A stretch of 64,000 nucleotides of DNA from Pilaira anomala (lineage: Eukaryota; Mucoromycota; Mucoromycetes; Mucorales; Mucoraceae). The notes under the pieces are model-generated. The model did no database searches. It saw only the letters and a program-made list of their open reading frames with translations, and had not been told where the DNA came from. The position numbers and the translations under genes were made by a program. The stretch lies in contig JAIXMQ010000011.1 in assembly GCA_025716855.1 (NCBI GenBank), positions 372,001-436,000 on the forward strand, in the 5' to 3' direction. This document shows positions 1 to 64,000 of the stretch, one piece after another. Position 1 is the first letter of the stretch. The number at the start of each line of letters is the position of its first letter.

Positions 1-1897
1 ATTTTACAGTAAGAGGATTATATTTGGGTCTTCTTGTATAATGTAGTTAACCTCCTCCAACAAGTATTTATTCGTCACATGACCATTTGAAAAATGGGGT
101 TTGATAGGTAACATTCTCCCGAAAATGTGCTCAACTTTAAATTTAGTTTGGTCAGTAGTATGAAATGACTTTTAAAAAAGATATTTTTGATAGATAAAAA
201 TAGACAGCTTTATATTTTTAAAACTTGATACAAGAGAGCTATTAGTTAATTACGATGTCCTTCGTAATAATAAAAAGTAGATTATATTAGAAAAAAAGAC
301 GAATAGTGATAGTTACATGTATAGTACATATACTTTTTCGTTAATAGAAAAAAGAGAGTTTTGACTTGTGAGCAGGATTACATAATCTCGGCAATCTTGA
401 TCCGGTAGTGCTTTTTTTTTTGTAGTCATCATATAGTCACTGATACAAAAAAAATTTTAATTGAATAAAATGCAAAATTAATCATACAATATTTTATTTA
501 ATTGAATGATTGTATTTATCACAGGAATATATATATATAATTGACTTTTTTGAATGCTCTTTTTTTTTTAAAAAAAATAAAATGAAATGACGAAAGGGTT
601 GATTTATATATACACCGCTTGACAACTAATATTGAGGTTGCCAGGAACAGATATTAATAACTATATATATACATACATATTTTGACATGTCCCTCAAGGT
701 ACATGCAATTGTTCATTTTATGCTGTATTATATTAAAAATGAGGTAAAGTAACGCGAAATGAGATCTTAATTCGAACATAAAAAGTTAATATATTTTTTG
801 ATTGTTCAAGTCTTTAAAAGCCAGGTGAATCTAATGATTGGCTAAACAGGTAAAAAAAAAAGGGGGGGGGGATTAATCATTCAACAATAGAAATTTGTGA
901 TATATACACCAAAAAAATATCAATTGATTTAATCTAATTTTGGGCTATTGAAACACGTCTGTAAGTTACTTTTTTAAGTAAGGAGGGTTTAGTTGGTAAT
1001 TGTATCACTCTGTTATTGCTTCATAATAGAAACTTTTCCTTATTTTATTAAATATAACTAGTAATATAAAGAGACAGAAAGAGACGGAATTAAAGTCTGT
1101 AAACAAAAAAAAAAAAAAAAAAAAAAATAGACTAAACAAAAACAAAAAGCGATATAGTTAAAAGTATATGTGTCATTAAATAAACCCCCCCCCCCCACAC
1201 ACACACACAAAGCAAAAAGTTTTTAAAACCTACAAACAAGTTTTATTAAATATATTCAAACGCATGTATATTCCCACCCAAGAAGTCCAATCCAGGTGAT
1301 CAATATACGCTACTTGAATAAAAAAGAATAATTTATTATTGTTTCGAGAATAGCAGTTGTGTATTACACACAAACATACTATGTTAAAAACAAAAGGATT
1401 CATATTACAATTGATTCATATGATTATAACTGAAGGAGAAAAGAAAAAAAAACCCCATTATAGGCGTACTTTTAATCTTTTAATAAGTTTAACTATTTTT
1501 TTTTTCTTTTTTTTTATAATCCCTTTTTCCTTCTCAACCCTTTTTTATTAAACTAAGTTTTTTTTTTTTTTTTCATCTCTTTTTTTTTTTTCACACACAC
1601 ACACGACAAATAACTCTAGGTTCTAACACGTACGTATATCGTTTTTCATTCATCTATTGTTATTACAAAAGAAAAAAGGCCACATCATAGTAAGAAAGAG
1701 ATGATGAGTTTCTTTTTTTTTTTTTCGCTCTGCTGTGCACAGAAAAAAAAAAAAAAAAAGAACTCAGAGATAAAGGAGCGAAATGAGTTCATTTTATTCC
1801 TTTTCTCTCTTCATTTTTTTTTCTTTATTAGCCGGTTTTTCAATACAACCTAGTTTACTCCCTTCTAACGCGTTTCTGTTCAATTATAGAAACAAAA
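1..1897. other. Intergenic, AT-rich, promoter side of PP1
   Basis: I see no supportable gene here. The stretch is rich in A/T homopolymers (for example an A-run near 1105-1127 and T-runs near 1556-1573 and 1710-1725), with a short CA microsatellite near 1196-1209. The pyrimidine-rich stretch from about 1700 up to the PP1 start codon probably contains that gene's promoter and 5' leader. Nothing at the left edge looks like the end of a gene. Confidence 0.6.
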
Positions 1898-3212
1898 ATG
1901 TCAGATACAGTGGAAGCCGATGTTGATTCAATTATATCACGCCTTTTGGAAGGTAAAAAAATATATTATTATTATTATTATTATTATTTTTTTTTTTTTT
2001 TTTACTGAGCAAAGAAAAAAATAAAATAAAAACTCATAGTAAGAGGAAGTCGCCCGGGTAAACAAGTACAACTTGGAGAGAATGAAATTCGATTTTTATG
2101 TCAAAAAGCACGCGAAATATTCATGAATCAACCTATACTATTGGACCTTGAAGCACCTATTAAAGTGTGTGGTGATATTCATGGTCAATACTATGATCTT
2201 TTAAGATTATTTGAATACGGAGGGTTTCCACCTGAAGCCAATTATTTGTTTATGGGTGACTATGTAGATAGAGGAAAACAATCTCTCGAGACAATCTGTT
2301 TATTGTTGGCTTACAAAATCAAATACCCTGAAAATTTTTTTATTCTTCGTGGTAATCATGAGTGTGCTAGTATTAATCGTATATATGGTTTCTATGATGA
2401 ATGTAAGTTTTTATATGTATTTTCTTTTATTTTTATCTTATTAATCCTCTCTCTTTATCACCTTTTCTTTGGGGGGGATTTTTTTTTTTTTTTTTTTTTT
2501 TTAGGTAAAAGACGATATAATATAAAGCTTTGGAAGATCTTTACTGATTGTTTCAACTGTTTACCCATTGCTGCCATTATTGATGAAAAGATCATGTGTA
2601 TGCATGGTGGTCTTTCACCTGATTTACAAACTATGGAACAAATTCGTAGAGTTATGCGTCCCACGGATGTACCAGACACAGGTAAAAAAAAAAAAAAAAA
2701 AAAAAAGAGGAAGAAACAAAAACAAAAATAAGGAGAAAAAAGTTGAATTAACAAAAAAAAAAAAAACAATCTAGGTTTATTATGTGATTTGTTATGGTCT
2801 GATCCTGACAAGGACATTACTGGTTGGAGTGAAAACGATCGTGGCGTTTCATTTACCTTTGGAGCAGACATTGTTTCTCGATTCTTACAAAAGCATGATT
2901 TGGATCTTATTTGTCGTGCTCATCAAGTGGTAGAAGATGGTTATGAATTTTTTGCCAAGAGACAGTTGGTGACCTTATTTTCTGCACCCAACTATTGTGG
3001 AGAATTTGATAATGCTGGTGCTATGATGAGTGTCGATGAGTCTTTAATGTGTTCATTCCAGGTATATATATAAAGAGTGTATTTTTTTTTTAAAAAAAAA
3101 AAAAAAAACCTTAAAATAACCTTGCTTTGATTAGATTCTGAAACCTGCCGAGAAGAGAGCAAAGTATGGTTATAATTCTGGTGGTAAAGGAAAACCCAGA
3201 CAAAAGGCGTAA
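1898..3212 (+). CDS. Serine/threonine protein phosphatase PP1 catalytic subunit
   Basis: This is the catalytic subunit of type 1 protein phosphatase (the Glc7/Dis2 family), a metallophosphatase that removes phosphate from Ser/Thr and is steered by regulatory subunits in glycogen metabolism, mitosis and polarity. I infer five exons: 1898-1952, 2040-2402, 2505-2681, 2775-3061 and 3135-3212, totalling 960 nt or 319 aa, normal for the family. The metal-binding signatures GDIHG, GDYVDRG and RGNHECAS are present, followed by [17 protein letters not shown] and the [19 protein letters not shown] block. The start gives [18 protein letters not shown] joining to VRGSRPGK, the standard PP1 N-terminus. 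Introns 1-4 all carry long A or T homopolymers. The short basic tail ends in QKA and lacks a TPPR motif. Identity as PP1 rather than PP2A is clear. Confidence 0.97.
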
Positions 3213-4219
3213 AAAAACCTTAAAAAAACCCTATACATATATATAAAAATGTTCGTTTCTTCCCTCCATTCCTCTCTAACCTCTCTCTCTCTAACCTCTC
3301 TCTCTCTCTCTCTCTCCCTCTCTCAAACCTACAAATGAGTTGTCTCTAATTAAATACATATTTACATTTTTACATTTTTGCTTTTTTACTTTTTTATTTC
3401 TTCTTCTTTTTTGTGTGGGAACTCTGCCCTTAAAAAAAAGCAAGTATCTTGCAGGATATTGTTTTGCGTACGTCTATTTATCAGCCTGAAACGTTGTATT
3501 TGCGTGTGTAAAAAAAAAAAAAAAAAGGAACAATGACGATTATTTAAGTCTGGTTCTATAAATAAATTCTCAAACTCCAAGATACAAATTTAAACTTGCA
3601 TAATTATCCATGGATATATATATACTTGTTGTTGTCATGTCTACACATAATTTATACTCTCAGTCGCCCTTTTGTTCTTAGAATCCTTTTTCAGAAATTA
3701 TCTTCAATAAATCAATGGAAATGGGCAGAGGTGAAATGGCTTCTTGGTCGCATTTAGGATCATTTAAGAACCTGAATCTTTTTTTTTTTTTTTCGCCCGC
3801 AAGAAAAAAACGATAAGGTATAGTTATACTTTAGTGATGTATCATTATTGAGTCATAGCATTGAAAAAAAAAATAACAATAGGTTAAAGAAAACAGGAAC
3901 GTGCTTCTAATAAAGTGATAATATATATAAGATAGAGTAAAGCTCCGAGGAATTGAAACTGTTTGATGGCCCTGAATCTTCGAGAAATTCAAGCAGCTTC
4001 CTCTTAGAAGCTCCACTTTCTAGAATTTTATCGTACTACACTACTGAATTAGCCATCCTCCTATGTACCAGAAATCTAAATTTCAGCACACAGACCAAAC
4101 AAAAAAAAAAGCTATTGAGTAAAATCAAGGTCCAACTGTTTAAAGCCTAAACTCGGAAATTTCGTTATAAAAACAAAATCCAGTTACCACACCAAAAATA
4201 TCCGAAATACACTACTAGC

Positions 4220-4255
<36 letters not shown>

Positions 4256-5231
4256 AGAAAGAAAAGTTTTAATTGATAAAAGCTTTACTAATATCTTTAT
4301 CTGTATAATGTACAACAATGCTTCGCCTATTTTTAATTAAAGGGCATTACTTTTTGACTGATTTTTTTTTACACATTCTTTTATTTTAAATGATATCTTC
4401 CAAAAAAGGCGCTTTTTTATTGTTATAATTTTTTTTTTCACATGATGTATACACACACACAAACATATTAGAATGCGGTCTGGTTACCATGCGATCATCA
4501 ACTACATTTGACTTTCATTCTCCATCATATGTTCAACTATATAACCATTCAATTACCGAGAATGATAGGAATGCTAAATATACATAGAACTCTTATAAAT
4601 CTAAACTGTATAATATTTAACTGTTGTATTCAACAAAAAAAAAAAAAGTGGGACCTTATAACTTGATGATGAAGCAGTTGATAATCAACGTATTAATTAA
4701 AGGAGAGAGTGATAAAAAAAAAATATAGAAAAAATAGAATGGTGTGATACTACATTATAAGAATCGAAATTGAACAGGGGGGGGGGGGCTTTTGTAAGAT
4801 GACCTGAGTGAAGAGAGAGCACTAACCGCATAATTTTATAGCACAATTGTAATAATGCAGCGGAGACAAAAGCCAAAATTGTACAACGTTTTTTGGGTTT
4901 TAGTGTAACATTTAGGATTCATTTAAAAAAAAACAGAATTAATTACTTCTTTCTTTTACGGCTCAAGAGTGAATGCAAAGCGTGATAATGCTTATTCTAT
5001 ATGTATAGTACGATAAACTTTTTAGAAGAACATGGATTCGGTTTGAAAAGGTAAAAAAAAAAAAAAAAGTTACATAGGTCACGTGCGACTAAAAGCCCGG
5101 CATCTTTTTTTTTTTTAACAAAAAGTTCAATATCAATCTTTTCTTTCTTTTTTTCTCTCTCATTTAAAAATTATTTTTACTTTTTGTATTATTTGTGTTT
5201 TCTGTATTAAAAAAAAAAAAAAATAAACAAA
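3213..5231. other. Intergenic between PP1 and F-box gene
   Basis: This is 2 kb without a supportable gene. It begins with the PP1 3' region, which holds an imperfect CT repeat (about 3277-3325). It also holds a run of about 31 A (4223-4253), a G-run near 4777-4787 and several A/T homopolymers. Short open frames of 60-65 codons here have homopolymer-driven composition and no recognisable motif. The T-rich stretch from about 5100 to 5231 is probably the promoter and leader of the F-box gene. Confidence 0.55.
3277..3325. repeat. Imperfect (CT)n microsatellite
   Basis: CT dinucleotide repeat with interruptions, just downstream of the PP1 stop codon and probably within its 3' untranslated region. 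Confidence 0.8.
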
Positions 5232-6302
5232 ATGAATTTGATAAATTTACCAAACGAATTATTGCAAATCATAACCAACTATTTACCACAACAAAGTGTT
5301 TCTCGATTATGTCTAACCTGTACTCAGGGTTATCAACTCTTCTTACCAAAACTCTATCGACATATTGAGTTAGGCCATCGTACACAGACCAGACAGCTTG
5401 AACTAGGTTTAATACGAAACTCATTCCTGAAAGAAACCGTAAAAGAATATACTCAATCCTTGACACTCAATAGCCGTCAAGGAGGCAATAGTCATTGGTC
5501 CATCCTATCGCTCTTTGAACAGTTACCAAAAATAAAGCATTTACAATTTCGCGATTTCTTGACTCTCTCTGTAACTAAAGTCAATCAAGTCTTGAATATC
5601 TTGCCAAGGTTAGAAAAACTGGATTTTTCTTATTGCGACTTGACAACGAATCACTCAAAAGATGAACAGGAAGAAGAAGAACAAGGCACGAAGAAACAAA
5701 TGGTGTGCAACAACTTGGTTGAATTAAATTTAATTTGGACAGATTTCTCTGCCGATGCAATTCGGCAACTCGTTCTAATTACACCGAATCTAAACCGTGT
5801 CATCTTGGGCGCAAATCATAATCGACATAGATTAGCCAATGATGAATCACTTTTAATCTTAACAAATCACTGTCAAACCATCAAAGATTTATCAATTTCT
5901 TTACAGCAAGTGAAAGAGAGTTCTATCTGTCAACTGATTCGTTCCTATGGACCTCAATTAGAAACACTTTCCATACGATGTGAAGGAAACGAAACCATTC
6001 AGACCATATCACAGTATACGAAGCGGTTACAACAACTCACGATTCGATGTAACAATTCTGGGTATAATAACGTGATGAATATATTAGAACAGTGTCAATT
6101 CTTGACACATTTAGAGATGGTGAGTTGGCCCTTACAGGATGTGCCGAGTATCGTTTTAGATCAGATAAGGTGTCGACAAGATACCAGTGCTTCTTTTATT
6201 GCGGCTCCTACCTCTCTCTATATAGAAGGCATCAAAAGAACCGTCGCTTTAGATAGACAAGACTTACAAGAGATACGTAGACTCTGTCTTTATTCGCAAT
6301 GA
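5232..6302 (+). CDS. F-box / leucine-rich-repeat protein
   Basis: This is a 356-aa intronless protein with an N-terminal F-box-like motif (about residues 3-42: LPNELLQIITNYLPQQS, then SRLCLTC and a LPKLYRHIEL end). Degenerate leucine-rich repeats follow from about 90 to 300 (for example LPRLEKLDFSYCDL, LVELNLIWTDFS, CQTIKDLSIS, LETLSIRC, LQQLTIRC, LTHLEMVS). F-box proteins of this design are substrate adaptors of SCF ubiquitin ligases: the F-box binds Skp1 and the LRRs choose the substrate. The substrate cannot be inferred. A charged low-complexity insert (KDEQEEEEQG) sits between repeats near residue 140. The start codon follows an A-rich leader and is the first in-frame Met. Such genes are expanded in Mucoromycota, so no orthology is claimed. 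Confidence 0.85.
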   Translation: MNLINLPNELLQIITNYLPQQSVSRLCLTCTQGYQLFLPKLYRHIELGHRTQTRQLELGLIRNSFLKETVKEYTQSLTLNSRQGGNSHWSILSLFEQLPKIKHLQFRDFLTLSVTKVNQVLNILPRLEKLDFSYCDLTTNHSKDEQEEEEQGTKKQMVCNNLVELNLIWTDFSADAIRQLVLITPNLNRVILGANHNRHRLANDESLLILTNHCQTIKDLSISLQQVKESSICQLIRSYGPQLETLSIRCEGNETIQTISQYTKRLQQLTIRCNNSGYNNVMNILEQCQFLTHLEMVSWPLQDVPSIVLDQIRCRQDTSASFIAAPTSLYIEGIKRTVALDRQDLQEIRRLCLYSQ

Positions 6303-6513
6303 TATAATAAAATAATGATACCTTTTTTTTTTGCATTAATTTACTTTATATTGGTTTTTACCACTGCATGACAGTTGTTGACACGTGATCTAAATCACCT
6401 CTGTATTTGAGACAGTCACTTGTGTCACTTTACGAAAAAAAAAACAAAACGTAAAAAAAAAAAAATATGCTTCCAAAAGGTGTATCTCATTTATTTTTGT
6501 ATAAAGATATAGG

Positions 6514-7278
6514 ATGGTAAGTATATTTTATTACTTTTATAACATAGAATTTGATATTAATGCATAATATAATTTTAGTCTGTAAGTAACTTATATATAT
6601 ATACATATAAAAAAATAGAAGAAAAAAACAGTTGACGATTGTAAAAATATATAGTATTTTTTACCTCATTTAACTAACGGTTGGCAAGTTGATCAAGCCA
6701 TCTTGTCAGAAGAAGATCGTGTTGTTATTATTCGGTTTGGACACGATTGGGATCCCACCTGTATGCAAATGGATGAAGTTTTGTACAGTATTGCAGAGAA
6801 AGTAAAGAATTTTGCTTGTATTTACTTGGTAATAATAGTAATATATATAAAAAGAGGGTTTACAATAAACTAAAAATAAAATTATCTAGGTGGATATTAC
6901 AGAGGTTCCTGATTTTAACAAGGTAAGTGTATATTAATGTAATCAATAATAGGGAGTAAAAAAAAAAAAAGTATTTTAATGCAAGACGTTTTTTGTTAGA
7001 TGTACGAATTATATGATCCGTGTACAACCATGTTTTTCTTTCGTAATAAGCACATCATGGTGGATTTAGGTACTGGTAACAACAATAAGATCAATTGGGC
7101 TTTAGATGATAAACAAGAAATGATCGATTTAGTTGAAGTAAGTTGAAATCATAATAACCTGACAACAACAAAAACTAATTTTTTTTTTTTTTAACTGTAG
7201 ACGGTTTATCGTGGTGCAAGAAAAGGTAGAGGTTTAGTGGTGTCACTCAAAGATTATTCAACAAAATATCAGTATTAA
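6514..7278 (+). CDS. DIB1: U5 snRNP 15-kDa protein Dib1/Dim1 (TXNL4A family)
   Basis: This is a thioredoxin-fold core component of the U5 snRNP and the U4/U6.U5 tri-snRNP, needed for pre-mRNA splicing. I infer six exons: 6514-6516 (ATG only), 6579-6581 (TCT), 6655-6828, 6890-6922, 7000-7137 and 7201-7278, totalling 429 nt or 142 aa, the same length as human TXNL4A. Family blocks are nearly invariant: NGWQVDQAILSEEDRVVVIRFG, DWDPTCMQMDEVLYSIAEKVKNF, VDITEVPDFNKMYELYDP and DLGTGNNNKINWALDDKQE. The start is unusual. The ATG stands alone before a GTAAGT donor, and a 3-nt exon flanked by perfect splice sites restores the conserved Met-Ser-Tyr N-terminus. Skipping it would still leave an in-frame 141-aa protein. 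An upstream ATG at 6467 opens a short out-of-frame uORF if it is transcribed. Confidence 0.95.
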
Positions 7279-7416
7279 AAATCATATCATTTTTTATTTA
7301 TTTTTTTGGAAAAGAAAATATTTATAAACAAAAAAGAATTTGAAGAGAAGAGGGGGGCAGGGTATTTTTTTTTTTTACTCTATTTCTTTTTTTTTTTAAG
7401 TTGTTGTTATCATTGT

Positions 7417-7992
7417 TCATTGACGAAAGAAATCCAAAAAAGTTTCAGAAGAAGGAGTAGGTGGTAAAGCAGCTTGTTGTTCACGAAAAACCAATCTTTG
7501 TTCTCTCAACACAATTACTCTTTCCTCAAGCTCGGTTATCGATAAAGATGCTCTGTTTTGTTTATAACCAAGATAATCACGAATTTCTTTTGTTCTACTA
7601 ATGTTGGCTATATGGAAACGACTGTTGATAGTTGTGTAATCAACTGGAAGTTGTAAAGCTAAAGTCAACCATTCGTTTCTTAGCCCTCTTTCTCTGATAC
7701 GCTGTGATTTAATTCCATATTTAACCTTGGTTATTGCTCTACAGAGAGGACCATCTTGATCAGAAGGTGGATTATATTGTTGTTCTTTTAAAAGTGAGAT
7801 ACGTCTTTTTTCTCTTAAAGCTTCTGAAGCTAAAGGAATGAGATCAGAGAGTGAAACAGTGTCTCTTCTAGCGAGTCTTGTGGGTTTGATATCGTCTTCG
7901 TCGTCACTTGGGTTAGGCGTAGGTGGCAACATGATATCATCCATTAAAGGAATAGTTTTAATAGGAAAGGGTAAGCACTTTTCGGTATCCAT
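7417..7992 (-). CDS. Uncharacterised 191-aa protein
   Basis: This is a single-exon frame of 191 aa that I do not recognise. The first 40 residues are acidic and proline-rich (LPPTPNPSDDEDD). The middle is basic (REKRRISLLKE, KYGIKSQRIRERG), with a central segment of mixed helix-like composition, followed by a predicted coiled-coil-like stretch near 150-175 (ITELEERVIVLREQRLVFREQQ). The tail is LPPTPSSETFLDFF, echoing the N-terminal LPPTP. Codon use and amino-acid balance look like a real protein rather than homopolymer artefact. It is convergent with DIB1 (138 bp between stop codons) and shares a 5' orientation with the RasGEF gene upstream. No signal peptide or membrane segment is visible. 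Confidence 0.7.
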   Translation of the reverse strand: MDTEKCLPFPIKTIPLMDDIMLPPTPNPSDDEDDIKPTRLARRDTVSLSDLIPLASEALREKRRISLLKEQQYNPPSDQDGPLCRAITKVKYGIKSQRIRERGLRNEWLTLALQLPVDYTTINSRFHIANISRTKEIRDYLGYKQNRASLSITELEERVIVLREQRLVFREQQAALPPTPSSETFLDFFRQ

Positions 7993-8158
7993 TTATAAGT
8001 TGTACGAAAAAAGTAATGTTTTAAAATATATGTAAAGAAGAAGAAGAAGAAAAATATGTAATGAAGATAAAAAAAAAAAAAAAAAATTAAAAGAGAGTGG
8101 GATTATTTATATGTAAAAAAAAAAAAAAAGGTTTAAATGCTGTGGTACAGAAAAAAAT

Positions 8159-11100
8159 TTATTTTAAAGAGGTTAACCAACGAGAAGAGGTTGAACTACT
8201 TGTTGATAAAGAAGACATATTTGGTCTTGGCTCTATTTCTATTGATCTTTCATATAATTCCTATTTTAAAAATAAAATAAAATTAGAATAAAGAAACCAA
8301 AAAGTGTGTTTAACAACTTTACATCTTCTGTCGAAATAGTTTGGTTTCCAATTAGATAAAGTAAAATGGGGTTAGACTCAAGCAGATGGTAACTCGGATA
8401 TTGAAATCTCATCATCTCTAATATTGATTCACCCATAAACCGAAATTTATTCCAATGCACCTTTCCGTCCATCTTGTGATCTTTGTTAGCCTCACCGAGG
8501 GAAACCAAGTCTTGTTGATGAATACCTCTAATATAAAAAAAAAAAAGTTAATATCTTTTTTTTTCATATACTTTGTATGTATTATAACGATTTAAACTGT
8601 ACAAATAAGGAATACCCGGAAGTTCCGTTTGCTTTAATGTGGATCGATAATTAGAAAAGGACCTATTGAACGAGTTAAAGTTGTTACAACTAAATAAATC
8701 ACGTCTCTATAAACAACTATTTTTATTTACCTTTCCGAACTCATTAAACTTTCTAGTGCCAAGTACTGATCATACAATACTTTATTATTTACTCTTGTCT
8801 GTTCTCTTGTACGCTTTAACCTTAATATAGCCGCACTATTTACACCGGCTAATACAGCCATTAAAGTATTAAAATTATTTAATTTTCTAAGCTCCTGTAT
8901 ACATATATATAAAAATTATTAAGAAAATGCTTATGTATATACTATTCGACAACATTATTTACCACTGCTATTTTTAAACAAACTTCAAAAACGATCACTC
9001 TTTTCTCTAATAACGATTGGTTTATAATCATAGAAGAAATCCAACCTGAAATGTAATTAAAATGTTCTATTGAAGCCAACACAGGATTCTTATTAGGACC
9101 ACTATGATGCTTCTTTTGTATCCACAAGTGACGCAAAAAATCACGCGCTTGAATCTTTCGAAATATTTCTGCTTCAATAAATGTGAATTGTTCTGCAATT
9201 TCTGTTGGTGAGAATCGAGTGACAGTTTCAAATAAGTCATGACTACTAAATAAAGTTTGGCGCTCCTCTTCCTTCTCCTCCTCCCCCTCCGCCTCATTAT
9301 CATCATCAACCTTAATTAGACCTCCTCCAAATATGGCAGGACAATAAGTTAAGCTTTTTCGGCCTGTATCTGAACAAGCAGGTGAAGAATTCCTTCGATT
9401 GTTTTGATGATCATGACTTGTAAGTGAAATAATAGATCTAAATGAAACCGGTAATCGGGGATGAGAGTTTGTAGACGCTGTCCTTCTCAGTGAAGAGGAT
9501 AAAAGTCTTGATGTCATGGTAGGCTTCTTTTTAATGACATGTTCTCGATTTATCCAGTCAAACGAATCATTATAATTACTACTACTAGTATCTGTTTTCT
9601 TTTGCTTTTCCGGTCCCTCATCTGACATACCCCAAGTATCTTTATCACAGATTTCAGGATCTCTTTGAGCTAATGGCAAAAGGTTATCGCTTATATCTGA
9701 TACATGTTCAAAAGTTGATATTCGTTCTAAAAACTCTATCATGATCCGACGAGTTGCCGAACTTTTAAAGTCTCCCCAGTATTGGGAAAACCAAAGATGA
9801 AAAAATGATTGAATTCTACATTATACAGTGCAGATCTTTCAGTATTTAATTTTGTTTATTTTTTATTTTTCAAGTCACTATACCTTTCTTGTCTTATGGT
9901 CAGTATTGATGATGTGTCATCACCATCTTGTGTCAAATCTGATTCGAACCTAAGCTGTATTAATACGTCTTGTGTCTTTATATTTCATTTTTTTTTTTTT
10001 TTTTACCTTTCAATTAAAATATTTACCAAGTCTATAGGCTTCATGAATTTACGAAACACAATTAAAAATATAATTACAATTTGCTCATCTGTACTCAATA
10101 AAATGCATTAAAAATCTTTGTTATTTCATCGCTTAAGAGCAAGTTTTTTTTTTTTTTTTTTTACCGTGATGATTTGCAAGAACTTGATCTACAATATTTG
10201 ATATGGTCTCACCACCAGCTGCTGTTGTACGACAGCTACTACTTCTACTGACATTTTTCGAGGCATCATGACTGTTTAAATTTTAATATTTAGTTTAAAT
10301 GAATTTTTTTGCATATATATGACTGATGGTATTAGATTTTTATTCATTATTACCTAGTCGGTGGTATTGGTGATGATGGTGATGGCGACGGTATATTAAT
10401 AGAATAATCGGTCGTATCCTGTTTCTGATTTTGTAATAATAACTTTCTATCTGAATAAATGAATTGGATAAAATACTTTTGTATAAGGTGAATACCGTGA
10501 TGAGTAACATTATCCGCTTCAATCGCTTTCACTCCAAATAAATTCGCTATCAGATGACCTAATTGCGGATCTACCGTTCTTTGTACTGTGAGATCTGATT
10601 TAAGACCAATCAAAAGACAAGGGACTTGTTTAGACACAAAAATGTCTGATTATGCCAAAAATAAAAATAAAAAGTGTTGGTATGTATTTTTTTTTTAAAA
10701 AAAAGCACACACATATATATATATGTATATAAGGCACGTACTGATTATATCTGGTAGATAACTCATAGAATCTCGATTTGTCGTATCGTAACATATAAAT
10801 ACACCATCTAATAAATCCAAGTCCTAGATAAGAATAAACAAAAACAAAAACAAAAACATTGTTATTTGCACGGCTATATAAAGTATACATAAAAACAACA
10901 AACTGGTAAAATAACATACAGGAGGTATTCCATTGTATTCAATGACTTGAATAATAAATGTATCGTTATTCTTTAGTCGATATAATTTCCCTAGTGAGTG
11001 AAGTAGAAAAAGGGTTATTTAATGATTAATAAAAGCTTTTTTTTTTCTCTGCATACTGTGAATGTCAGACTTTAATTCTTGAAGACCCAAACAACTTATT

Positions 11101-11323
11101 AATGTTGATTTTCCGGTATTGTTTACACCAGATATTACTGCTAATACGAAAGATACCTATTGTATTCAATAGATTAGTAAATATAAAAAATAGAAAAAAA
11201 AATTTTTTTAGGGCCTTATAAAAAACTGACATGTTGTTCTTTCATTTTTTTGCATGGAGTCGAAGAAGAATTTAGAAGAGACTTCTGCTTTAACATCAAA
11301 TTTATTTTACGAGATAGCCACAT
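8159..11323 (-). CDS. Ras guanine-nucleotide exchange factor with N-terminal Ras-like domain
   Basis: The CDC25-type RasGEF would catalyse GDP release from a Ras-family GTPase at membranes. Twelve exons (complement 11231-11323, 11057-11156, 10920-10990, 10742-10823, 10354-10645, 10165-10271, 10007-10088, 8963-9815, 8731-8894, 8603-8662, 8323-8527, 8159-8260) sum to 2211 nt, or 736 aa, with every junction phase matching. Residues about 32-200 resemble a small GTPase: P-loop GVNNTGKST (41-49), FICYDTTNRDS and LLIGLKSDL. A RasGEF_N (REM) segment follows at about 245-325 (VFRKFMKPIDL, LWFSQYWGDF, FLERIST). The catalytic CDC25 domain is about 475-715 (FSPTEIAEQFTFIEAEIF, SIEHFNYISGWISSMI, LRKLNNFNTLMAVLAGVNSAAI, ELPGIPYLGIHQQDLV). 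A Ser/acidic-rich linker lies between. The GTPase-like part is degenerate (see findings). Exon 1, with its GTCAGT donor, is the least certain. Confidence 0.88.
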
Positions 11324-13123
11324 GAATATTAATAAAAGAAAAGAAGTAAAAGAGAAAGAGAGAAAGAGAGAGAAATTGAAAGAAAGAAAGAAAGAAAGAA
11401 AGTAAAGGAAGAGAAAAAGGGGATTATAACTCTTATATGTTGGAGTGTACTGCCCCTTTTTATTGCATTGATTGCATGTTAAAATATAAACTGATCATAA
11501 TATCTTGTGAGCAACCATAATATCCAAGTATATATATATTACGGAGTTTCAACGACCAAAACTACTGTACAAAACACGATATGTGCGTGTGTGTGTCATA
11601 TATACTAGATATTTATAAAATCAGATGGGGCTTCAAATCTTTGAATTATTTCTTAATATCATATACAACACAATAAATTTTAGGGCTAAGAAAAAAAAAA
11701 GGCAAACAAGTTGAAAGCTATTAATGTATAACTTCGGTTAAAATAAGTATAGTCATTTTACAATTAAAATGACGGGTAAAATACAACGCTATAACACATA
11801 TTGAATATGCCAAATAGTAAGGAAATAAAATGTAATTATGTACCGCGTATCGGCCAAGAAAGCTAACCTGGAAATGTTGTAACTAAATACACACATACAA
11901 AAAAGAAACAAATAACAGTGATCGTTCTTGAGAGCAGAGTATTAACATTTTAGCCTATATTCAATGAATTCAGAATTCAGACTTTTTATCTCTAAATCAT
12001 TTATACATAGAAAAATTATTCAATATTTTGATACAAGTCTTAATTCAAAGTTAATATCAAACTTAATAGTTAATAATCAAATCTTGTATATATTTCTTTA
12101 AGATTTTAACAACTACTATAAGATGTTCTACTCATACTTATGTGAGGAGGGAGGCTTCCAGCAAAAGTGAATGAAGGGCTAGCACGATTTAAGGTGAAAA
12201 CAAGTGAGCCTTAGAAGGGGTCAATTAGTTCGGGAGATATTCTTTGGGTTATAGCCATAACGAGTTTTTGTCACTTCCCTAACGAGTGGGTATTACCTTA
12301 TGAAGGAGTTACCCAAATTTTACTTATAAATAAAAAAAAAAACTTACCCTAGTTTTATCATCCCCCTCCTCATCGAAAAAGGAAAAACTTATAATTAGGT
12401 ACATTACCCTTGAGCCATTGTACCTAGATTTTCTTTGCTTTTCCTTTAAAAAAATCTTGACACTTTATGAGGAATTCGTCTTTATCTTTTAAATCTGATA
12501 TCATTGCTCCATATCAATGGTCTGGACAATTGTTGTAACAACATAAACTGATTAGTTTTTTTTTTTTTTTTTCAATTAATTTATGGTATCTTCCAAATTA
12601 AATACGATTGGTTAAAAGATCTTTACTACATTATCGTTCATAGTTTTTTTTTTATGGCTTCCATGTATCAATAAGAAAAAGACTTTAACAACAGCAACAA
12701 AAATATGGGCTTAGGCATACACTACTTATCATAATAACGAAAATACTAGTTGATATCATAACAACAAAAAAGACGGATTAGAAAATGTACATTTGACCAC
12801 AGTCGTCAAATCTCCGTTTTGTAGCATCTCATTAAAGAAAGCACACCCAATTCAATGTTTCGATTCATACAAACAGGTATTGAAAAAGTTCTGTTGTTGA
12901 AACCAAGAAAACAAACAAAAGAAATGTCCCACCATGTTCAATAACCAATTGACAACCTCAATTTATTTCCATAGTAAAGTTCTACAACTGAAAACTTCAA
13001 AGTTGGTGTCAAAATACGTTGCATTTGTCAATAATTATCGCAATAGAAAAATCTTAAAACTGAAGTCCTGAATTCGATAATGTTTAAAAAAGAAGAAGGA
13101 CATAGTCCTATTCGTTTTTTAAA
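11324..13123. other. Intergenic between RasGEF and mitochondrial SSB genes
   Basis: No gene can be supported in this 1.8 kb. It starts with a GAAA-type microsatellite (about 11341-11403) just upstream of the RasGEF start. The 12130-12310 stretch is less AT-biased than its surroundings. A short inverted repeat (TAGGTAC near 12397 and GTACCTA near 12419) could form a hairpin. I see no ORF, tRNA or pol III box that I can defend. Confidence 0.5.
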
Positions 13124-13621
13124 TTATTTGTAGACTACATAATGATGTCCTGAGAAATAAAGAAAAACTTCTTTTTGGTATGTATCAAGTCGAACATATT
13201 TTATTGTTTTTTTTTCATTTTCTTCTTTATTAGGAGAGGGAGCCAACAATGTGAATAATGTTTGATTAAAGTTAGTTCTTCTGCTCGCATTTTCCTCGTC
13301 ACTGATTTTGCCATGACGAACTACAGCTTCAACGTAAACTATATCACCCTTCTTCACCACATTAAACCATTCTTGAGGGTTCCAATAAGAAATGTCATGA
13401 AATTGTCTATTCCTAATCAGGCTGCCTTTTTTATCAGCATAAACTTCTGAAGTAACAAGGGTGAACTTGGCAACACGGCTATGTTTAAACTCGATTATTC
13501 GAGGATCAGTAAAAACTTCACCGACCAAAATGAGCTTGTTTATATCGAAGCGAGTAGCAGAAACAGAGAAAGATCTAGCAAACTTGAGCGAGTGGGTAGC
13601 AGGATGAATAAAAGTTGACAT
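13124..13621 (-). CDS. Mitochondrial single-stranded DNA-binding protein (SSB-like)
   Basis: This is a 165-aa single-exon protein with an N-terminal sequence rich in Ser/Arg/Phe and lacking acids (FARSFSVSATRFD), typical of a mitochondrial presequence. It is followed by a bacterial-type SSB OB-fold: NKLILVGEVFTDPRIIEF, VAKFTLVTSE, a turn, then HDISYWNPQEWFNVVKKGDIVYVEAVVRHGK. The closing strand is RLDTYQKEVF. In yeast the corresponding protein is Rim1, which coats single-stranded mtDNA and supports its replication. The family's Trp/Phe DNA-stacking positions appear kept (W in YWNPQEW). Length is slightly above Rim1 because of a charged insert (PSPNKEENEKK). It could be a diverged paralogue rather than the principal mtSSB. 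Confidence 0.82.
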   Translation of the reverse strand: MSTFIHPATHSLKFARSFSVSATRFDINKLILVGEVFTDPRIIEFKHSRVAKFTLVTSEVYADKKGSLIRNRQFHDISYWNPQEWFNVVKKGDIVYVEAVVRHGKISDEENASRRTNFNQTLFTLLAPSPNKEENEKKTIKYVRLDTYQKEVFLYFSGHHYVVYK

Positions 13622-15106
13622 GATAAATAGTTAAATAAAAGACTACTTTTGTTTTTTTTTTTTTATCGCCATGAGCTGATTAAACTTTCATTTCAGGATT
13701 TAAGATAAAACCGGATCTTTAGATCCCACACGCACAAAAAACTTTCATCATCTAGTATTAAACATGTAAATTATTATGAGGATATAACATGTTTTTATTA
13801 TAATGCCTAGTAGTTTATGTCCCTGATTTATGTAATCATATACATAGTTATTTATGAGTAGACGATTGTTAACCGCCATTACGTCGCAGTAAACTGCGCT
13901 ATATAAATTTCATTAGGATTCTATTTATTTTCTGGATTACTTTCTAGCTTTATCAGGTACTACATATGTCTTCTTTGCCATAACTTCTAGCTGCTTCTTC
14001 CGCTAGTGTTTGGTTGGGTTTAAACAGCTTAAGTACGAGAACCAAGTATACGTGGCTTTGTAAATAAGCGAGGGCTCATTTAGATCCTGAGTATAACAGA
14101 GATTGACATTCGGTGAAGCTTCAATCTTTTGGATAACTACAAATCTTGACGTTTTCTTCTTCAAGTGTTCTTTGCAATAAAAAATACAACATGTCTCTTC
14201 TTTGGAGATAATGCATCCTAATTTGAAAATCCCTACTGAGAAAAGATTTGTACAGACGTATGCTACTGTTCAAGTTTCTCGCGAATACTCTAGATGAGTG
14301 ATGCTCTCTAAAAAAAAACCCCTTCAAAAGCCTTGATTTTTTAAGAAAGAGTGTATTTGTTCTTGAAATCAATTTTAGACAATGAACTACCTTTTTGTAA
14401 TAAAATTGCTATGTTATCATTGTCAACAAATATTGTGCAAGTTTCAAAGCCGTTCATGTCTTGATACAATCTCTTGCCTGAATAACATATGCAATCAAAC
14501 AAGAGGTTAATATGGTAACTATTGGAAGGATAGTTCCATGTTGTGTAATGAGAAAAGAAGCATAAATATATTAAAGAAAAGGGGAAAAAAGAAGTGCTTT
14601 ATTTATAATAAGATTAAACGGTAAAGTATATGAGATGTTTACACTGTGTAGGTTTGTTTATATTAAAAGTAATTCCGGATGTATAATGATATTGAATAAC
14701 TACTACTAAATAAAAGTTCGATAAATTTAGGTTGAAAGGGCAACACACAGATGGACCGTGGTCCGAACGCATGGTCTGGTAAATATAGGTCTACGTTTTG
14801 AAGTACGATCCTTCTGAATCAGATAAATGTTTGATATTCAACATAAGTGGTGGACTCTGTACACTTTATGTTTTACACAAACAAGGGTGGGCGAATAAAA
14901 ATGAGAGTTTTCTCCTTAGGAGGAGTGTAAAATATATACTTATAATATCGTTACTTCTGGCTTTCTCACTCTCACTCTTAATCCCTTTTACTCTCTCACT
15001 CACTCATTCTTTTTATCCCTACTACAAAAGAATAAATAAATAACAACACAAAACTACCTAGTTTTTTTTTTTTTAATTCTAAAAAAAAATTGTTACATGA
15101 TATTCA
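13622..15106. other. Intergenic upstream of USP gene; contains a repeat relic
   Basis: No gene is supported. About 14440-14545 is similar, in direct orientation, to about 51885-51985, and about 14640-14810 is similar in inverted orientation to 51540-51700 and 23750-23900 (shared core ACCGTGGTCC flanked by matching bases). This stretch therefore holds a rearranged copy of the repeat that follows fold-back elements B and D. The remainder, including an 83-codon frame at 14121-14372 on the minus strand, shows no motif. Confidence 0.5.
14440..14810. repeat. Rearranged relic of the flank repeat (copy G)
   Basis: The left part (including CAATCTCTTGCCTGAATAA) matches 51885-51985 directly, while the right part around 14750-14790 is the reverse complement of 51545-51600 and 23760-23815. 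The two halves have opposite relative orientation here compared with the other copies, as expected for an inversion or a fold-back element end. Boundaries are approximate. Confidence 0.6.
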
Positions 15107-16727
15107 ATGTCATCTCCTAATTATCATTTACCTACTATAGCAGCTGTTGCTGGTATAGCTTTAGCTGCTTCAAGCTATGTTATGTCTAGTAATAGTTACG
15201 AAACTAAAAGACGAAGAAGAAGAGTCAAGTCCAAGATTCAACGAGGTATTTTTATTACAATTTTTTTTCGTTCGATTATTAATACTGATTGTTTTTTTAT
15301 TATTATTATTATAGAACGAGATGGGCAGTTTATTTTAGGCCTTGTTAATACACAAAACTATTGCTTTGTTAATTCGGTTCTACAAGTAAGTATAGCACCC
15401 ATCAACTTATTTAACAAAAGAGAAAGATGCTCAACTTTTTATTTTAGGCCTTTGCTACTTTAGCTACTTTACGTTCTTATCTCGCAAGTATTTTTTTTAT
15501 AATATAAATATTTCCTTATCTTCTAACGGCTTTATAGGCTGAACGCGTTGATGAACAAGGTGATGAATCAGCACCTTCAGTGCCACAAAATGAATTTATT
15601 TTACAATCTGTTGCTTGCGCTCTTTATGCTACAATCGAAAGTAAGTAGTAAAATTATACTTATAAAAAAAAACGTTTGCAAACATGTGTATACAGTGTTG
15701 AATAGACCTTTACCGAGACCAAAATCTATTGCACCTACTGATTTTTTAACGGCTTTGGAACGAAAATCTGGAGGTACTATCAACCGTGATCAACAGGTAA
15801 AAACATGAAACATTTAAAAAGCGTTACATTTTATTTATTTACATATATATATGTATATAAAGGATGCACACGAACTATTTCAAATTATATCTAGTGCGTT
15901 AACATCTGAAGAAGAAATTCAATACCGTGAGAACGCAACTTCTTTATTAGATGCTACAGCCATTCGAGGTTTTACAATAGGAGAAAATGTAAGTATGAAA
16001 TTATGAAAAATTAATTCATCATCTCATATGTGTGTGTGTCTGTGTGTGTGTGTGTGTGTGTGTGTATAATAGGATTCAAATGATTTTGAAACCTCATCTG
16101 TTTCCTCTTTTGGAACATCAGCTTCCATGTGGAGCTCATTTTCAGTTTGTACAGTAGGCGGAAACCTTCGCCCGAGACGCCGTAGTCCTAAAAATCCTTT
16201 TACTGGATTAGCCGCATCCAAAATTAGCTGTATGAAATGTGGCTATACGGTACGTTGAATGTATATACATATATATCTTAATAATGCCTGACAAATGATA
16301 AATATATGTATACAGGCACCTATTAGACATCATACATTTGATAATATTTCATTGACTGTGCCTCAGCAGGTAAATCTATATCTGTATTTATTTTTAGCTA
16401 AAAAAATATATATATGCTTACTAAATATGTTATATGTAGTCAAGTTGCACTTTAGACAATTGTTTGAAGACGTATACAAAGGTTGATTTTTTAAATGATT
16501 TTCAATGCCGAAAGTGTACGTTAGTTGCTACCTTGGAAGCTTTAACAAAAGAAATTGAATCGATTCAAGCAAAAGACGAAGAGAGAGCTTCGGTTTTAAA
16601 AATAAATATTGGTAGATTGAAGGATGCTTTACAATCAAATATTGAAGCCAGTTTGGTAAGTACTTTTTTTTTTAAAAAAAAAGTGTGTTTATGAGAGAGA
16701 TAGTAAAAGAAAGAGCAAGGGAGAGTA

Positions 16728-16824
<97 letters not shown>

Positions 16825-17533
16825 TAATAATACTAAACCTTTTGGGTCTTATTGGTAATAGTATGGATTGCCATTGGTTACACCTAAAGAAACACCACGT
16901 ACTACAAAACAAACCATGTTTGCTAACCCTCCCAAATCACTTTGTCTTCATCTTTCTCGATCTATATATCATCCTTCAGGTATAATTCAAAAAAATAATT
17001 GCCAAGTCGAGTTCTCGGAATATATTGATTTGGCTGCTTATACAACCAACGGATATATGAACACAACCGATCCTTCAGCCTCATTAAGTTCACCTCCACC
17101 TACACCAGTTTTACCTCATACGCGTACTAGCCGTACCAGTCTTGTTTACCTTCGAAACATGACAAATGGACATCGATTCACGCACCATCACAGTGGTGGT
17201 GATGGACTTGGTGTAGCACTCATGTCTAATAAGGATGATCGTACAGTACAAAATGCGTTACCCTCTTTATCAGTTGCACCTGTTGCTCGTACTATCATGT
17301 ATAGGTTATGTGCAGTGATTGTACATTATGGTAATCACAACTCCGGACATTTTGTTACTTACCGTCGAAAGAAATTGCCTACAGGACATGAAGTTCGTAG
17401 TCCTCTGAATGATTTAAAGCCTAAACCGCCTACCAAGTTCTGGAAATGTAGTGATGAAGTGATTGAAGAAGTAGATTTAGATACTGTCTTGAAAAGTGAA
17501 GCTTACATGTTATTTTATGAGCGTGATGTATAA
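15107..17533 (+). CDS. Membrane-anchored ubiquitin-specific protease (USP30/Ubp1-like)
   Basis: This is a cysteine deubiquitinase of the USP family. Ten exons (15107-15245, 15315-15385, 15448-15483, 15538-15640, 15696-15796, 15863-15988, 16073-16249, 16316-16369, 16440-16655, 16862-17533) give 1695 nt or 564 aa. An N-terminal hydrophobic helix (residues about 10-26) followed by a Lys/Arg cluster suggests a membrane anchor, like USP30 on mitochondria or yeast Ubp1 at the ER. The Cys box is GLVNTQNYCFVNSVLQ with catalytic Cys63. A finger has CxxC pairs at 245/248 and 292/295. The His box is HNSGHFVTYRRK (His504), and WKCSDEVIEEV carries the third catalytic residue (about Asp539), ending AYMLFYERD. 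Intron 3 appears to be GC-AG. Intron 9 carries a long GA tract. Between Cys and His boxes lies a Ser/Pro-rich insertion. Confidence 0.92.
16029..16066. repeat. (GT)n microsatellite inside USP intron 6
   Basis: GT dinucleotide run directly upstream of the 3' splice site of the intron between exons 6 and 7 of the USP gene, with one interruption. Confidence 0.85.
16731..16822. repeat. Long (GA)n microsatellite inside USP intron 9
   Basis: About 45 uninterrupted GA units fill most of the roughly 206-nt intron between exons 9 and 10, so this intron is longer than its neighbours solely because of the repeat. Its purine strand is the coding strand. Confidence 0.92.
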
Positions 17534-17712
17534 TTTCTATCTTTCTTTCACTTTTATTGTATTATGTAGTATACTATTTATTTTAAAAATAAAATTTCTC
17601 ATGTCGTCCCCTTATCATTACTTTTAGATAAAAGTTAACCCCATTTTTTCCACTCAAATCACTCAGTTTTTTTTTTTTTTTTTTTTTTGAAGTATAAAAA
17701 GCGAAACTTTTT

Positions 17713-19760
17713 GAAATTACCACTACATTATAGTAGTAAATACTCTACACTACGCTACGTATTTACTGACATTGATTAGTCCTTTGAGAAAGAAAAAAGA
17801 GGTACTACAGACAAGATTATTTTGTTACAGAGAAAAAAAGCGTATTTTTGGGCCTTGGATTTTTTTAAAAATTATAAATGTGGATATATATTGGGATTAT
17901 AAGAATTTTAGAGCAAAGCTATTGAATGGTTTATAATATAGACTTTGAAGCTCTTTCGAATGGTATAAAAATCAAAGTAAAGTACTTGTAAAGATTAATG
18001 ATTGTTGTGAGAAAGTCAAATTATGGCTTTTGTTAGGGCAAGTATATTTTTTATATCTAAATTTATGAATCCAAATATATGATAAAATATGTTTTTAAAT
18101 TCTGCATCGACTGTATATCATATTATATATCAGAATAATTGAATTAGGATGACTTTAATTTGACAAGAAAGAAAATTTTGTCAATATCTCGATTTTTTCT
18201 TTCCATTTTAGGGTAGAAAAACGGGGCGTCCATAGGATTTGTAGTGTATCTGGTCTATTTTCATAGGGTGTGTAACGTTTCACTCTGCTTAGAGTCCTAT
18301 GGACACACCGTTTGTTTTTACCCTAAAATAAGCGCGCCTCATATAAACTACACACACCAATCTAGTATCTATACACACCACATATTTAAGCCCAGGAAAT
18401 CTTTCGTGTCAAATTAAAGTCCTTCAATATTAACTATTTTATTATACAATACTATATCCAGAAAATTCTAAATTTATATGGGCAGATGATTGTATATAAA
18501 GATTTATTCTTTTATATGTAAAAAATATACTTTCTTTAACAAAAACTGTTTTCCTTACATGCACTACAAATGGAGAGTGCATGTAGCATGGTCTAGATAC
18601 ACCTCATTTTTCGGTCCCAGAAATCAAAATTTTGACAAAAAATACCTTCTTGTCAAAGTAACGTTCCTCTAAATCAACTATTTCATTAAACAATATGATA
18701 TACAAAAAGTGCAGAATTTGAAGGCGCATTTTTCTATATTTTTAAAAATATATATTTAGATGTGCAAAATATACTTGCCCTAACAAAAACTATAAACCGT
18801 TTTATCACAATAACCACTAATATTTGTAATTATTTTATTTTGATTTTTACATCATTCGAAAGAGTGCAAAATTCTGTATTTACCGTTAAAAAACCAAGCG
18901 TTAAATCCTTTTCAATGTAAAGATATATCTATCTTTCTGATTTTTGAAAAAATCCATAGGGGGGGACTAGCAAATTTTTCTAAAAAATGGAATTTTTTTC
19001 ACAGCTTAAAAAAAATTAAAAATTAGAAATGCAGATATATCTTTGTATTTAAATGGTTTTAAAGTTTAGCTTTTTATTGATGTCTAAGGTAGAATTTGAC
19101 GCTCTTTCGAATGGTGTAAAAATCAAAGTAGAATAATTACAAAGTTTAATAGTCATTACGAGAAAGCACAGCTTCTATTAGGACATGTATATTTTTTATA
19201 TACAAGATAATAAATCTAAATGCATAGAAATCTTAGTTTTTAAATTCTACATTTTTGGAATATAACATTGTCTAACAAAATATGTCTGTATCTTGATTTG
19301 GTTTTTTCCCTGTTTTTTGGACCTAAAAATTGAGATTTGCGTCCAAATTTCTTTCTTTTCAAATTAAAGTCTTTTATTTCACCTATTCTATTATACAATA
19401 TAATATAAAATCAATGCAGAATTTGAAGGCGCATCTTTCTATTGATTTATAATTGTTATTTTGTATGTAGAAAATATACTTGCCCTAACAAAAACTATAT
19501 ATTGTTTTTTTATAATACCTATAAGTATTTGTTACTGTTTTACTCTGCTTTTTACATCATTAAAAAGAGCGTCAAATTCTACATATAGCCTTAAAAATCC
19601 AAGCTTTAAAGCCTTTTTAATGTAAAGATGTATGGATATTTCTGAATCTTGAAAAAATCCATAGGGGGGGACTGGCTGATTTTTACCTAAAAATACACTT
19701 TTTCCTCTTTTTCCGATGATTTGATTGGCTCAATTTTTTTTCGCTGTAACAAAGAAAAAA
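17713..19760. mobile_element. Fold-back element A (non-coding, long palindromes)
   Basis: This is a repeat of about 2.0 kb with no credible ORF. Two imperfect palindromes follow one another. In the first (about 17900-18920, centre near 18410), for example, TTTTGTTAGGGCAAGTATAT at 18032 is mirrored by ATATACTTGCCCTAACAAAA near 18771. The second (about 19010-19690) is centred near 19335. Both contain the motif CTCTTTCGAATG or its complement, so they are paralogous. The left end resembles the left ends of copies B and C. The right end (GATTTGATTGGCTCAA, near 19720) is the inverse of their left ends but lacks the last roughly 110 bp. A smaller stem (GTCCATAGGA near 18226 with TCCTATGGAC near 18293) lies inside palindrome 1. 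Confidence 0.75.
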
Positions 19761-20145
19761 ACCTTTTTTTTTTGGGATTGATTGAAAGTTTACAAGGCTT
19801 TAGATGATGTATCTGTTTTAAGTAATAATATGGCAGTATGCCAATAGCTTTTTTTTTTTTAAAAAAATCAATGAATAAAGATCGATTTTTAAACAAAATC
19901 AATATATAAAAAGCTATTTAAAGTGGTATATTATACCAATAGCAATAGCGCCTTTATTATGAACGTCATTTTGAAATAAGATAAAGACCAATGATATGAA
20001 GCAATATACAATTGAAAAGCCAATAGCTACTGAGATCTAGCAGATTTGCAGGTAAAATAATGTCATGAAATATCTAATTTGCAGGTAAAACTAGGACCGA
20101 TAAAGTACAGATTTTGCGGGTAAAACCAGGACTTGGGGCTAATTC

Positions 20146-20735
20146 CAAGAATATTACTATCAAGACGCGATGCAATCCCAATAGAATCCCTCAAGGTATT
20201 CAGATTTCAAACAAGTAGTAGAACATCATAATCTTGATGAAAAACCAGCGCTAATAATGGAGGTCCATACGAGTGCGATGCAATTCATATTTTCCAACAC
20301 TTTCACTTGGGACAGACTCTAGGAATCTTACTATCAAGACGCGATGCAATCCCAATAGAATCCCTCAAGGTATTCAGATTTCAAACAAGTAATAGAGCAT
20401 CATAATCTTGATGAAAAACCAGCGCTAATAATGAAGGTCCATACGAGTGCGATGCAATTCATATTTTCCAACACTTTCACTTGGGACAGATTCTAGGAAT
20501 CTTACTATCAAGGTGCGATGCAATCCCAATAGAATCCCTCAAGGTATTCAGATTTCAAACAAGTAATAGAGCATCATAATCTTGATGAAAAACCAGCGCT
20601 AATAATGAAGGTCCATACGAGGTGCGATGCAATTCATATTTTCCAACACTTTCACTTGGGACAGATTCCAGGAATCTTACTATCAAGGTGCGATGCAATC
20701 CTAACAGATTCTCTTAAGGTATTCAGAGTACTTCT
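20146..20735. repeat. Tandem repeat, about 174-bp unit, roughly 3.4 copies
   Basis: The marker GCGATGCAATCC recurs near 20166, 20340, 20514 and 20689, giving periods of 174, 174 and 175 bp. Copies are nearly identical (for example CAAGACGCG against CAAGGTGCG), with the last copy breaking down after ATTCTCTTAAGGTATTCAGA. A shorter motif related to TTTGCAGGTAAAA is repeated three times just upstream (20045-20130). The unit carries no open frame. Confidence 0.92.
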
Positions 20736-21120
20736 AAACAAAACTGATTAGTTATAGTACTGACATTTTGTGCTCTGATCTTATTTGCATACCTTATTGC
20801 TTGTAAATATAGTTGCTGAACAACCTATGTTGTTAAAAAAAAAGGCATCATAAGAAAAAAGGATCATTTTCTATTTGAGATTTATTAGACAAAATGAATC
20901 ATTTATTTTTTGATAAAATTATTAAACTTACCTTTGATAACAATATGTTTTATGCAGGTCTTTTTTCCCTTGGAACGTTGTCTTCTCTAGGCAAGGAGTG
21001 TGGCAAAAGAAGAGATTAAAAACTGTAGCGGTAAGGAAGGAAGATTCATTTTGGAATATATATAAAGAGAAGAAAGTGAAAGAAAAAAACAAAATAAAAA
21101 AAAAGATTATTTATAATGAA

Positions 21121-21217
21121 CCCCCCCCCTGTTTGTCTGGCGTATGAGAAAAAAAACCCCCCTGTTTGTCTGGCGTATGAGAAAAAAACCTGCTTGTATG
21201 CCATGTGAAAAAAAAAA
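21121..21217. repeat. Minisatellite, about 31-36-bp unit, 2.5 copies
   Basis: Two direct copies of C-run + TGTTTGTCTGGCGTATGAG + A-run followed by a third degenerate copy (CCTGCTTGTATGCCATGTG + A-run). Confidence 0.85.
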
Positions 21218-21855
21218 TTGATGTAATGGTGTATTTCATGCAAAAGTTATAAAATACCTTATTCACGTGACAATGTGCCTTGTTATACTTTTTATAAATC
21301 CGGATAAAAGTCATCCGTGATTTTACTATACAGTATAACTTGCTTACTTATAAAAAAATTGTTAATTTAATCCTTTGTGTATTAATATCACTCTTTTTCT
21401 TTTCTAGTATTTTCAATTAAATACTAGTTGGTTCTTTTATTCAAACTATTTATGTTACTAGATTTCATTTTTTTATTCTGTATTTTTCTTCCAATATCGT
21501 TAGTTATCATTAGTTCCTAAAAAAAATGTACAATGAACCACATTTTGCCATTTTATTTCAGAGTGTTTCTCAAGTTCATTTGTAATATATATATATATAT
21601 ATATATACATATAAATCTTTCAATATCATTCACTAGATTTTTATAAACACCATTCACTAGTTATGTACATTGCTGTAATCGTTAATTTTCTTTACCTTGA
21701 GGATATGCCATTTTGCTTAAGCAAAAATAAAGCAGCCATATCAGTTTGACTAAAACTTTTGGTGGTCGATGCCAAGGTAATATAATTCTTGATATAGTTA
21801 AATCTGCCTCTCTCACTTTTAATTTATGGTAAAAAAAAAATTTTAAAGAAAGAGA

Positions 21856-23555
21856 CCTTTTGATAATACCATTCTATTACAACAGTAAAGCCCTGCGCTA
21901 CATTATGTGTGTTTACTGACCCTAATTAGTCTTTTTGATAAAGAAAAACGAGGCATTGTAGACATGATTTTTTTGGTGTAGCGAAAAAACCTTGAGCCAA
22001 TCAAATCATCGGAAAAGGGGGAAAAAATATATTTTTAGCCAAAGCTAATAAGCGCACCTCATATACACTACACACACCACATATTTAAGCCCAGAAAACC
22101 TTTCATGTCAAAGTAAAGTCCTTCAATATTAACTATTTTATTATACAATACTATATCCAGAAAATTCTAAATTTATATGGACATATGATTGTATATAAAG
22201 ATTTATTTTTTTATATGTAAAAAATATACTTTCTCTAACAAAAACTGTTTTCCTTACATGCACTACAAATGGAGAGTGCGTGTAGCATGGTCTAGATACA
22301 CGTCATTTTTCGGTCCCAGAAATCAAAATTTTGACAAAAAATACCTTCTTGTCAAAGTAACGTTCCTCTAAATCAACTATTTCATTAAACAATATGATAT
22401 ACAAAAAGTGCAGAATTTGAAGGCGCATCTTTCTATATTTTTAAAAATATATATTTAGATGTGCAAAATATACTTGTCCTAACAAAAACTATAAACCGTT
22501 TTATCACAATAACCATTAATATTTGTAATTATTTTATTTTGATTTTTACATCATTCAAAAGAGTGCAAAATTCTGTATTTACCGTTAAAAAACCAAGCGT
22601 TAAACCCATTTTAATGTAAAGATATATCTACCTTTCTGATTTTTAAAAAAATCCATAGGGGGGGACTAGCAAATTTTTCTAAAAAATGGAATTTTTTTCA
22701 CAGCTTAAAAAAAAATAAAAATTAGAAATGCAGATATATCTTTGTATTTAAATGGTTTTAAAGTTTAGCTTTTTATTGATGTCTAAGGTAGAATTTGACA
22801 CTCTTTCGAATGATGTAAAAATAAAAGTAGCATAATTATAAAGTTTAATAGTCATTACGAGAAAGCACAGCTTCTATTAGGACATGTATATTTTTTATAT
22901 ACAAGATAATAAATCTAAATGCATAGAAATCTTAGTTTTTAAATTCTACATTTTTGGAATATAACATTGTCTAACAAAATATGTCTGTATCTTGATTTGG
23001 TTTTTTTCCTGTTTTTTGGACCTAAAAATTGAGATTTGGGTCCAAATTTCTTTCTTTTCAAATTAAAGTCTTTTATTTCACCTATTCTATTACACAATAT
23101 AATATAAAATCGATGCAGAATTTGAAGGCGCATCTTTCTATTGATTTATAATTGTTATTTTGTATGTAGAAAATATACTTGCCCTAACAAAAACTGTATA
23201 TTGTTTTTTCACAATAGCTATAAATATTTGTTACTGTTTTACTTTGCTTTTTACATCATTGAAAAGAGCGTTAAATTCTACATATATTGTTAAAAAGCCA
23301 AGGTTTAAAACCTTTTCAATATCAAGATCTATCCACATTTCTGAATCTTGAAAAAACCCATAGGGGGGGACTCGCTTATTTTTGCCTAAAAATACACTTT
23401 TTCCCGGTTTTTAGAGGATTTGATTGGTTCAAAAAAAATTTCTGCTACATAAAAATCCGTGTCTTTTTCTTTATCAAAAAACTAGTCAAGGTCAGTAAAC
23501 ACATAGCATATAGTAGGAGCTTTACTACTGTAATTTAGTGGGTAGTTTCTAAAGG
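21856..23555. mobile_element. Fold-back element B (non-coding, TIRs visible)
   Basis: About 1.7 kb. The left end (CCTTTTGATAATACCATTCT, then ACAGTAAAG and GTGTTTACTGACC) is inverted at the right end (GGTCAGTAAACACATAG, then CTTTACTACTGTAA and GGGTAGTTTCTAAAGG), giving terminal inverted repeats of well over 100 bp. The left half of palindrome 1 is missing compared with A: the sequence jumps from the TIR to the AAGCGCACCTCATA part. The right half of palindrome 1 and all of palindrome 2 are present and very close to A. No transposase or other ORF is visible, so it would be non-autonomous. Confidence 0.78.
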
Positions 23556-24150
23556 ACTGGGTTTTTTTTTACATAACTTAAAAAAAAAAAGACTGGGTGA
23601 TTTGGTGGTGAGAGATGTTTAATTTTTATCTTCTTTTTCTATATGGATGGGTTAGTCACCAACTGCCAGAATTAATCAACCACTCGTACGTTGGATATGT
23701 ATCAAATATATATCAGAATAATAAAGATTCAGTTTCCTGTAGTTACTTGAAAACGAAAGCCTAGATTTACCAAAAACCATGCATTCTCAGACCACGGTCC
23801 ATCTGTATTATGTTGCTATTTCTAATATTCGATAAATAAATAAAGATAATATTATATATCCTGAGCTAACATATAATTAAAGCTTATACGATGTAAACAT
23901 TTCATCGGAAGTGTTCGATACTTTACAAAATCGCCATACACGTATTTCACATGATTTTTATTTATTGACTTTATCACACGCCACACAAACAAGTTTATTT
24001 AATTAAATCATAAATAAATCTTCCTTTTTTTATCTTTTTCTGTTAGACAGTAAACTACTTGTTTGTTTTAAATTACTATTTTACCACACTGGCAACATGT
24101 ATTTTGCTGTTCATTTCTTGATATAATCTCTTGTCTGATAAAATTGTGTA
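23556..24150. repeat. Flank repeat F, copy next to element B
   Basis: This stretch is nearly identical to about 51383-51930, next to element D, apart from an extra stretch of about 35-40 bp near 23630-23670. Because both copies follow a fold-back element end directly, element plus flank were duplicated as one unit of over 2 kb. No ORF is visible. Confidence 0.75.
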
Positions 24151-24895
24151 TGTATATGTAACTAGAAATCACGCCATGTTATAGTTATATTTTTTCTTTT
24201 TGTTTTGATTGAATATATATAAAAATATATAAAAGAGAAGAAGGATGTAAGAATAATAAAAGAATTTTCAAATATCTCTGATATAATTCCCCACGCTTTT
24301 GGTGGACATAATAGACAATGTATCCAATAAAATACAAAATTATTTATTCAAAAAAACGCAAAAAAAAAATCCTTAAATTGTACATATTGAAAATAGAAGC
24401 ATTTCAAATCAAATTCCTTATTATTTATACAAACATGATGTATTTACTTTACATAACACAAACATTTAACTTACAGTCAATTTATTTATGTTGAAATATT
24501 TCATATTTTGTCGTCAGAAGAGTTGAATTCAGGTTAAAGTTTGGGTTGTTGTCCTATAATGTAAACACAGGTTCTCTTAGATCACCAGCAAAGAAAACCC
24601 TTTCCCCCGGAGTTTTTAAACCTTAAACAATTCTAGTATCTTCAAAGATAATACCCGTGTTATAATAAACCAAGGGCCATCAAGCCATCTTTTTTTTTTT
24701 TTTTTTTCAATGCATTGGAAAACTTTTTGTTAATATACTACAACAGCCAACACACTATGGAATAATTATCAAGAAAAAAAACGCGTAAAATATATATATA
24801 AAAAAAAAAGTTATTTTTTATTTATTTATTTATATAAGAGTATGTGCAAAGTAATGATTTTTTATAATACAGAAAAGATATCATTTTAAGATGAT

Positions 24896-25174
24896 TTAGA
24901 AGCCCTTTTCTTCACCCTTTTCGATGATGGTCTTGACGATTTCATCCTTGTTGGAGGTATTGAAAGTAGATTCTAAGAGACCCTTAGCAGGATGGACAGC
25001 TTCACCAGTGTTACCACCAGTGGTAGTGGTAAAGATATCAAAGGATTGAACAACATCGATTAAAGGAATAGTCTTGTCAGATCTGTACTTGGCGACCATA
25101 CCGGCATTGGCAATAACGAAGAATTCAGTGTGGTCGGCACCCTTGTAAACAACTTTGGAGGTTTGGTCAGACAT
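24896..25174 (-). CDS. RTC3-like small protein, SBDS N-terminal (FYSH) fold
   Basis: This is a 92-aa intronless protein resembling yeast Rtc3, a stand-alone version of the N-terminal (FYSH) domain of the ribosome-maturation factor Sdo1/SBDS. Matching features are the opening VVYKGADHTEFFVIANAG, the middle PLIDVVQSFDIFTTTTGGNTGEAV and the closing LLESTFNTSNKDEIVKTIIEKG. In yeast the protein is stress-induced and linked to RNA metabolism, with an uncertain molecular role. It is isolated between two repeat-rich, gene-poor stretches. Codon use is biased to C-ending codons (GAC, GGC, TTC, AAC), unlike the neighbouring genes, which suggests high expression. Two AACGCGATAAAA copies (about 25484-25508) sit some 300 bp upstream of the start, of unknown meaning. 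Confidence 0.85.
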   Translation of the reverse strand: MSDQTSKVVYKGADHTEFFVIANAGMVAKYRSDKTIPLIDVVQSFDIFTTTTGGNTGEAVHPAKGLLESTFNTSNKDEIVKTIIEKGEEKGF

Positions 25175-26185
25175 GTTTGTAGTATATATTTAAATTTCTA
25201 ATGGAGAAAAAAGATAATTTTTTTTTATTTACCCTTTTCGAAAAAACTTGGTCTTATTTATAGTGAAAATAATTTCTTGAAACAACAGCCAACTTTTTTC
25301 TATTTTTTGCATATATGACGTTGAAATGAAATCATACACATTTTACAAAAAAAAAAAAAAAAAAACTCCGTCGGTGACAAAATAAACAACAACACTTATC
25401 ACGCTTGTTGCAAATTACAAAATGGCATATTGCAAAATAAGACAAGAATAACTTCTAAACTCTACTATTCTATTACTACAAAAAACGCGATAAAAACGCG
25501 ATAAAAAAAAGAGAAAAAAAGACATCTTACTAAAAAGTATGCAAACAGTAGATCGCGTGGAGTTTCAACCTTTTTCTTTTAAGCAGACTAAAAAATGATA
25601 CCATCGCGCCTAACAGTTCAAAAGTATGTCATGATCTTTTTATTAAACGTCAAAACGTCATAACGTCAATTTTTACTATATATTAATTAGTGTAAGTTTT
25701 AATAAATGTTGTTGTTAAATGTTAATTTTATCTTATTATATATAGAAAGCTCCAGAAAATTCGAATACACGGACGTTTTGCTGCTGTAATGAACGCGTCG
25801 TACAGATATTATATCATTAGGCATTCGTAAATGCATTTAAAAATAAATGTAAAAATGTTTATAGTTTAGCGTATTAACAAAAAACCGACGTAAGTAAGTC
25901 ATGGTTTTTTTTTAATTCCCAATCATCAACTGTATCTGCATTTCAATATATAATGAACTTTGCTCACTAAATTTTTAAGTAAAAAATTTCATTTTTTATA
26001 CTTGTCATGATCATTATGTAGTGACTTATGACAATTATGTATGTTATATAAGTGATAGACTTTTGATTGATTTTCAAACAAAATCCAAATAATTAAAAGA
26101 ACAGACCCTTTAAACCTCATCCTCTTATAGATTTCCTAACACGGGAAACACAATTATCCAGTTTTTTTTTTTAAAATGAGCAATT

Positions 26186-26535
26186 TTGAAACTATCATTA
26201 CTGTAGCAAAGTTTAATGGTGTAAAATTCAAAGCAAAATAATAACGAATATCAAAGACTATTTTGAAAAAAAAAAAAAAAACGATATACAGTGTTTGTTA
26301 TGACAAGTATATTATAATATACATAATAGTAAATTCAAATGCATAGAAAGATGCGCCTTCAAATTTTGCATCGATTGCATATTATATTGTATAATAGAGT
26401 AGGTGAAATAAAGGACTACTTTAATTTGAAAAGAAAGAAATTTGGACCCAAATCTCAATTTTTAAGTCCAAAAAAAAACAGGAAAATCAGGATACCAGAC
26501 GTATTTTGTTAGGCAATGTGATATTCAAACAATGC
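26186..26535. mobile_element. Fragment of the fold-back family (copy E)
   Basis: It starts with a TIR-like GAAACTATCATT, then jumps into sequence matching palindrome 2 in inverse orientation: GATGCGCCTTCAAATTTTGC, GGTGAAATAAAGGACT, AAATTTGGACCCAAATCTCA, then the central GTCCAAAA. It is a strongly deleted copy with approximate borders. Confidence 0.65.
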
Positions 26536-26674
26536 ATTACGTCAAACATTCATCTTCCTTTTTTTACCTAATAAGAGGTTCATATAGAGAGTATGTCTCA
26601 AGGAGCAATTTCTACCATTCTACCCAGATGCTGGTATCGTTGTTGGGGCCACTACCTTTTGCCAGAATTATCCT

Positions 26675-26680
<6 letters not shown>

Positions 26681-26751
<71 letters not shown>
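26681..26751. repeat. (CT)n microsatellite
   Basis: About 35 CT units in otherwise unremarkable intergenic DNA. It is the reverse-strand equivalent of the GA tract in the USP intron. Confidence 0.92.
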
Positions 26752-26754
<3 letters not shown>

Positions 26755-28731
26755 CTCTTTCTTCTCTCCTCCCTGCTTATTTGTCAATAAACTTTTGAAC
26801 TCAAGCTGTATAACAGTTAGTATCGCTTGAAAGTTACAATTTAGAAACTTCGTTATACCTTTTTTTTTTTTTCTACACAGGACAACAGCAAATTTGCGAA
26901 TTTTAGTAGAGATCCTGCTACTAGAACATCATCTCTGCCACAAATGCTTTATACATATTGGCCTCTTTTTCCTTCCTTTGACTACAAAATTAAAACAAGT
27001 TAAAAAAAAAAAAATGTGTTTTTTCTCAACTAACAACGTCTCTCTCTTTGCTTGAGATCAAAGTGTTTGTGTAGCAGTATCGGCAAAAAAAAGGTGCCTT
27101 TTTCTTCCAAGGATGCACTTTAAAAAATGATTTTTGCTATATCCTTAACGAGGAACCGTTAAATAGATAAATCTAAATGCATAGAAAGCTTAGTTTTTTT
27201 TAAATCCTGCATTAATATATACCTGAGGCTAACAACGCTCTAATGGTGTGGTGGTTCGGTTGCGCAAAGATGTGGCCTTCCGGAGGAACTTGTTGAGCGT
27301 ATGCCTCCTGTGAATAAAGTTTAATAAATCTCCTGTCTTGTAATCAACAACAGATGGTAACATGGATTATAAGGGATAGAAATCGATATGTAAAAAACGG
27401 AAAGTTATTTAGGTAGAAAGAAAAAAAAAAAAAGGGAAAACACGAATGTTGAATGATATATGGTATATCCAACCAGTGAATATTAAATATCATGAAAAAC
27501 TATCATTGTTTACGTACATACTAGTTAGTTATTCAATTACAATAAACCCTTTTCTTAATAATGCTGACTCACAAGCTTTGCATCATTTTTTTCTTAAAAT
27601 CGAAAGTTTGTCTTTTAAACTATGCTTTTTAGAAAATTTTATATGTACAAGTATATGCGTCGTCAGTAGAAACGAGTAAAAACATCTGCGTCTTTTCTCA
27701 CGTACACAAAAAAAAAAAAATATATACTTTGTGAGAGAGAGAGTATAGAATACAAGGAAAATTTTTACAACGCGAAGAATTTCTTTAGTGCACATTTGTA
27801 TATACTTGAATACGATTAAGGTTTTTTTTTTTTTTTTTTTTTTCAAAACAATTACTTCTGTTTTCTGCAGCTATTTAGAAACTCGTGAGAGAGTCCTTTT
27901 GCTAAAAAAAATATATATATATACAAAATAAACAATCATTTTATTAAACTTGAATGGTTTTAGACTGTAAAATGCATGATTTCACTTTTTTTTTTTTTCG
28001 CAGCAATAGGGTTCAAACAAAACAAAAACAAAAAAACCCGAAATGATGGGAATAAGGAATCAAAAGAAATTCTTTTTTCTTTTAATTTATGACACATTCA
28101 TTTTTGTTGGTGGTGGTGCTAAACAATTGAATATTACAAAAATACAAAAACGCCCAAATTTCTTTTTTCCATGCTAAACAGAAAGTACAACAAATTGGGA
28201 AAATTTTTAGTTTGATTTTCTTTTTTTAGAATTGGGCGGGGTAAAAATGATAAAAAAAAAAAAAAAAAAGTAAAATGATGAAGTGGAACGCAATGATGAT
28301 TTTATATTTGGACACTAAACATTAACAGTAGCATCGACGTTTTTTTTTTTTAGTGGGTGATTCACTAATATGTAAACCAATATGATGATCCGAGGAAAGA
28401 CGGAGTTAAGGTCTAAACGGTAAAAGACGGTAGTTTTATTAAAGTCTAAAAAAAAAAAAAAAAAAAAACTGTATTACATTTAACTTTTTGATTTATCGAG
28501 TACTACAAACGCAATGGAGAGTTTATTTATAATCTAGATCATCTAATATAAATGAGAGTCTATAGAGTTTTAAAAATAAGTTTTTTTTATTTATGTAAAA
28601 AAAAAAGTATTTACAATTACAATAAATGAAGGTCAAAAGAAAGTGAGGGGGAAAAGGGTATAGAATATATTACAGAGAGGGGAGCTTTTTTTTTTTTTAT
28701 AAGAGTGAGTGAGGAGAGGGGTGGGGGTATC

Positions 28732-30541
28732 TTATAAGACAAATACTTTTTCATGAGTGGGAACAGTAGTAGCTACATTAGCCCAACCAAAAGAACGTTT
28801 CACAGCTTGTTCCCAGCCATGACACATTTTCGTTCTCTTTTGTTCTGTAATGGTCGATTGGAATAAAGTTCTTCCTTCTTGATTGATATTCTTTAATTCA
28901 TCAAAAGATTTCCAAATACCTACTGCAAATCCAGCAGCGATAGCAGACCCAAGTGCAGTCGTTTCACGCATCAATGGACGATCCACATCAATACCCAAGA
29001 TATCCGCTTGAATTTGCATACAGAGATCTGAATTAGACATACCACCATCTACTTTTAAAGATCGAAGAGGAGTTCCCGAATCCTTATTCATAGCAGCCAA
29101 AATCGCATTCGATTGATAACACACGGCCTCTAATGTAGCTCGACAAATATGTTCTAGTCTTGTGAAATGTGTAATACCACAGATCGTACCACGAGCATCC
29201 GATCTCCAGTAAGGTGCAAAAAGTCCCGCGAACGCTGTAACAAAATAGACGCCAGAGGTTGTTTCCACACTACTGGCTAATTCATTTAATTCTTCTGTAT
29301 CTGCAATCACACCCAGGTTATCTCGTAACCAATGAATAGATGAACCGGCTACTGCTACCGATCCTTCTAAAGCATATGCAGGTGCGGCATCGCCAAATTT
29401 ATAAGCAACTGTCGTTAATAATCCATTGGTGGATTCAACCGGTTTTGGTCCCGTATTAAATAACATGAAACAACCCGTACCATACGTATTCTTTGCATCG
29501 CCTGTTTCAAAACATTGTTGTCCTACCATCGCTGCTTGTTGATCGCCAAGGCATCCCGCAATAGGTACGCCCATCAATGATCCTTCAATCATTGTACCAT
29601 AGACTTCTGAAGATGAAACAATTCTAGGTAACAAGACTTGATTAAAACCAAAGAAACTAAAAGTGAGAGAGAGAGACAGAATTAGCATGTATACATATAT
29701 AAATTTTTTTTTTTTTTTAAAGTTAACATTTAGACTTACTCAATACATTCAGGGCTCCAATTAAGTGAATGAATATCCATCAACATAGTACGACTAGCGT
29801 TAGTGACATCTGTAACAATAACACCATGATGATCTAACCCACCTGTAAGATTCTAAAATATGAAATCAAATATTTTTTTTAGTATGTGAAAAAAAAAAAA
29901 AAAAAACCGAGTCTTTACTATAAAAGTAAATAAATCAAATGAACCACTTACATAGATGAGCCAAGTATCTACAGTACCAATTCGTAATCTATTTTGACTT
30001 TGAGCTTGTGAAACCACAGGAATATTATCTAAAAGCCAACGTAACTTGACTGCAGTGAAATAAGTAGTCAAAGGTAATCCACACACATGCTTTAATGCAT
30101 CTACACCCTTTTCGGATTTAGCAGAAAGTGTCTTGACTGTATCAATTGTACGTGCATCGCTCCAGATAATGGCTGGATATAAAGGATGGCCTGTCATACT
30201 GTCCCAGGTAATCAATGTCTCTCTTTGGTTCGTTAAACCAATACATTCAATATCAGATGCATCGTATCCTAATAAACATAATTTTCGAACGGCGTGTTCA
30301 ATACATGTATGCACTGAGTCTAATAAATCATAAGGATCGTGTTCAACCCAACTGTAAAAAAAAAAAAGAGAGATGTTAATAAATATTATATATAAACACT
30401 TCTTCTTCTTCTTTACCCAGGTTGAGGATAGTTTTGTTCAAATTCCATTTGATGCGATGTTACAATTGAACCAGATTCATCAAAGATAACAAATCGAGTA
30501 GAAGTAGTTCCTTGGTCTATAGATCCGATAAATCGAGGCAT
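28732..30541 (-). CDS. Glycerol kinase
   Basis: This FGGY-family kinase phosphorylates glycerol with ATP to glycerol 3-phosphate, feeding glycolysis and lipid synthesis (Gut1 in yeast). Four exons (complement 30417-30541, 29952-30351, 29740-29852, 28732-29656) give 1563 nt or 520 aa. Hallmarks are the N-terminal phosphate-binding [58 protein letters not shown], the mid-protein [32 protein letters not shown] and the C-terminal [19 protein letters not shown] with the FGGY-like [12 protein letters not shown]. The length is close to single-domain fungal and bacterial enzymes. No peroxisomal or mitochondrial signal is evident, though the last residues are hydrophobic (KVFVL). It is divergent from nothing nearby: a 1.1-kb spacer separates its start from the zinc-transporter stop codon. 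Confidence 0.96.
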
Positions 30542-30575
30542 TTATAAATTATAAAGTAAAATAAAAAGTAAAATA

Positions 30576-30614
<39 letters not shown>

Positions 30615-31100
30615 TATTCCTATTTATATACTTTTTATGAAAATCTTTTTTTTCTTCGGGGAAACTTTGTTCTTCACATGATGAGTGAGTTGATTGGTTC
30701 TCTTTTTCAGTTGAATGCTTAGCGTTTTTTGAAATAAACATGCGTTGCGGGAAATAATCAAGTCTGGACTCTTTAATTGTAAAACAATAAAAACTTTATT
30801 TTACAGAATTACGATAATATACTATTATTATGGAACTCCCCCCCTTTTTTTTTTAAAAATTTCTGATTCACTTTTTTAGTTGTTCCATGTTCATTATGAT
30901 GTTCTTCAAAAAAAAAATTTTTTTTAGAAAGTCCTGTATATAATAATGTGCAACGTATAACAGCTGCTCGATTAAAAGAGGTGTTACTTAAAATTATTAT
31001 ACGTTTTAGGCAAGTGTGCTTATATAATGATAAAACATTTCAATCCATAGTATAGTTATTAATTTCGAGCTGCTTTATAATCATGCCTATCTCTATGACA

Positions 31101-31137
<37 letters not shown>

Positions 31138-31659
31138 GGGATTATAATTCGGCAAATATCGTATTATGTAAATCTGAAAAAAGAATATGCAGAACCTAAA
31201 AAAAAACACATAAAAATATAGAAACAATTGTATATCTTTGACGAGTGTTACCTAGCACCAATCTGTTTTTTTTTTTGTTTGGCTTTATAGAAAATGTAGA
31301 TTTTACGACGACATGTGCTTGTTTAGTTGTCATCCTTTTTTTTTTTGACAGCTTTGTCCTACGTTTTTTTTTTTTTTTTTTTTTTACCCAGCCTACTAGT
31401 AATAAATTTCAATCCAAATCTTTCTTCAAATACAGTCTCTAGAGATGACCCTTAGAACATCAAATTTACAAATATATAACCATTACGGCGAAGAAATAAT
31501 ATATGTAAGAAGGAAAAAATCTATTTTTTTTTCTGTTGTATTACGTATGACAACAACAACCAACAATAAAAAAAAAAATTCTTTTTTTTTATTAAATAAA
31601 TATATATATATATATGTATATAAAAAGTTGATAAATAAATAAATAAAAAAAAATCTATT
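30542..31659. other. Intergenic, glycerol kinase promoter side
   Basis: The glycerol kinase start is preceded by an A-run of about 30 (30583-30612). No gene is supported in the 1.1 kb. There is an A-run near 31110-31137, a T-run near 31367-31385, and frames around 31245-31640 that consist mainly of Phe/Lys/Asn runs. The right end is the 3' region of the zinc transporter. Confidence 0.55.
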
Positions 31660-33180
31660 TTATCTTGGAGTACACATGTCAGGTCTACAATGACTTGTGA
31701 AATCAGCTTTATCAGACTCGATTTGTAAAGTAGAATGATGTACACCATAAATATCACAAACAATCTGTTGACTTTTAGCCAAGATATCATCATAACTCGT
31801 CTTATCTTGAGACACAATGATATGTGCAGTCAATGAACTCTTACCGGGACTAAGTGCCCAAATATGTAAATCATGAACTGCAACTACACCTGGAATCTGT
31901 AAAATCGATTTCTCAATCGCTTCAGGTTGAATATGTCCAGGTGCTCCTTCCATCAAAACTGCAATTGAGTCCTTTACCAAGTGATACGTCGTATAAAGTA
32001 CAATAATGGAAAATACAAATGTACACATTGGATCAACAATCGTATATTCGGGCTTGAAAATCAAAATAATAGATGAAATAAGTACACCTATTTTTTTTAA
32101 AAAAAAAAAAAAGGGTTAAATTTTCGATTTTAAATAATAAAAAAAAATCTTTTCTTTTCTTTTCTTTTTTTTTTTTACCAATCGATGCAAGTAAATCACC
32201 AAGTACATGAAGTGCTGCTGCTCTGAGATTAATGTTGGCTTCCTATATATACGATTGTTAGAGAGAGAAGAAAAAAAAAAACATGAAACTTCTAAGCCTT
32301 TTTTTTTTATTCTTCTGCTTTTTTTTTTTACCTTATGACTATGACTATGAGCTTCATCGTCATCATGACTATGCCCGTGATGATGATTTCCACCTAACAC
32401 AACTGCAAGACTAAATTATAATATTTTAGCTTCCTTTTCTATAAAAATTTCATCACCATATATATATTTTTTTTTTTGAAGACTTACACTACATTTACTA
32501 ATACACCAATGGTAGCAGTGATACACATCTATATTTGTTACATTTGTGTAAGGACAAGAAAACATGCACACAAAATATATATATATAAAACTTACAAGTT
32601 TAGCATCAATCACTTGAGGAGAACGAAGTCTATCAATTGCCTCCATTACTAAAAATCCTGTTAATACCCAAATAGTTAAAACCGAAACAAGTGCAGCAAT
32701 CACTTCTGCTCTATGAAATCCAAATGTATGTCCTATGATAAAGAATGAGTTTTTAACAAAATAATCATTCATCGAATTTGCAATTCTTTACTTTTCGTAG
32801 GTGGTTTTTCTGCTAAATAAATAGCAGCAAGAGCTACAACAAAACTTGCAACATCCGATAGTAAATGAAAAGCGTCAGACATTAAAGCTATAGTGTATGT
32901 ATTTGTTTAGTTTTAATAAAAGTTTTTTTGTTTTTTGTTTTTTTTTGTTATTTTATTTACCAAGTGAGTTTGCAAAATATCCAGCAACTAATTCTGTAGC
33001 AAAAAATAAAAGGGCAATAGTAGTTGCAATAGCAAGACGTCTTTTAGTCGATTTAGCGCTGGAATCTTCTTTTGTATTCATGTTGGAACAGGTACTAATA
33101 ACTCCTTCACTATCATGATTGTGTCCATGTTGAAGTAAAGGTGAACGCTCATTATGATCGTGTGTATGATTGTGTCCCAT
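31660..33180 (-). CDS. Cation diffusion facilitator, zinc transporter (ZnT/Zrc1-like)
   Basis: This is a proton-coupled Zn2+ antiporter that would move zinc out of the cytosol into the vacuole or another compartment. Seven exons (complement 32961-33180, 32792-32887, 32596-32732, 32488-32528, 32332-32410, 32179-32242, 31660-32087) sum to 1065 nt or 354 aa. The N-terminus is His-rich (MGHNHTHDHNE). Transmembrane helix 2 has the HxxxD zinc site (DAFHLLSDVASF), then the family signature HTFGFHRAEV. A His-rich loop lies between TM4 and TM5 (GNHHHGHSHDDDEAHSHSHK). TM5 has the second HxxxD (ALHVLGDLLAS). The cytosolic C-terminal domain includes VHDLHIWALSPGKSSLTAHI. This pattern matches zinc-specific CDFs (human ZnT2/3/8 and yeast Zrc1). 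It is divergently arranged with the PMT gene across 568 bp. Confidence 0.95.
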
Positions 33181-33256
33181 TTCTTTCTTTTTTTTTAAAA
33201 AAAAAATCTATATGTAAAAATAAAATGAAAAAAAAAAAGGGGAAAATAGAAAATAG

Positions 33257-33289
<33 letters not shown>

Positions 33290-33748
33290 CTTAAATAAGA
33301 GAGGAGATGATGGACATTTTATAATCCATAGTGTAACCATACACCATTTGTTGCCTTTTTTAAAATCAAATCATGACGGAGTTGTCGAAATGAACGGTTG
33401 ATTACCTATTTTAAGAAGAAGTCCTTTATAATAAACATTTTGATTTATCCACATGAACCCCCTTTATAAACTATATTTTCAACAACAAAAAAAGTATATA
33501 TAAATACATATTGGATATAAACTAACTTTTATAGATATTGAAATTATATCAAAAGAAATTAAAACAAATTGACTGTGTTATTATCAGATCCATCTAATGT
33601 TAATTAGAGAGAGAGAGAGAGAGAGGTAGTTTAAATAAAGCTGCTGATACACGTTTTATTTATTTTTTTTTCTTTTCTTTTCTTTCCCTTTTTTTTTTTT
33701 TACTCGCGGAAGTAACTCTTTTTTTTTTTTTTCGTAGTTGTTTTCATA
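33181..33748. promoter_or_regulatory. Divergent intergenic region, zinc transporter / PMT
   Basis: This 568-bp spacer lies between the start codons of two divergent genes and must hold both promoters. It contains an A-run of about 26 bp (33259-33284), a GA repeat (33607-33624) and T-rich stretches directly before the PMT ATG. No ORF is supportable. I did not identify a specific zinc-response or other regulator site. Confidence 0.55.
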
Positions 33749-35109
33749 ATGACTACAATGAAAAGAAGACATACTCCTCTATCAGAGAAACACCCTGATA
33801 ATTTATTAAATGATGAATTTAACGAAACCTTTAAAGAAAAGTCAAATAAATATCAACCTCCACTTCAAGTTTATTCTTCAAACAAGGTACACTCACACAC
33901 ATACACATATACACTCAAAGTATATAAAGATGAACAAGAAACTAATTTTTTATTTTCTTTTATTAATAGAATATCGCCTTTTTACAAAAAAACCAACATA
34001 CAATCATCACCATTCTTTTAACATTACTTTCTTTCTGGACAAGATTTAGAAAAATTACGCTTAGTAATTCAGTTGTATGGGACGAAGCACATTTCGGAAA
34101 GGTAAAAAAAAAAACCAAAAAAAAACATTCTTTCTGTATATACAAAAAAGTGTATATTAAAACTCTTTTTTTTCACTAGTTTGGCTCGCATTATTTAAAT
34201 CATGATTTTTATTTCGACGTCCATCCTCCTCTTGGCAAAATCTTGGTAGGTCTCTCAGGTTGGCTCGGTGGTTATAACGGTTCATTCAATTTTGATTCCG
34301 GTGCTACTTACCCTGATAACGTCAATTATGCTTGTATGCGTATCTTTAACGCGTTCTTTGGTGCCATGATGGTACCTGTCGCTTACTTGACCGCGGTTCA
34401 ATTAAGAATGTCGCTTATCGCCTCTCTTTTAACTGCCACCATGGTATTGCTTGGTAACTAACTTACATCCATACACACACACACCTCCACAAGAACTAAT
34501 CTTTTTTTTTTTAAGATAATGCTTATCTTACTATTAGTAGATTCATCTTATTAGACTCTATGCTTCTTTTCTTTACTTGTACTTCTCTTTATACCTTGAC
34601 AACCTTCCATAATTTACGTGACCAGTAAGTTTTTTTTTTTTTTTGACACATATGAAAGAAATATCTAATTTCCCCCTTTTTTCTTTTCTGTATGTAGATC
34701 CTTCAGTCCTACATGGTGGACATGGCTTTGTTTAACGGGTGTATCATTAGGTTGTGTATTAAGTGTGAAATGGGTCGGTTTATTTGCTGTAGCCGTCGTA
34801 GGTGTTTATACAGTCGAAGACCTTTGGCAAATGTGGGGTGACTTACAAATGCCAAAAAAGACATACCTTCATCACTGGATTGCTCGTATCATGGGTTTAA
34901 TTCTCATTCCTGTCGTCATCTATATCACAAGTTTCGTTTTACATTTCGCTCTTTTATACAAGAGTGGACCTGGTGATGCTCAAATGAGTTCTTTGTTTCA
35001 AGCCAATTTAGAAGGAAATTCTATGTCTGATAACCCACTTGGTAAAAAAGAAAAAAAAAAAAAAAAAAAAACTTCTATACATATATTTCATACAACTAAA
35101 TTTTTATAT

Positions 35110-35141
<32 letters not shown>

Positions 35142-36390
35142 TCCAGAAATTGCTTATAATTCTAAATTGACATTCAAGAATGCAGGTTATGGCGGTGGAT
35201 TACTTCACTCTCATGTTCAAACTTACCCTGAAGGATCCAAACAACAACAAGTGACTTGTTACCATCATAAAGACGACAATAACCACTGGACTATCCGACC
35301 TCCTCGCACCTACGATATCAACTTATACGAGAACGCAGAAGACGAGTCCTTTATCCGGTTTATCCAAGACGGAGACCTCGTCCGATTACAACACACATCC
35401 ACAGGTCGTAACTTACACAGCCACCCAGTCAACGCACCCGTCACCACCTCTCAATGGGAAGTAAGTTGTTACGGTAACGAGACGATCGGGGACCTTCAAG
35501 ACAACTGGAAAGTGGAGATCGTAGACGACTTTGTCTACCAAGACAAAACTCGCATTCGATCCTTGACCACCCGATTCCGTCTTCGTCATGAAAAGATGGG
35601 CTGTCTCTTGACGGCAGATAACGGTGTCTTACCTCAATGGGGGTTCAAACAAACCGAAGTCTATTGTGATAAAAGAAACGATACCTTCAGTCCTTTCTCC
35701 ATGTGGAACGTAGAACAACATTGGAACGAGAAATTACCTCCTGCACCTAAAAACGCTTACAAGTCTCATTTCTTACGCGATTTTCTTACTTTAAATATCG
35801 CCATGTGGACATCCAATAATGCTTTGACTCCAGATCCTGACAAGTACGATATCCTTTCTTCTGAACCCACAGAGTGGCCCTTTGTCTCGGTCGGATTACG
35901 TATGTGTGGTTGGGGAGATAACGATATCAAGTATTATTTATTAGGTAACCCAATCGTTTGGTGGTTATCGATCGCTTCCATCTTTGTATTCTTGGCTACT
36001 ACTGCATTTTACTTTATTCGCATGCAAAGACAAATTCATGACTTGACACAGGCTCAATGGGATCATTTCTTTTATGTGGGTAAAACCTTATTCTTGGGCT
36101 GGTTCTTTCATTATGTTCCTTTCTTTATCATGGGTCGTGTCACTTATTTACATCATTACTTTCCTGCTCTCTATTTCAGTATCATCATGGTACCCTTTTT
36201 GATGGATCATTTCACTAGAAATGCTTCATCGGCCGTCAAATATGCTGTCTTTGTACCCGTCTATTTGGCTGTCATTGGTACTTTTATTCATTTCGCTCCT
36301 GTTTCTTTTGGTTTGGAAGGTCCTATTACCAATTACTCTTCTCTTGTCTGGAGAGATAGTTGGAATTTGATTGAAGAGCGTAACAATTAA
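33749..36390 (+). CDS. Dolichyl-phosphate-mannose protein O-mannosyltransferase, PMT2 type
   Basis: This ER membrane enzyme transfers mannose from dolichyl-phosphate mannose to Ser/Thr of secretory proteins. Six exons (33749-33886, 33970-34101, 34180-34453, 34516-34624, 34698-35041, 35147-36390) give 2241 nt or 746 aa. The first luminal loop has the Asp-Glu pair of the active site (VVWDEAHFGKFGSHY, D84/E85) and FYFDVHPPLGKILVGL. Three MIR motifs lie between about 340 and 520 (GGGLLHSHVQTYPEG; LVRLQHTSTGRNLHSH; FRLRHEKMGCLLTAD). About eleven membrane helices are expected, the last group after 590. The phrase SGPGDAQMSSLFQANLEGN is typical of the PMT2 subfamily, which normally works as a heterodimer with a PMT1-type partner. 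Intron 5 is almost pure A/T homopolymer. Confidence 0.95.
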
Positions 36391-37075
36391 AAAAAAATAA
36401 TAATAATAAAATAAAAAGTTGTAGAACAGTCAAATGGATCTGAAAAGACTCAATTAAAAAAAAAAAAAAAGAAAAAAAAATTCGCTTGTGATTATCACAA
36501 AATGTATGTGTGTGTGTGTGTGTGTGTTTTGATGGAAAGAGAGAGAGAGAGAGAGAGATACGCGGTATTATGAACAAACGGAATTTTTTTTTAAATAAAG
36601 TAACACATAAACTTTAACGTATTTTATTCAACTTTTTTTTTTTTTTTTTTTTTTGCCATGAGGTACAAAGACTTATTTACAAATTACAAGTGCACAACAT
36701 TTTGTATTTTACTTTTTTGTATTTTTTTATAAAAAGGTAAATGTTATCGTTTTTTTTCTAAAAACAAGTCTAAAGTCAAAAAAAAAAAAAATCTTTCCAG
36801 ACTAAAAAAAAAAAAAAAAAAAAAAAATTAAAACTAAATATATACGACAGAAATTTTTTTTTTTTTTTTTCAATTAAAAAAAAAAAGTTATGTGTAACCT
36901 GTATTTTCTTGTCTTACTCATATTTTTTTTAAAGAGAGAAAGAGAGCGAGAGAGAGAGAGAGCGAGAGCGAGACAGAGATTAGAGAGGGGGATTTTTTTC
37001 TTTTTCTTTCTCTCTTTTCTCTTTTTTCCTCTTAATTATAACAACGCAAAAATAAATAAATTTAAAAAAAAAAAA
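36391..37075. other. Intergenic PMT / G-alpha
   Basis: The spacer starts with the PMT 3' region and holds a GT repeat (36506-36528), a GA repeat (36538-36558), A/T homopolymers near 36632-36654, 36805-36827 and 36853-36870, and a second GA tract (36933-36963) ahead of the G-alpha leader. No gene is seen. Confidence 0.6.
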
Positions 37076-38309
37076 ATGGGAAACTTAAAGAGTAGTTTAA
37101 GACCTACCACAAGTTCTACAACCAATACATCCACAGCTGTCAGTCGTACGATTGATAAAAAAATCAAAGCTGATCAAAAACGAATGAAGAAAGAAGTAAA
37201 ATTATTATTATTAGGTATATACAACAACAAATTAATTATATATAAAATATATGACTAATACATCATCATCATCATTTAAAAAAAAAGGGGCAGGGGAATC
37301 AGGAAAATCAACTGTTTTAAAACAAATGCGATTAATTCATGCCTCTGGTTTTAAATCAAGTGAACGAGAAGGGTTTCGAGTGATTGTGTTTTTTAATATC
37401 TTTTCTACGATGCAGGCATTAATAGAGGCATTAGATTCTTTTAATTTATATCTGTCAGACCCTGATTTGCAAGTAAGTTTTAAAAAAACGACACTTAATT
37501 TTTTTTTTTTTTTATTTTATACTAAACCACAAAACAGAATTATGCTAGTTTATTTATCGATACCCCTTCACTAGAAGAAAATCAACCATTTCCAGAAATC
37601 TATCTTGAACCATTAAAGGCTTTATGGGATAATCAAATGATACAAACAGCCCGAAGAAAAGGGCACGCTCTTGCTCTTCATGATAACATGTCCTAGTAAA
37701 TAATGATATATATATATTAGTTAGTTAGTATACTCATTTCTCTCTCTTTCTCTTTCTTATATAGCTTCTTTAATAAATTGGATTCTTTATGGGATCCTAA
37801 TTATACACCGTCTGATCAAGATATCATTCGTTGTAGAGCAAAGACAACTGGTATTGTCGAAACCACTTTTCATTTAGGCCCACTTACTTATCGTATGTTT
37901 GATGTGGGTGGACAAAGAAGTGAAAGAAAGAAATGGATTCATTGCTTTGATAGCGTTACTTCCATCTTATTCGTGGTAGCCATTAGTGGATACGATCAAT
38001 GCTTAGCTGAAGATAGAGATTCGGTAAAAACTTGACAAATGAAATGTACCTGAAATTTTTATATTAATTTTTTTTTTTTTTATATATATATGTAGAACCA
38101 AGTAAAGTATATATATATAAAATTTTACACACATTGTATATAAACTAAACTTCTAAAATTATATAGATGCATGAAGCACTCATGTTATTTGATACAACAT
38201 GTAATTCTCATTGGTTTGAAAAGACTTCAATGATTCTTTTATTAAACAAGATTGATATCTTTAAGAAAAAGATCTTATACTCTCCTATTCAAGATTATTT
38301 CCCAGACTA

Positions 38310-38342
<33 letters not shown>

Positions 38343-38575
38343 CATGATATATATTACATTTATTCACCCTATAAACAAAATCATTAGGTCATCCCGAATC
38401 TTATGATACAGCTAAAGATTACTTCAAAAAGAGATTTCAAAGATTAAATCATAAACCAGATAAGAGAGTTTATGTTCATTTTACCGATGCAACTGACACC
38501 AATTTATTACAACATGTTATGATGGCCGTATCCGATATTATCTTGAATGAAAATTTGAACAGTATCATGATGTAG
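37076..38575 (+). CDS. Heterotrimeric G protein alpha subunit
   Basis: This GTP-binding switch couples seven-helix receptors to cAMP or MAPK signalling. Seven exons (37076-37214, 37288-37472, 37538-37695, 37765-38023, 38096-38101, 38167-38314, 38388-38575) sum to 1083 nt or 360 aa. All G-boxes are present: P-loop GAGESGKST (47-55), switch [15 protein letters not shown], switch [22 protein letters not shown] in LLLNKIDIF, and TDATDT in place of the usual TCAT. The helical domain contains [15 protein letters not shown]. Exon 5 is a 6-nt microexon coding Asn-Gln, matching the conserved NQM.EAL stretch. The N-terminus MGNLKS fits N-myristoylation of Gly2, but the usual Cys3 for palmitoylation is absent. 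The C-terminus (NENLNSIMM) has no Cys for pertussis-toxin-type modification. Confidence 0.95.
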
Positions 38576-38986
38576 TTTTTTTTTTTTTTTTTTTTTTTTT
38601 TTTCGATGGGTTAGACCAATAAACACCTTCCTTTGGGACACTTTTTCTTTCTTTTTTGGGAGCGAACAATAGCAATGCTTTTAAACTTGTTACTCGCTCA
38701 TACTTCAAATTTATTTACTATTATCAAATATATAAAAAATCCTACTCTAAAATCGATTGCGATTAAATAGTTTCTTTAGAAAAGTAATAGACGTATTAGA
38801 ACGTTGGTTTGTTGTTGCTTTACTACTGTAGAGTCGTTGGCCTTTTCACGCTGCCATTCATTTGCTAACATTTCGATACAGGTAAGTCTTCACCATGCCA
38901 ATTTTCCTACCCTTGCCTTATGTACGGTGAAGCCAATTATAGAAACTATTAGAAATAAATGAGAAGAGAGGTAAAACAGATAATCT

Positions 38987-39018
<32 letters not shown>

Positions 39019-39121
39019 TACAAATACATGCAAAAAAAAAGATACCCTCCTCGCCTTTTTGATTTTTTCCAACGATTAAAAAAGTTTCATGTTGTATGTA
39101 TATAGTAATTTTATTAATTTA
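38576..39121. other. Intergenic G-alpha / esterase 1
   Basis: The spacer opens with a T-run of about 26 bp after the G-alpha stop and contains an AT dinucleotide run (38992-39018). On the minus strand at about 38752-38890 a short frame (including EMLANEWQREKANDS) has protein-like composition and could be an exon relic. It has no recognisable family, and no partner exons were found. Confidence 0.45.
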
Positions 39122-40465
39122 TTAAAAAGTAATTTTAATAGGTCCAAAAGCTAATAATCCCATACCGTTTGTAGAAACTAAATTACAGACCGGATTCTTT
39201 CCATACCCATAATAAAGATAAAATTCTTTCTTACTCAAGTTCTTGACTACTGAATCTGTTAAAAGCACCCGTACGACCTTATTATTTTCATAAAATGCTG
39301 TACGGTAAATTAATTCTTGATCTACCCCATTTTCATCCCGAATACTGAACCCTGCAGGGGAGTCAACGTGTTCAAACTGACCACCACCACCACCACCCAG
39401 GTGACTAAATGACAGCTTAAGCGCATACGTTTTAGAAGAACCAGAGACAACTTTTTCTTCGTACTTGATAGAACTTTCCAAAATTTGTGGACTGGCTTTA
39501 AATGCTTCGTTCTTGAGAGCAGCTTTTGCTGCAATCGCAACACGTCTACCTATTGTATATTCACCTGTAAGACTAAGATGAATACGATCATCAAGTGGAC
39601 AATCGATACTAGAGACTGTAGCAATACGTTTATCGATTAATTCCGTTTGTGCCTGACGTAGCGTTGTCCAGCCTTTATTGTAATCTAAAGCATTGATTTC
39701 TCTAGCAATCTGTACTTGCACTACAGCCAATTCCTTATTTCCCACATCATCACGAACACTTTTGATCCATGCACTCATACGGTTTTTGTAACTATCAAAA
39801 TCTTGATGCTTACGTGTATCCGATTCACCTTGATACCATAAGATACCTGCAATCTTCTTTGTACCGCCCGTACTTGACTCAATGCGTCCCAACATGGCAC
39901 CATAGAGCGTATCATTCTTCCAGCCATCCGTATCTCTTAAAAGTGTCGGACTCCATTGATCCAAACTAACTCCTGCATGAGCACTTGCAATTAAACCGAT
40001 AGGTAACGTTGGAACCTGAGGTCGCATCAATTCCTGATACTTTTTAGCAAACGAAAGTGCCATCGACCCACCTCGAACCAAAGATAGATTTGGATCAGAG
40101 ACAGTGCCATCTGGAATTTGTTTCGTGATATTACGAATCGATTGAGAAAGTTGATGTACTGGGTCTTTCGCAATAGCCCATTGTTCTTTCATCCCGAATA
40201 AATGAAACGTGGTGTCATAAATCAGCTTTTCTACCGTTTGATTCGACCAGGGGTCTTTAAAGAAACTAGTACCTCGCATATTACTTTGTCCGGCAAGTAC
40301 CCATACGTCGCCTACCATCACATTCTTTTTCTTATCAATTGTGTAGGGTCCTCCCACACTGTAAAACTTGGTTTTTCCATTATTTAATTGAACATTTACT
40401 CCTTGAGAAGAAAAATCTCTTTGTAAAACTTGATAGGATTGAATCGAGTTACTAGAGATTGACAT
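39122..40465 (-). CDS. Sialate O-acetylesterase-like SGNH esterase (paralogue 1)
   Basis: This is a 447-aa intronless protein of the SASA/carbohydrate-esterase-6-like group (SGNH hydrolase fold), which removes acetyl groups from sugars. The nucleophile block is VLAGQSNMRG with Ser61. GILWYQGESDT is the QGESD block, near 208-217. The catalytic His is probably in LDDRIHLSLTGEY (His296 with Asp292/293). Another block is GLIASAHAGVSLDQW, where the paralogue and most relatives keep HGG; here it is HAG. No signal peptide is visible, so it would be cytosolic unless the start is wrong. The C-terminal 120 residues form an additional beta-rich segment (YALKLSFSHLGGGG..., FYLYYGYGKNPVCNL). A CCA/ACC repeat expanded a Gly run there. 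It is tandem with a close paralogue 1.6 kb upstream. The substrate is unknown. Confidence 0.85.
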   Translation of the reverse strand: MSISSNSIQSYQVLQRDFSSQGVNVQLNNGKTKFYSVGGPYTIDKKKNVMVGDVWVLAGQSNMRGTSFFKDPWSNQTVEKLIYDTTFHLFGMKEQWAIAKDPVHQLSQSIRNITKQIPDGTVSDPNLSLVRGGSMALSFAKKYQELMRPQVPTLPIGLIASAHAGVSLDQWSPTLLRDTDGWKNDTLYGAMLGRIESSTGGTKKIAGILWYQGESDTRKHQDFDSYKNRMSAWIKSVRDDVGNKELAVVQVQIAREINALDYNKGWTTLRQAQTELIDKRIATVSSIDCPLDDRIHLSLTGEYTIGRRVAIAAKAALKNEAFKASPQILESSIKYEEKVVSGSSKTYALKLSFSHLGGGGGGQFEHVDSPAGFSIRDENGVDQELIYRTAFYENNKVVRVLLTDSVVKNLSKKEFYLYYGYGKNPVCNLVSTNGMGLLAFGPIKITF

Positions 40466-42112
40466 ATTAAAAAAAAAATGTATAGGAGACAGAAAGAAAA
40501 CAAAAGGAGAGGTAGAAAACTAACTTTTTTTTTTTTTATCCAGGAGAGATGATAGAAAACTACGTGTGTCTAAAAAAGGTATGTTTTGCCACTTGAAGCA
40601 GTAAAATAATCATTTTTTTATATTCTCAGATTCTTTGTTTGTTTATTTTATCATTTGGTGAAAAAACATGGTTTGACAGAAATAAAATTGTTAAGCTAAT
40701 TCAAAAGAATAGCGAGGCTTATTACTACTTCAGAAAAAAAAAAAAGAAAGAAAAAAAGGGGGTCCACTACAGAAAGGAGAGAAAAATTATTGTTGTGTAT
40801 ATATTTTATTATAGGTGTGTGTGTGTGTGAGGGAGACAAAGAGAGAGAGAGAATTATTAAGCAACAGAGTATTTTTCTGTACAACAGAAGCGAACCGTGC
40901 ATGTGACTAAACGCATCCATAAATGAACAGAAAAAAAAAAAAGGAATATTGTCATCACAGCAACAAAGAAATAAATCTCATTTTTCAAGAAAATAATTTA
41001 TTATTAAATGATTCTTTATAATTTTAATTGCTTTTGAACTCAAGAAACGCGATTTCTTTTTCTTTTCTTTTTTTTAAACGATAAAGCGGAAAACTCGGTT
41101 CCCAAAAACGGACCTAAAATTCTTTCAGGTAATAAATATTAATTAATGACAAGTTTGAGAAAAACTAGTATTATGCATTATTTAAACGGGGGTCTCTCTT
41201 TATATACTTGGAGCACAATCAACTATTCTATTCCTTGACTCCTTCTTAAAAAAAAAAAAAAGGGGCTTCACTCAAGATATTTTTATTTTCATAAAACAAA
41301 TATTTTCAAGTAATGAATATTAATACATCCTATTGTTTTTTTTTTCTGTACGCATGTGTATTTCAAAATAATATCAGCTTATATTTATAAACAAGATAGT
41401 TAGCATCTTAAACTGTAATATCACATTAGCCACATTATAAACAGCAAATTGTGTTACAAACTTAACTCTATCTGATGACACTTTTTTTTTTTTTTCATAC
41501 ATAATTGACACAATTTCTAATAAACTCTATTTCTTAATATATTATATATACTTGCTCATGAGCTCTAGTTATAATTTAAAAATCTTTCCGCGGCCAGAAA
41601 AATCCGCCCATCTTTTCTATGAAAACAAGAGCGCGCGCGCGCCTTCATGAAGTATTTATATAGTGCTTATTATCTTCTTTATTTTTCTTTTACACACATG
41701 TATAAATAGATTAGAGTTTATTTACTGTTTTATTTAGATTTTTATATAAAAAAAAAAAAGAGAGTTTACCGTGTTATCTATTATTAATTACTATTAACTA
41801 TTATATGCCGGCATAACATACATCGCCAACGGCGGATAATAGGTTTGTAACTATATGTATGTAATTATCCCATACATAAAGAAAGAAAAAGATATAACCA
41901 TTGTGATCTATACATACATATCTATAACTAATTGAATATCACATTTTATGTTCAAGTAAATTTATGTAAAATTATTATGGTCTCATTTATTATGTTATTG
42001 TCTATAGCTGGTATCTATTATATGAGCTATTACTTTTTATTATCTATCTATATTACAATGTTCTCTATATTAACTTATACGTAGTATAAAAAAAAAAAAA
42101 ATTTTTTTTTTT
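40466..42112. other. Intergenic between the two esterase paralogues
   Basis: This is 1.65 kb without a supportable gene. It has a GT run (40815-40828) with a GA-rich stretch after it and A/T homopolymers. The most unusual piece is a short alternating GC tract (about 41631-41643) followed by CTTCATGAAG, a perfect 10-bp palindrome. The sequence does not look like duplicated esterase flank. Confidence 0.5.
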
Positions 42113-43444
42113 CTAAAAGGTAACTTCAATAGGCCCAAATGCTAATAATCCCATACCACTAGTAGAAACAAGATTACAGACTGGATTCTTTCCATATCCA
42201 TAATAGAGATAAAGCGTCTTCTTACTCAGTTTCTTTACTGATTCCGTCAATAAAAGACGCACCACCTTGTTATTTTCATAAAATGCTGTACGGTAAATTA
42301 ATTCTTGGTCTACGCCATTTTCATCCCGAAGACTGAACCCTTCAGGGGAGTCTACTGATTCAAACTGACCACCACCCAGGTTACTAAATGACAGTTTAAG
42401 TGCATACGTTTTAGAAGAGCCAGAGACAACTTTTTCTTCGTACTTGATAGAACTTTTCAAAATTTGTGGACTGACTGTGGATGCTTGATTATTCATTGCA
42501 GCTTTTGCAGCCATTGCAACACGTTTACCCATAATGTATTCACCTGTAAGACTAAGGTGGACGCTGTCATCAAGAGGACAATCAAGACTAGAGACAGTAC
42601 CAATACGTTTATCCATTAACTCTGCTTGTGCTTGACGAATCGAGTTCCAATTGCTGTCAACATCCAACGTTGTGAATTCTCTCGCAATCTGTACTTGAAT
42701 CACGGATAAATCGGTACTTTTTAAATCATTACGCACATTTTGAATCCAAGAGGCCATACGAGGCTTATAAGTGACAGCCGCTGTTGAATCACGCGTATCC
42801 GATTCACCTTGATACCATAAGATACCTGCAATCTTGTTTGTACCGCTCGTACTCGACTCAATTCGACCCAACATAGCACCATAGAGTGTATCATTTTTCC
42901 AGCCATCCGTATCTCTTAAAAGTGTTGTACTCCATTGATCTAAACTGACACCACCATGAGCACTTGCAATTAAGCCGATAGGTAACATTGGAAACTGAGG
43001 TCGCATCAATTCTTGATACTTTTTAGCAAACGAAAGTGCCATTGACCCACCTCTGACCAGAGACAGATTTGGATTAGAGACAGTTGGATCACTAATTTTT
43101 TTATTGACTTTACGAATCGATTGAGACAATTGATGAATTGGGTCCTTTGCAATATTCCATTTTTCTTTCGTGTCAAATAAATGAAAATTAGAATTGTAAA
43201 TCAGTTTTTCTACATCTTGATTAGACCATGGGTCTTTAAAGTAACCTGCGCCTCGCATATTACTTTGTCCTGCAAGTACCCATACGTCGCCTACCATCAC
43301 ATTCTTTTTGCTATCAATTGTGTATGGACCGCCTACTCCATAAAATTTGGTTTTTCCATTGTTCAATTTAACCTTTACTCCTTGAGAAGAAAAATCTCTT
43401 TGTAAAACTTGGTATGATTGAATTGATACACTAGAGATTGACAT
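42113..43444 (-). CDS. Sialate O-acetylesterase-like SGNH esterase (paralogue 2)
   Basis: This is a 443-aa intronless paralogue of the gene at 39122-40465, in the same orientation. Blocks are preserved: VLAGQSNMRG, GLIASAHGGVSLDQW, GILWYQGESDTRDS and LDDSVHLSLTGEY, so all catalytic elements appear intact, and this copy keeps the His-Gly-Gly form. It has GGGQFESVD where paralogue 1 has a Gly run of six. Much of the alignment is identical, including the N-terminal SIQSYQVLQRDFSSQGV, with clusters of change near 75-125 and 218-245. This pattern fits a gene duplication that is old enough to have diverged. The last coding bases abut a T/A homopolymer (about 42090-42113). Function is inferred from the family only. 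Confidence 0.85.
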   Translation of the reverse strand: MSISSVSIQSYQVLQRDFSSQGVKVKLNNGKTKFYGVGGPYTIDSKKNVMVGDVWVLAGQSNMRGAGYFKDPWSNQDVEKLIYNSNFHLFDTKEKWNIAKDPIHQLSQSIRKVNKKISDPTVSNPNLSLVRGGSMALSFAKKYQELMRPQFPMLPIGLIASAHGGVSLDQWSTTLLRDTDGWKNDTLYGAMLGRIESSTSGTNKIAGILWYQGESDTRDSTAAVTYKPRMASWIQNVRNDLKSTDLSVIQVQIAREFTTLDVDSNWNSIRQAQAELMDKRIGTVSSLDCPLDDSVHLSLTGEYIMGKRVAMAAKAAMNNQASTVSPQILKSSIKYEEKVVSGSSKTYALKLSFSNLGGGQFESVDSPEGFSLRDENGVDQELIYRTAFYENNKVVRLLLTESVKKLSKKTLYLYYGYGKNPVCNLVSTSGMGLLAFGPIEVTF

Positions 43445-46400
43445 TCTTTATTTTTTTTTTTTTATTTCTTTGTATTTTATTTTCTTTAAAAAAAAAAAGG
43501 TTGAAAGATAAAAAGGAAAAGGAGGCACTCAATATTTGCAGAATATATATAGTTTTTTTTTTTTTTTTTATATATATATTTGGAAGAAGGTGCAAATGAT
43601 ACGGGTCCGCCTCAAAAAGGAATGCTTCGTCCTGACAATTGAGTTGAGTAGAACAATCAATTATTTATATCTCAGAAATTTTATTTTTAAACATTTTATA
43701 TTGTTTAATTCATCTCAATTGCCTTTGTATTTCTTGAAGACTATAATACTTGAGATATATCGTTAAAAACTAATTATTTCCCTATACCCAGGTTTGGTAT
43801 GTACACAGAAAGGGGACTACTCAGGAAGGAGAACTACAGAGATCGATGCAAACGTATGTAATGTATCTAATATAGGAGTATCATTGTGTAACAAAAAGAC
43901 GGGCTCGTTGTAGTCAATTGCTAAGCATATTCTGCATCACAACGAAAACGCACAGATAAGAGTGTGAATTTTACAAACAAACAAAAGAATGTCATCATGA
44001 TATTTTTTTTTTTTTTTAAAAAAAAAACAGGAGAAGAAAAAGAACGATCCTTGGCCCAATCTAATTCCTTTAAGGTAATAAAATCATAATTAATGACAGA
44101 ATTTCTGAACAATTATAAAAACAAAATAGAATTGCACAGCCTCTAGTAATAGAAAGAAGAAAGTATGTACCAAATAGGTAAAGGCTTGTAATCTTTTACA
44201 CTTTTTTTTTTTTTTTTTTTTTTTCGTTAATTACTTTTTGACTTTTTGAAGTAGTAAGCTTGATTCCATTTTTACTGTTATAAGCAAGCCTTCTAGTTAC
44301 TTTTTTTTTTTTTTTTTGCTTTACGCATATGTCTCTTTATTATTAACGTATAGAGAACACGACTAGAGAAGAGCACATAGAAAAAGCAAAAACTCGTTTT
44401 TTCAATTAGATTTAGAGGACGAGAAAGCATTTTTCTAAATAGTATGTACGGAAATGAAAGTGATGATTTTATTGAAACTTCTTCGACAAGTGGTTACCTA
44501 AGACAGCAACCCTCTAGCAAATTTCGATGATGCACGAAATATAGAATTTAAAGAAGTACACTGTTTAAAAGTATAACAGACATCATACTGTGAGAGAGGA
44601 GAAGTCATGGATACTTCCGTTATATACATCAAATTTCAAATTTCAATCTGACAGATGCAAGCTTGCTCTACAAAAGCAAGACTATCGTTAGTAATGGCAA
44701 CAATAACATCAACCAACCAGTGACTAATATTGCTCAAAAAACTTTTGTTAAAAACCACTAACATTAGTAATGTTTTTACCTTTTTTTTTTTTTTTTTTGG
44801 TGGCGCTGTTTACTACATTTCAAGCTAAAATTTCATTCCAGTAAAAAGAACAGCGCTTTTTTTTTTCCGGTAATTATTACAAATACACAATATGCGGCTG
44901 TTTTGTGCCATGTGTTGATCTAAACTTTTGCAGTAATATCCGAAACTACTTGGTAACACGAATAGTGGCTCAAATCCCCGCGCTCTGTTTAAAAAGGCAA
45001 AAAAAAAAAAGGACTTTTTACATGAAAAGTAAATTGTGAATGTGTTGTCTATTTATAATCGTGATGAATATAGATAATAGATGATTAAAATGATTGTTAG
45101 TAAGTCTATTATGCGTATACCGAAATTAAGCTATATCCATACAAAAGAAGGCGAGCTTATCCTTCTATGAGCTAATAAAATATACTGTAGTTATATACAT
45201 AATTGTAATTTTAGAATTTCAATATTTCATTTTCTAAATCACTCTATTGATGGTTCATACACTTTTCCTTGGAAACATAAATGTCTTATCGAGTTTATAA
45301 AACTGGATTAACTGAGGTAATACATATACCATATTCTTATTAAAATATTTACAGAACAGTTTACTATAACCTAGAATAGAGAGACACGGTCTTTTTTTTT
45401 TGTATAGTTTCTTTGATATTAAAAGTTCATTATATTGTTTTATTTTTGAGATACATACTTTCTCTCTCAATATAAACAAACTGAGCCAAATCTGTTTACA
45501 TGAATGTAAAAATCACTTTCGCTTTATCGCACCCACGCTTCCCTAACCTGGCAGGTAGCCCAACGCCAACATAAATTTTGAAGGGCCATGAAACAACACC
45601 GATCTTAATTTTATCCTAATACAGCAAATTCCATCACTCACCCACTTTTTTTTTTTTATATCTAAATCAATAATTTTTTCTTCAAAAAAAAAAAAAAGAG
45701 CCCATTTGAAACTATCATTGCATTATGATAGCAAATCCCCTACGCTATGCTACATGCTTACAATTAGTTTTTTATAAAGAAAAAAAAGGGGGTACTGTAG
45801 TCAAAGTTTTTTCTTATAGCGAAATTTTTTTGAGCCAATCAAATCATCGGGAAAAGGAGAAAAAGTGAATTTTTAGGTGAAAATCAGCAGGTCCCGACCT
45901 TTGGATTTTTTCAAGAGTTTTAAATGTGGATATATCTTGGGATTATAAGAATTGTAGAGCAAAGCTATTGAATGGTTTCTAATATAGAATTTGACGCTCT
46001 TTCGAATGGTGTAAGAATCAAAGTAGAGTAATTATAAAGATTAATGTTTATTTTGAGAAAGTCAAATTACGGTTTTTGTTAGGGCAAGTATATTTTTCAT
46101 ATCTAAAGTTATGAATCCAAATATATGATAAAATGCGTCTTTAAATTCTGCATCGACTGTATATCATACTGTATATTAGAATAATTGAATTAGGATGACT
46201 TCAACTTGACAAGAAAGAAAATTTTGTCCATATCTCGATTTTTTTTTCCATTTTAGGGGTAAAAAGCGGGGCGTACATAGGGGTTTGTAGTGTATATAGT
46301 CTACTTTCATAGGGTGTGTAACGTTTCACACTGCTTAAAGTCCTATGGACACCCCGTTTGTTTTTCGACCTTAAAAATAAGCGCGCCGCATATAAACTAC

Positions 46401-47414
46401 ACACACTACTTCTGTATCTACAGACACCACATATTTAAGCCCAGAAAACCTTTCATGTCAAAGTAAAGTCCTTCAATATTAACTATTTTATTATACAATA
46501 CTATATCCAAAAAATTTTAAATTTATATGGGCAGATGATTGTATATAAAGATGTATTTTTTTATATGTAAAAAATATACTTTCTCTAACAAAAACTGTTT
46601 TCCTTACATGCACTACAAATGGAGAGTGCGTGTAGCATGGTCTATATACACCTCGTTTTTCAGTCCCAGAAATCAAAATTTTGACAAAAAATACCTTCTT
46701 CTCAAAGTGAAGTCCCTCTAAATCAACTATTTTATTAAACAATATGATATACAGAAAGTGCAGAATTTGAAGGCGCATCTTTCTATATAATTTGAGTTAT
46801 ATTATTGCAAACAGAAAATATACTTGCCCTAACAAAAACTTTATTTTGTTTTCTCACAATAAACACTAATTTTACTTATTACTTAGCTATGATTTTTACA
46901 TCATTAGAAAGAGCGCAAAATTCTACATATTGTAGTAAAAGGCCAAGTTTTAAAAACTTTTTAATCTAAAGATGTATGGATATTTCTGATTTTTGAAAAA
47001 ATCCATAGGGGGGGACTAGCAAATTTTTCTAAAAAATGGAATTTTTTTCACAGCTTAAAAACCAGCACTTTTTAGAGCTCAGTTTCAAGCATAATGTCAT
47101 ATTTCATCAGAGCTTACTTCAATAAGACTTGAAAGCTAACTTTATTTTGTTATTTAAAGTAATTACTTCTGTTTTAAGGTCTTTGATTAGTTTTTTTTTA
47201 TAAAGAAAAAAGAGGTGCTGTAGCCATGGTATTTTTTGTCTAAAAAAGTAATTAAGGTCAGTAAGCACGTATCATAGCGTAGGGTCTTTGGTACAGTAAC
47301 GAAATGGTAGTTTTTAAAAAAAAAAAACTGGGGGGAAATAATAGGGTAATGCTTAATTTTTACCTGAATTAAAACTATCAAACTATATTTTATTTTTCTC
47401 AAAGAGTTGGGATT
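43445..47414. other. Gene-poor block with fold-back element C
   Basis: 43445-45700 holds no supportable gene, only T/A homopolymers (for example 44203-44224, 44301-44317, 44779-44798) and short frames without motifs. Fold-back element C occupies about 45701-47325. The stretch 47326-47414 leads into the crotonase relic. Confidence 0.6.
45701..47325. mobile_element. Fold-back element C (non-coding)
   Basis: About 1.6 kb. It starts like element A (GAAACTATCATTG, then CTACGCTATGCTAC, then GAGCCAATCAAATCATCGG). It carries a full palindrome 1 with inner stem (GTCCTATGGACACCCCG near 46340 paired to the GCGGGGCGTACATAGG region near 46267). It then has the CCATAGGGGGGGACTAGC linker and a strongly shortened right part. 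The end (GGTCAGTAAGCACGTATCATAGCGTAGGG, then ATGGTAGTTTTT) is the inverse of the left end, so TIRs are visible. No credible protein is encoded. A crotonase-type exon relic begins about 90 bp beyond its right end. Confidence 0.75.
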
Positions 47415-47498
47415 TTAATTATACATATATCTTGAACTCAAGAGAATGAAGTAAGCATGATCATTGGCAGAAAAACATAACCAATTGAAAATAACTTG

Positions 47499-47573
47499 TC
47501 TGTTACATTGAACACGCATAACGCCATCTTGAGCTAACTCGACTTCAACAGTTTCGAATTGATACTTGGACAT
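47499..47573 (-). pseudogene. Relic first exon of a crotonase-family (enoyl-CoA hydratase/isomerase) gene
   Basis: On the minus strand, an ATG at 47573 opens MSKYQFETVEVELAQDGVMR followed by VQCNRQ. This reads like the N-terminal strand pair of crotonase-fold enzymes (typically ...VxVxLNRPxxxNA). The spacing and the Asn-Arg end are closest to dienoyl-CoA isomerase (ECH1/Dci1)-like proteins. The frame then runs into non-homologous sequence, with a possible donor GTTATT after the Gln codon. No further exon can be seen before fold-back element C, which begins about 90 bp further in the reading direction, nor on its far side. I read this as a truncated gene. It could also be chance similarity, since only about 25 residues carry the signal. 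Confidence 0.45.
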
Positions 47574-48139
47574 CCTTTTTAAATATGTTATTTTATTATA
47601 AATAAGAAATTTTTTGTAAGCTTTCTCCATGTAATAGTTGTTTAATACATATATTGAATGCATGCATTGAGCGTGCAAAGACTTTGTCAGTAGTCGGATG
47701 TATGTACACATAGTGATTAAGAGTTATTTCATATTTTACCTATGGGCCATACTGAAAACAAATGAATATGATTATGTGTTTTATCACAAAAATACGCTCT
47801 TATGTTTTGAAAAAAAAAAGAAATCCGTTTTAAGCTGATGAAGTACATATACTTGAATATCATCATAGTTAGCCATAATAACAAAGATATAGTAAAAGGC
47901 GCATTAAATTCAAGAGACATAATAATATTATTATTAAGAAGTATTATATATTTAAAAAAGTATTTTATTTATTTAAAAAAAGTTTATAAAAGAAAAAAGA
48001 TACTGTTCAGTTCTCCCTTTTTCAAGAGATTAACAAGGACAACCACGCGAAGGTAAGTATCTATCTGTCCTCTTCTACCTTTTCTTTAGTTTTTTGGCCC
48101 ACTACTCGAAAAAAGAAACCAAGAAAAGGAGAGCGAAAA

Positions 48140-48375
48140 GAGAAAAAAAAACAAAGAGCCCGTGCCTGCGATAGCGTGATCATATGCGGTATCCTTGACC
48201 TCCGCGTTATTAAGCTCCCCAGCTGCGTATAACCGAAACGCGGATTAGCTTTTCTTCTAGCCAAAGGAGGCATCACACACCTACTACCAACAGGATTACT
48301 CGGGGTCATAGTCAATACGCAGCCTGTGGTACAGCATTTCTAGACTGCGCCTATCCCGCGGGGGGCAATCAAAAT
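48140..48375. other. GC-rich island of unknown nature
   Basis: About 235 bp of roughly balanced base composition inside very AT-rich DNA. On the minus strand it holds complementary segments (GCTGCGTA near 48320 with TACGCAGC near 48223; CCGCGTTT with AACGCGG) and is followed in that direction by a T-run near 48145-48155, as a pol III transcript would be. An 84-codon frame on the minus strand (MTMTPSNPVGSR..., KANPRFGYTQLGSL...) also crosses it. I recognise neither a protein family nor an RNA family; SRP, U1-U6, RNase P and 5S signatures were not found. Confidence 0.4.
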
Positions 48376-49874
48376 ACACCGTTCTATGAAGCTTTTTTTA
48401 GTGAGTAAAATGCTACTATTTTTTTCAATATGAGAATAGTGATTACTTGCCTTTGTTATTGAAGCCAGAGCTTTAGAAAAAAAAAACTGAAAGAAAGGAG
48501 AAAAAGGGCTTTTTTTTTTTTTTTTTTTCGCTTTAAATATACGATTCTCATGAAAAATTTTTTTTTCTCTAAAGCAATATGATTAATATAAACAAAAAGC
48601 CATAAGTAATCTCCGTAAAAATGACATAAGCAAGATGTGAAAAAAAAATACTTTTATATCATTTTTTTTTCCTCACAACCATATGCATTAATGCGTATCA
48701 ATATGAAAAAGATACATACATACATGAATGCGTTTTGGATTTATATTCGTTAGATGTTTACAGCTTTACTTGATTCTTTTCTTTTTTTTTCTTTAGTAAA
48801 AAAAAAACCAAGTTTTTATTTACGTTCTATCTAAAAAGGGTTAAAAAAAACGAAAAAGAAAAAAGGCAATTATGATTTTGTAAAATACCAATCAAAAAGA
48901 AATAATCATGCAATTTTCCGTATTAATCAGATTAACTAAGCTGCATCAACAAAAAACAAATTCATCTAAAATATACTGTTTGAAGCTGTTAGAATAGGTA
49001 TAAGTAATTTGAGTTAGTTCATTCAAGAACACGTGCCACTTTAAATTTGACGTGCATACATATTTGACGTAAGTATAATACTTGTGAAAGCATTTTTCTA
49101 ATTTCAGGTGTTGTATTAAATCGTGACACATGTATGTATATATTTATTTTAATAAAAATAGAAGCTTAACATTAATTCTTACTGTAGCAACGGGATCGTG
49201 TTCCGAGTGTTTATAAAAAAAAAATTATTGAATTTGTGAAGTATCGTGTAACTAAAAAAAAAAAAGCTTCCTGTTGATAAAGCAAGAACTTTTTTTTCTC
49301 CATGTTAAACATGATGTGGATTCTTTTTTTTTAAATTATATATACTCATAGGCATATTGTTGTAATGTCAAATGATATTGATACTTTGAAAGATTTTTTT
49401 TTGTGCATGTTTATAAAATAAGATACATGTATACATTTTTTTTTTGTTTCGTATCTTTCCTAAATTAGTTAATTGCGCAATTAAACAAAATGCTTTGATT
49501 ATTGTCAGGAAACATAGTAAAAAATTGGGTCTTGAAACGCAACAGGCAAAGAAAAATCAGACGAGAAAGACGAAGAGCCTGCAAATAAGACATTAGAAGA
49601 AGTACCTATTTGTGTATAAACCTGTTTTATACAATCAACTCAATCAAGCAGAACTAAGACAAAAAAAAAAAAATTATAAAAAAAGGCATCCGGAATCTAA
49701 TTAAGAAGCAATCCTTTGGCAAAATATTTGAATAAGATTTTAATACATACATGAAGACCTTTTTTTCTTTGAACTATATTCTATCAATAGCTTCTTTTTT
49801 TATTTTAAGATAACTAAATCATAACTAATTTAATCGAAAAGTATGTATCAAGATCTCAAGTATGGTCATTCTCA

Positions 49875-49905
<31 letters not shown>

Positions 49906-49907
<2 letters not shown>

Positions 49908-51382
49908 TCATCCCCTATAAGCACCCCAATAATAGACTACACACACTCCAAATTTAAGCCCTGGAAATCTTTCTTGCCAAAGTAAAGTCCTTCAATATTA
50001 ACTATTCTATTATACAATACTATATCCAGAAAATTTTAAATTTATACGGGCAGATGATTGTATGTAAAGATATGTTTTTTTATATGTAAAAAATATACTT
50101 TCTCTAACAAAAACTGTTTTCCTTACATGCACTACAAATGGAGAGTGCATGTAGCATGGTCTAGATACACCTCGTTTTTCGGTCCCAGAAATCAAAATTT
50201 TGACAAAAAATACCTTCTTGTCAAAGTAATGTCCCTTTAAATCAACTATTTCATTAAACAATATGATATACAGAAAGTGCAGAATTTGAAGGCGCATCTT
50301 TCTATATAATTTGATTTATATTATTGGAAACAGAAAATATACTTGCCCTAACAAAAACTGTAAACCGTTTTGTCACAATAACCATTAATATTTGTAATTA
50401 CTTTATTTTGATTTTTACATCATTCGAAAGAGTGCAAAATTCTGTATTTACCGTTAAAAGAACAAGCGTTAAACCCTTTTCAATGTAAAGATATATCTAC
50501 CTTTCTGATTTTTAAAAAAATCCATAGGGGGGGACTAGCAAATTTTTCTAAAAAATGGAATTTTTTTCACAGCTTAAAAAAAAAAAAAAATTAGAAATGC
50601 AGATATATCTTTGTATTTAAATGGTTTTAAAGTTTAGCTTTTTATTGATGTCTAAGGTAGAATTTGACGCTCTTTCGAATGATGTAAAAATAAAAGTAGC
50701 ATAATTATAAAGTTTAATAGTCATTACGAGAAAGCACAGCTTCTTTTAGGACATGTATATTTTTTATATACAAGATAATAAATCTAAATGCATAAAAATC
50801 TTTGTTTTTAAAATCTACAACTTTGGAATATAACATTGTTTAACAAAATACGTCTGTATCCTGATTTGGTTTTTTTCCTGTTTTTTGGACCTAAAAATTG
50901 AGATTTGGGTCCAAATTTCTTTCTTTTCAAATTAAAGTCTTTTATTTCACCTATTCTATTTTACAATATAATATACAATCGATGCAGAATTTGAAGGCGC
51001 ATCTTTCTATTGATTTAGAATTATTATTTTTTATGTAGAAAATATACTTGCCCTAACAAAAACTGTATATCGTTTTTTCACAATGCCTATAAATATTTGT
51101 TACTATTTTACTTTGATTTTTACATCATTAAAAAGAGCGTAAAGTTCTACATATATCCTTAAAGAGCTAAGCTTTAAAACCTTTTCAATACCAAGCTATA
51201 TCTACATTTCTGAATTTTGAAAAAATCCATTCGAGGGGACTGGATTATTTTTGCCTAAAAATACACTTTTTTCCCCTTTTCCGATGATTTGATTGGTTCA
51301 AAAACTAGTCAAGGTCAGTAAACACATAGCATATAGTAGGAGCTTTACTAACTACTGTAATTTAGTGGGTAGTTTCTAAAGG
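49906..51382. mobile_element. Fold-back element D (left-truncated)
   Basis: It begins right after a 29-32-nt A-run with sequence equivalent to 18325/22035 in A and B, so the left TIR and left arm of palindrome 1 are missing. The right arm of palindrome 1, the CCATAGGGGGGGACTAGC linker and the complete palindrome 2 (centre near 50885, GACCTAAAAATTGAG / GTCCAAATTTC) follow. The right TIR is intact (GGTCAGTAAACACATAGC to GGGTAGTTTCTAAAGG). It is closest to element B. Confidence 0.75.
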
Positions 51383-51930
51383 ACCGGTTTTTTTTAACAA
51401 AAAAAAAAAAAAAAAAAAAACTGGGTGATTTGGTGGTGAGAGATGTTTAATTTTTATCTGCCAAAATTAATCAACCACTCGTACGTTGGATATGTATCAA
51501 ATATATATCAGAATAATAAAGATTCAGTTTCTTGTAGTTACTTGAAAACGAAAGCCTATATTTACCAAACCATGCATTCAGACCACGGTCCATCTGTATT
51601 ATGTTGCTATTTCTAATATTCGATAAATAAATAGATAATATTATATATCCTGAGCTAACATATAATTAAAGCTTATACGATGTAAACATTTCATCGGAAG
51701 TGTTCGATACTTTACAAAATCGCCGTAAACGTATTTCACATGATTTTCATTTATTGACTTTATCACACGCCACACAAACAGGTTTATTTGATTAAATCAT
51801 AAATAAATCTTCCTTTTTTATCTTTTTCTGTTAGACAGTGAACTATTTGCTTGTTATAAATTACTATTTTACCACTGGTAACATGTATTTTGCTGTTCAT
51901 TTCTTGACACAATCTCTTGCCTGAATAAGT
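51383..51930. repeat. Flank repeat F, copy next to element D
   Basis: Nearly identical to 23556-24150 (CTGGGTGATTTGGTGGTGAG, AATCAACCACTCGTACGTTG, ACCACGGTCCATCTGTATTA and onwards). A diverged, rearranged relative is at 14440-14810. It lies 260 bp upstream of the PEX11-like start codon. Confidence 0.75.
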
Positions 51931-52191
51931 ATGTGTTTAAACAAGAGATTAAAATGGTACTGGAAGGAAAGGTTCATGTTTTGAAATGGAAAGAGACAAC
52001 CAAAAATAAAGATAAAGATATCTAATAAATCTCAATACCAAATATTCTTTTCTGTAAAGATCACATGTAGACAAAAATAAGGACTGTCTTATACATAGAC
52101 TCAGTCGTAACATCGTACGTACTGGGTACAAAAAAAGTATGGTACGCTTATCTTTCTCCCCTTTTTCTTTTCTATTTTTCTAAAAATAAAA

Positions 52192-53131
52192 ATGTCTGAA
52201 AAGAAACGTCAACAACAAGAAGTAGTGAATCCTTTAGCTATTGCAAAACTTTTGGGCCCCTCTAACCCAAAGTTGGATCATTTAATTCGATTCTTGAACT
52301 CTGTTCGTGGTACAGATAAAGTTTTGATGGTAGAGTAAAAAAGAGATACAAAAAAAAAAAAGATGAAGTAAAAACATATTCATTTTTTTTTATACAATAG
52401 TTTATCCAATATTGGTCAAAAATCATCATCTGGTTTCTTCAACGTCGTTCACCCGCTGGTGTAGCTATTTCATTAGTTAAACGTATCCAAAACTTTTCAG
52501 GACCTGTAAGTGATTTCCGTATCTTATTACGTTACTACGGTTTATTACCTATGGTACAATATATGAATTATCTCGAATACAATCAACCTCCCAGTAAAAT
52601 CGCCTTGACGATCGAACGTCTTCAGAACTGGGCTAATGTTATTTATTATCCCTTGGAACATATTTATTGGTTGGGAGCTCATCAAGTAATTCCTATCAGT
52701 GAAGAAAAGACAAATAAGATTGGTATGTGGAGTTGTCGTTTCTGGGCTTCTTATGTTATTTTAGAATACGGTCGATTAGTAGAACAATATAGAAACTTAA
52801 AAAAGAGAGAAACCAGATTATTGAAACGTATTAAGGCTGGAGATATTGAACAACATGAAGATCCTGAAGCTGAAATGGCATCAATTAAGGCTGAAAGATC
52901 AAGTATGATTGTTAATACTTGTATTAATACTGGGTATGTGTTTTATATATTATAGAGTGTATATATGTAATTACTAATATATATTCATATTTTTTTTTAA
53001 ACCTCAGTTATTTACCTTTGACTATTCATTGGTCACTTGAAAAATCAAGCTTCCCTGATGTATTAGTTGGTGTCTTTGGTGGTTTTGCTTCCGTATTCCA
53101 AATTTATGCTGCTTGGAACGCAGTTGCTTAA
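52192..53131 (+). CDS. Peroxisomal membrane biogenesis protein PEX11-like
   Basis: PEX11 proteins sit in the peroxisomal membrane, drive elongation and division of peroxisomes and affect medium-chain fatty-acid metabolism. Three exons (52192-52329, 52401-52933, 53008-53131) give 795 nt or 264 aa. Family traits are the N-terminal amphipathic region (NPKLDHLIRFLNSVRGTDKVLM), KIIIWFLQRRSP, the conserved core DFRILLRYYGLLPMV, ERLQNWANVIYYPLEHIYWLGAH, and the C-terminal hydrophobic segment (DVLVGVFGGFASVFQIYAAW). The central charged stretch (LKKRETRLLKRIKAGDIEQHEDPEAE) probably faces the cytosol. The core resembles the PEX11C/PEX11-gamma branch rather than yeast Pex11, but I am unsure of the subgroup. 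It lies 374 bp upstream of the PPR gene in the same direction. Confidence 0.88.
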
Positions 53132-53505
53132 AATAAAATAAACAATTGTAATTTAAACCTGTCTTTTTTTTTTTTCTTTGAAAATAAATAAAAATAATGC
53201 CCTGTTTGTCGTGCTCAATTGTTATTTGGTGTGACATCATTGAAGGGGATTTTGAATGGTAATAAAAACACGGAGGAAAAAAACGACTGATTTTTCCAAG
53301 GCCTGGCTTCTAACTTACAGGAAAAAAGAAAAAAAATTAACCTGAAAATTCAACAGGCCTTAACCCCCTTCCTGTTTATTTGACAGATCTTTTTTTAAAA
53401 AAAATTGAAAAATTTACGTGTTTACTTTTTTCAGTTACAAAGATAAAAAAAAAAGGAAATAAACAACGGAAAAATTAAATAAAAATCAACAGTATAGGTT
53501 AATAG
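53132..53505. promoter_or_regulatory. Spacer PEX11 / PPR, presumed PPR promoter
   Basis: 374 bp containing the PEX11 3' end and the probable promoter and leader of the PPR gene. The direct pair CAAGGCCTGG (53298) and CAGGCCTTAA (53354) shares a GGCCT core. No gene is visible. Confidence 0.45.
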
Positions 53506-55719
53506 ATGCGTCCTGCTCTTACTTTATCTACAAGAAGAGCGAAATCTTCCAGTTGTGTATTAAACCAATGCGAAATAGAAACAACTCGATCTTTTTTGAC
53601 ATGGGCTACTAGAACGAAATTAACAAAGAAACCTCAATTACCAGCTTTATGGTTTTTAATAGCTAGATCTTACTCGACTGCAACGACTGCAAAGAAGGCA
53701 TCACCACCACCACCACCAACAACAGCAGCAGCAACAAAGCAACAAACTTTAAAAAAGTTTCACCCACGTTATATGAACAAGGATATGAATCTAGAAGACC
53801 TATTACAATATTTACCTACCAGCTCGTTAAATTCCAAAGAAATATTTAAAACGTTACGAACCGCACTTTATAATACCACTCAACATGATCCAAAGAAAGC
53901 ATGGTTGATTTTCGAAAGTATGGTTCAATATGATGTGGATAAATACCTAAAGTCGAATAATTATGGTCAATTATTATCCATGATGAAATACGATGACATT
54001 TCACATATGATGGCAATTTTGGAAAACATGAAGAAAAATCCTAACCAAGAATTAACACCAGATAGTTATCACTTGTCTCAAGTGCTATTTGCTTTGAGTA
54101 AACATGGTTTAGTAAAAGAAGCATGTGATATCATTCGATTTACGACTACCAATGCTTCCAAATTAAATGATAAAGCCTTATTACCCACACCAAATCACTT
54201 TCATTCATTAGCTATTGCTTTAAGAAATAATCACAATAGAAATTCAAGCACGATTGAAGCTGTTACGAAACTCATGTTGGAAGGAATGGAAAGAGAGACA
54301 AAATTGCTTCAAGCAACTTTTTCAGTCATGCTTAATTTACTTTCAAGACATGAACAACTGAAATTACAATTCATACAATCAATGGATAGAATTCATAGTA
54401 AAAATCAAAATTCGAATAAGGTTCATCCTTATAATGTATATATTTATACTTCACTCATTTCAGGATTTGCAGTAAAAGGAGATAGTGAAAGTGCTAAACG
54501 ATTATTTGAAGAAATGCGAAAACACAAGATAAAACCAAATGAAGTAACTTATGGAGCATTAATGGAAGCATATAGTAAAGCAGGTGATTTTACTTCTGCT
54601 ATTCGACTCTTGACTGTATTTCGAAAAAAATTTAATAGGGTATCAAATCCTATGGTAACTTCATTATTAATCAACGCTATTCGACAAAACAATCTATTAG
54701 TAGCAGAGAATACAGTTAAATATATTACAGATAAAAAGTTAAAACCAAAAAACATGGATGGCCGATTAAGGACAGCACTTATTTGGCTTCAAACAAAGCA
54801 AAACTTGGATGAAGCAAGAGAAAAGTTTGATGAATTATATAAATTGGATCAAGAGTTAGTCACTTCAATCATGGCAAATCATTTGGTGACTGGATATGGT
54901 TTAAAACAGGACAAGGAAAATGTAATTGAGAGTTATAGACTGAATAGTAAAATACCGACTACAACTGAACAACAATTAAGATCAAAGCATCATCTAACGA
55001 ATGCTTTATTTCATTGTCGCGATTTACCTGCTGCCTTAACCGTATTTATTTCTATGCGAAATCAAACGATACCAGACGATATAACATTAGCAATGGTGAT
55101 TCAAGGTCTAATTCTAAATAACGAAAACAATTTAGCTTGGCGATTATTCAAGACATTACAATCAGACGGCATTGAACCCAATTTACATGCTTATACAAGT
55201 ATTATTAAATTACTTGGTCATCGTGATTCTGATCTGAAAAAGAAACCAAATGAATCAACTTTAAATCCGGATTTGATTTCTGCTGCTGGCATACGATTAC
55301 CTCAATTAGATTATTTAGATTCTTCTGTACCAACCACAACTGAGGCACTTAGCTTATTCCGTCATATGACTGGCTTCCAAAAGCCCAATGTCTATACTTA
55401 TACCACTCTCATTTCATGTTTTGCAAAATACAATATCTCGCGTGCCATCAATATATTTGACCATATGTGTGCTAAAGGTGTGGATCCAACTGTAGAAACT
55501 TATACTGCCATCTTACAAGGTTGTTCAATATTTAGAAATAGTCAAGCCGCCCTTCGTGTATTTAATCACATGTGTGAGAAACGTATAGAACCCAATGCTG
55601 TCACTTGGCGATACCTGATGAAAGCTTTATTAAGATCTCGTGTTGATAAAGCTCAAGTAGATAAAATCGGTTTAATGGCAAAGGAATCTTTAGAAAAAAA
55701 TAAATCAAAAGTAGACTAA
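53506..55719 (+). CDS. Mitochondrial pentatricopeptide-repeat (PPR) protein
   Basis: This is a 737-aa intronless helical-repeat protein, probably binding organellar RNA for stability, processing or translation. The N-terminus is Arg/Ser/Thr-rich with few acids (about residues 1-60), fitting a mitochondrial presequence, and is followed by a low-complexity Pro/Thr/Ala stretch. PPR motifs of about 35 residues are clear at VYIYTSLISGFAVKGDSESAKRLFEEM, NEVTYGALMEAYSKAGDFTSAIRLL, NVYTYTTLISCFAKYNISRAINIFDHM, VETYTAILQGCSIFRNSQAALRVF and NAVTWRYLMKALL; others are more diverged. The best motifs lie in the middle and C-terminal thirds. In fungi such proteins include Aep3/Rmd9- and CRP1-like factors, but no orthologue or RNA target can be assigned. 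The gene converges with NAA35, with stop codons 128 bp apart. Confidence 0.9.
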   Translation: MRPALTLSTRRAKSSSCVLNQCEIETTRSFLTWATRTKLTKKPQLPALWFLIARSYSTATTAKKASPPPPPTTAAATKQQTLKKFHPRYMNKDMNLEDLLQYLPTSSLNSKEIFKTLRTALYNTTQHDPKKAWLIFESMVQYDVDKYLKSNNYGQLLSMMKYDDISHMMAILENMKKNPNQELTPDSYHLSQVLFALSKHGLVKEACDIIRFTTTNASKLNDKALLPTPNHFHSLAIALRNNHNRNSSTIEAVTKLMLEGMERETKLLQATFSVMLNLLSRHEQLKLQFIQSMDRIHSKNQNSNKVHPYNVYIYTSLISGFAVKGDSESAKRLFEEMRKHKIKPNEVTYGALMEAYSKAGDFTSAIRLLTVFRKKFNRVSNPMVTSLLINAIRQNNLLVAENTVKYITDKKLKPKNMDGRLRTALIWLQTKQNLDEAREKFDELYKLDQELVTSIMANHLVTGYGLKQDKENVIESYRLNSKIPTTTEQQLRSKHHLTNALFHCRDLPAALTVFISMRNQTIPDDITLAMVIQGLILNNENNLAWRLFKTLQSDGIEPNLHAYTSIIKLLGHRDSDLKKKPNESTLNPDLISAAGIRLPQLDYLDSSVPTTTEALSLFRHMTGFQKPNVYTYTTLISCFAKYNISRAINIFDHMCAKGVDPTVETYTAILQGCSIFRNSQAALRVFNHMCEKRIEPNAVTWRYLMKALLRSRVDKAQVDKIGLMAKESLEKNKSKVD

Positions 55720-55846
55720 TTTTAACTCCTTAGAAACAAAAACAAAATAATAAAATAATTTATACTTGTACATTAAAACATTTAAAAATATATTATTAAA
55801 ATCGTCTACTTTTTTTTTGTATGTATATAAAAGGTCTAGTTATCTA

Positions 55847-58475
55847 TTATTTTTTAGTAATCATAGGAAACCAAGGATGATACTTAAATATTGCTTCTAC
55901 ACCCTCCACTTTGTCTTGACCAATATACATGAGTCCAATCTTATTTGCAACTGTTGTACGTATAAGATTTTTGATATCCTTTTTAATACATAATAAAATT
56001 AGCTATGGGCAAGTAAACATCAATAAACTTGTAAGTTTTTTTTTTTTTTTTACCTCAATAAATCGATCATGACACATTTCAGTATTAGTTTCTTCCTTAG
56101 ATAAAGTTAACAAATATTCTAGCATTTTTTTCGCATCATCTAAATCATTCGAAATAATCAATTTCATCGTTTTTAAATCGAAATCATCAATTTCAATCGT
56201 CTGTAAATAGGTTTCATAGCTAGGATGAGGTGGCGAAATCAAATTTCGAAAAGGTTTAAAGCGTTGTAAATATCTGGTCTCTTCATTATCAAAAATAAGT
56301 TCTCGTTGATTCCATTGCCCTGTATGTTCTGCACACAACAAAATCTTTAAAACGGCTTCTGATAAGCTTTTCTTGGCTCGAGTTAAATATTCATTGGTGT
56401 TAGCGTAATTATACTGTTTATCTTTAGAAGAATGGGTCGTTGTATCAATATAATTTCCTATTCTTTTCAACAAGTATACTCTACTACTTAATACGCATTG
56501 AGTATACCTAACAAATTTAAGTTAGTATTAAAGCGAACGATCATACGATTCACTCTCTCTCTTACCAATAAATCATAACATATTCATGCTCTCCGTATAA
56601 ATCCAATTCAAAGCCCAAATATAAAATTTTTTCAATCATCATCAATTTTATATTATAAGCCCAAGAAGAGAAATAATAAGGCGTTGAAATAAGGTTTTGA
56701 TCCTCATCCTCTTGTAAATTATGAAATACTTCATCTACACCTGCAGCTTCCTCTTGTATAATTTCCCATTCTGCAATTACTTTACAAAGCATTCTTCTTT
56801 GACGTGATCGATTATGGCAGTTAATTCTAAAATATTCTACAAAAACCTTAAACAAAAATGAGCCTATTGCGCTGTATGTAACATACATTTTTCTCTTTTA
56901 CCATCTGAATTCGATCAATATAAGTTTTCAATGTTTCATGTGCGTTTAAAAATTGTTGTCCACTAATGCCAGCAGGTATCTTCTGATTAGCGGATAACCA
57001 CCAAGCAGGTGGCCGGACAGTTTCCCGAACAGAATCTAAGATCAATCTGGATACAGGTATTGTACCAAACACACGTTGGTTATGAAAGAACAATGTCTAT
57101 TTTAATCCTTTTTTGTTAATATGAATTCACCGATTTTTCCTTTTTTTTTATATAATAAAAAGGCTTACATTAAGTTTTGAGCGTGAAAATGCATCAGGAT
57201 AAGGTCGTGTTGATCCGAATGAATGGAAATAATTCTAAACTCAAATGTCAGAAAAAAAAAAAACTCCCCACATTTCATTTTATCTTTTAATATTGTAAAC
57301 TTACCATTAATGAAGTAACTGAAGGATAATTTACCACAGTACAAATCGAAGTTAATCTTTCAATTAACAAGCCAAACTCTTTATAAGATTCTTCTTGCGA
57401 TACAAGTTCCACAGGTCTTGGAGGTGTTTGAGATGTTAACTTTCGATTGATATTAGGATCAAAAACTCCAGGAACATCTTTACCAAGAGTTAAATCAATA
57501 GATTCTAATAAACTAGTAATCTTCAAAAGCTCTTGTTTAGCTTGAGGTAAATGGGATCCTTCCGTCTGAGAAAAGAAGATGACTGATAACAAAAAGGATT
57601 TACGAATTTCGATACGATTTAAAATTTCTGCTACGATCTTTGTTTCTTCCTCTATCAAGATTGAGTTAACTCATGCTGCGTCACACATGTTTAATATTAT
57701 AACTCACCAGAAAGATTCGTATTAAGTAAATGGTTTAATAACATGACGGATGAATCGATATCGTTGAATACTGCTACATCAGGATGTTGATCGTTGAATG
57801 AAAGTCCAAATAAATTAGTAGTAAAATCTTCTTCCTATTCTATAGTATAAGTCTAACTTCCTTAAAAAAAAGGGGGGGGGGAAGGGGAGATTATATGATT
57901 TTTATCACTTACTTCAAATACATTTCCTTGAGTCATTTCGGTCCAGATATAATGACAACACTTGAATGTTGCGAGCACATAGGTTTTTAATACACCATAA
58001 ATAATATCATCCATACTAGAAGTCAGTGTAGGCATGGGTAATTGATTTAAGGTTTGGATATGATGAAAGTAAATACAGGTATATACAGTTTGAGACAACG
58101 AGTGCCCTGATATCCAGGCCATCTCTCTAGTGAGTAACCTGTCCATCATACCTAGTGTCTCCTCTATCGAAATTCTCTTTGAAATATCAAATGTATTTGG
58201 CTTCTCTTTGACAAGCATGCCAGTGTCCATTCTTGGATCCATAATCTCAATGGCACTCATGGCGTCAAATAAGGTAAACGATTGTAAATGAACAAGCTGA
58301 CCCGTTTTAAACTCTGTTGTTTGACTTCAATATTAATAACTCAATGTCATTGCTCTTTGTTGAATATGTTACCTTGAGTCGCTTCATCTAAAAAATGAGT
58401 AATATCTTTCCATTGCGGTAAAAGATACTCTTCTTCTTCGGTAGGTATGTTAATATTTAACTCGGTAAAGGCGTC

Positions 58476-58510
<35 letters not shown>

Positions 58511-58585
58511 CAAACAAGAAAGTTTGAAACTCTCTCTTCTAACCTTGGTTAGTTTTTTACCTTGTAAATCGCCAAGTGGTTGCAT
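55847..58585 (-). CDS. NAA35: NatC N-terminal acetyltransferase auxiliary subunit NAA35/Mak10
   Basis: This is the large scaffold subunit of NatC, which acetylates proteins starting with Met-Leu, Met-Ile, Met-Phe or Met-Trp co-translationally. Ten exons (complement 58561-58585, 58373-58474, 57913-58313, 57708-57834, 57305-57651, 57169-57234, 56902-57096, 56566-56846, 56054-56507, 55847-55978) total 2130 nt or 709 aa, close to the human 725. The strongest signature is LFDAMSAIEIMDPRMDTGM, followed by GHSLSQTVYTCIYFHH. Mid-protein CHNRSRQRRML and GFELDLYGEHEYVMIYWY also match the family. The first exon codes only eight complete residues. The acceptor before exon 8 (TTTAAG) is weak but keeps the frame. 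The gene is divergent from SF3A3 with 186 bp between start codons. Confidence 0.94.
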
Positions 58586-58771
58586 ATGTGGCCGAGAGAG
58601 AAAAAAAAAAGAGAGTATTAAGGTGCAAAAAAAAAAGAGAAGAAAAGAAAACTAAAGGGATTCTGCCTTTTATACAATAGTAGTGGCTGAGTTTGATAAG
58701 ATGGTATATATTTTTCTCTTTTTTTTTCTTTTTTATTTCTTCTTGATATACATTTAAAGCTCGATTCCAAC
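58586..58771. promoter_or_regulatory. Compact bidirectional promoter, NAA35 / SF3A3
   Basis: Only 186 bp separate the two start codons of divergent housekeeping genes, so both promoters must lie here, in T/A-rich sequence with A- and T-runs at 58601-58610, 58627-58636 and 58717-58731. I identified no specific factor site. Confidence 0.65.
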
Positions 58772-60542
58772 ATGGACAACGTACTTGAGAAGCAAAGAAG
58801 GTAAGCCTCAGATTATACACGATATATAACGTACTTGCTTTTATATTTATATATATTTACTAGTGCTCATGAAGATATTGAGCGTTTGGAACAAGCCATT
58901 GTAGATCAGTACATGGAAGATGCAAAAACACATCGCGAAAAACTCTATAACGAACATGTTGTCGATAAGTTTTTGACACGTATTGCAGAGAAGAGCGAAT
59001 ATCTTTATGAATTATATCAAGATAAAGACGGGTAAAGAAAAAGAGCTTTGCCTCACCAGTCCTTGTATCAGAAAATTTTAACATTTACCTGTATATAGTC
59101 TTCGCCAATCTGAAATGGAAGCACTTTCTGGATCTTCAGAATTTAGCGAGTTCTATGAACGCCTCAAGGTGATTAAAGAACATCATCGTAAATATCCTAA
59201 CGAAACTGTTGAACCACCAGAGATGGAATTTATTCATCTTGCACAAAAGAAGGACGAAAGTGATTTTGAAGGTTTGTATATAAAATATATAATAAAAAAA
59301 AAAAGCAAGGGGGGTATCTATATATATTCTTACCTGAATTTTATAGAATTGGAAAAGTTGTTTTCTGGTGAAGAAAGTACAGGTCGATATCTTGATTTAA
59401 ACGAGCTTCATACAATGTACATCAACTTGAAGGGTGTAAAGAAATTAGATTATTTGCAGTACTTGAGTGAGTTTGATGATTTCGCTACTGTGTACCCTAA
59501 ATCGATCAAAACAAGCGAGGAATACAAGCATTATTTAAACGAATTATTTCAATACCTTCATGGCTTCTTCCGTAGATCAAAGCCTCTTTATGATATTACT
59601 GCATTAGAAGAAGAAGCATTACCAGAGTTTAATCAACAATGGGAGCAGGGAAAAGTACCTGGCTGGGATTTAGATACAACAAATCACGATTTATTCTGCC
59701 CTGCCTGTCAAAAGCAATTTGCAAAGAAAACTGTATTTGATTCACATCTTACTGCAAAGAAACATATGAAAGCTCAAAAAAAATTAGATGAGCAAAAGAA
59801 GGATAATGTAGTCAGTGAAGGTACTGTGGATAATGTAGTGGGTATAAATGATGATAAAAGAAAGGCAATTGCTTGGAAAGAACGTCTAGTTATGAAATAC
59901 GCTGAAGCACTAGCTGATTTTAGAGAAGAAACTAAATCTAATGTCGAAAGAAAGCAAGCATTAACAGATAAAGAGCGTATTGTAAGTTTTTTTTTATGTG
60001 AGTATCTGATATACAAAAAAATCTAATTTAATTAAATAGTTGGAACAAGAGCAAGAAGTGGTCGAATTTGTTGATCAAGATTCTGATGACGAAGACGATG
60101 AAAAGATTTATAACCCCCTTAAATTACCACTTGGTTGGGACGGTAAACCTATTCCTTATTGGCTTTATAAGTTGCATGGCCTTGGTGTCGAATATCCCTG
60201 TGAGATTTGTGGTAATTATGTATATATGGGTAGAAAAGCTTTTGATAAACATTTCCAAGAATGGAGACACGCACAAGGTATGCGTTCCTTGGGTATTCCT
60301 AACACTCGCCAATTTCATGAAATTACAAAAATTGATGATGTCCTTGCTTGTAAGTTCTTTTTTTATTTATTTATTTATTTTATGCAAATACTAATATATA
60401 TATTCTAGTATATCAAAAACAAAAGAAAGAAGGTAGTAATGCAGAGGCTAAAGCTGATACGGTCGAAGAATACGAAGATGCAGAAGGAAACGTGTATAAC
60501 AAAAAGACTTATGAGGACCTTAAGAGACAAGGTATTCTCTAA
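58772..60542 (+). CDS. Splicing factor 3A subunit 3 (SF3A3/Prp9/Sap61)
   Basis: This is a subunit of SF3a in the U2 snRNP, required for prespliceosome assembly. Six exons (58772-58800, 58864-59031, 59099-59271, 59347-59981, 60040-60349, 60409-60542) sum to 1449 nt or 482 aa. Matching blocks are the N-terminal [52 protein letters not shown], a C2H2-type finger ([24 protein letters not shown]) and the very conserved C-terminal unit [24 protein letters not shown] followed by the matrin-type finger [19 protein letters not shown]...[15 protein letters not shown]. It ends in [13 protein letters not shown]. Length is slightly shorter than human (501 aa). Confidence 0.96.
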
Positions 60543-61825
60543 AATCGTCATTTTTTAATAAATATCTGTTTTTTTTGTAATTTGTACGAATTAAGTAACT
60601 ATCTTGTTCTTGGATAAATTTGTTTATGAAAATTGATACATAAAAAGGTACGCCTTCAAATTCTGCCAAATTTTCCGGTGGAGTTGAAAAAAAAATGCGT
60701 TTTAATGCGAAACAAGTCCATGTGTTTTAAACCGCTGTAAAAAAATTAGATCTTTCTTAATGCAGCACACTTCGATTAAAAATAGGCTCGCATCTGTGAT
60801 GGACTCTATAACTGCCCTCAATAGTTTCCAACTATCCATTTTAACTTCATGGCTGTTTTTACGATTCAATTGTATAATTCTGATGGCTGTTTTTTTTTAC
60901 GATTTCCATCGTTTTAATATATTAGGGAATGTTTTTTTAATTGTATTATGTTTTCAAAACTATTACTTATGCTGGGTCTATTAATTAAGGAATATTCTTT
61001 TTCTACAAAAAAACACAAAATGATCCTGTACATAACATTCAAGTATTTCTTTTTATGTAGGTTAAATTTTTTATTTATTAATAGTTATTCCCATGGTTCC
61101 TAAATTATGTTTATATCGGCCAAACGAAACTATTATAATAAAACGTATGACCATTATTTTTATAATTCTATCATAGCCATACAACTTTTTATTTTATATG
61201 TATGCCGCCACAATATGTAAGAACTTTCTTTTCGTCTCTAAGAAAGAGATGCTTGAAAAAAAAATCCAAGGAGAGAAACAATATTGTGCAAGTAGACGGA
61301 AGGTTTTTTTTTTCTTGTACACATTACATGCGAATAATACTTGCAGATGCAATGCTTATTTTGCTTTGATATATGCGTACAGAAAATCAATGCATACTTC
61401 TTGATATGATTTATAAAAACCACACACCTCCTTGAAAAGGCAAGAAGATCGGTAGGTTGTATAAATATGATGACGAGCCACCTTTATATAGTACTGTATT
61501 TAGTTGCTTATATTTGTATTCATTCATACTTTTTTTATAATATTTTTGTTTAATATTTCATTCTCGATATGACCCAAGAAACGTATGAATATTGCTTAAT
61601 CATAATGAAACCCCCCACCCCTTAAGATATATTAAGCACAATAGCTTTCGAAAACCTTGATTAAATCTATAGATAGCAATAGCTGATATATTTATAAAAA
61701 ATACCCGTCTTTTTATATATAACTTTTTTTATGGGGTGTTTTATAATTTATTAAAATATTTGTAAAACTAACTAAAAATACAGCATCATGATTATATAAA
61801 CGAGAGATAATGATACAAAGAAAAA
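60543..61825. other. Intergenic SF3A3 / P450
   Basis: No gene is supported in 1.3 kb. A tiny match to the fold-back family (ACGCCTTCAAATTCTGC, about 60651-60667) is present. Several frames of 60-75 codons have hydrophobic or lysine-rich composition driven by AT content. The right part is the 3' side of the P450 gene. Both genes end here (convergent). Confidence 0.55.
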
Positions 61826-63487
61826 TTACAGACCTTCGAAAATTAAGTTTTCAGTAGGCGGGAATCGAGTCATACCCAATAAAACGTTATCAGGTGCACG
61901 TTTACCAGATTTTGTCCTAAAGTTATAACGTACAAGCATTTCTGCAACCACATACTTAATTTCGTTGGCAGCAAAGTATCGACCAGGACACGCATGAGGA
62001 CCAAGACCAAAAGTAAGATGATCTAAACCAATAGTAGTTGACTTCATCTTCTTATTTACGAAGCGGTAAGCATCGAATTCATCTAATGAACTACATTCCG
62101 TATATACATTGCCAGTATCTTTATCAATTGGTAAGAAGCGACTGTCCCGATGAGCTTGGGCAACTGCTCCAACAACAAGGCTTCCTTTAGGGACAATATG
62201 ACCAGAAGACAAAACATTATCTTTTAAAGAAAGATGATGCATACCCAAGAAATCTACATCACATCTTAAAACTTCTCTGAAGAATGAGTCCATTAAAGGA
62301 AGAGTAGCGACCGATTCAGGCGTCCTATCATTACCAAGTGTAGCTATCTCGGCTCTCAAATCATCCACCAAGGAAGGACGACAAGCCAGTTCATGAAGAG
62401 CGAAAGAAGCAAAATGAGAGGTAGTATGAATACTTGCTAAAGCAATATTATTAAAGTAATAAGCAGCATCTTCCGGAGACCTCAATTGACCGTCTTCTTT
62501 CGGTAAATTCAATGCCATAGAACTAAAGGTAACTTCATAATCATCACCAGCTTCTCCACTTCGAATCTTTTGCAACTCAGGTACCAGTAGTTTCATGATT
62601 AAGTCCATCTCAGCTTCCACCGAATAAAAGTTGCGAACTAGAAATTTACCTAACCAGTCTGGAAAAATACTGAGAAAGACACCAGCTTTGATGATCTTTT
62701 GTGTGAAAGTGGCCATACCAGCGATCAAGTCTTTATCGTAACCTACTTTGCTACCAGCGAAACAGGGACAGGAAATATAAGCAATCAAGATAGTCAAAAA
62801 CTCCCATGCATTTACAGCCCGCTGTTCACCTTTGCTCAACACAAGTTCTTTATCAAGACCCATTTTCAATGCGGTTTGAATCCGCTCTGAAAAGACATCA
62901 ATTTGATGCTCCCTAAAGTTTTGCTTAACAGGGTAAATAACTACATATGAATTATGTCAGTATTTTTTTTTAAGTTTAATATAAATATAATTAACTCTTT
63001 TACTTGGATGTTTTTCCCTAGAATTAATCTTTTCAACGACAAACTTGTGTTTATAAGATTCACTCACGACTTTAGCAGCAGGAACGATTGTTTCGATACC
63101 ACGATTAAAATCGAATTTTTTTGTTGATTTCATCACCTCGCCAATTAAAGGGCCTGTTATGACAACTACATTGCCTTGGCCAGGTATTTGAAGTGAAAAA
63201 CAAGGGCCTAAAGTATCTCTAGCATGATCGAGAAATTTTGCAGGGTTCTTCTGAAGGTCTAGCAAATTACCAAAAAAAGGGATTCCACCTTTTACAAAAG
63301 GGGGTAAAAGGGCGGGATCAATGGTAGTAGATGTTTGATTTCGTCTTTTCGAACAGAGTCGCCAAAGAATAAAGGTGACAGTGGCAGCTGCGGATAATGT
63401 AATATACTGCTTTTTGGATTTATCAGGTAATAACGTATCATTACTTAGTAATGACAATACCTTGTCTTTTACTGTCGAAATTATCAT
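61826..63487 (-). CDS. Cytochrome P450 monooxygenase
   Basis: This is a membrane-bound haem-thiolate monooxygenase. Two exons (complement 63004-63487 and 61826-62940) give 1599 nt or 532 aa. An N-terminal hydrophobic segment (about residues 30-46, TLSAAATVTFILWRLC) followed by KRR is an ER anchor. The proline hinge is PPFVKGGIPFFGNLLD. The ExxR motif is in SFFREVLR. The haem-ligand loop is FGLGPHACPGRYFA with Cys479. The I-helix reads ALASIHTTSHFA instead of the usual (A/G)Gx(D/E)T(T/S), lacking the acidic residue. This form is known from some fungal families such as CYP68/CYP503-type enzymes. It is not CYP51. The substrate is unknown; sterol, terpene and xenobiotic oxidation are all possible. 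No biosynthetic cluster surrounds it. Confidence 0.93.
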
Positions 63488-63845
63488 TCTGCTACAATAT
63501 CAATTGAGAAGGAAAAAAGAGAGAAAATAATTTAAAATTTTCGTTTTCTTATTTTATATAAAAAAAGGGAAAAGGGGTTAATTCTATATGTGTATGAGTG
63601 CGTGCTTTGGAGGAGTCAAATCCTATGTAATAAAAACCGGAATACCATGTCCGCGGCCCAACAGTCGGTTCAATAACTCGACTTGCATTATCCGCGCGCA
63701 CAAGAACCAGAAATTGGTTTTTGTCTGTATTACCCTTTACATACTTTTTCGGTATCTGAAGTTTTATTATTACGAGTGGCTTATAGTTCAAACGAAACAT
63801 AAAAAAAAAAAATGTTTTGTAACTCTTTCTTTTCTTTCAGTCAGT
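63488..63845. promoter_or_regulatory. Divergent intergenic region, P450 / right-edge gene
   Basis: 358 bp between the P450 start and the ATG at 63846. It contains an A-run (63801-63812) and a CTTTCTTTTCTTTCAG stretch directly before the ATG that could also be a 3' splice site, so the right-edge gene may have a 5' UTR intron here. A more GC-rich stretch (about 63640-63710) is unexplained. Confidence 0.45.
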
Positions 63846-64000
63846 ATGTCTTCCTTGGCAAATTTAATCAACAGTGTAAAAGCCAATACTGCAAGCAATG
63901 TTCACTTGAAAAACAGCGTTAAAAGAAAAGCGCCCGGTTCAAGGTAAACTTTTTTTTTCTTTACTTTGAAAGGCACACAAAAACTTACTCTTTTTCTATT
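63846..64000 (+). CDS. 5' part of an unidentified gene (runs off the window)
   Basis: An ATG at 63846 opens a basic N-terminus (MSSLANLINSVKANTASNV, then HLKNSVKRKAPGSR) and meets a plausible donor (AAG|GTAAAC) at 63943-63944. The rest lies beyond the window. The Lys/Arg-rich sequence after about residue 20 could be nuclear or RNA-binding, but this is too little to name a family. The exon-like composition, the splice-site-like CTTTCAG just upstream and the divergence from the P450 gene support a real gene. Confidence 0.5.

What the first reader, a model, noticed from the sequence alone, without database searches (positions are those of the whole stretch)
6579..6581. A 3-nt microexon (one codon, TCT) in DIB1, directly after a start-codon-only exon
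The conserved N-terminus of this family is Met-Ser-Tyr-(Phe/Met)-Leu-Pro-His-Leu. In the genome the Tyr-Phe-Leu-Pro-His part starts at 6655 after a 3' splice site. The only Met in a compatible place is an ATG at 6514 that is immediately followed by GTAAGT. Between them lies TTTTAG-TCT-GTAAGT, a codon for the missing Ser between a consensus acceptor and a consensus donor. Including it gives exactly 142 aa, the human length. Introns are 62 and 73 nt, in the local range. Exons this short are at the limit of what spliceosomes are known to define, and the gene itself encodes a spliceosome protein, so autoregulation by inclusion or skipping (142 versus 141 aa) is possible.
Basis: partly seen in the sequence, partly recalled or inferred. 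Interest (0 to 1): 0.82.

Follow-up and report, generated by a model that had tools for sequence, protein, structure and literature searches.

The report
One-codon exon in fungal splicing gene
In a mould's gene for a core splicing protein, the start codon and the next codon each appear to sit alone between introns, the second as an exon just three letters long; this is very probably real and easily missed by gene-finding software, but exons this small are already known in animals, plants and other fungi.

Summary
ATG (6514-6516)|GTAAGT, TTTTAG|TCT (6579-6581)|GTAAGT and ATATAG|TAT (6655) are present; an in-frame TAG just before Tyr3 forces a splice. Of 61 stop-free 5' structures tried, two begin MSYF or MYF: with the 3-nt exon (best score), or skipping it, 4.6 bits worse. 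A gene finder trained on this genome chose both one-codon exons without homology, though it also makes tiny-exon artefacts. No Ser-coding 3-nt exon this strong arose in 20,000 shuffles or 30,979 noncoding 138-mers. Ser2 is in 110 of 120 listed homologs. Two Mucorales relatives have DIB1 annotated as a fusion of the upstream F-box gene onto exactly Tyr3; a third, Gongronella, is annotated with MSY. Likeliest mechanism: constitutive inclusion by stepwise removal of two short introns. The suggested autoregulation has no support. No RNA, and no relative's DNA, could be examined. Exons of 1-3 nt are known, so this is a new member of a known kind.

The parts
6514..6516 (+). coding exon 1: the start codon only (ATG), -3 base A, followed by donor GTAAGT (5' UTR part of this exon unknown)
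   Evidence: donor score 10.9 bits, 90th percentile of 225 reference donors; chosen by self-trained model
6517..6578 (+). intron 1, 62 nt, GTAAGT...TTTTAG, branch-point-like TTAAT with A 18 nt from the end
   Evidence: (acceptor 6.6 bits, 52nd percentile)
6579..6581 (+). microexon TCT = Ser2
   Evidence: Ser2 in 110 of 120 listed homologs
6582..6654 (+). intron 2, 73 nt, GTAAGT...ATATAG, branch-point-like TTGAC with A 19 nt from the end
   Evidence: (donor 6.2 bits, 22nd percentile; acceptor 5.0 bits, 32nd percentile)
6655..6828 (+). exon 3, starts at Tyr3 (YFLPHL...CIYL)
   Evidence: junction at the same residue in annotated Rhizopus microsporus and Cokeromyces recurvatus proteins
6829..6889 (+). 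intron 3, 61 nt, weak donor GTAATA
   Evidence: 16th percentile; the gene model preferred the donor at 6802, homology requires 6829
6890..6922 (+). exon 4, 33 nt (VDITEVPDFNK)
6923..6999 (+). intron 4, 77 nt
7000..7137 (+). exon 5
7138..7200 (+). intron 5, 63 nt
7201..7278 (+). exon 6 with stop codon

Best explanation
This is the DIB1 (TXNL4A/U5-15K) gene of a Mucorales fungus, the only match found in its genome, with six coding exons. The coding part of the first is one codon, ATG, and the second exon is one codon, TCT. Shown: the sequence, reading frame, site scores and absence of a better N-terminus among the structures tried. Inferred: the 3-nt exon is included constitutively, because introns this short are recognised as units (intron definition) and removed one after the other. 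Intron 1 has the stronger site pair and is probably removed first; that joins ATG to TCT and leaves GTAAGT intact as the donor of intron 2. A 3-nt exon can hardly hold the factors of both neighbouring splice sites at once, so the two introns would be spliced sequentially. The product is M-S-Y-F-L-P-H-L, 142 aa. The first Met would then be removed and Ser acetylated, as is general for Met-Ser N-termini (established knowledge, not tested).
For: Of 61 stop-free 5' structures (any ATG in 6303-6654, at most two introns, site scores above -3), only two begin MSYF or MYF; MSYF is best (-8.9), the skip -13.5, the next -20.1. A gene model trained on 264 kb of this genome chose 6514-6516 and 6579-6581 without homology input; its site matrices exclude these two introns. 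Their splice scores lie within the range of 225 reference introns, and both introns have typical lengths, whereas one 138-nt intron would be unusual (10 of 225 reach 138 nt). Only one other Ser codon followed by GT or GC lies in 6303-6645 (6400, donor score -0.5), and none of the five ATGs there is followed by a Ser codon. Chance. Ser2 in 110 of 120 listed homologs, Ala in 2. Rhizopus microsporus P0172 and Cokeromyces recurvatus P0173 jump from the F-box gene straight to YFLPHL, and R. microsporus P0083 reads M-YFIPHL: an exon is placed to start at Tyr3 there, and the Ser was not found.
Against: No RNA, cDNA or protein evidence was available. No genomic DNA of a relative could be read, so conservation of AG-TCT-GT is untested. 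Gongronella butleri (Mucorales, as I recall) is annotated with MSYFLPHL after a 39-residue extension (P0007); from the protein I cannot tell whether its Met-Ser-Tyr codons are contiguous, which would mean the layout is not Mucorales-wide. The donor at 6582 is below the median (22nd percentile) with no G at -1. The gene model makes tiny-exon artefacts: besides the two DIB1 exons, 10 of 407 predicted exons are 12 nt or less, two of them of zero length, and it misplaced the end of exon 3 of this very gene. ATG-only first exons are rare: 1 of 68 multi-exon predictions, this one. Branch-point-like motifs are weak evidence (35% of random 70-mers have one, 124 of 225 introns; the undisputed intron 3 has none). 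A TATAAA starts 14 nt upstream of the ATG (6500); if it were a TATA box, transcription might start downstream of the ATG.
Confidence: 0.88

Rival explanations
1. The TCT site is a chance match; introns 1 and 2 are one 138-nt intron and DIB1 in this fungus is M-Y-F-L..., 141 aa.
For: It is the second-best model; R. microsporus P0083 is annotated M-YFIPHL; DIB1 tolerates many mutations in yeast (passage of PMC7876476).
Against: 4.6 bits worse; requires the donor to pass a nearer and stronger acceptor (6578, 6.6 versus 5.0 bits); only 10 of 225 introns are that long; chance of such a Ser site 1.5e-5 to 1.3e-3, 0 of 20,000 and 0 of 30,979; P0083 is the only one of the 120 listed homologs starting Met-Tyr.
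Confidence: 0.06
2. The 3-nt exon is a regulated cassette: inclusion or skipping (or retention) lets the DIB1 level feed back on its own mRNA.
For: Gene product is a U5 snRNP protein; weaker second donor; either intron retained gives a stop within 20 codons, so retention could switch the gene off.
Against: Skipping keeps the frame and changes one residue; poor splicing at low DIB1 would reduce DIB1 further (positive, not homeostatic, feedback). I did not look for regulatory elements, and there are no RNA data.
Confidence: 0.04
3. The true first exon lies elsewhere (transcription starts downstream of 6516 or upstream exons are used) and supplies a different N-terminus.
For: TATAAA at 6500, 14 nt upstream of the ATG.
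Against: Every other ATG between 6303 and 6654 gives a non-conserved N-terminus and scores at least 12 bits lower among the structures tried; the upstream same-strand F-box ORF ends at 6302, 211 nt before.
Confidence: 0.03

Closest known systems
Fusarium CYP621A single-nucleotide exon (PMC12940212; abstract and part 1 of 3 of the text read)
   Same: Fungal gene, ultra-small exon needed to restore a conserved motif, two short introns looking like one over-long intron (139 nt in F. graminearum, 138 nt here)
   Different: 1 nt and frame-breaking there, seen in 20 orthologs and confirmed by RNA reads from two species; here 3 nt, phase-preserving, without RNA data; P450 versus U5 snRNP protein
Arabidopsis APC11 and plant VPS55 1-nt exons (PMC4674806, PMC8831610; passages read)
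   Same: Ultra-small exons in conserved genes, missed by annotation; [quoted passage not shown] GTRAGT donors at VPS55
   Different: 1 nt, plants, experimentally confirmed, conserved in land plants
3-nt microexons of mouse Ncam, Drosophila troponin T and homothorax (PMC8042270 passages; PMC7392893 title and abstract start in a search listing)
   Same: One-codon exon
   Different: Animal; the troponin T and homothorax ones are alternatively spliced; I saw no mention of a start-codon-only exon before them
Trichoderma virens Xlr2 microexon switch (PMC11121469, abstract start in a search listing)
   Same: Microexon in a filamentous fungus
   Different: Inclusion there depends on glucose; no evidence of regulation here

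Membership tests
DIB1/DIM1 (TXNL4A, U5-15K) | Pfam PF02966 over the cut-off, full length | tested here: met
   230.8 bits against cut-off 27, profile 1-133 of 133; 303.5 bits to human U5-15K over 1-142 against about 107-109 bits to TXNL4B chains
DIB1/DIM1 (TXNL4A, U5-15K) | N-terminus Met-Ser-(Tyr/Phe) | tested here: met
   Only when TCT is included; 110 of 120 listed homologs have Ser2
Spliceosomal microexon | Very short internal exon between canonical GT-AG introns of normal length | tested here: met
   (sequence level only)
Spliceosomal microexon | Present in mature mRNA | not testable with these tools
   No RNA reads of this organism in the tools on hand
Spliceosomal microexon | Conserved in related genomes | tested here: inconclusive
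   Tyr3 junction shared with two annotated relatives and Ser missing from their models; Gongronella annotated with MSY; no genomic DNA of fungal relatives could be read
Regulated (cassette) microexon | Alternative inclusion | not testable with these tools
   No RNA data; site strengths and intron lengths argue for constitutive inclusion

The most novel reading that the evidence does not exclude
The Met|Ser|Tyr double-intron layout is an old feature of Mucorales DIB1, kept because translation of this essential splicing factor then depends on two successive splices around a 3-nt exon, a stringent self-test of the spliceosome that couples DIB1 output to splicing competence.
Probability: 0.06. Interest if true: 0.75.

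Novelty: new member of a known kind. Interest (0 to 1): 0.42.

Why it matters
If RNA confirms it, this would be a one-codon exon directly after a start-codon-only coding exon in a gene that is essential in yeast, and a clear case of why standard annotation fails at fungal gene starts. Two public Mucorales proteins appear to be F-box/DIB1 chimeras, which such a start would explain. It gives a very small natural substrate for asking how intron definition handles adjacent splice sites 3 nt apart. It is not a record: 1-nt exons are known.

Tried and rejected
Looked for DIB1 DNA of relatives: viral contigs twice (no relatives) and genome contigs (three loci in bacterial metagenome bins). I translated two of the three, L024 and L025: contiguous Met-Ser-Phe starts, presumably misbinned eukaryotes of undetermined origin; L026 matched residues 82-130 only and was not examined. 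A second protein search from R. microsporus P0083 listed 20 proteins not in the first list; I read 14 of the 20: 9 carry MSY (one after VIS), 1 MAY, 1 MFY (Umbelopsis isabellina), 1 MGST, 2 start at Met4; no further protein named as Mucorales was among the 20. First settings of the gene finder had too small an intron penalty and produced nonsense genes; it was re-weighted before and the unusable result is not counted. Exon 3 end: the model prefers donor 6802, which would delete nine conserved residues; rejected on homology. Considered and rejected: contiguous ATG-Ser codon upstream (none), GC donors, a Ser codon split into exon 3 (the in-frame TAG lets exon 3 start only at 6655), pseudogene (only DIB1 match found in the genome). 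Literature, judged by title and abstract start of the listed papers: microexon with Mucor (6 papers) and TXNL4A with microexon (2 papers) listed no Mucorales or TXNL4A microexon; Mucorales with splice site and branch point 0 papers; one unrelated paper; one search listed 20 of 2,387, none of which holds a microexon term. One paper search of ten was left unused.

Full report
Observation. The window sequence matches the finding base for base. The six exons 6514-6516, 6579-6581, 6655-6828, 6890-6922, 7000-7137 and 7201-7278 give a 429-nt CDS and a 142-aa protein that aligns end to end with human U5-15K and scores 230.8 bits with Pfam DIM1 (cut-off 27). It is the only DIM1-family match found in the 34.25-Mb genome; the two matched stretches are exons of this gene. 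Codon 6652-6654 is TAG in the Tyr3 frame, so exon 3 has to begin at 6655.

Is the TCT exon more than chance? A gene model was trained on the window plus 200 kb of contig C1 (coding statistics, donor and acceptor matrices, intron lengths; 85 genes, 322 introns, 227 well-flanked introns). An earlier setting gave nonsense and was discarded. The model uses no homology, and its reference introns require flanking exons of at least 30 nt, so introns 1 and 2 were not in the matrices. It chose 6514-6516 and 6579-6581 as exons. Against it: 10 of 407 predicted exons other than these two are also 12 nt or shorter, two of zero length, and it put the end of exon 3 at 6801 instead of 6828, so its vote alone is not proof.

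Scores. With the two DIB1 introns that were in the reference set removed (225 left), donor 6517 is at the 90th percentile of reference donors, donor 6582 at the 22nd, acceptor 6578 at the 52nd and acceptor 6654 at the 32nd. Of 61 stop-free ways, with at most two introns and site scores above -3, to get from any ATG in 6303-6654 to DIB1, the microexon model is best (-8.9), the skip model second (-13.5) and the third -20.1; only the first two begin MSYF or MYF. Lengths 62 and 73 are typical (166 of 225 introns are 55-80 nt), while 10 of 225 are at least 138 nt. Introns 1 and 2 have YTRAY-like sites 18 and 19 nt from their ends (intron 1 a second one at 24), where the median of such sites in the reference set is 19; but 35% of random 70-mers have one against 124 of 225 introns, and the undisputed intron 3 has none, so this is weak.

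Chance controls. YAG-(Ser codon)-GTAAGT: 17 plus 10 sites in 34.25 Mb, both strands, the DIB1 site included; the reversed-pattern controls gave 18 and 3, so most such sites are probably chance ones. Across 40 placements that expects about 1.5e-5. In 281,464 noncoding positions, AG-Ser-GT with both scores above zero occurred 9 times, 0.0013 expected in the interval. With site and length scores combined, 0 of 20,000 dinucleotide shuffles and 0 of 30,979 overlapping noncoding 138-mers contain a Ser 3-nt exon as good as the observed one (4 and 7 with a gain of at least 0); with any sense codon 14 and 12 are as good.

Homology. Of the 120 listed homologs (of 4175 found), 110 have Ser at position 2 (100 MSY, 6 MSF and 4 more beginning MSY), 2 have Ala, and 8 have another or no usable N-terminus: 4 start at Met4, 1 is a tagged construct, and 3 are fungal annotations, P0048, P0053 and P0083. 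A second search listed 20 further proteins, of which I read 14: 9 carry MSY, 1 MAY, 1 MFY (Umbelopsis isabellina P0131), 1 MGST (P0125), 2 start at Met4. P0083 (Rhizopus microsporus) reads M-YFIPHL, exactly the Ser-less join; it is a divergent 137-aa protein, differs from the DIB1 part of the other R. microsporus protein P0172, and may be a paralog. P0048 (Powellomyces hirtus) looks like a retained intron near Ser2; from the protein alone I infer an intron inside or beside the Ser2 codon. Rhizomucor pusillus P0053 has an unrelated N-terminus in place of MSYFLPHL. Against a Mucorales-wide layout, Gongronella butleri P0007 is annotated with MSYFLPHL after a 39-residue extension; whether its codons are contiguous cannot be told from the protein.

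Mucorales relatives. The upstream F-box ORF (5232-6302) hits 40 proteins, its own record included; all named ones are Mucorales genera as I recall the taxonomy. Two of the 40, R. microsporus P0172 (433 aa) and Cokeromyces recurvatus P0173 (447 aa), join that protein to DIB1: they match the window's F-box protein at 50 and 53% identity over 85 and 84% of it and carry a full DIM1 domain, while their F-box or LRR Pfam matches stay under the cut-offs. In both, the F-box part stops at WPVQE or WPLHD, where the window's F-box gene has a GTGCC after the Asp codon, and continues directly with YFLPHL (132 and 133 of 140 residues identical to the window protein). So the neighbourhood is conserved, an exon is placed to start at Tyr3 in both, and neither model holds Met-Ser. 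I read these records as annotation artefacts, because the F-box proteins of the window and of Mucor (P0147) continue with a shared tail. This supports a shared acceptor at Tyr3, but does not show the TCT microexon in those species.

How it works (inference). The introns are short, so each can be recognised across itself. Intron 1 has the stronger pair of sites; its removal joins ATG to TCT and leaves the GTAAGT of intron 2. The skip needs the first donor to pass a nearer and stronger acceptor. Retention of either intron gives a peptide of 17 or 19 residues and a stop. From general knowledge, Met-Ser starts lose Met and are acetylated on Ser, and Met-Tyr starts keep Met; after processing both forms would be 141 residues long and differ only in the first residue. 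That makes a strong function for skipping unlikely, and the preference for Ser or Ala at position 2 fits a demand for a small second residue. DIB1 is essential in yeast and thought to prevent premature spliceosome activation (PMC7876476, passages).

Known or new. Microexons of 3 nt are documented in animals (PMC8042270 passages) and 1-nt exons in plants (PMC4674806 and PMC8831610 passages) and Fusarium (PMC12940212, abstract and part 1 of 3 of the text); a regulated microexon is reported in Trichoderma (PMC11121469, listing only). My searches listed no paper that, by title or abstract start, reports a Mucorales or DIB1 microexon; several listings were capped, and the library holds open-licence papers only. 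I file this as a new member of a known kind.

Noticed in passing
window 5232-6302 and 6514-7278: F-box/LRR gene and DIB1 are same-strand neighbours 211 nt apart; in Rhizopus microsporus (P0172) and Cokeromyces recurvatus (P0173) they are annotated as one fused protein, probably an artefact of the hard-to-find DIB1 start.
   Followed up: partly
window 6802 and 6829: The donor of intron 3 required by homology (GTAATA, 16th percentile) has a stronger in-frame competitor 27 nt upstream (GTAAAG at 6802, 62nd percentile) that would delete nine conserved residues.
   Followed up: partly
window 6890-6922: Exon 4 of DIB1 is itself only 33 nt long.
   Followed up: no
P0048, P0125 (database proteins): Odd annotated N-termini of DIB1 in Powellomyces hirtus (MSYVST...HHSRYFLPHL) and an Auriculariales fungus (MGSTFLPHL) suggest that introns near codons 1-3 of DIB1 may occur in other fungal lineages too.
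   Followed up: no
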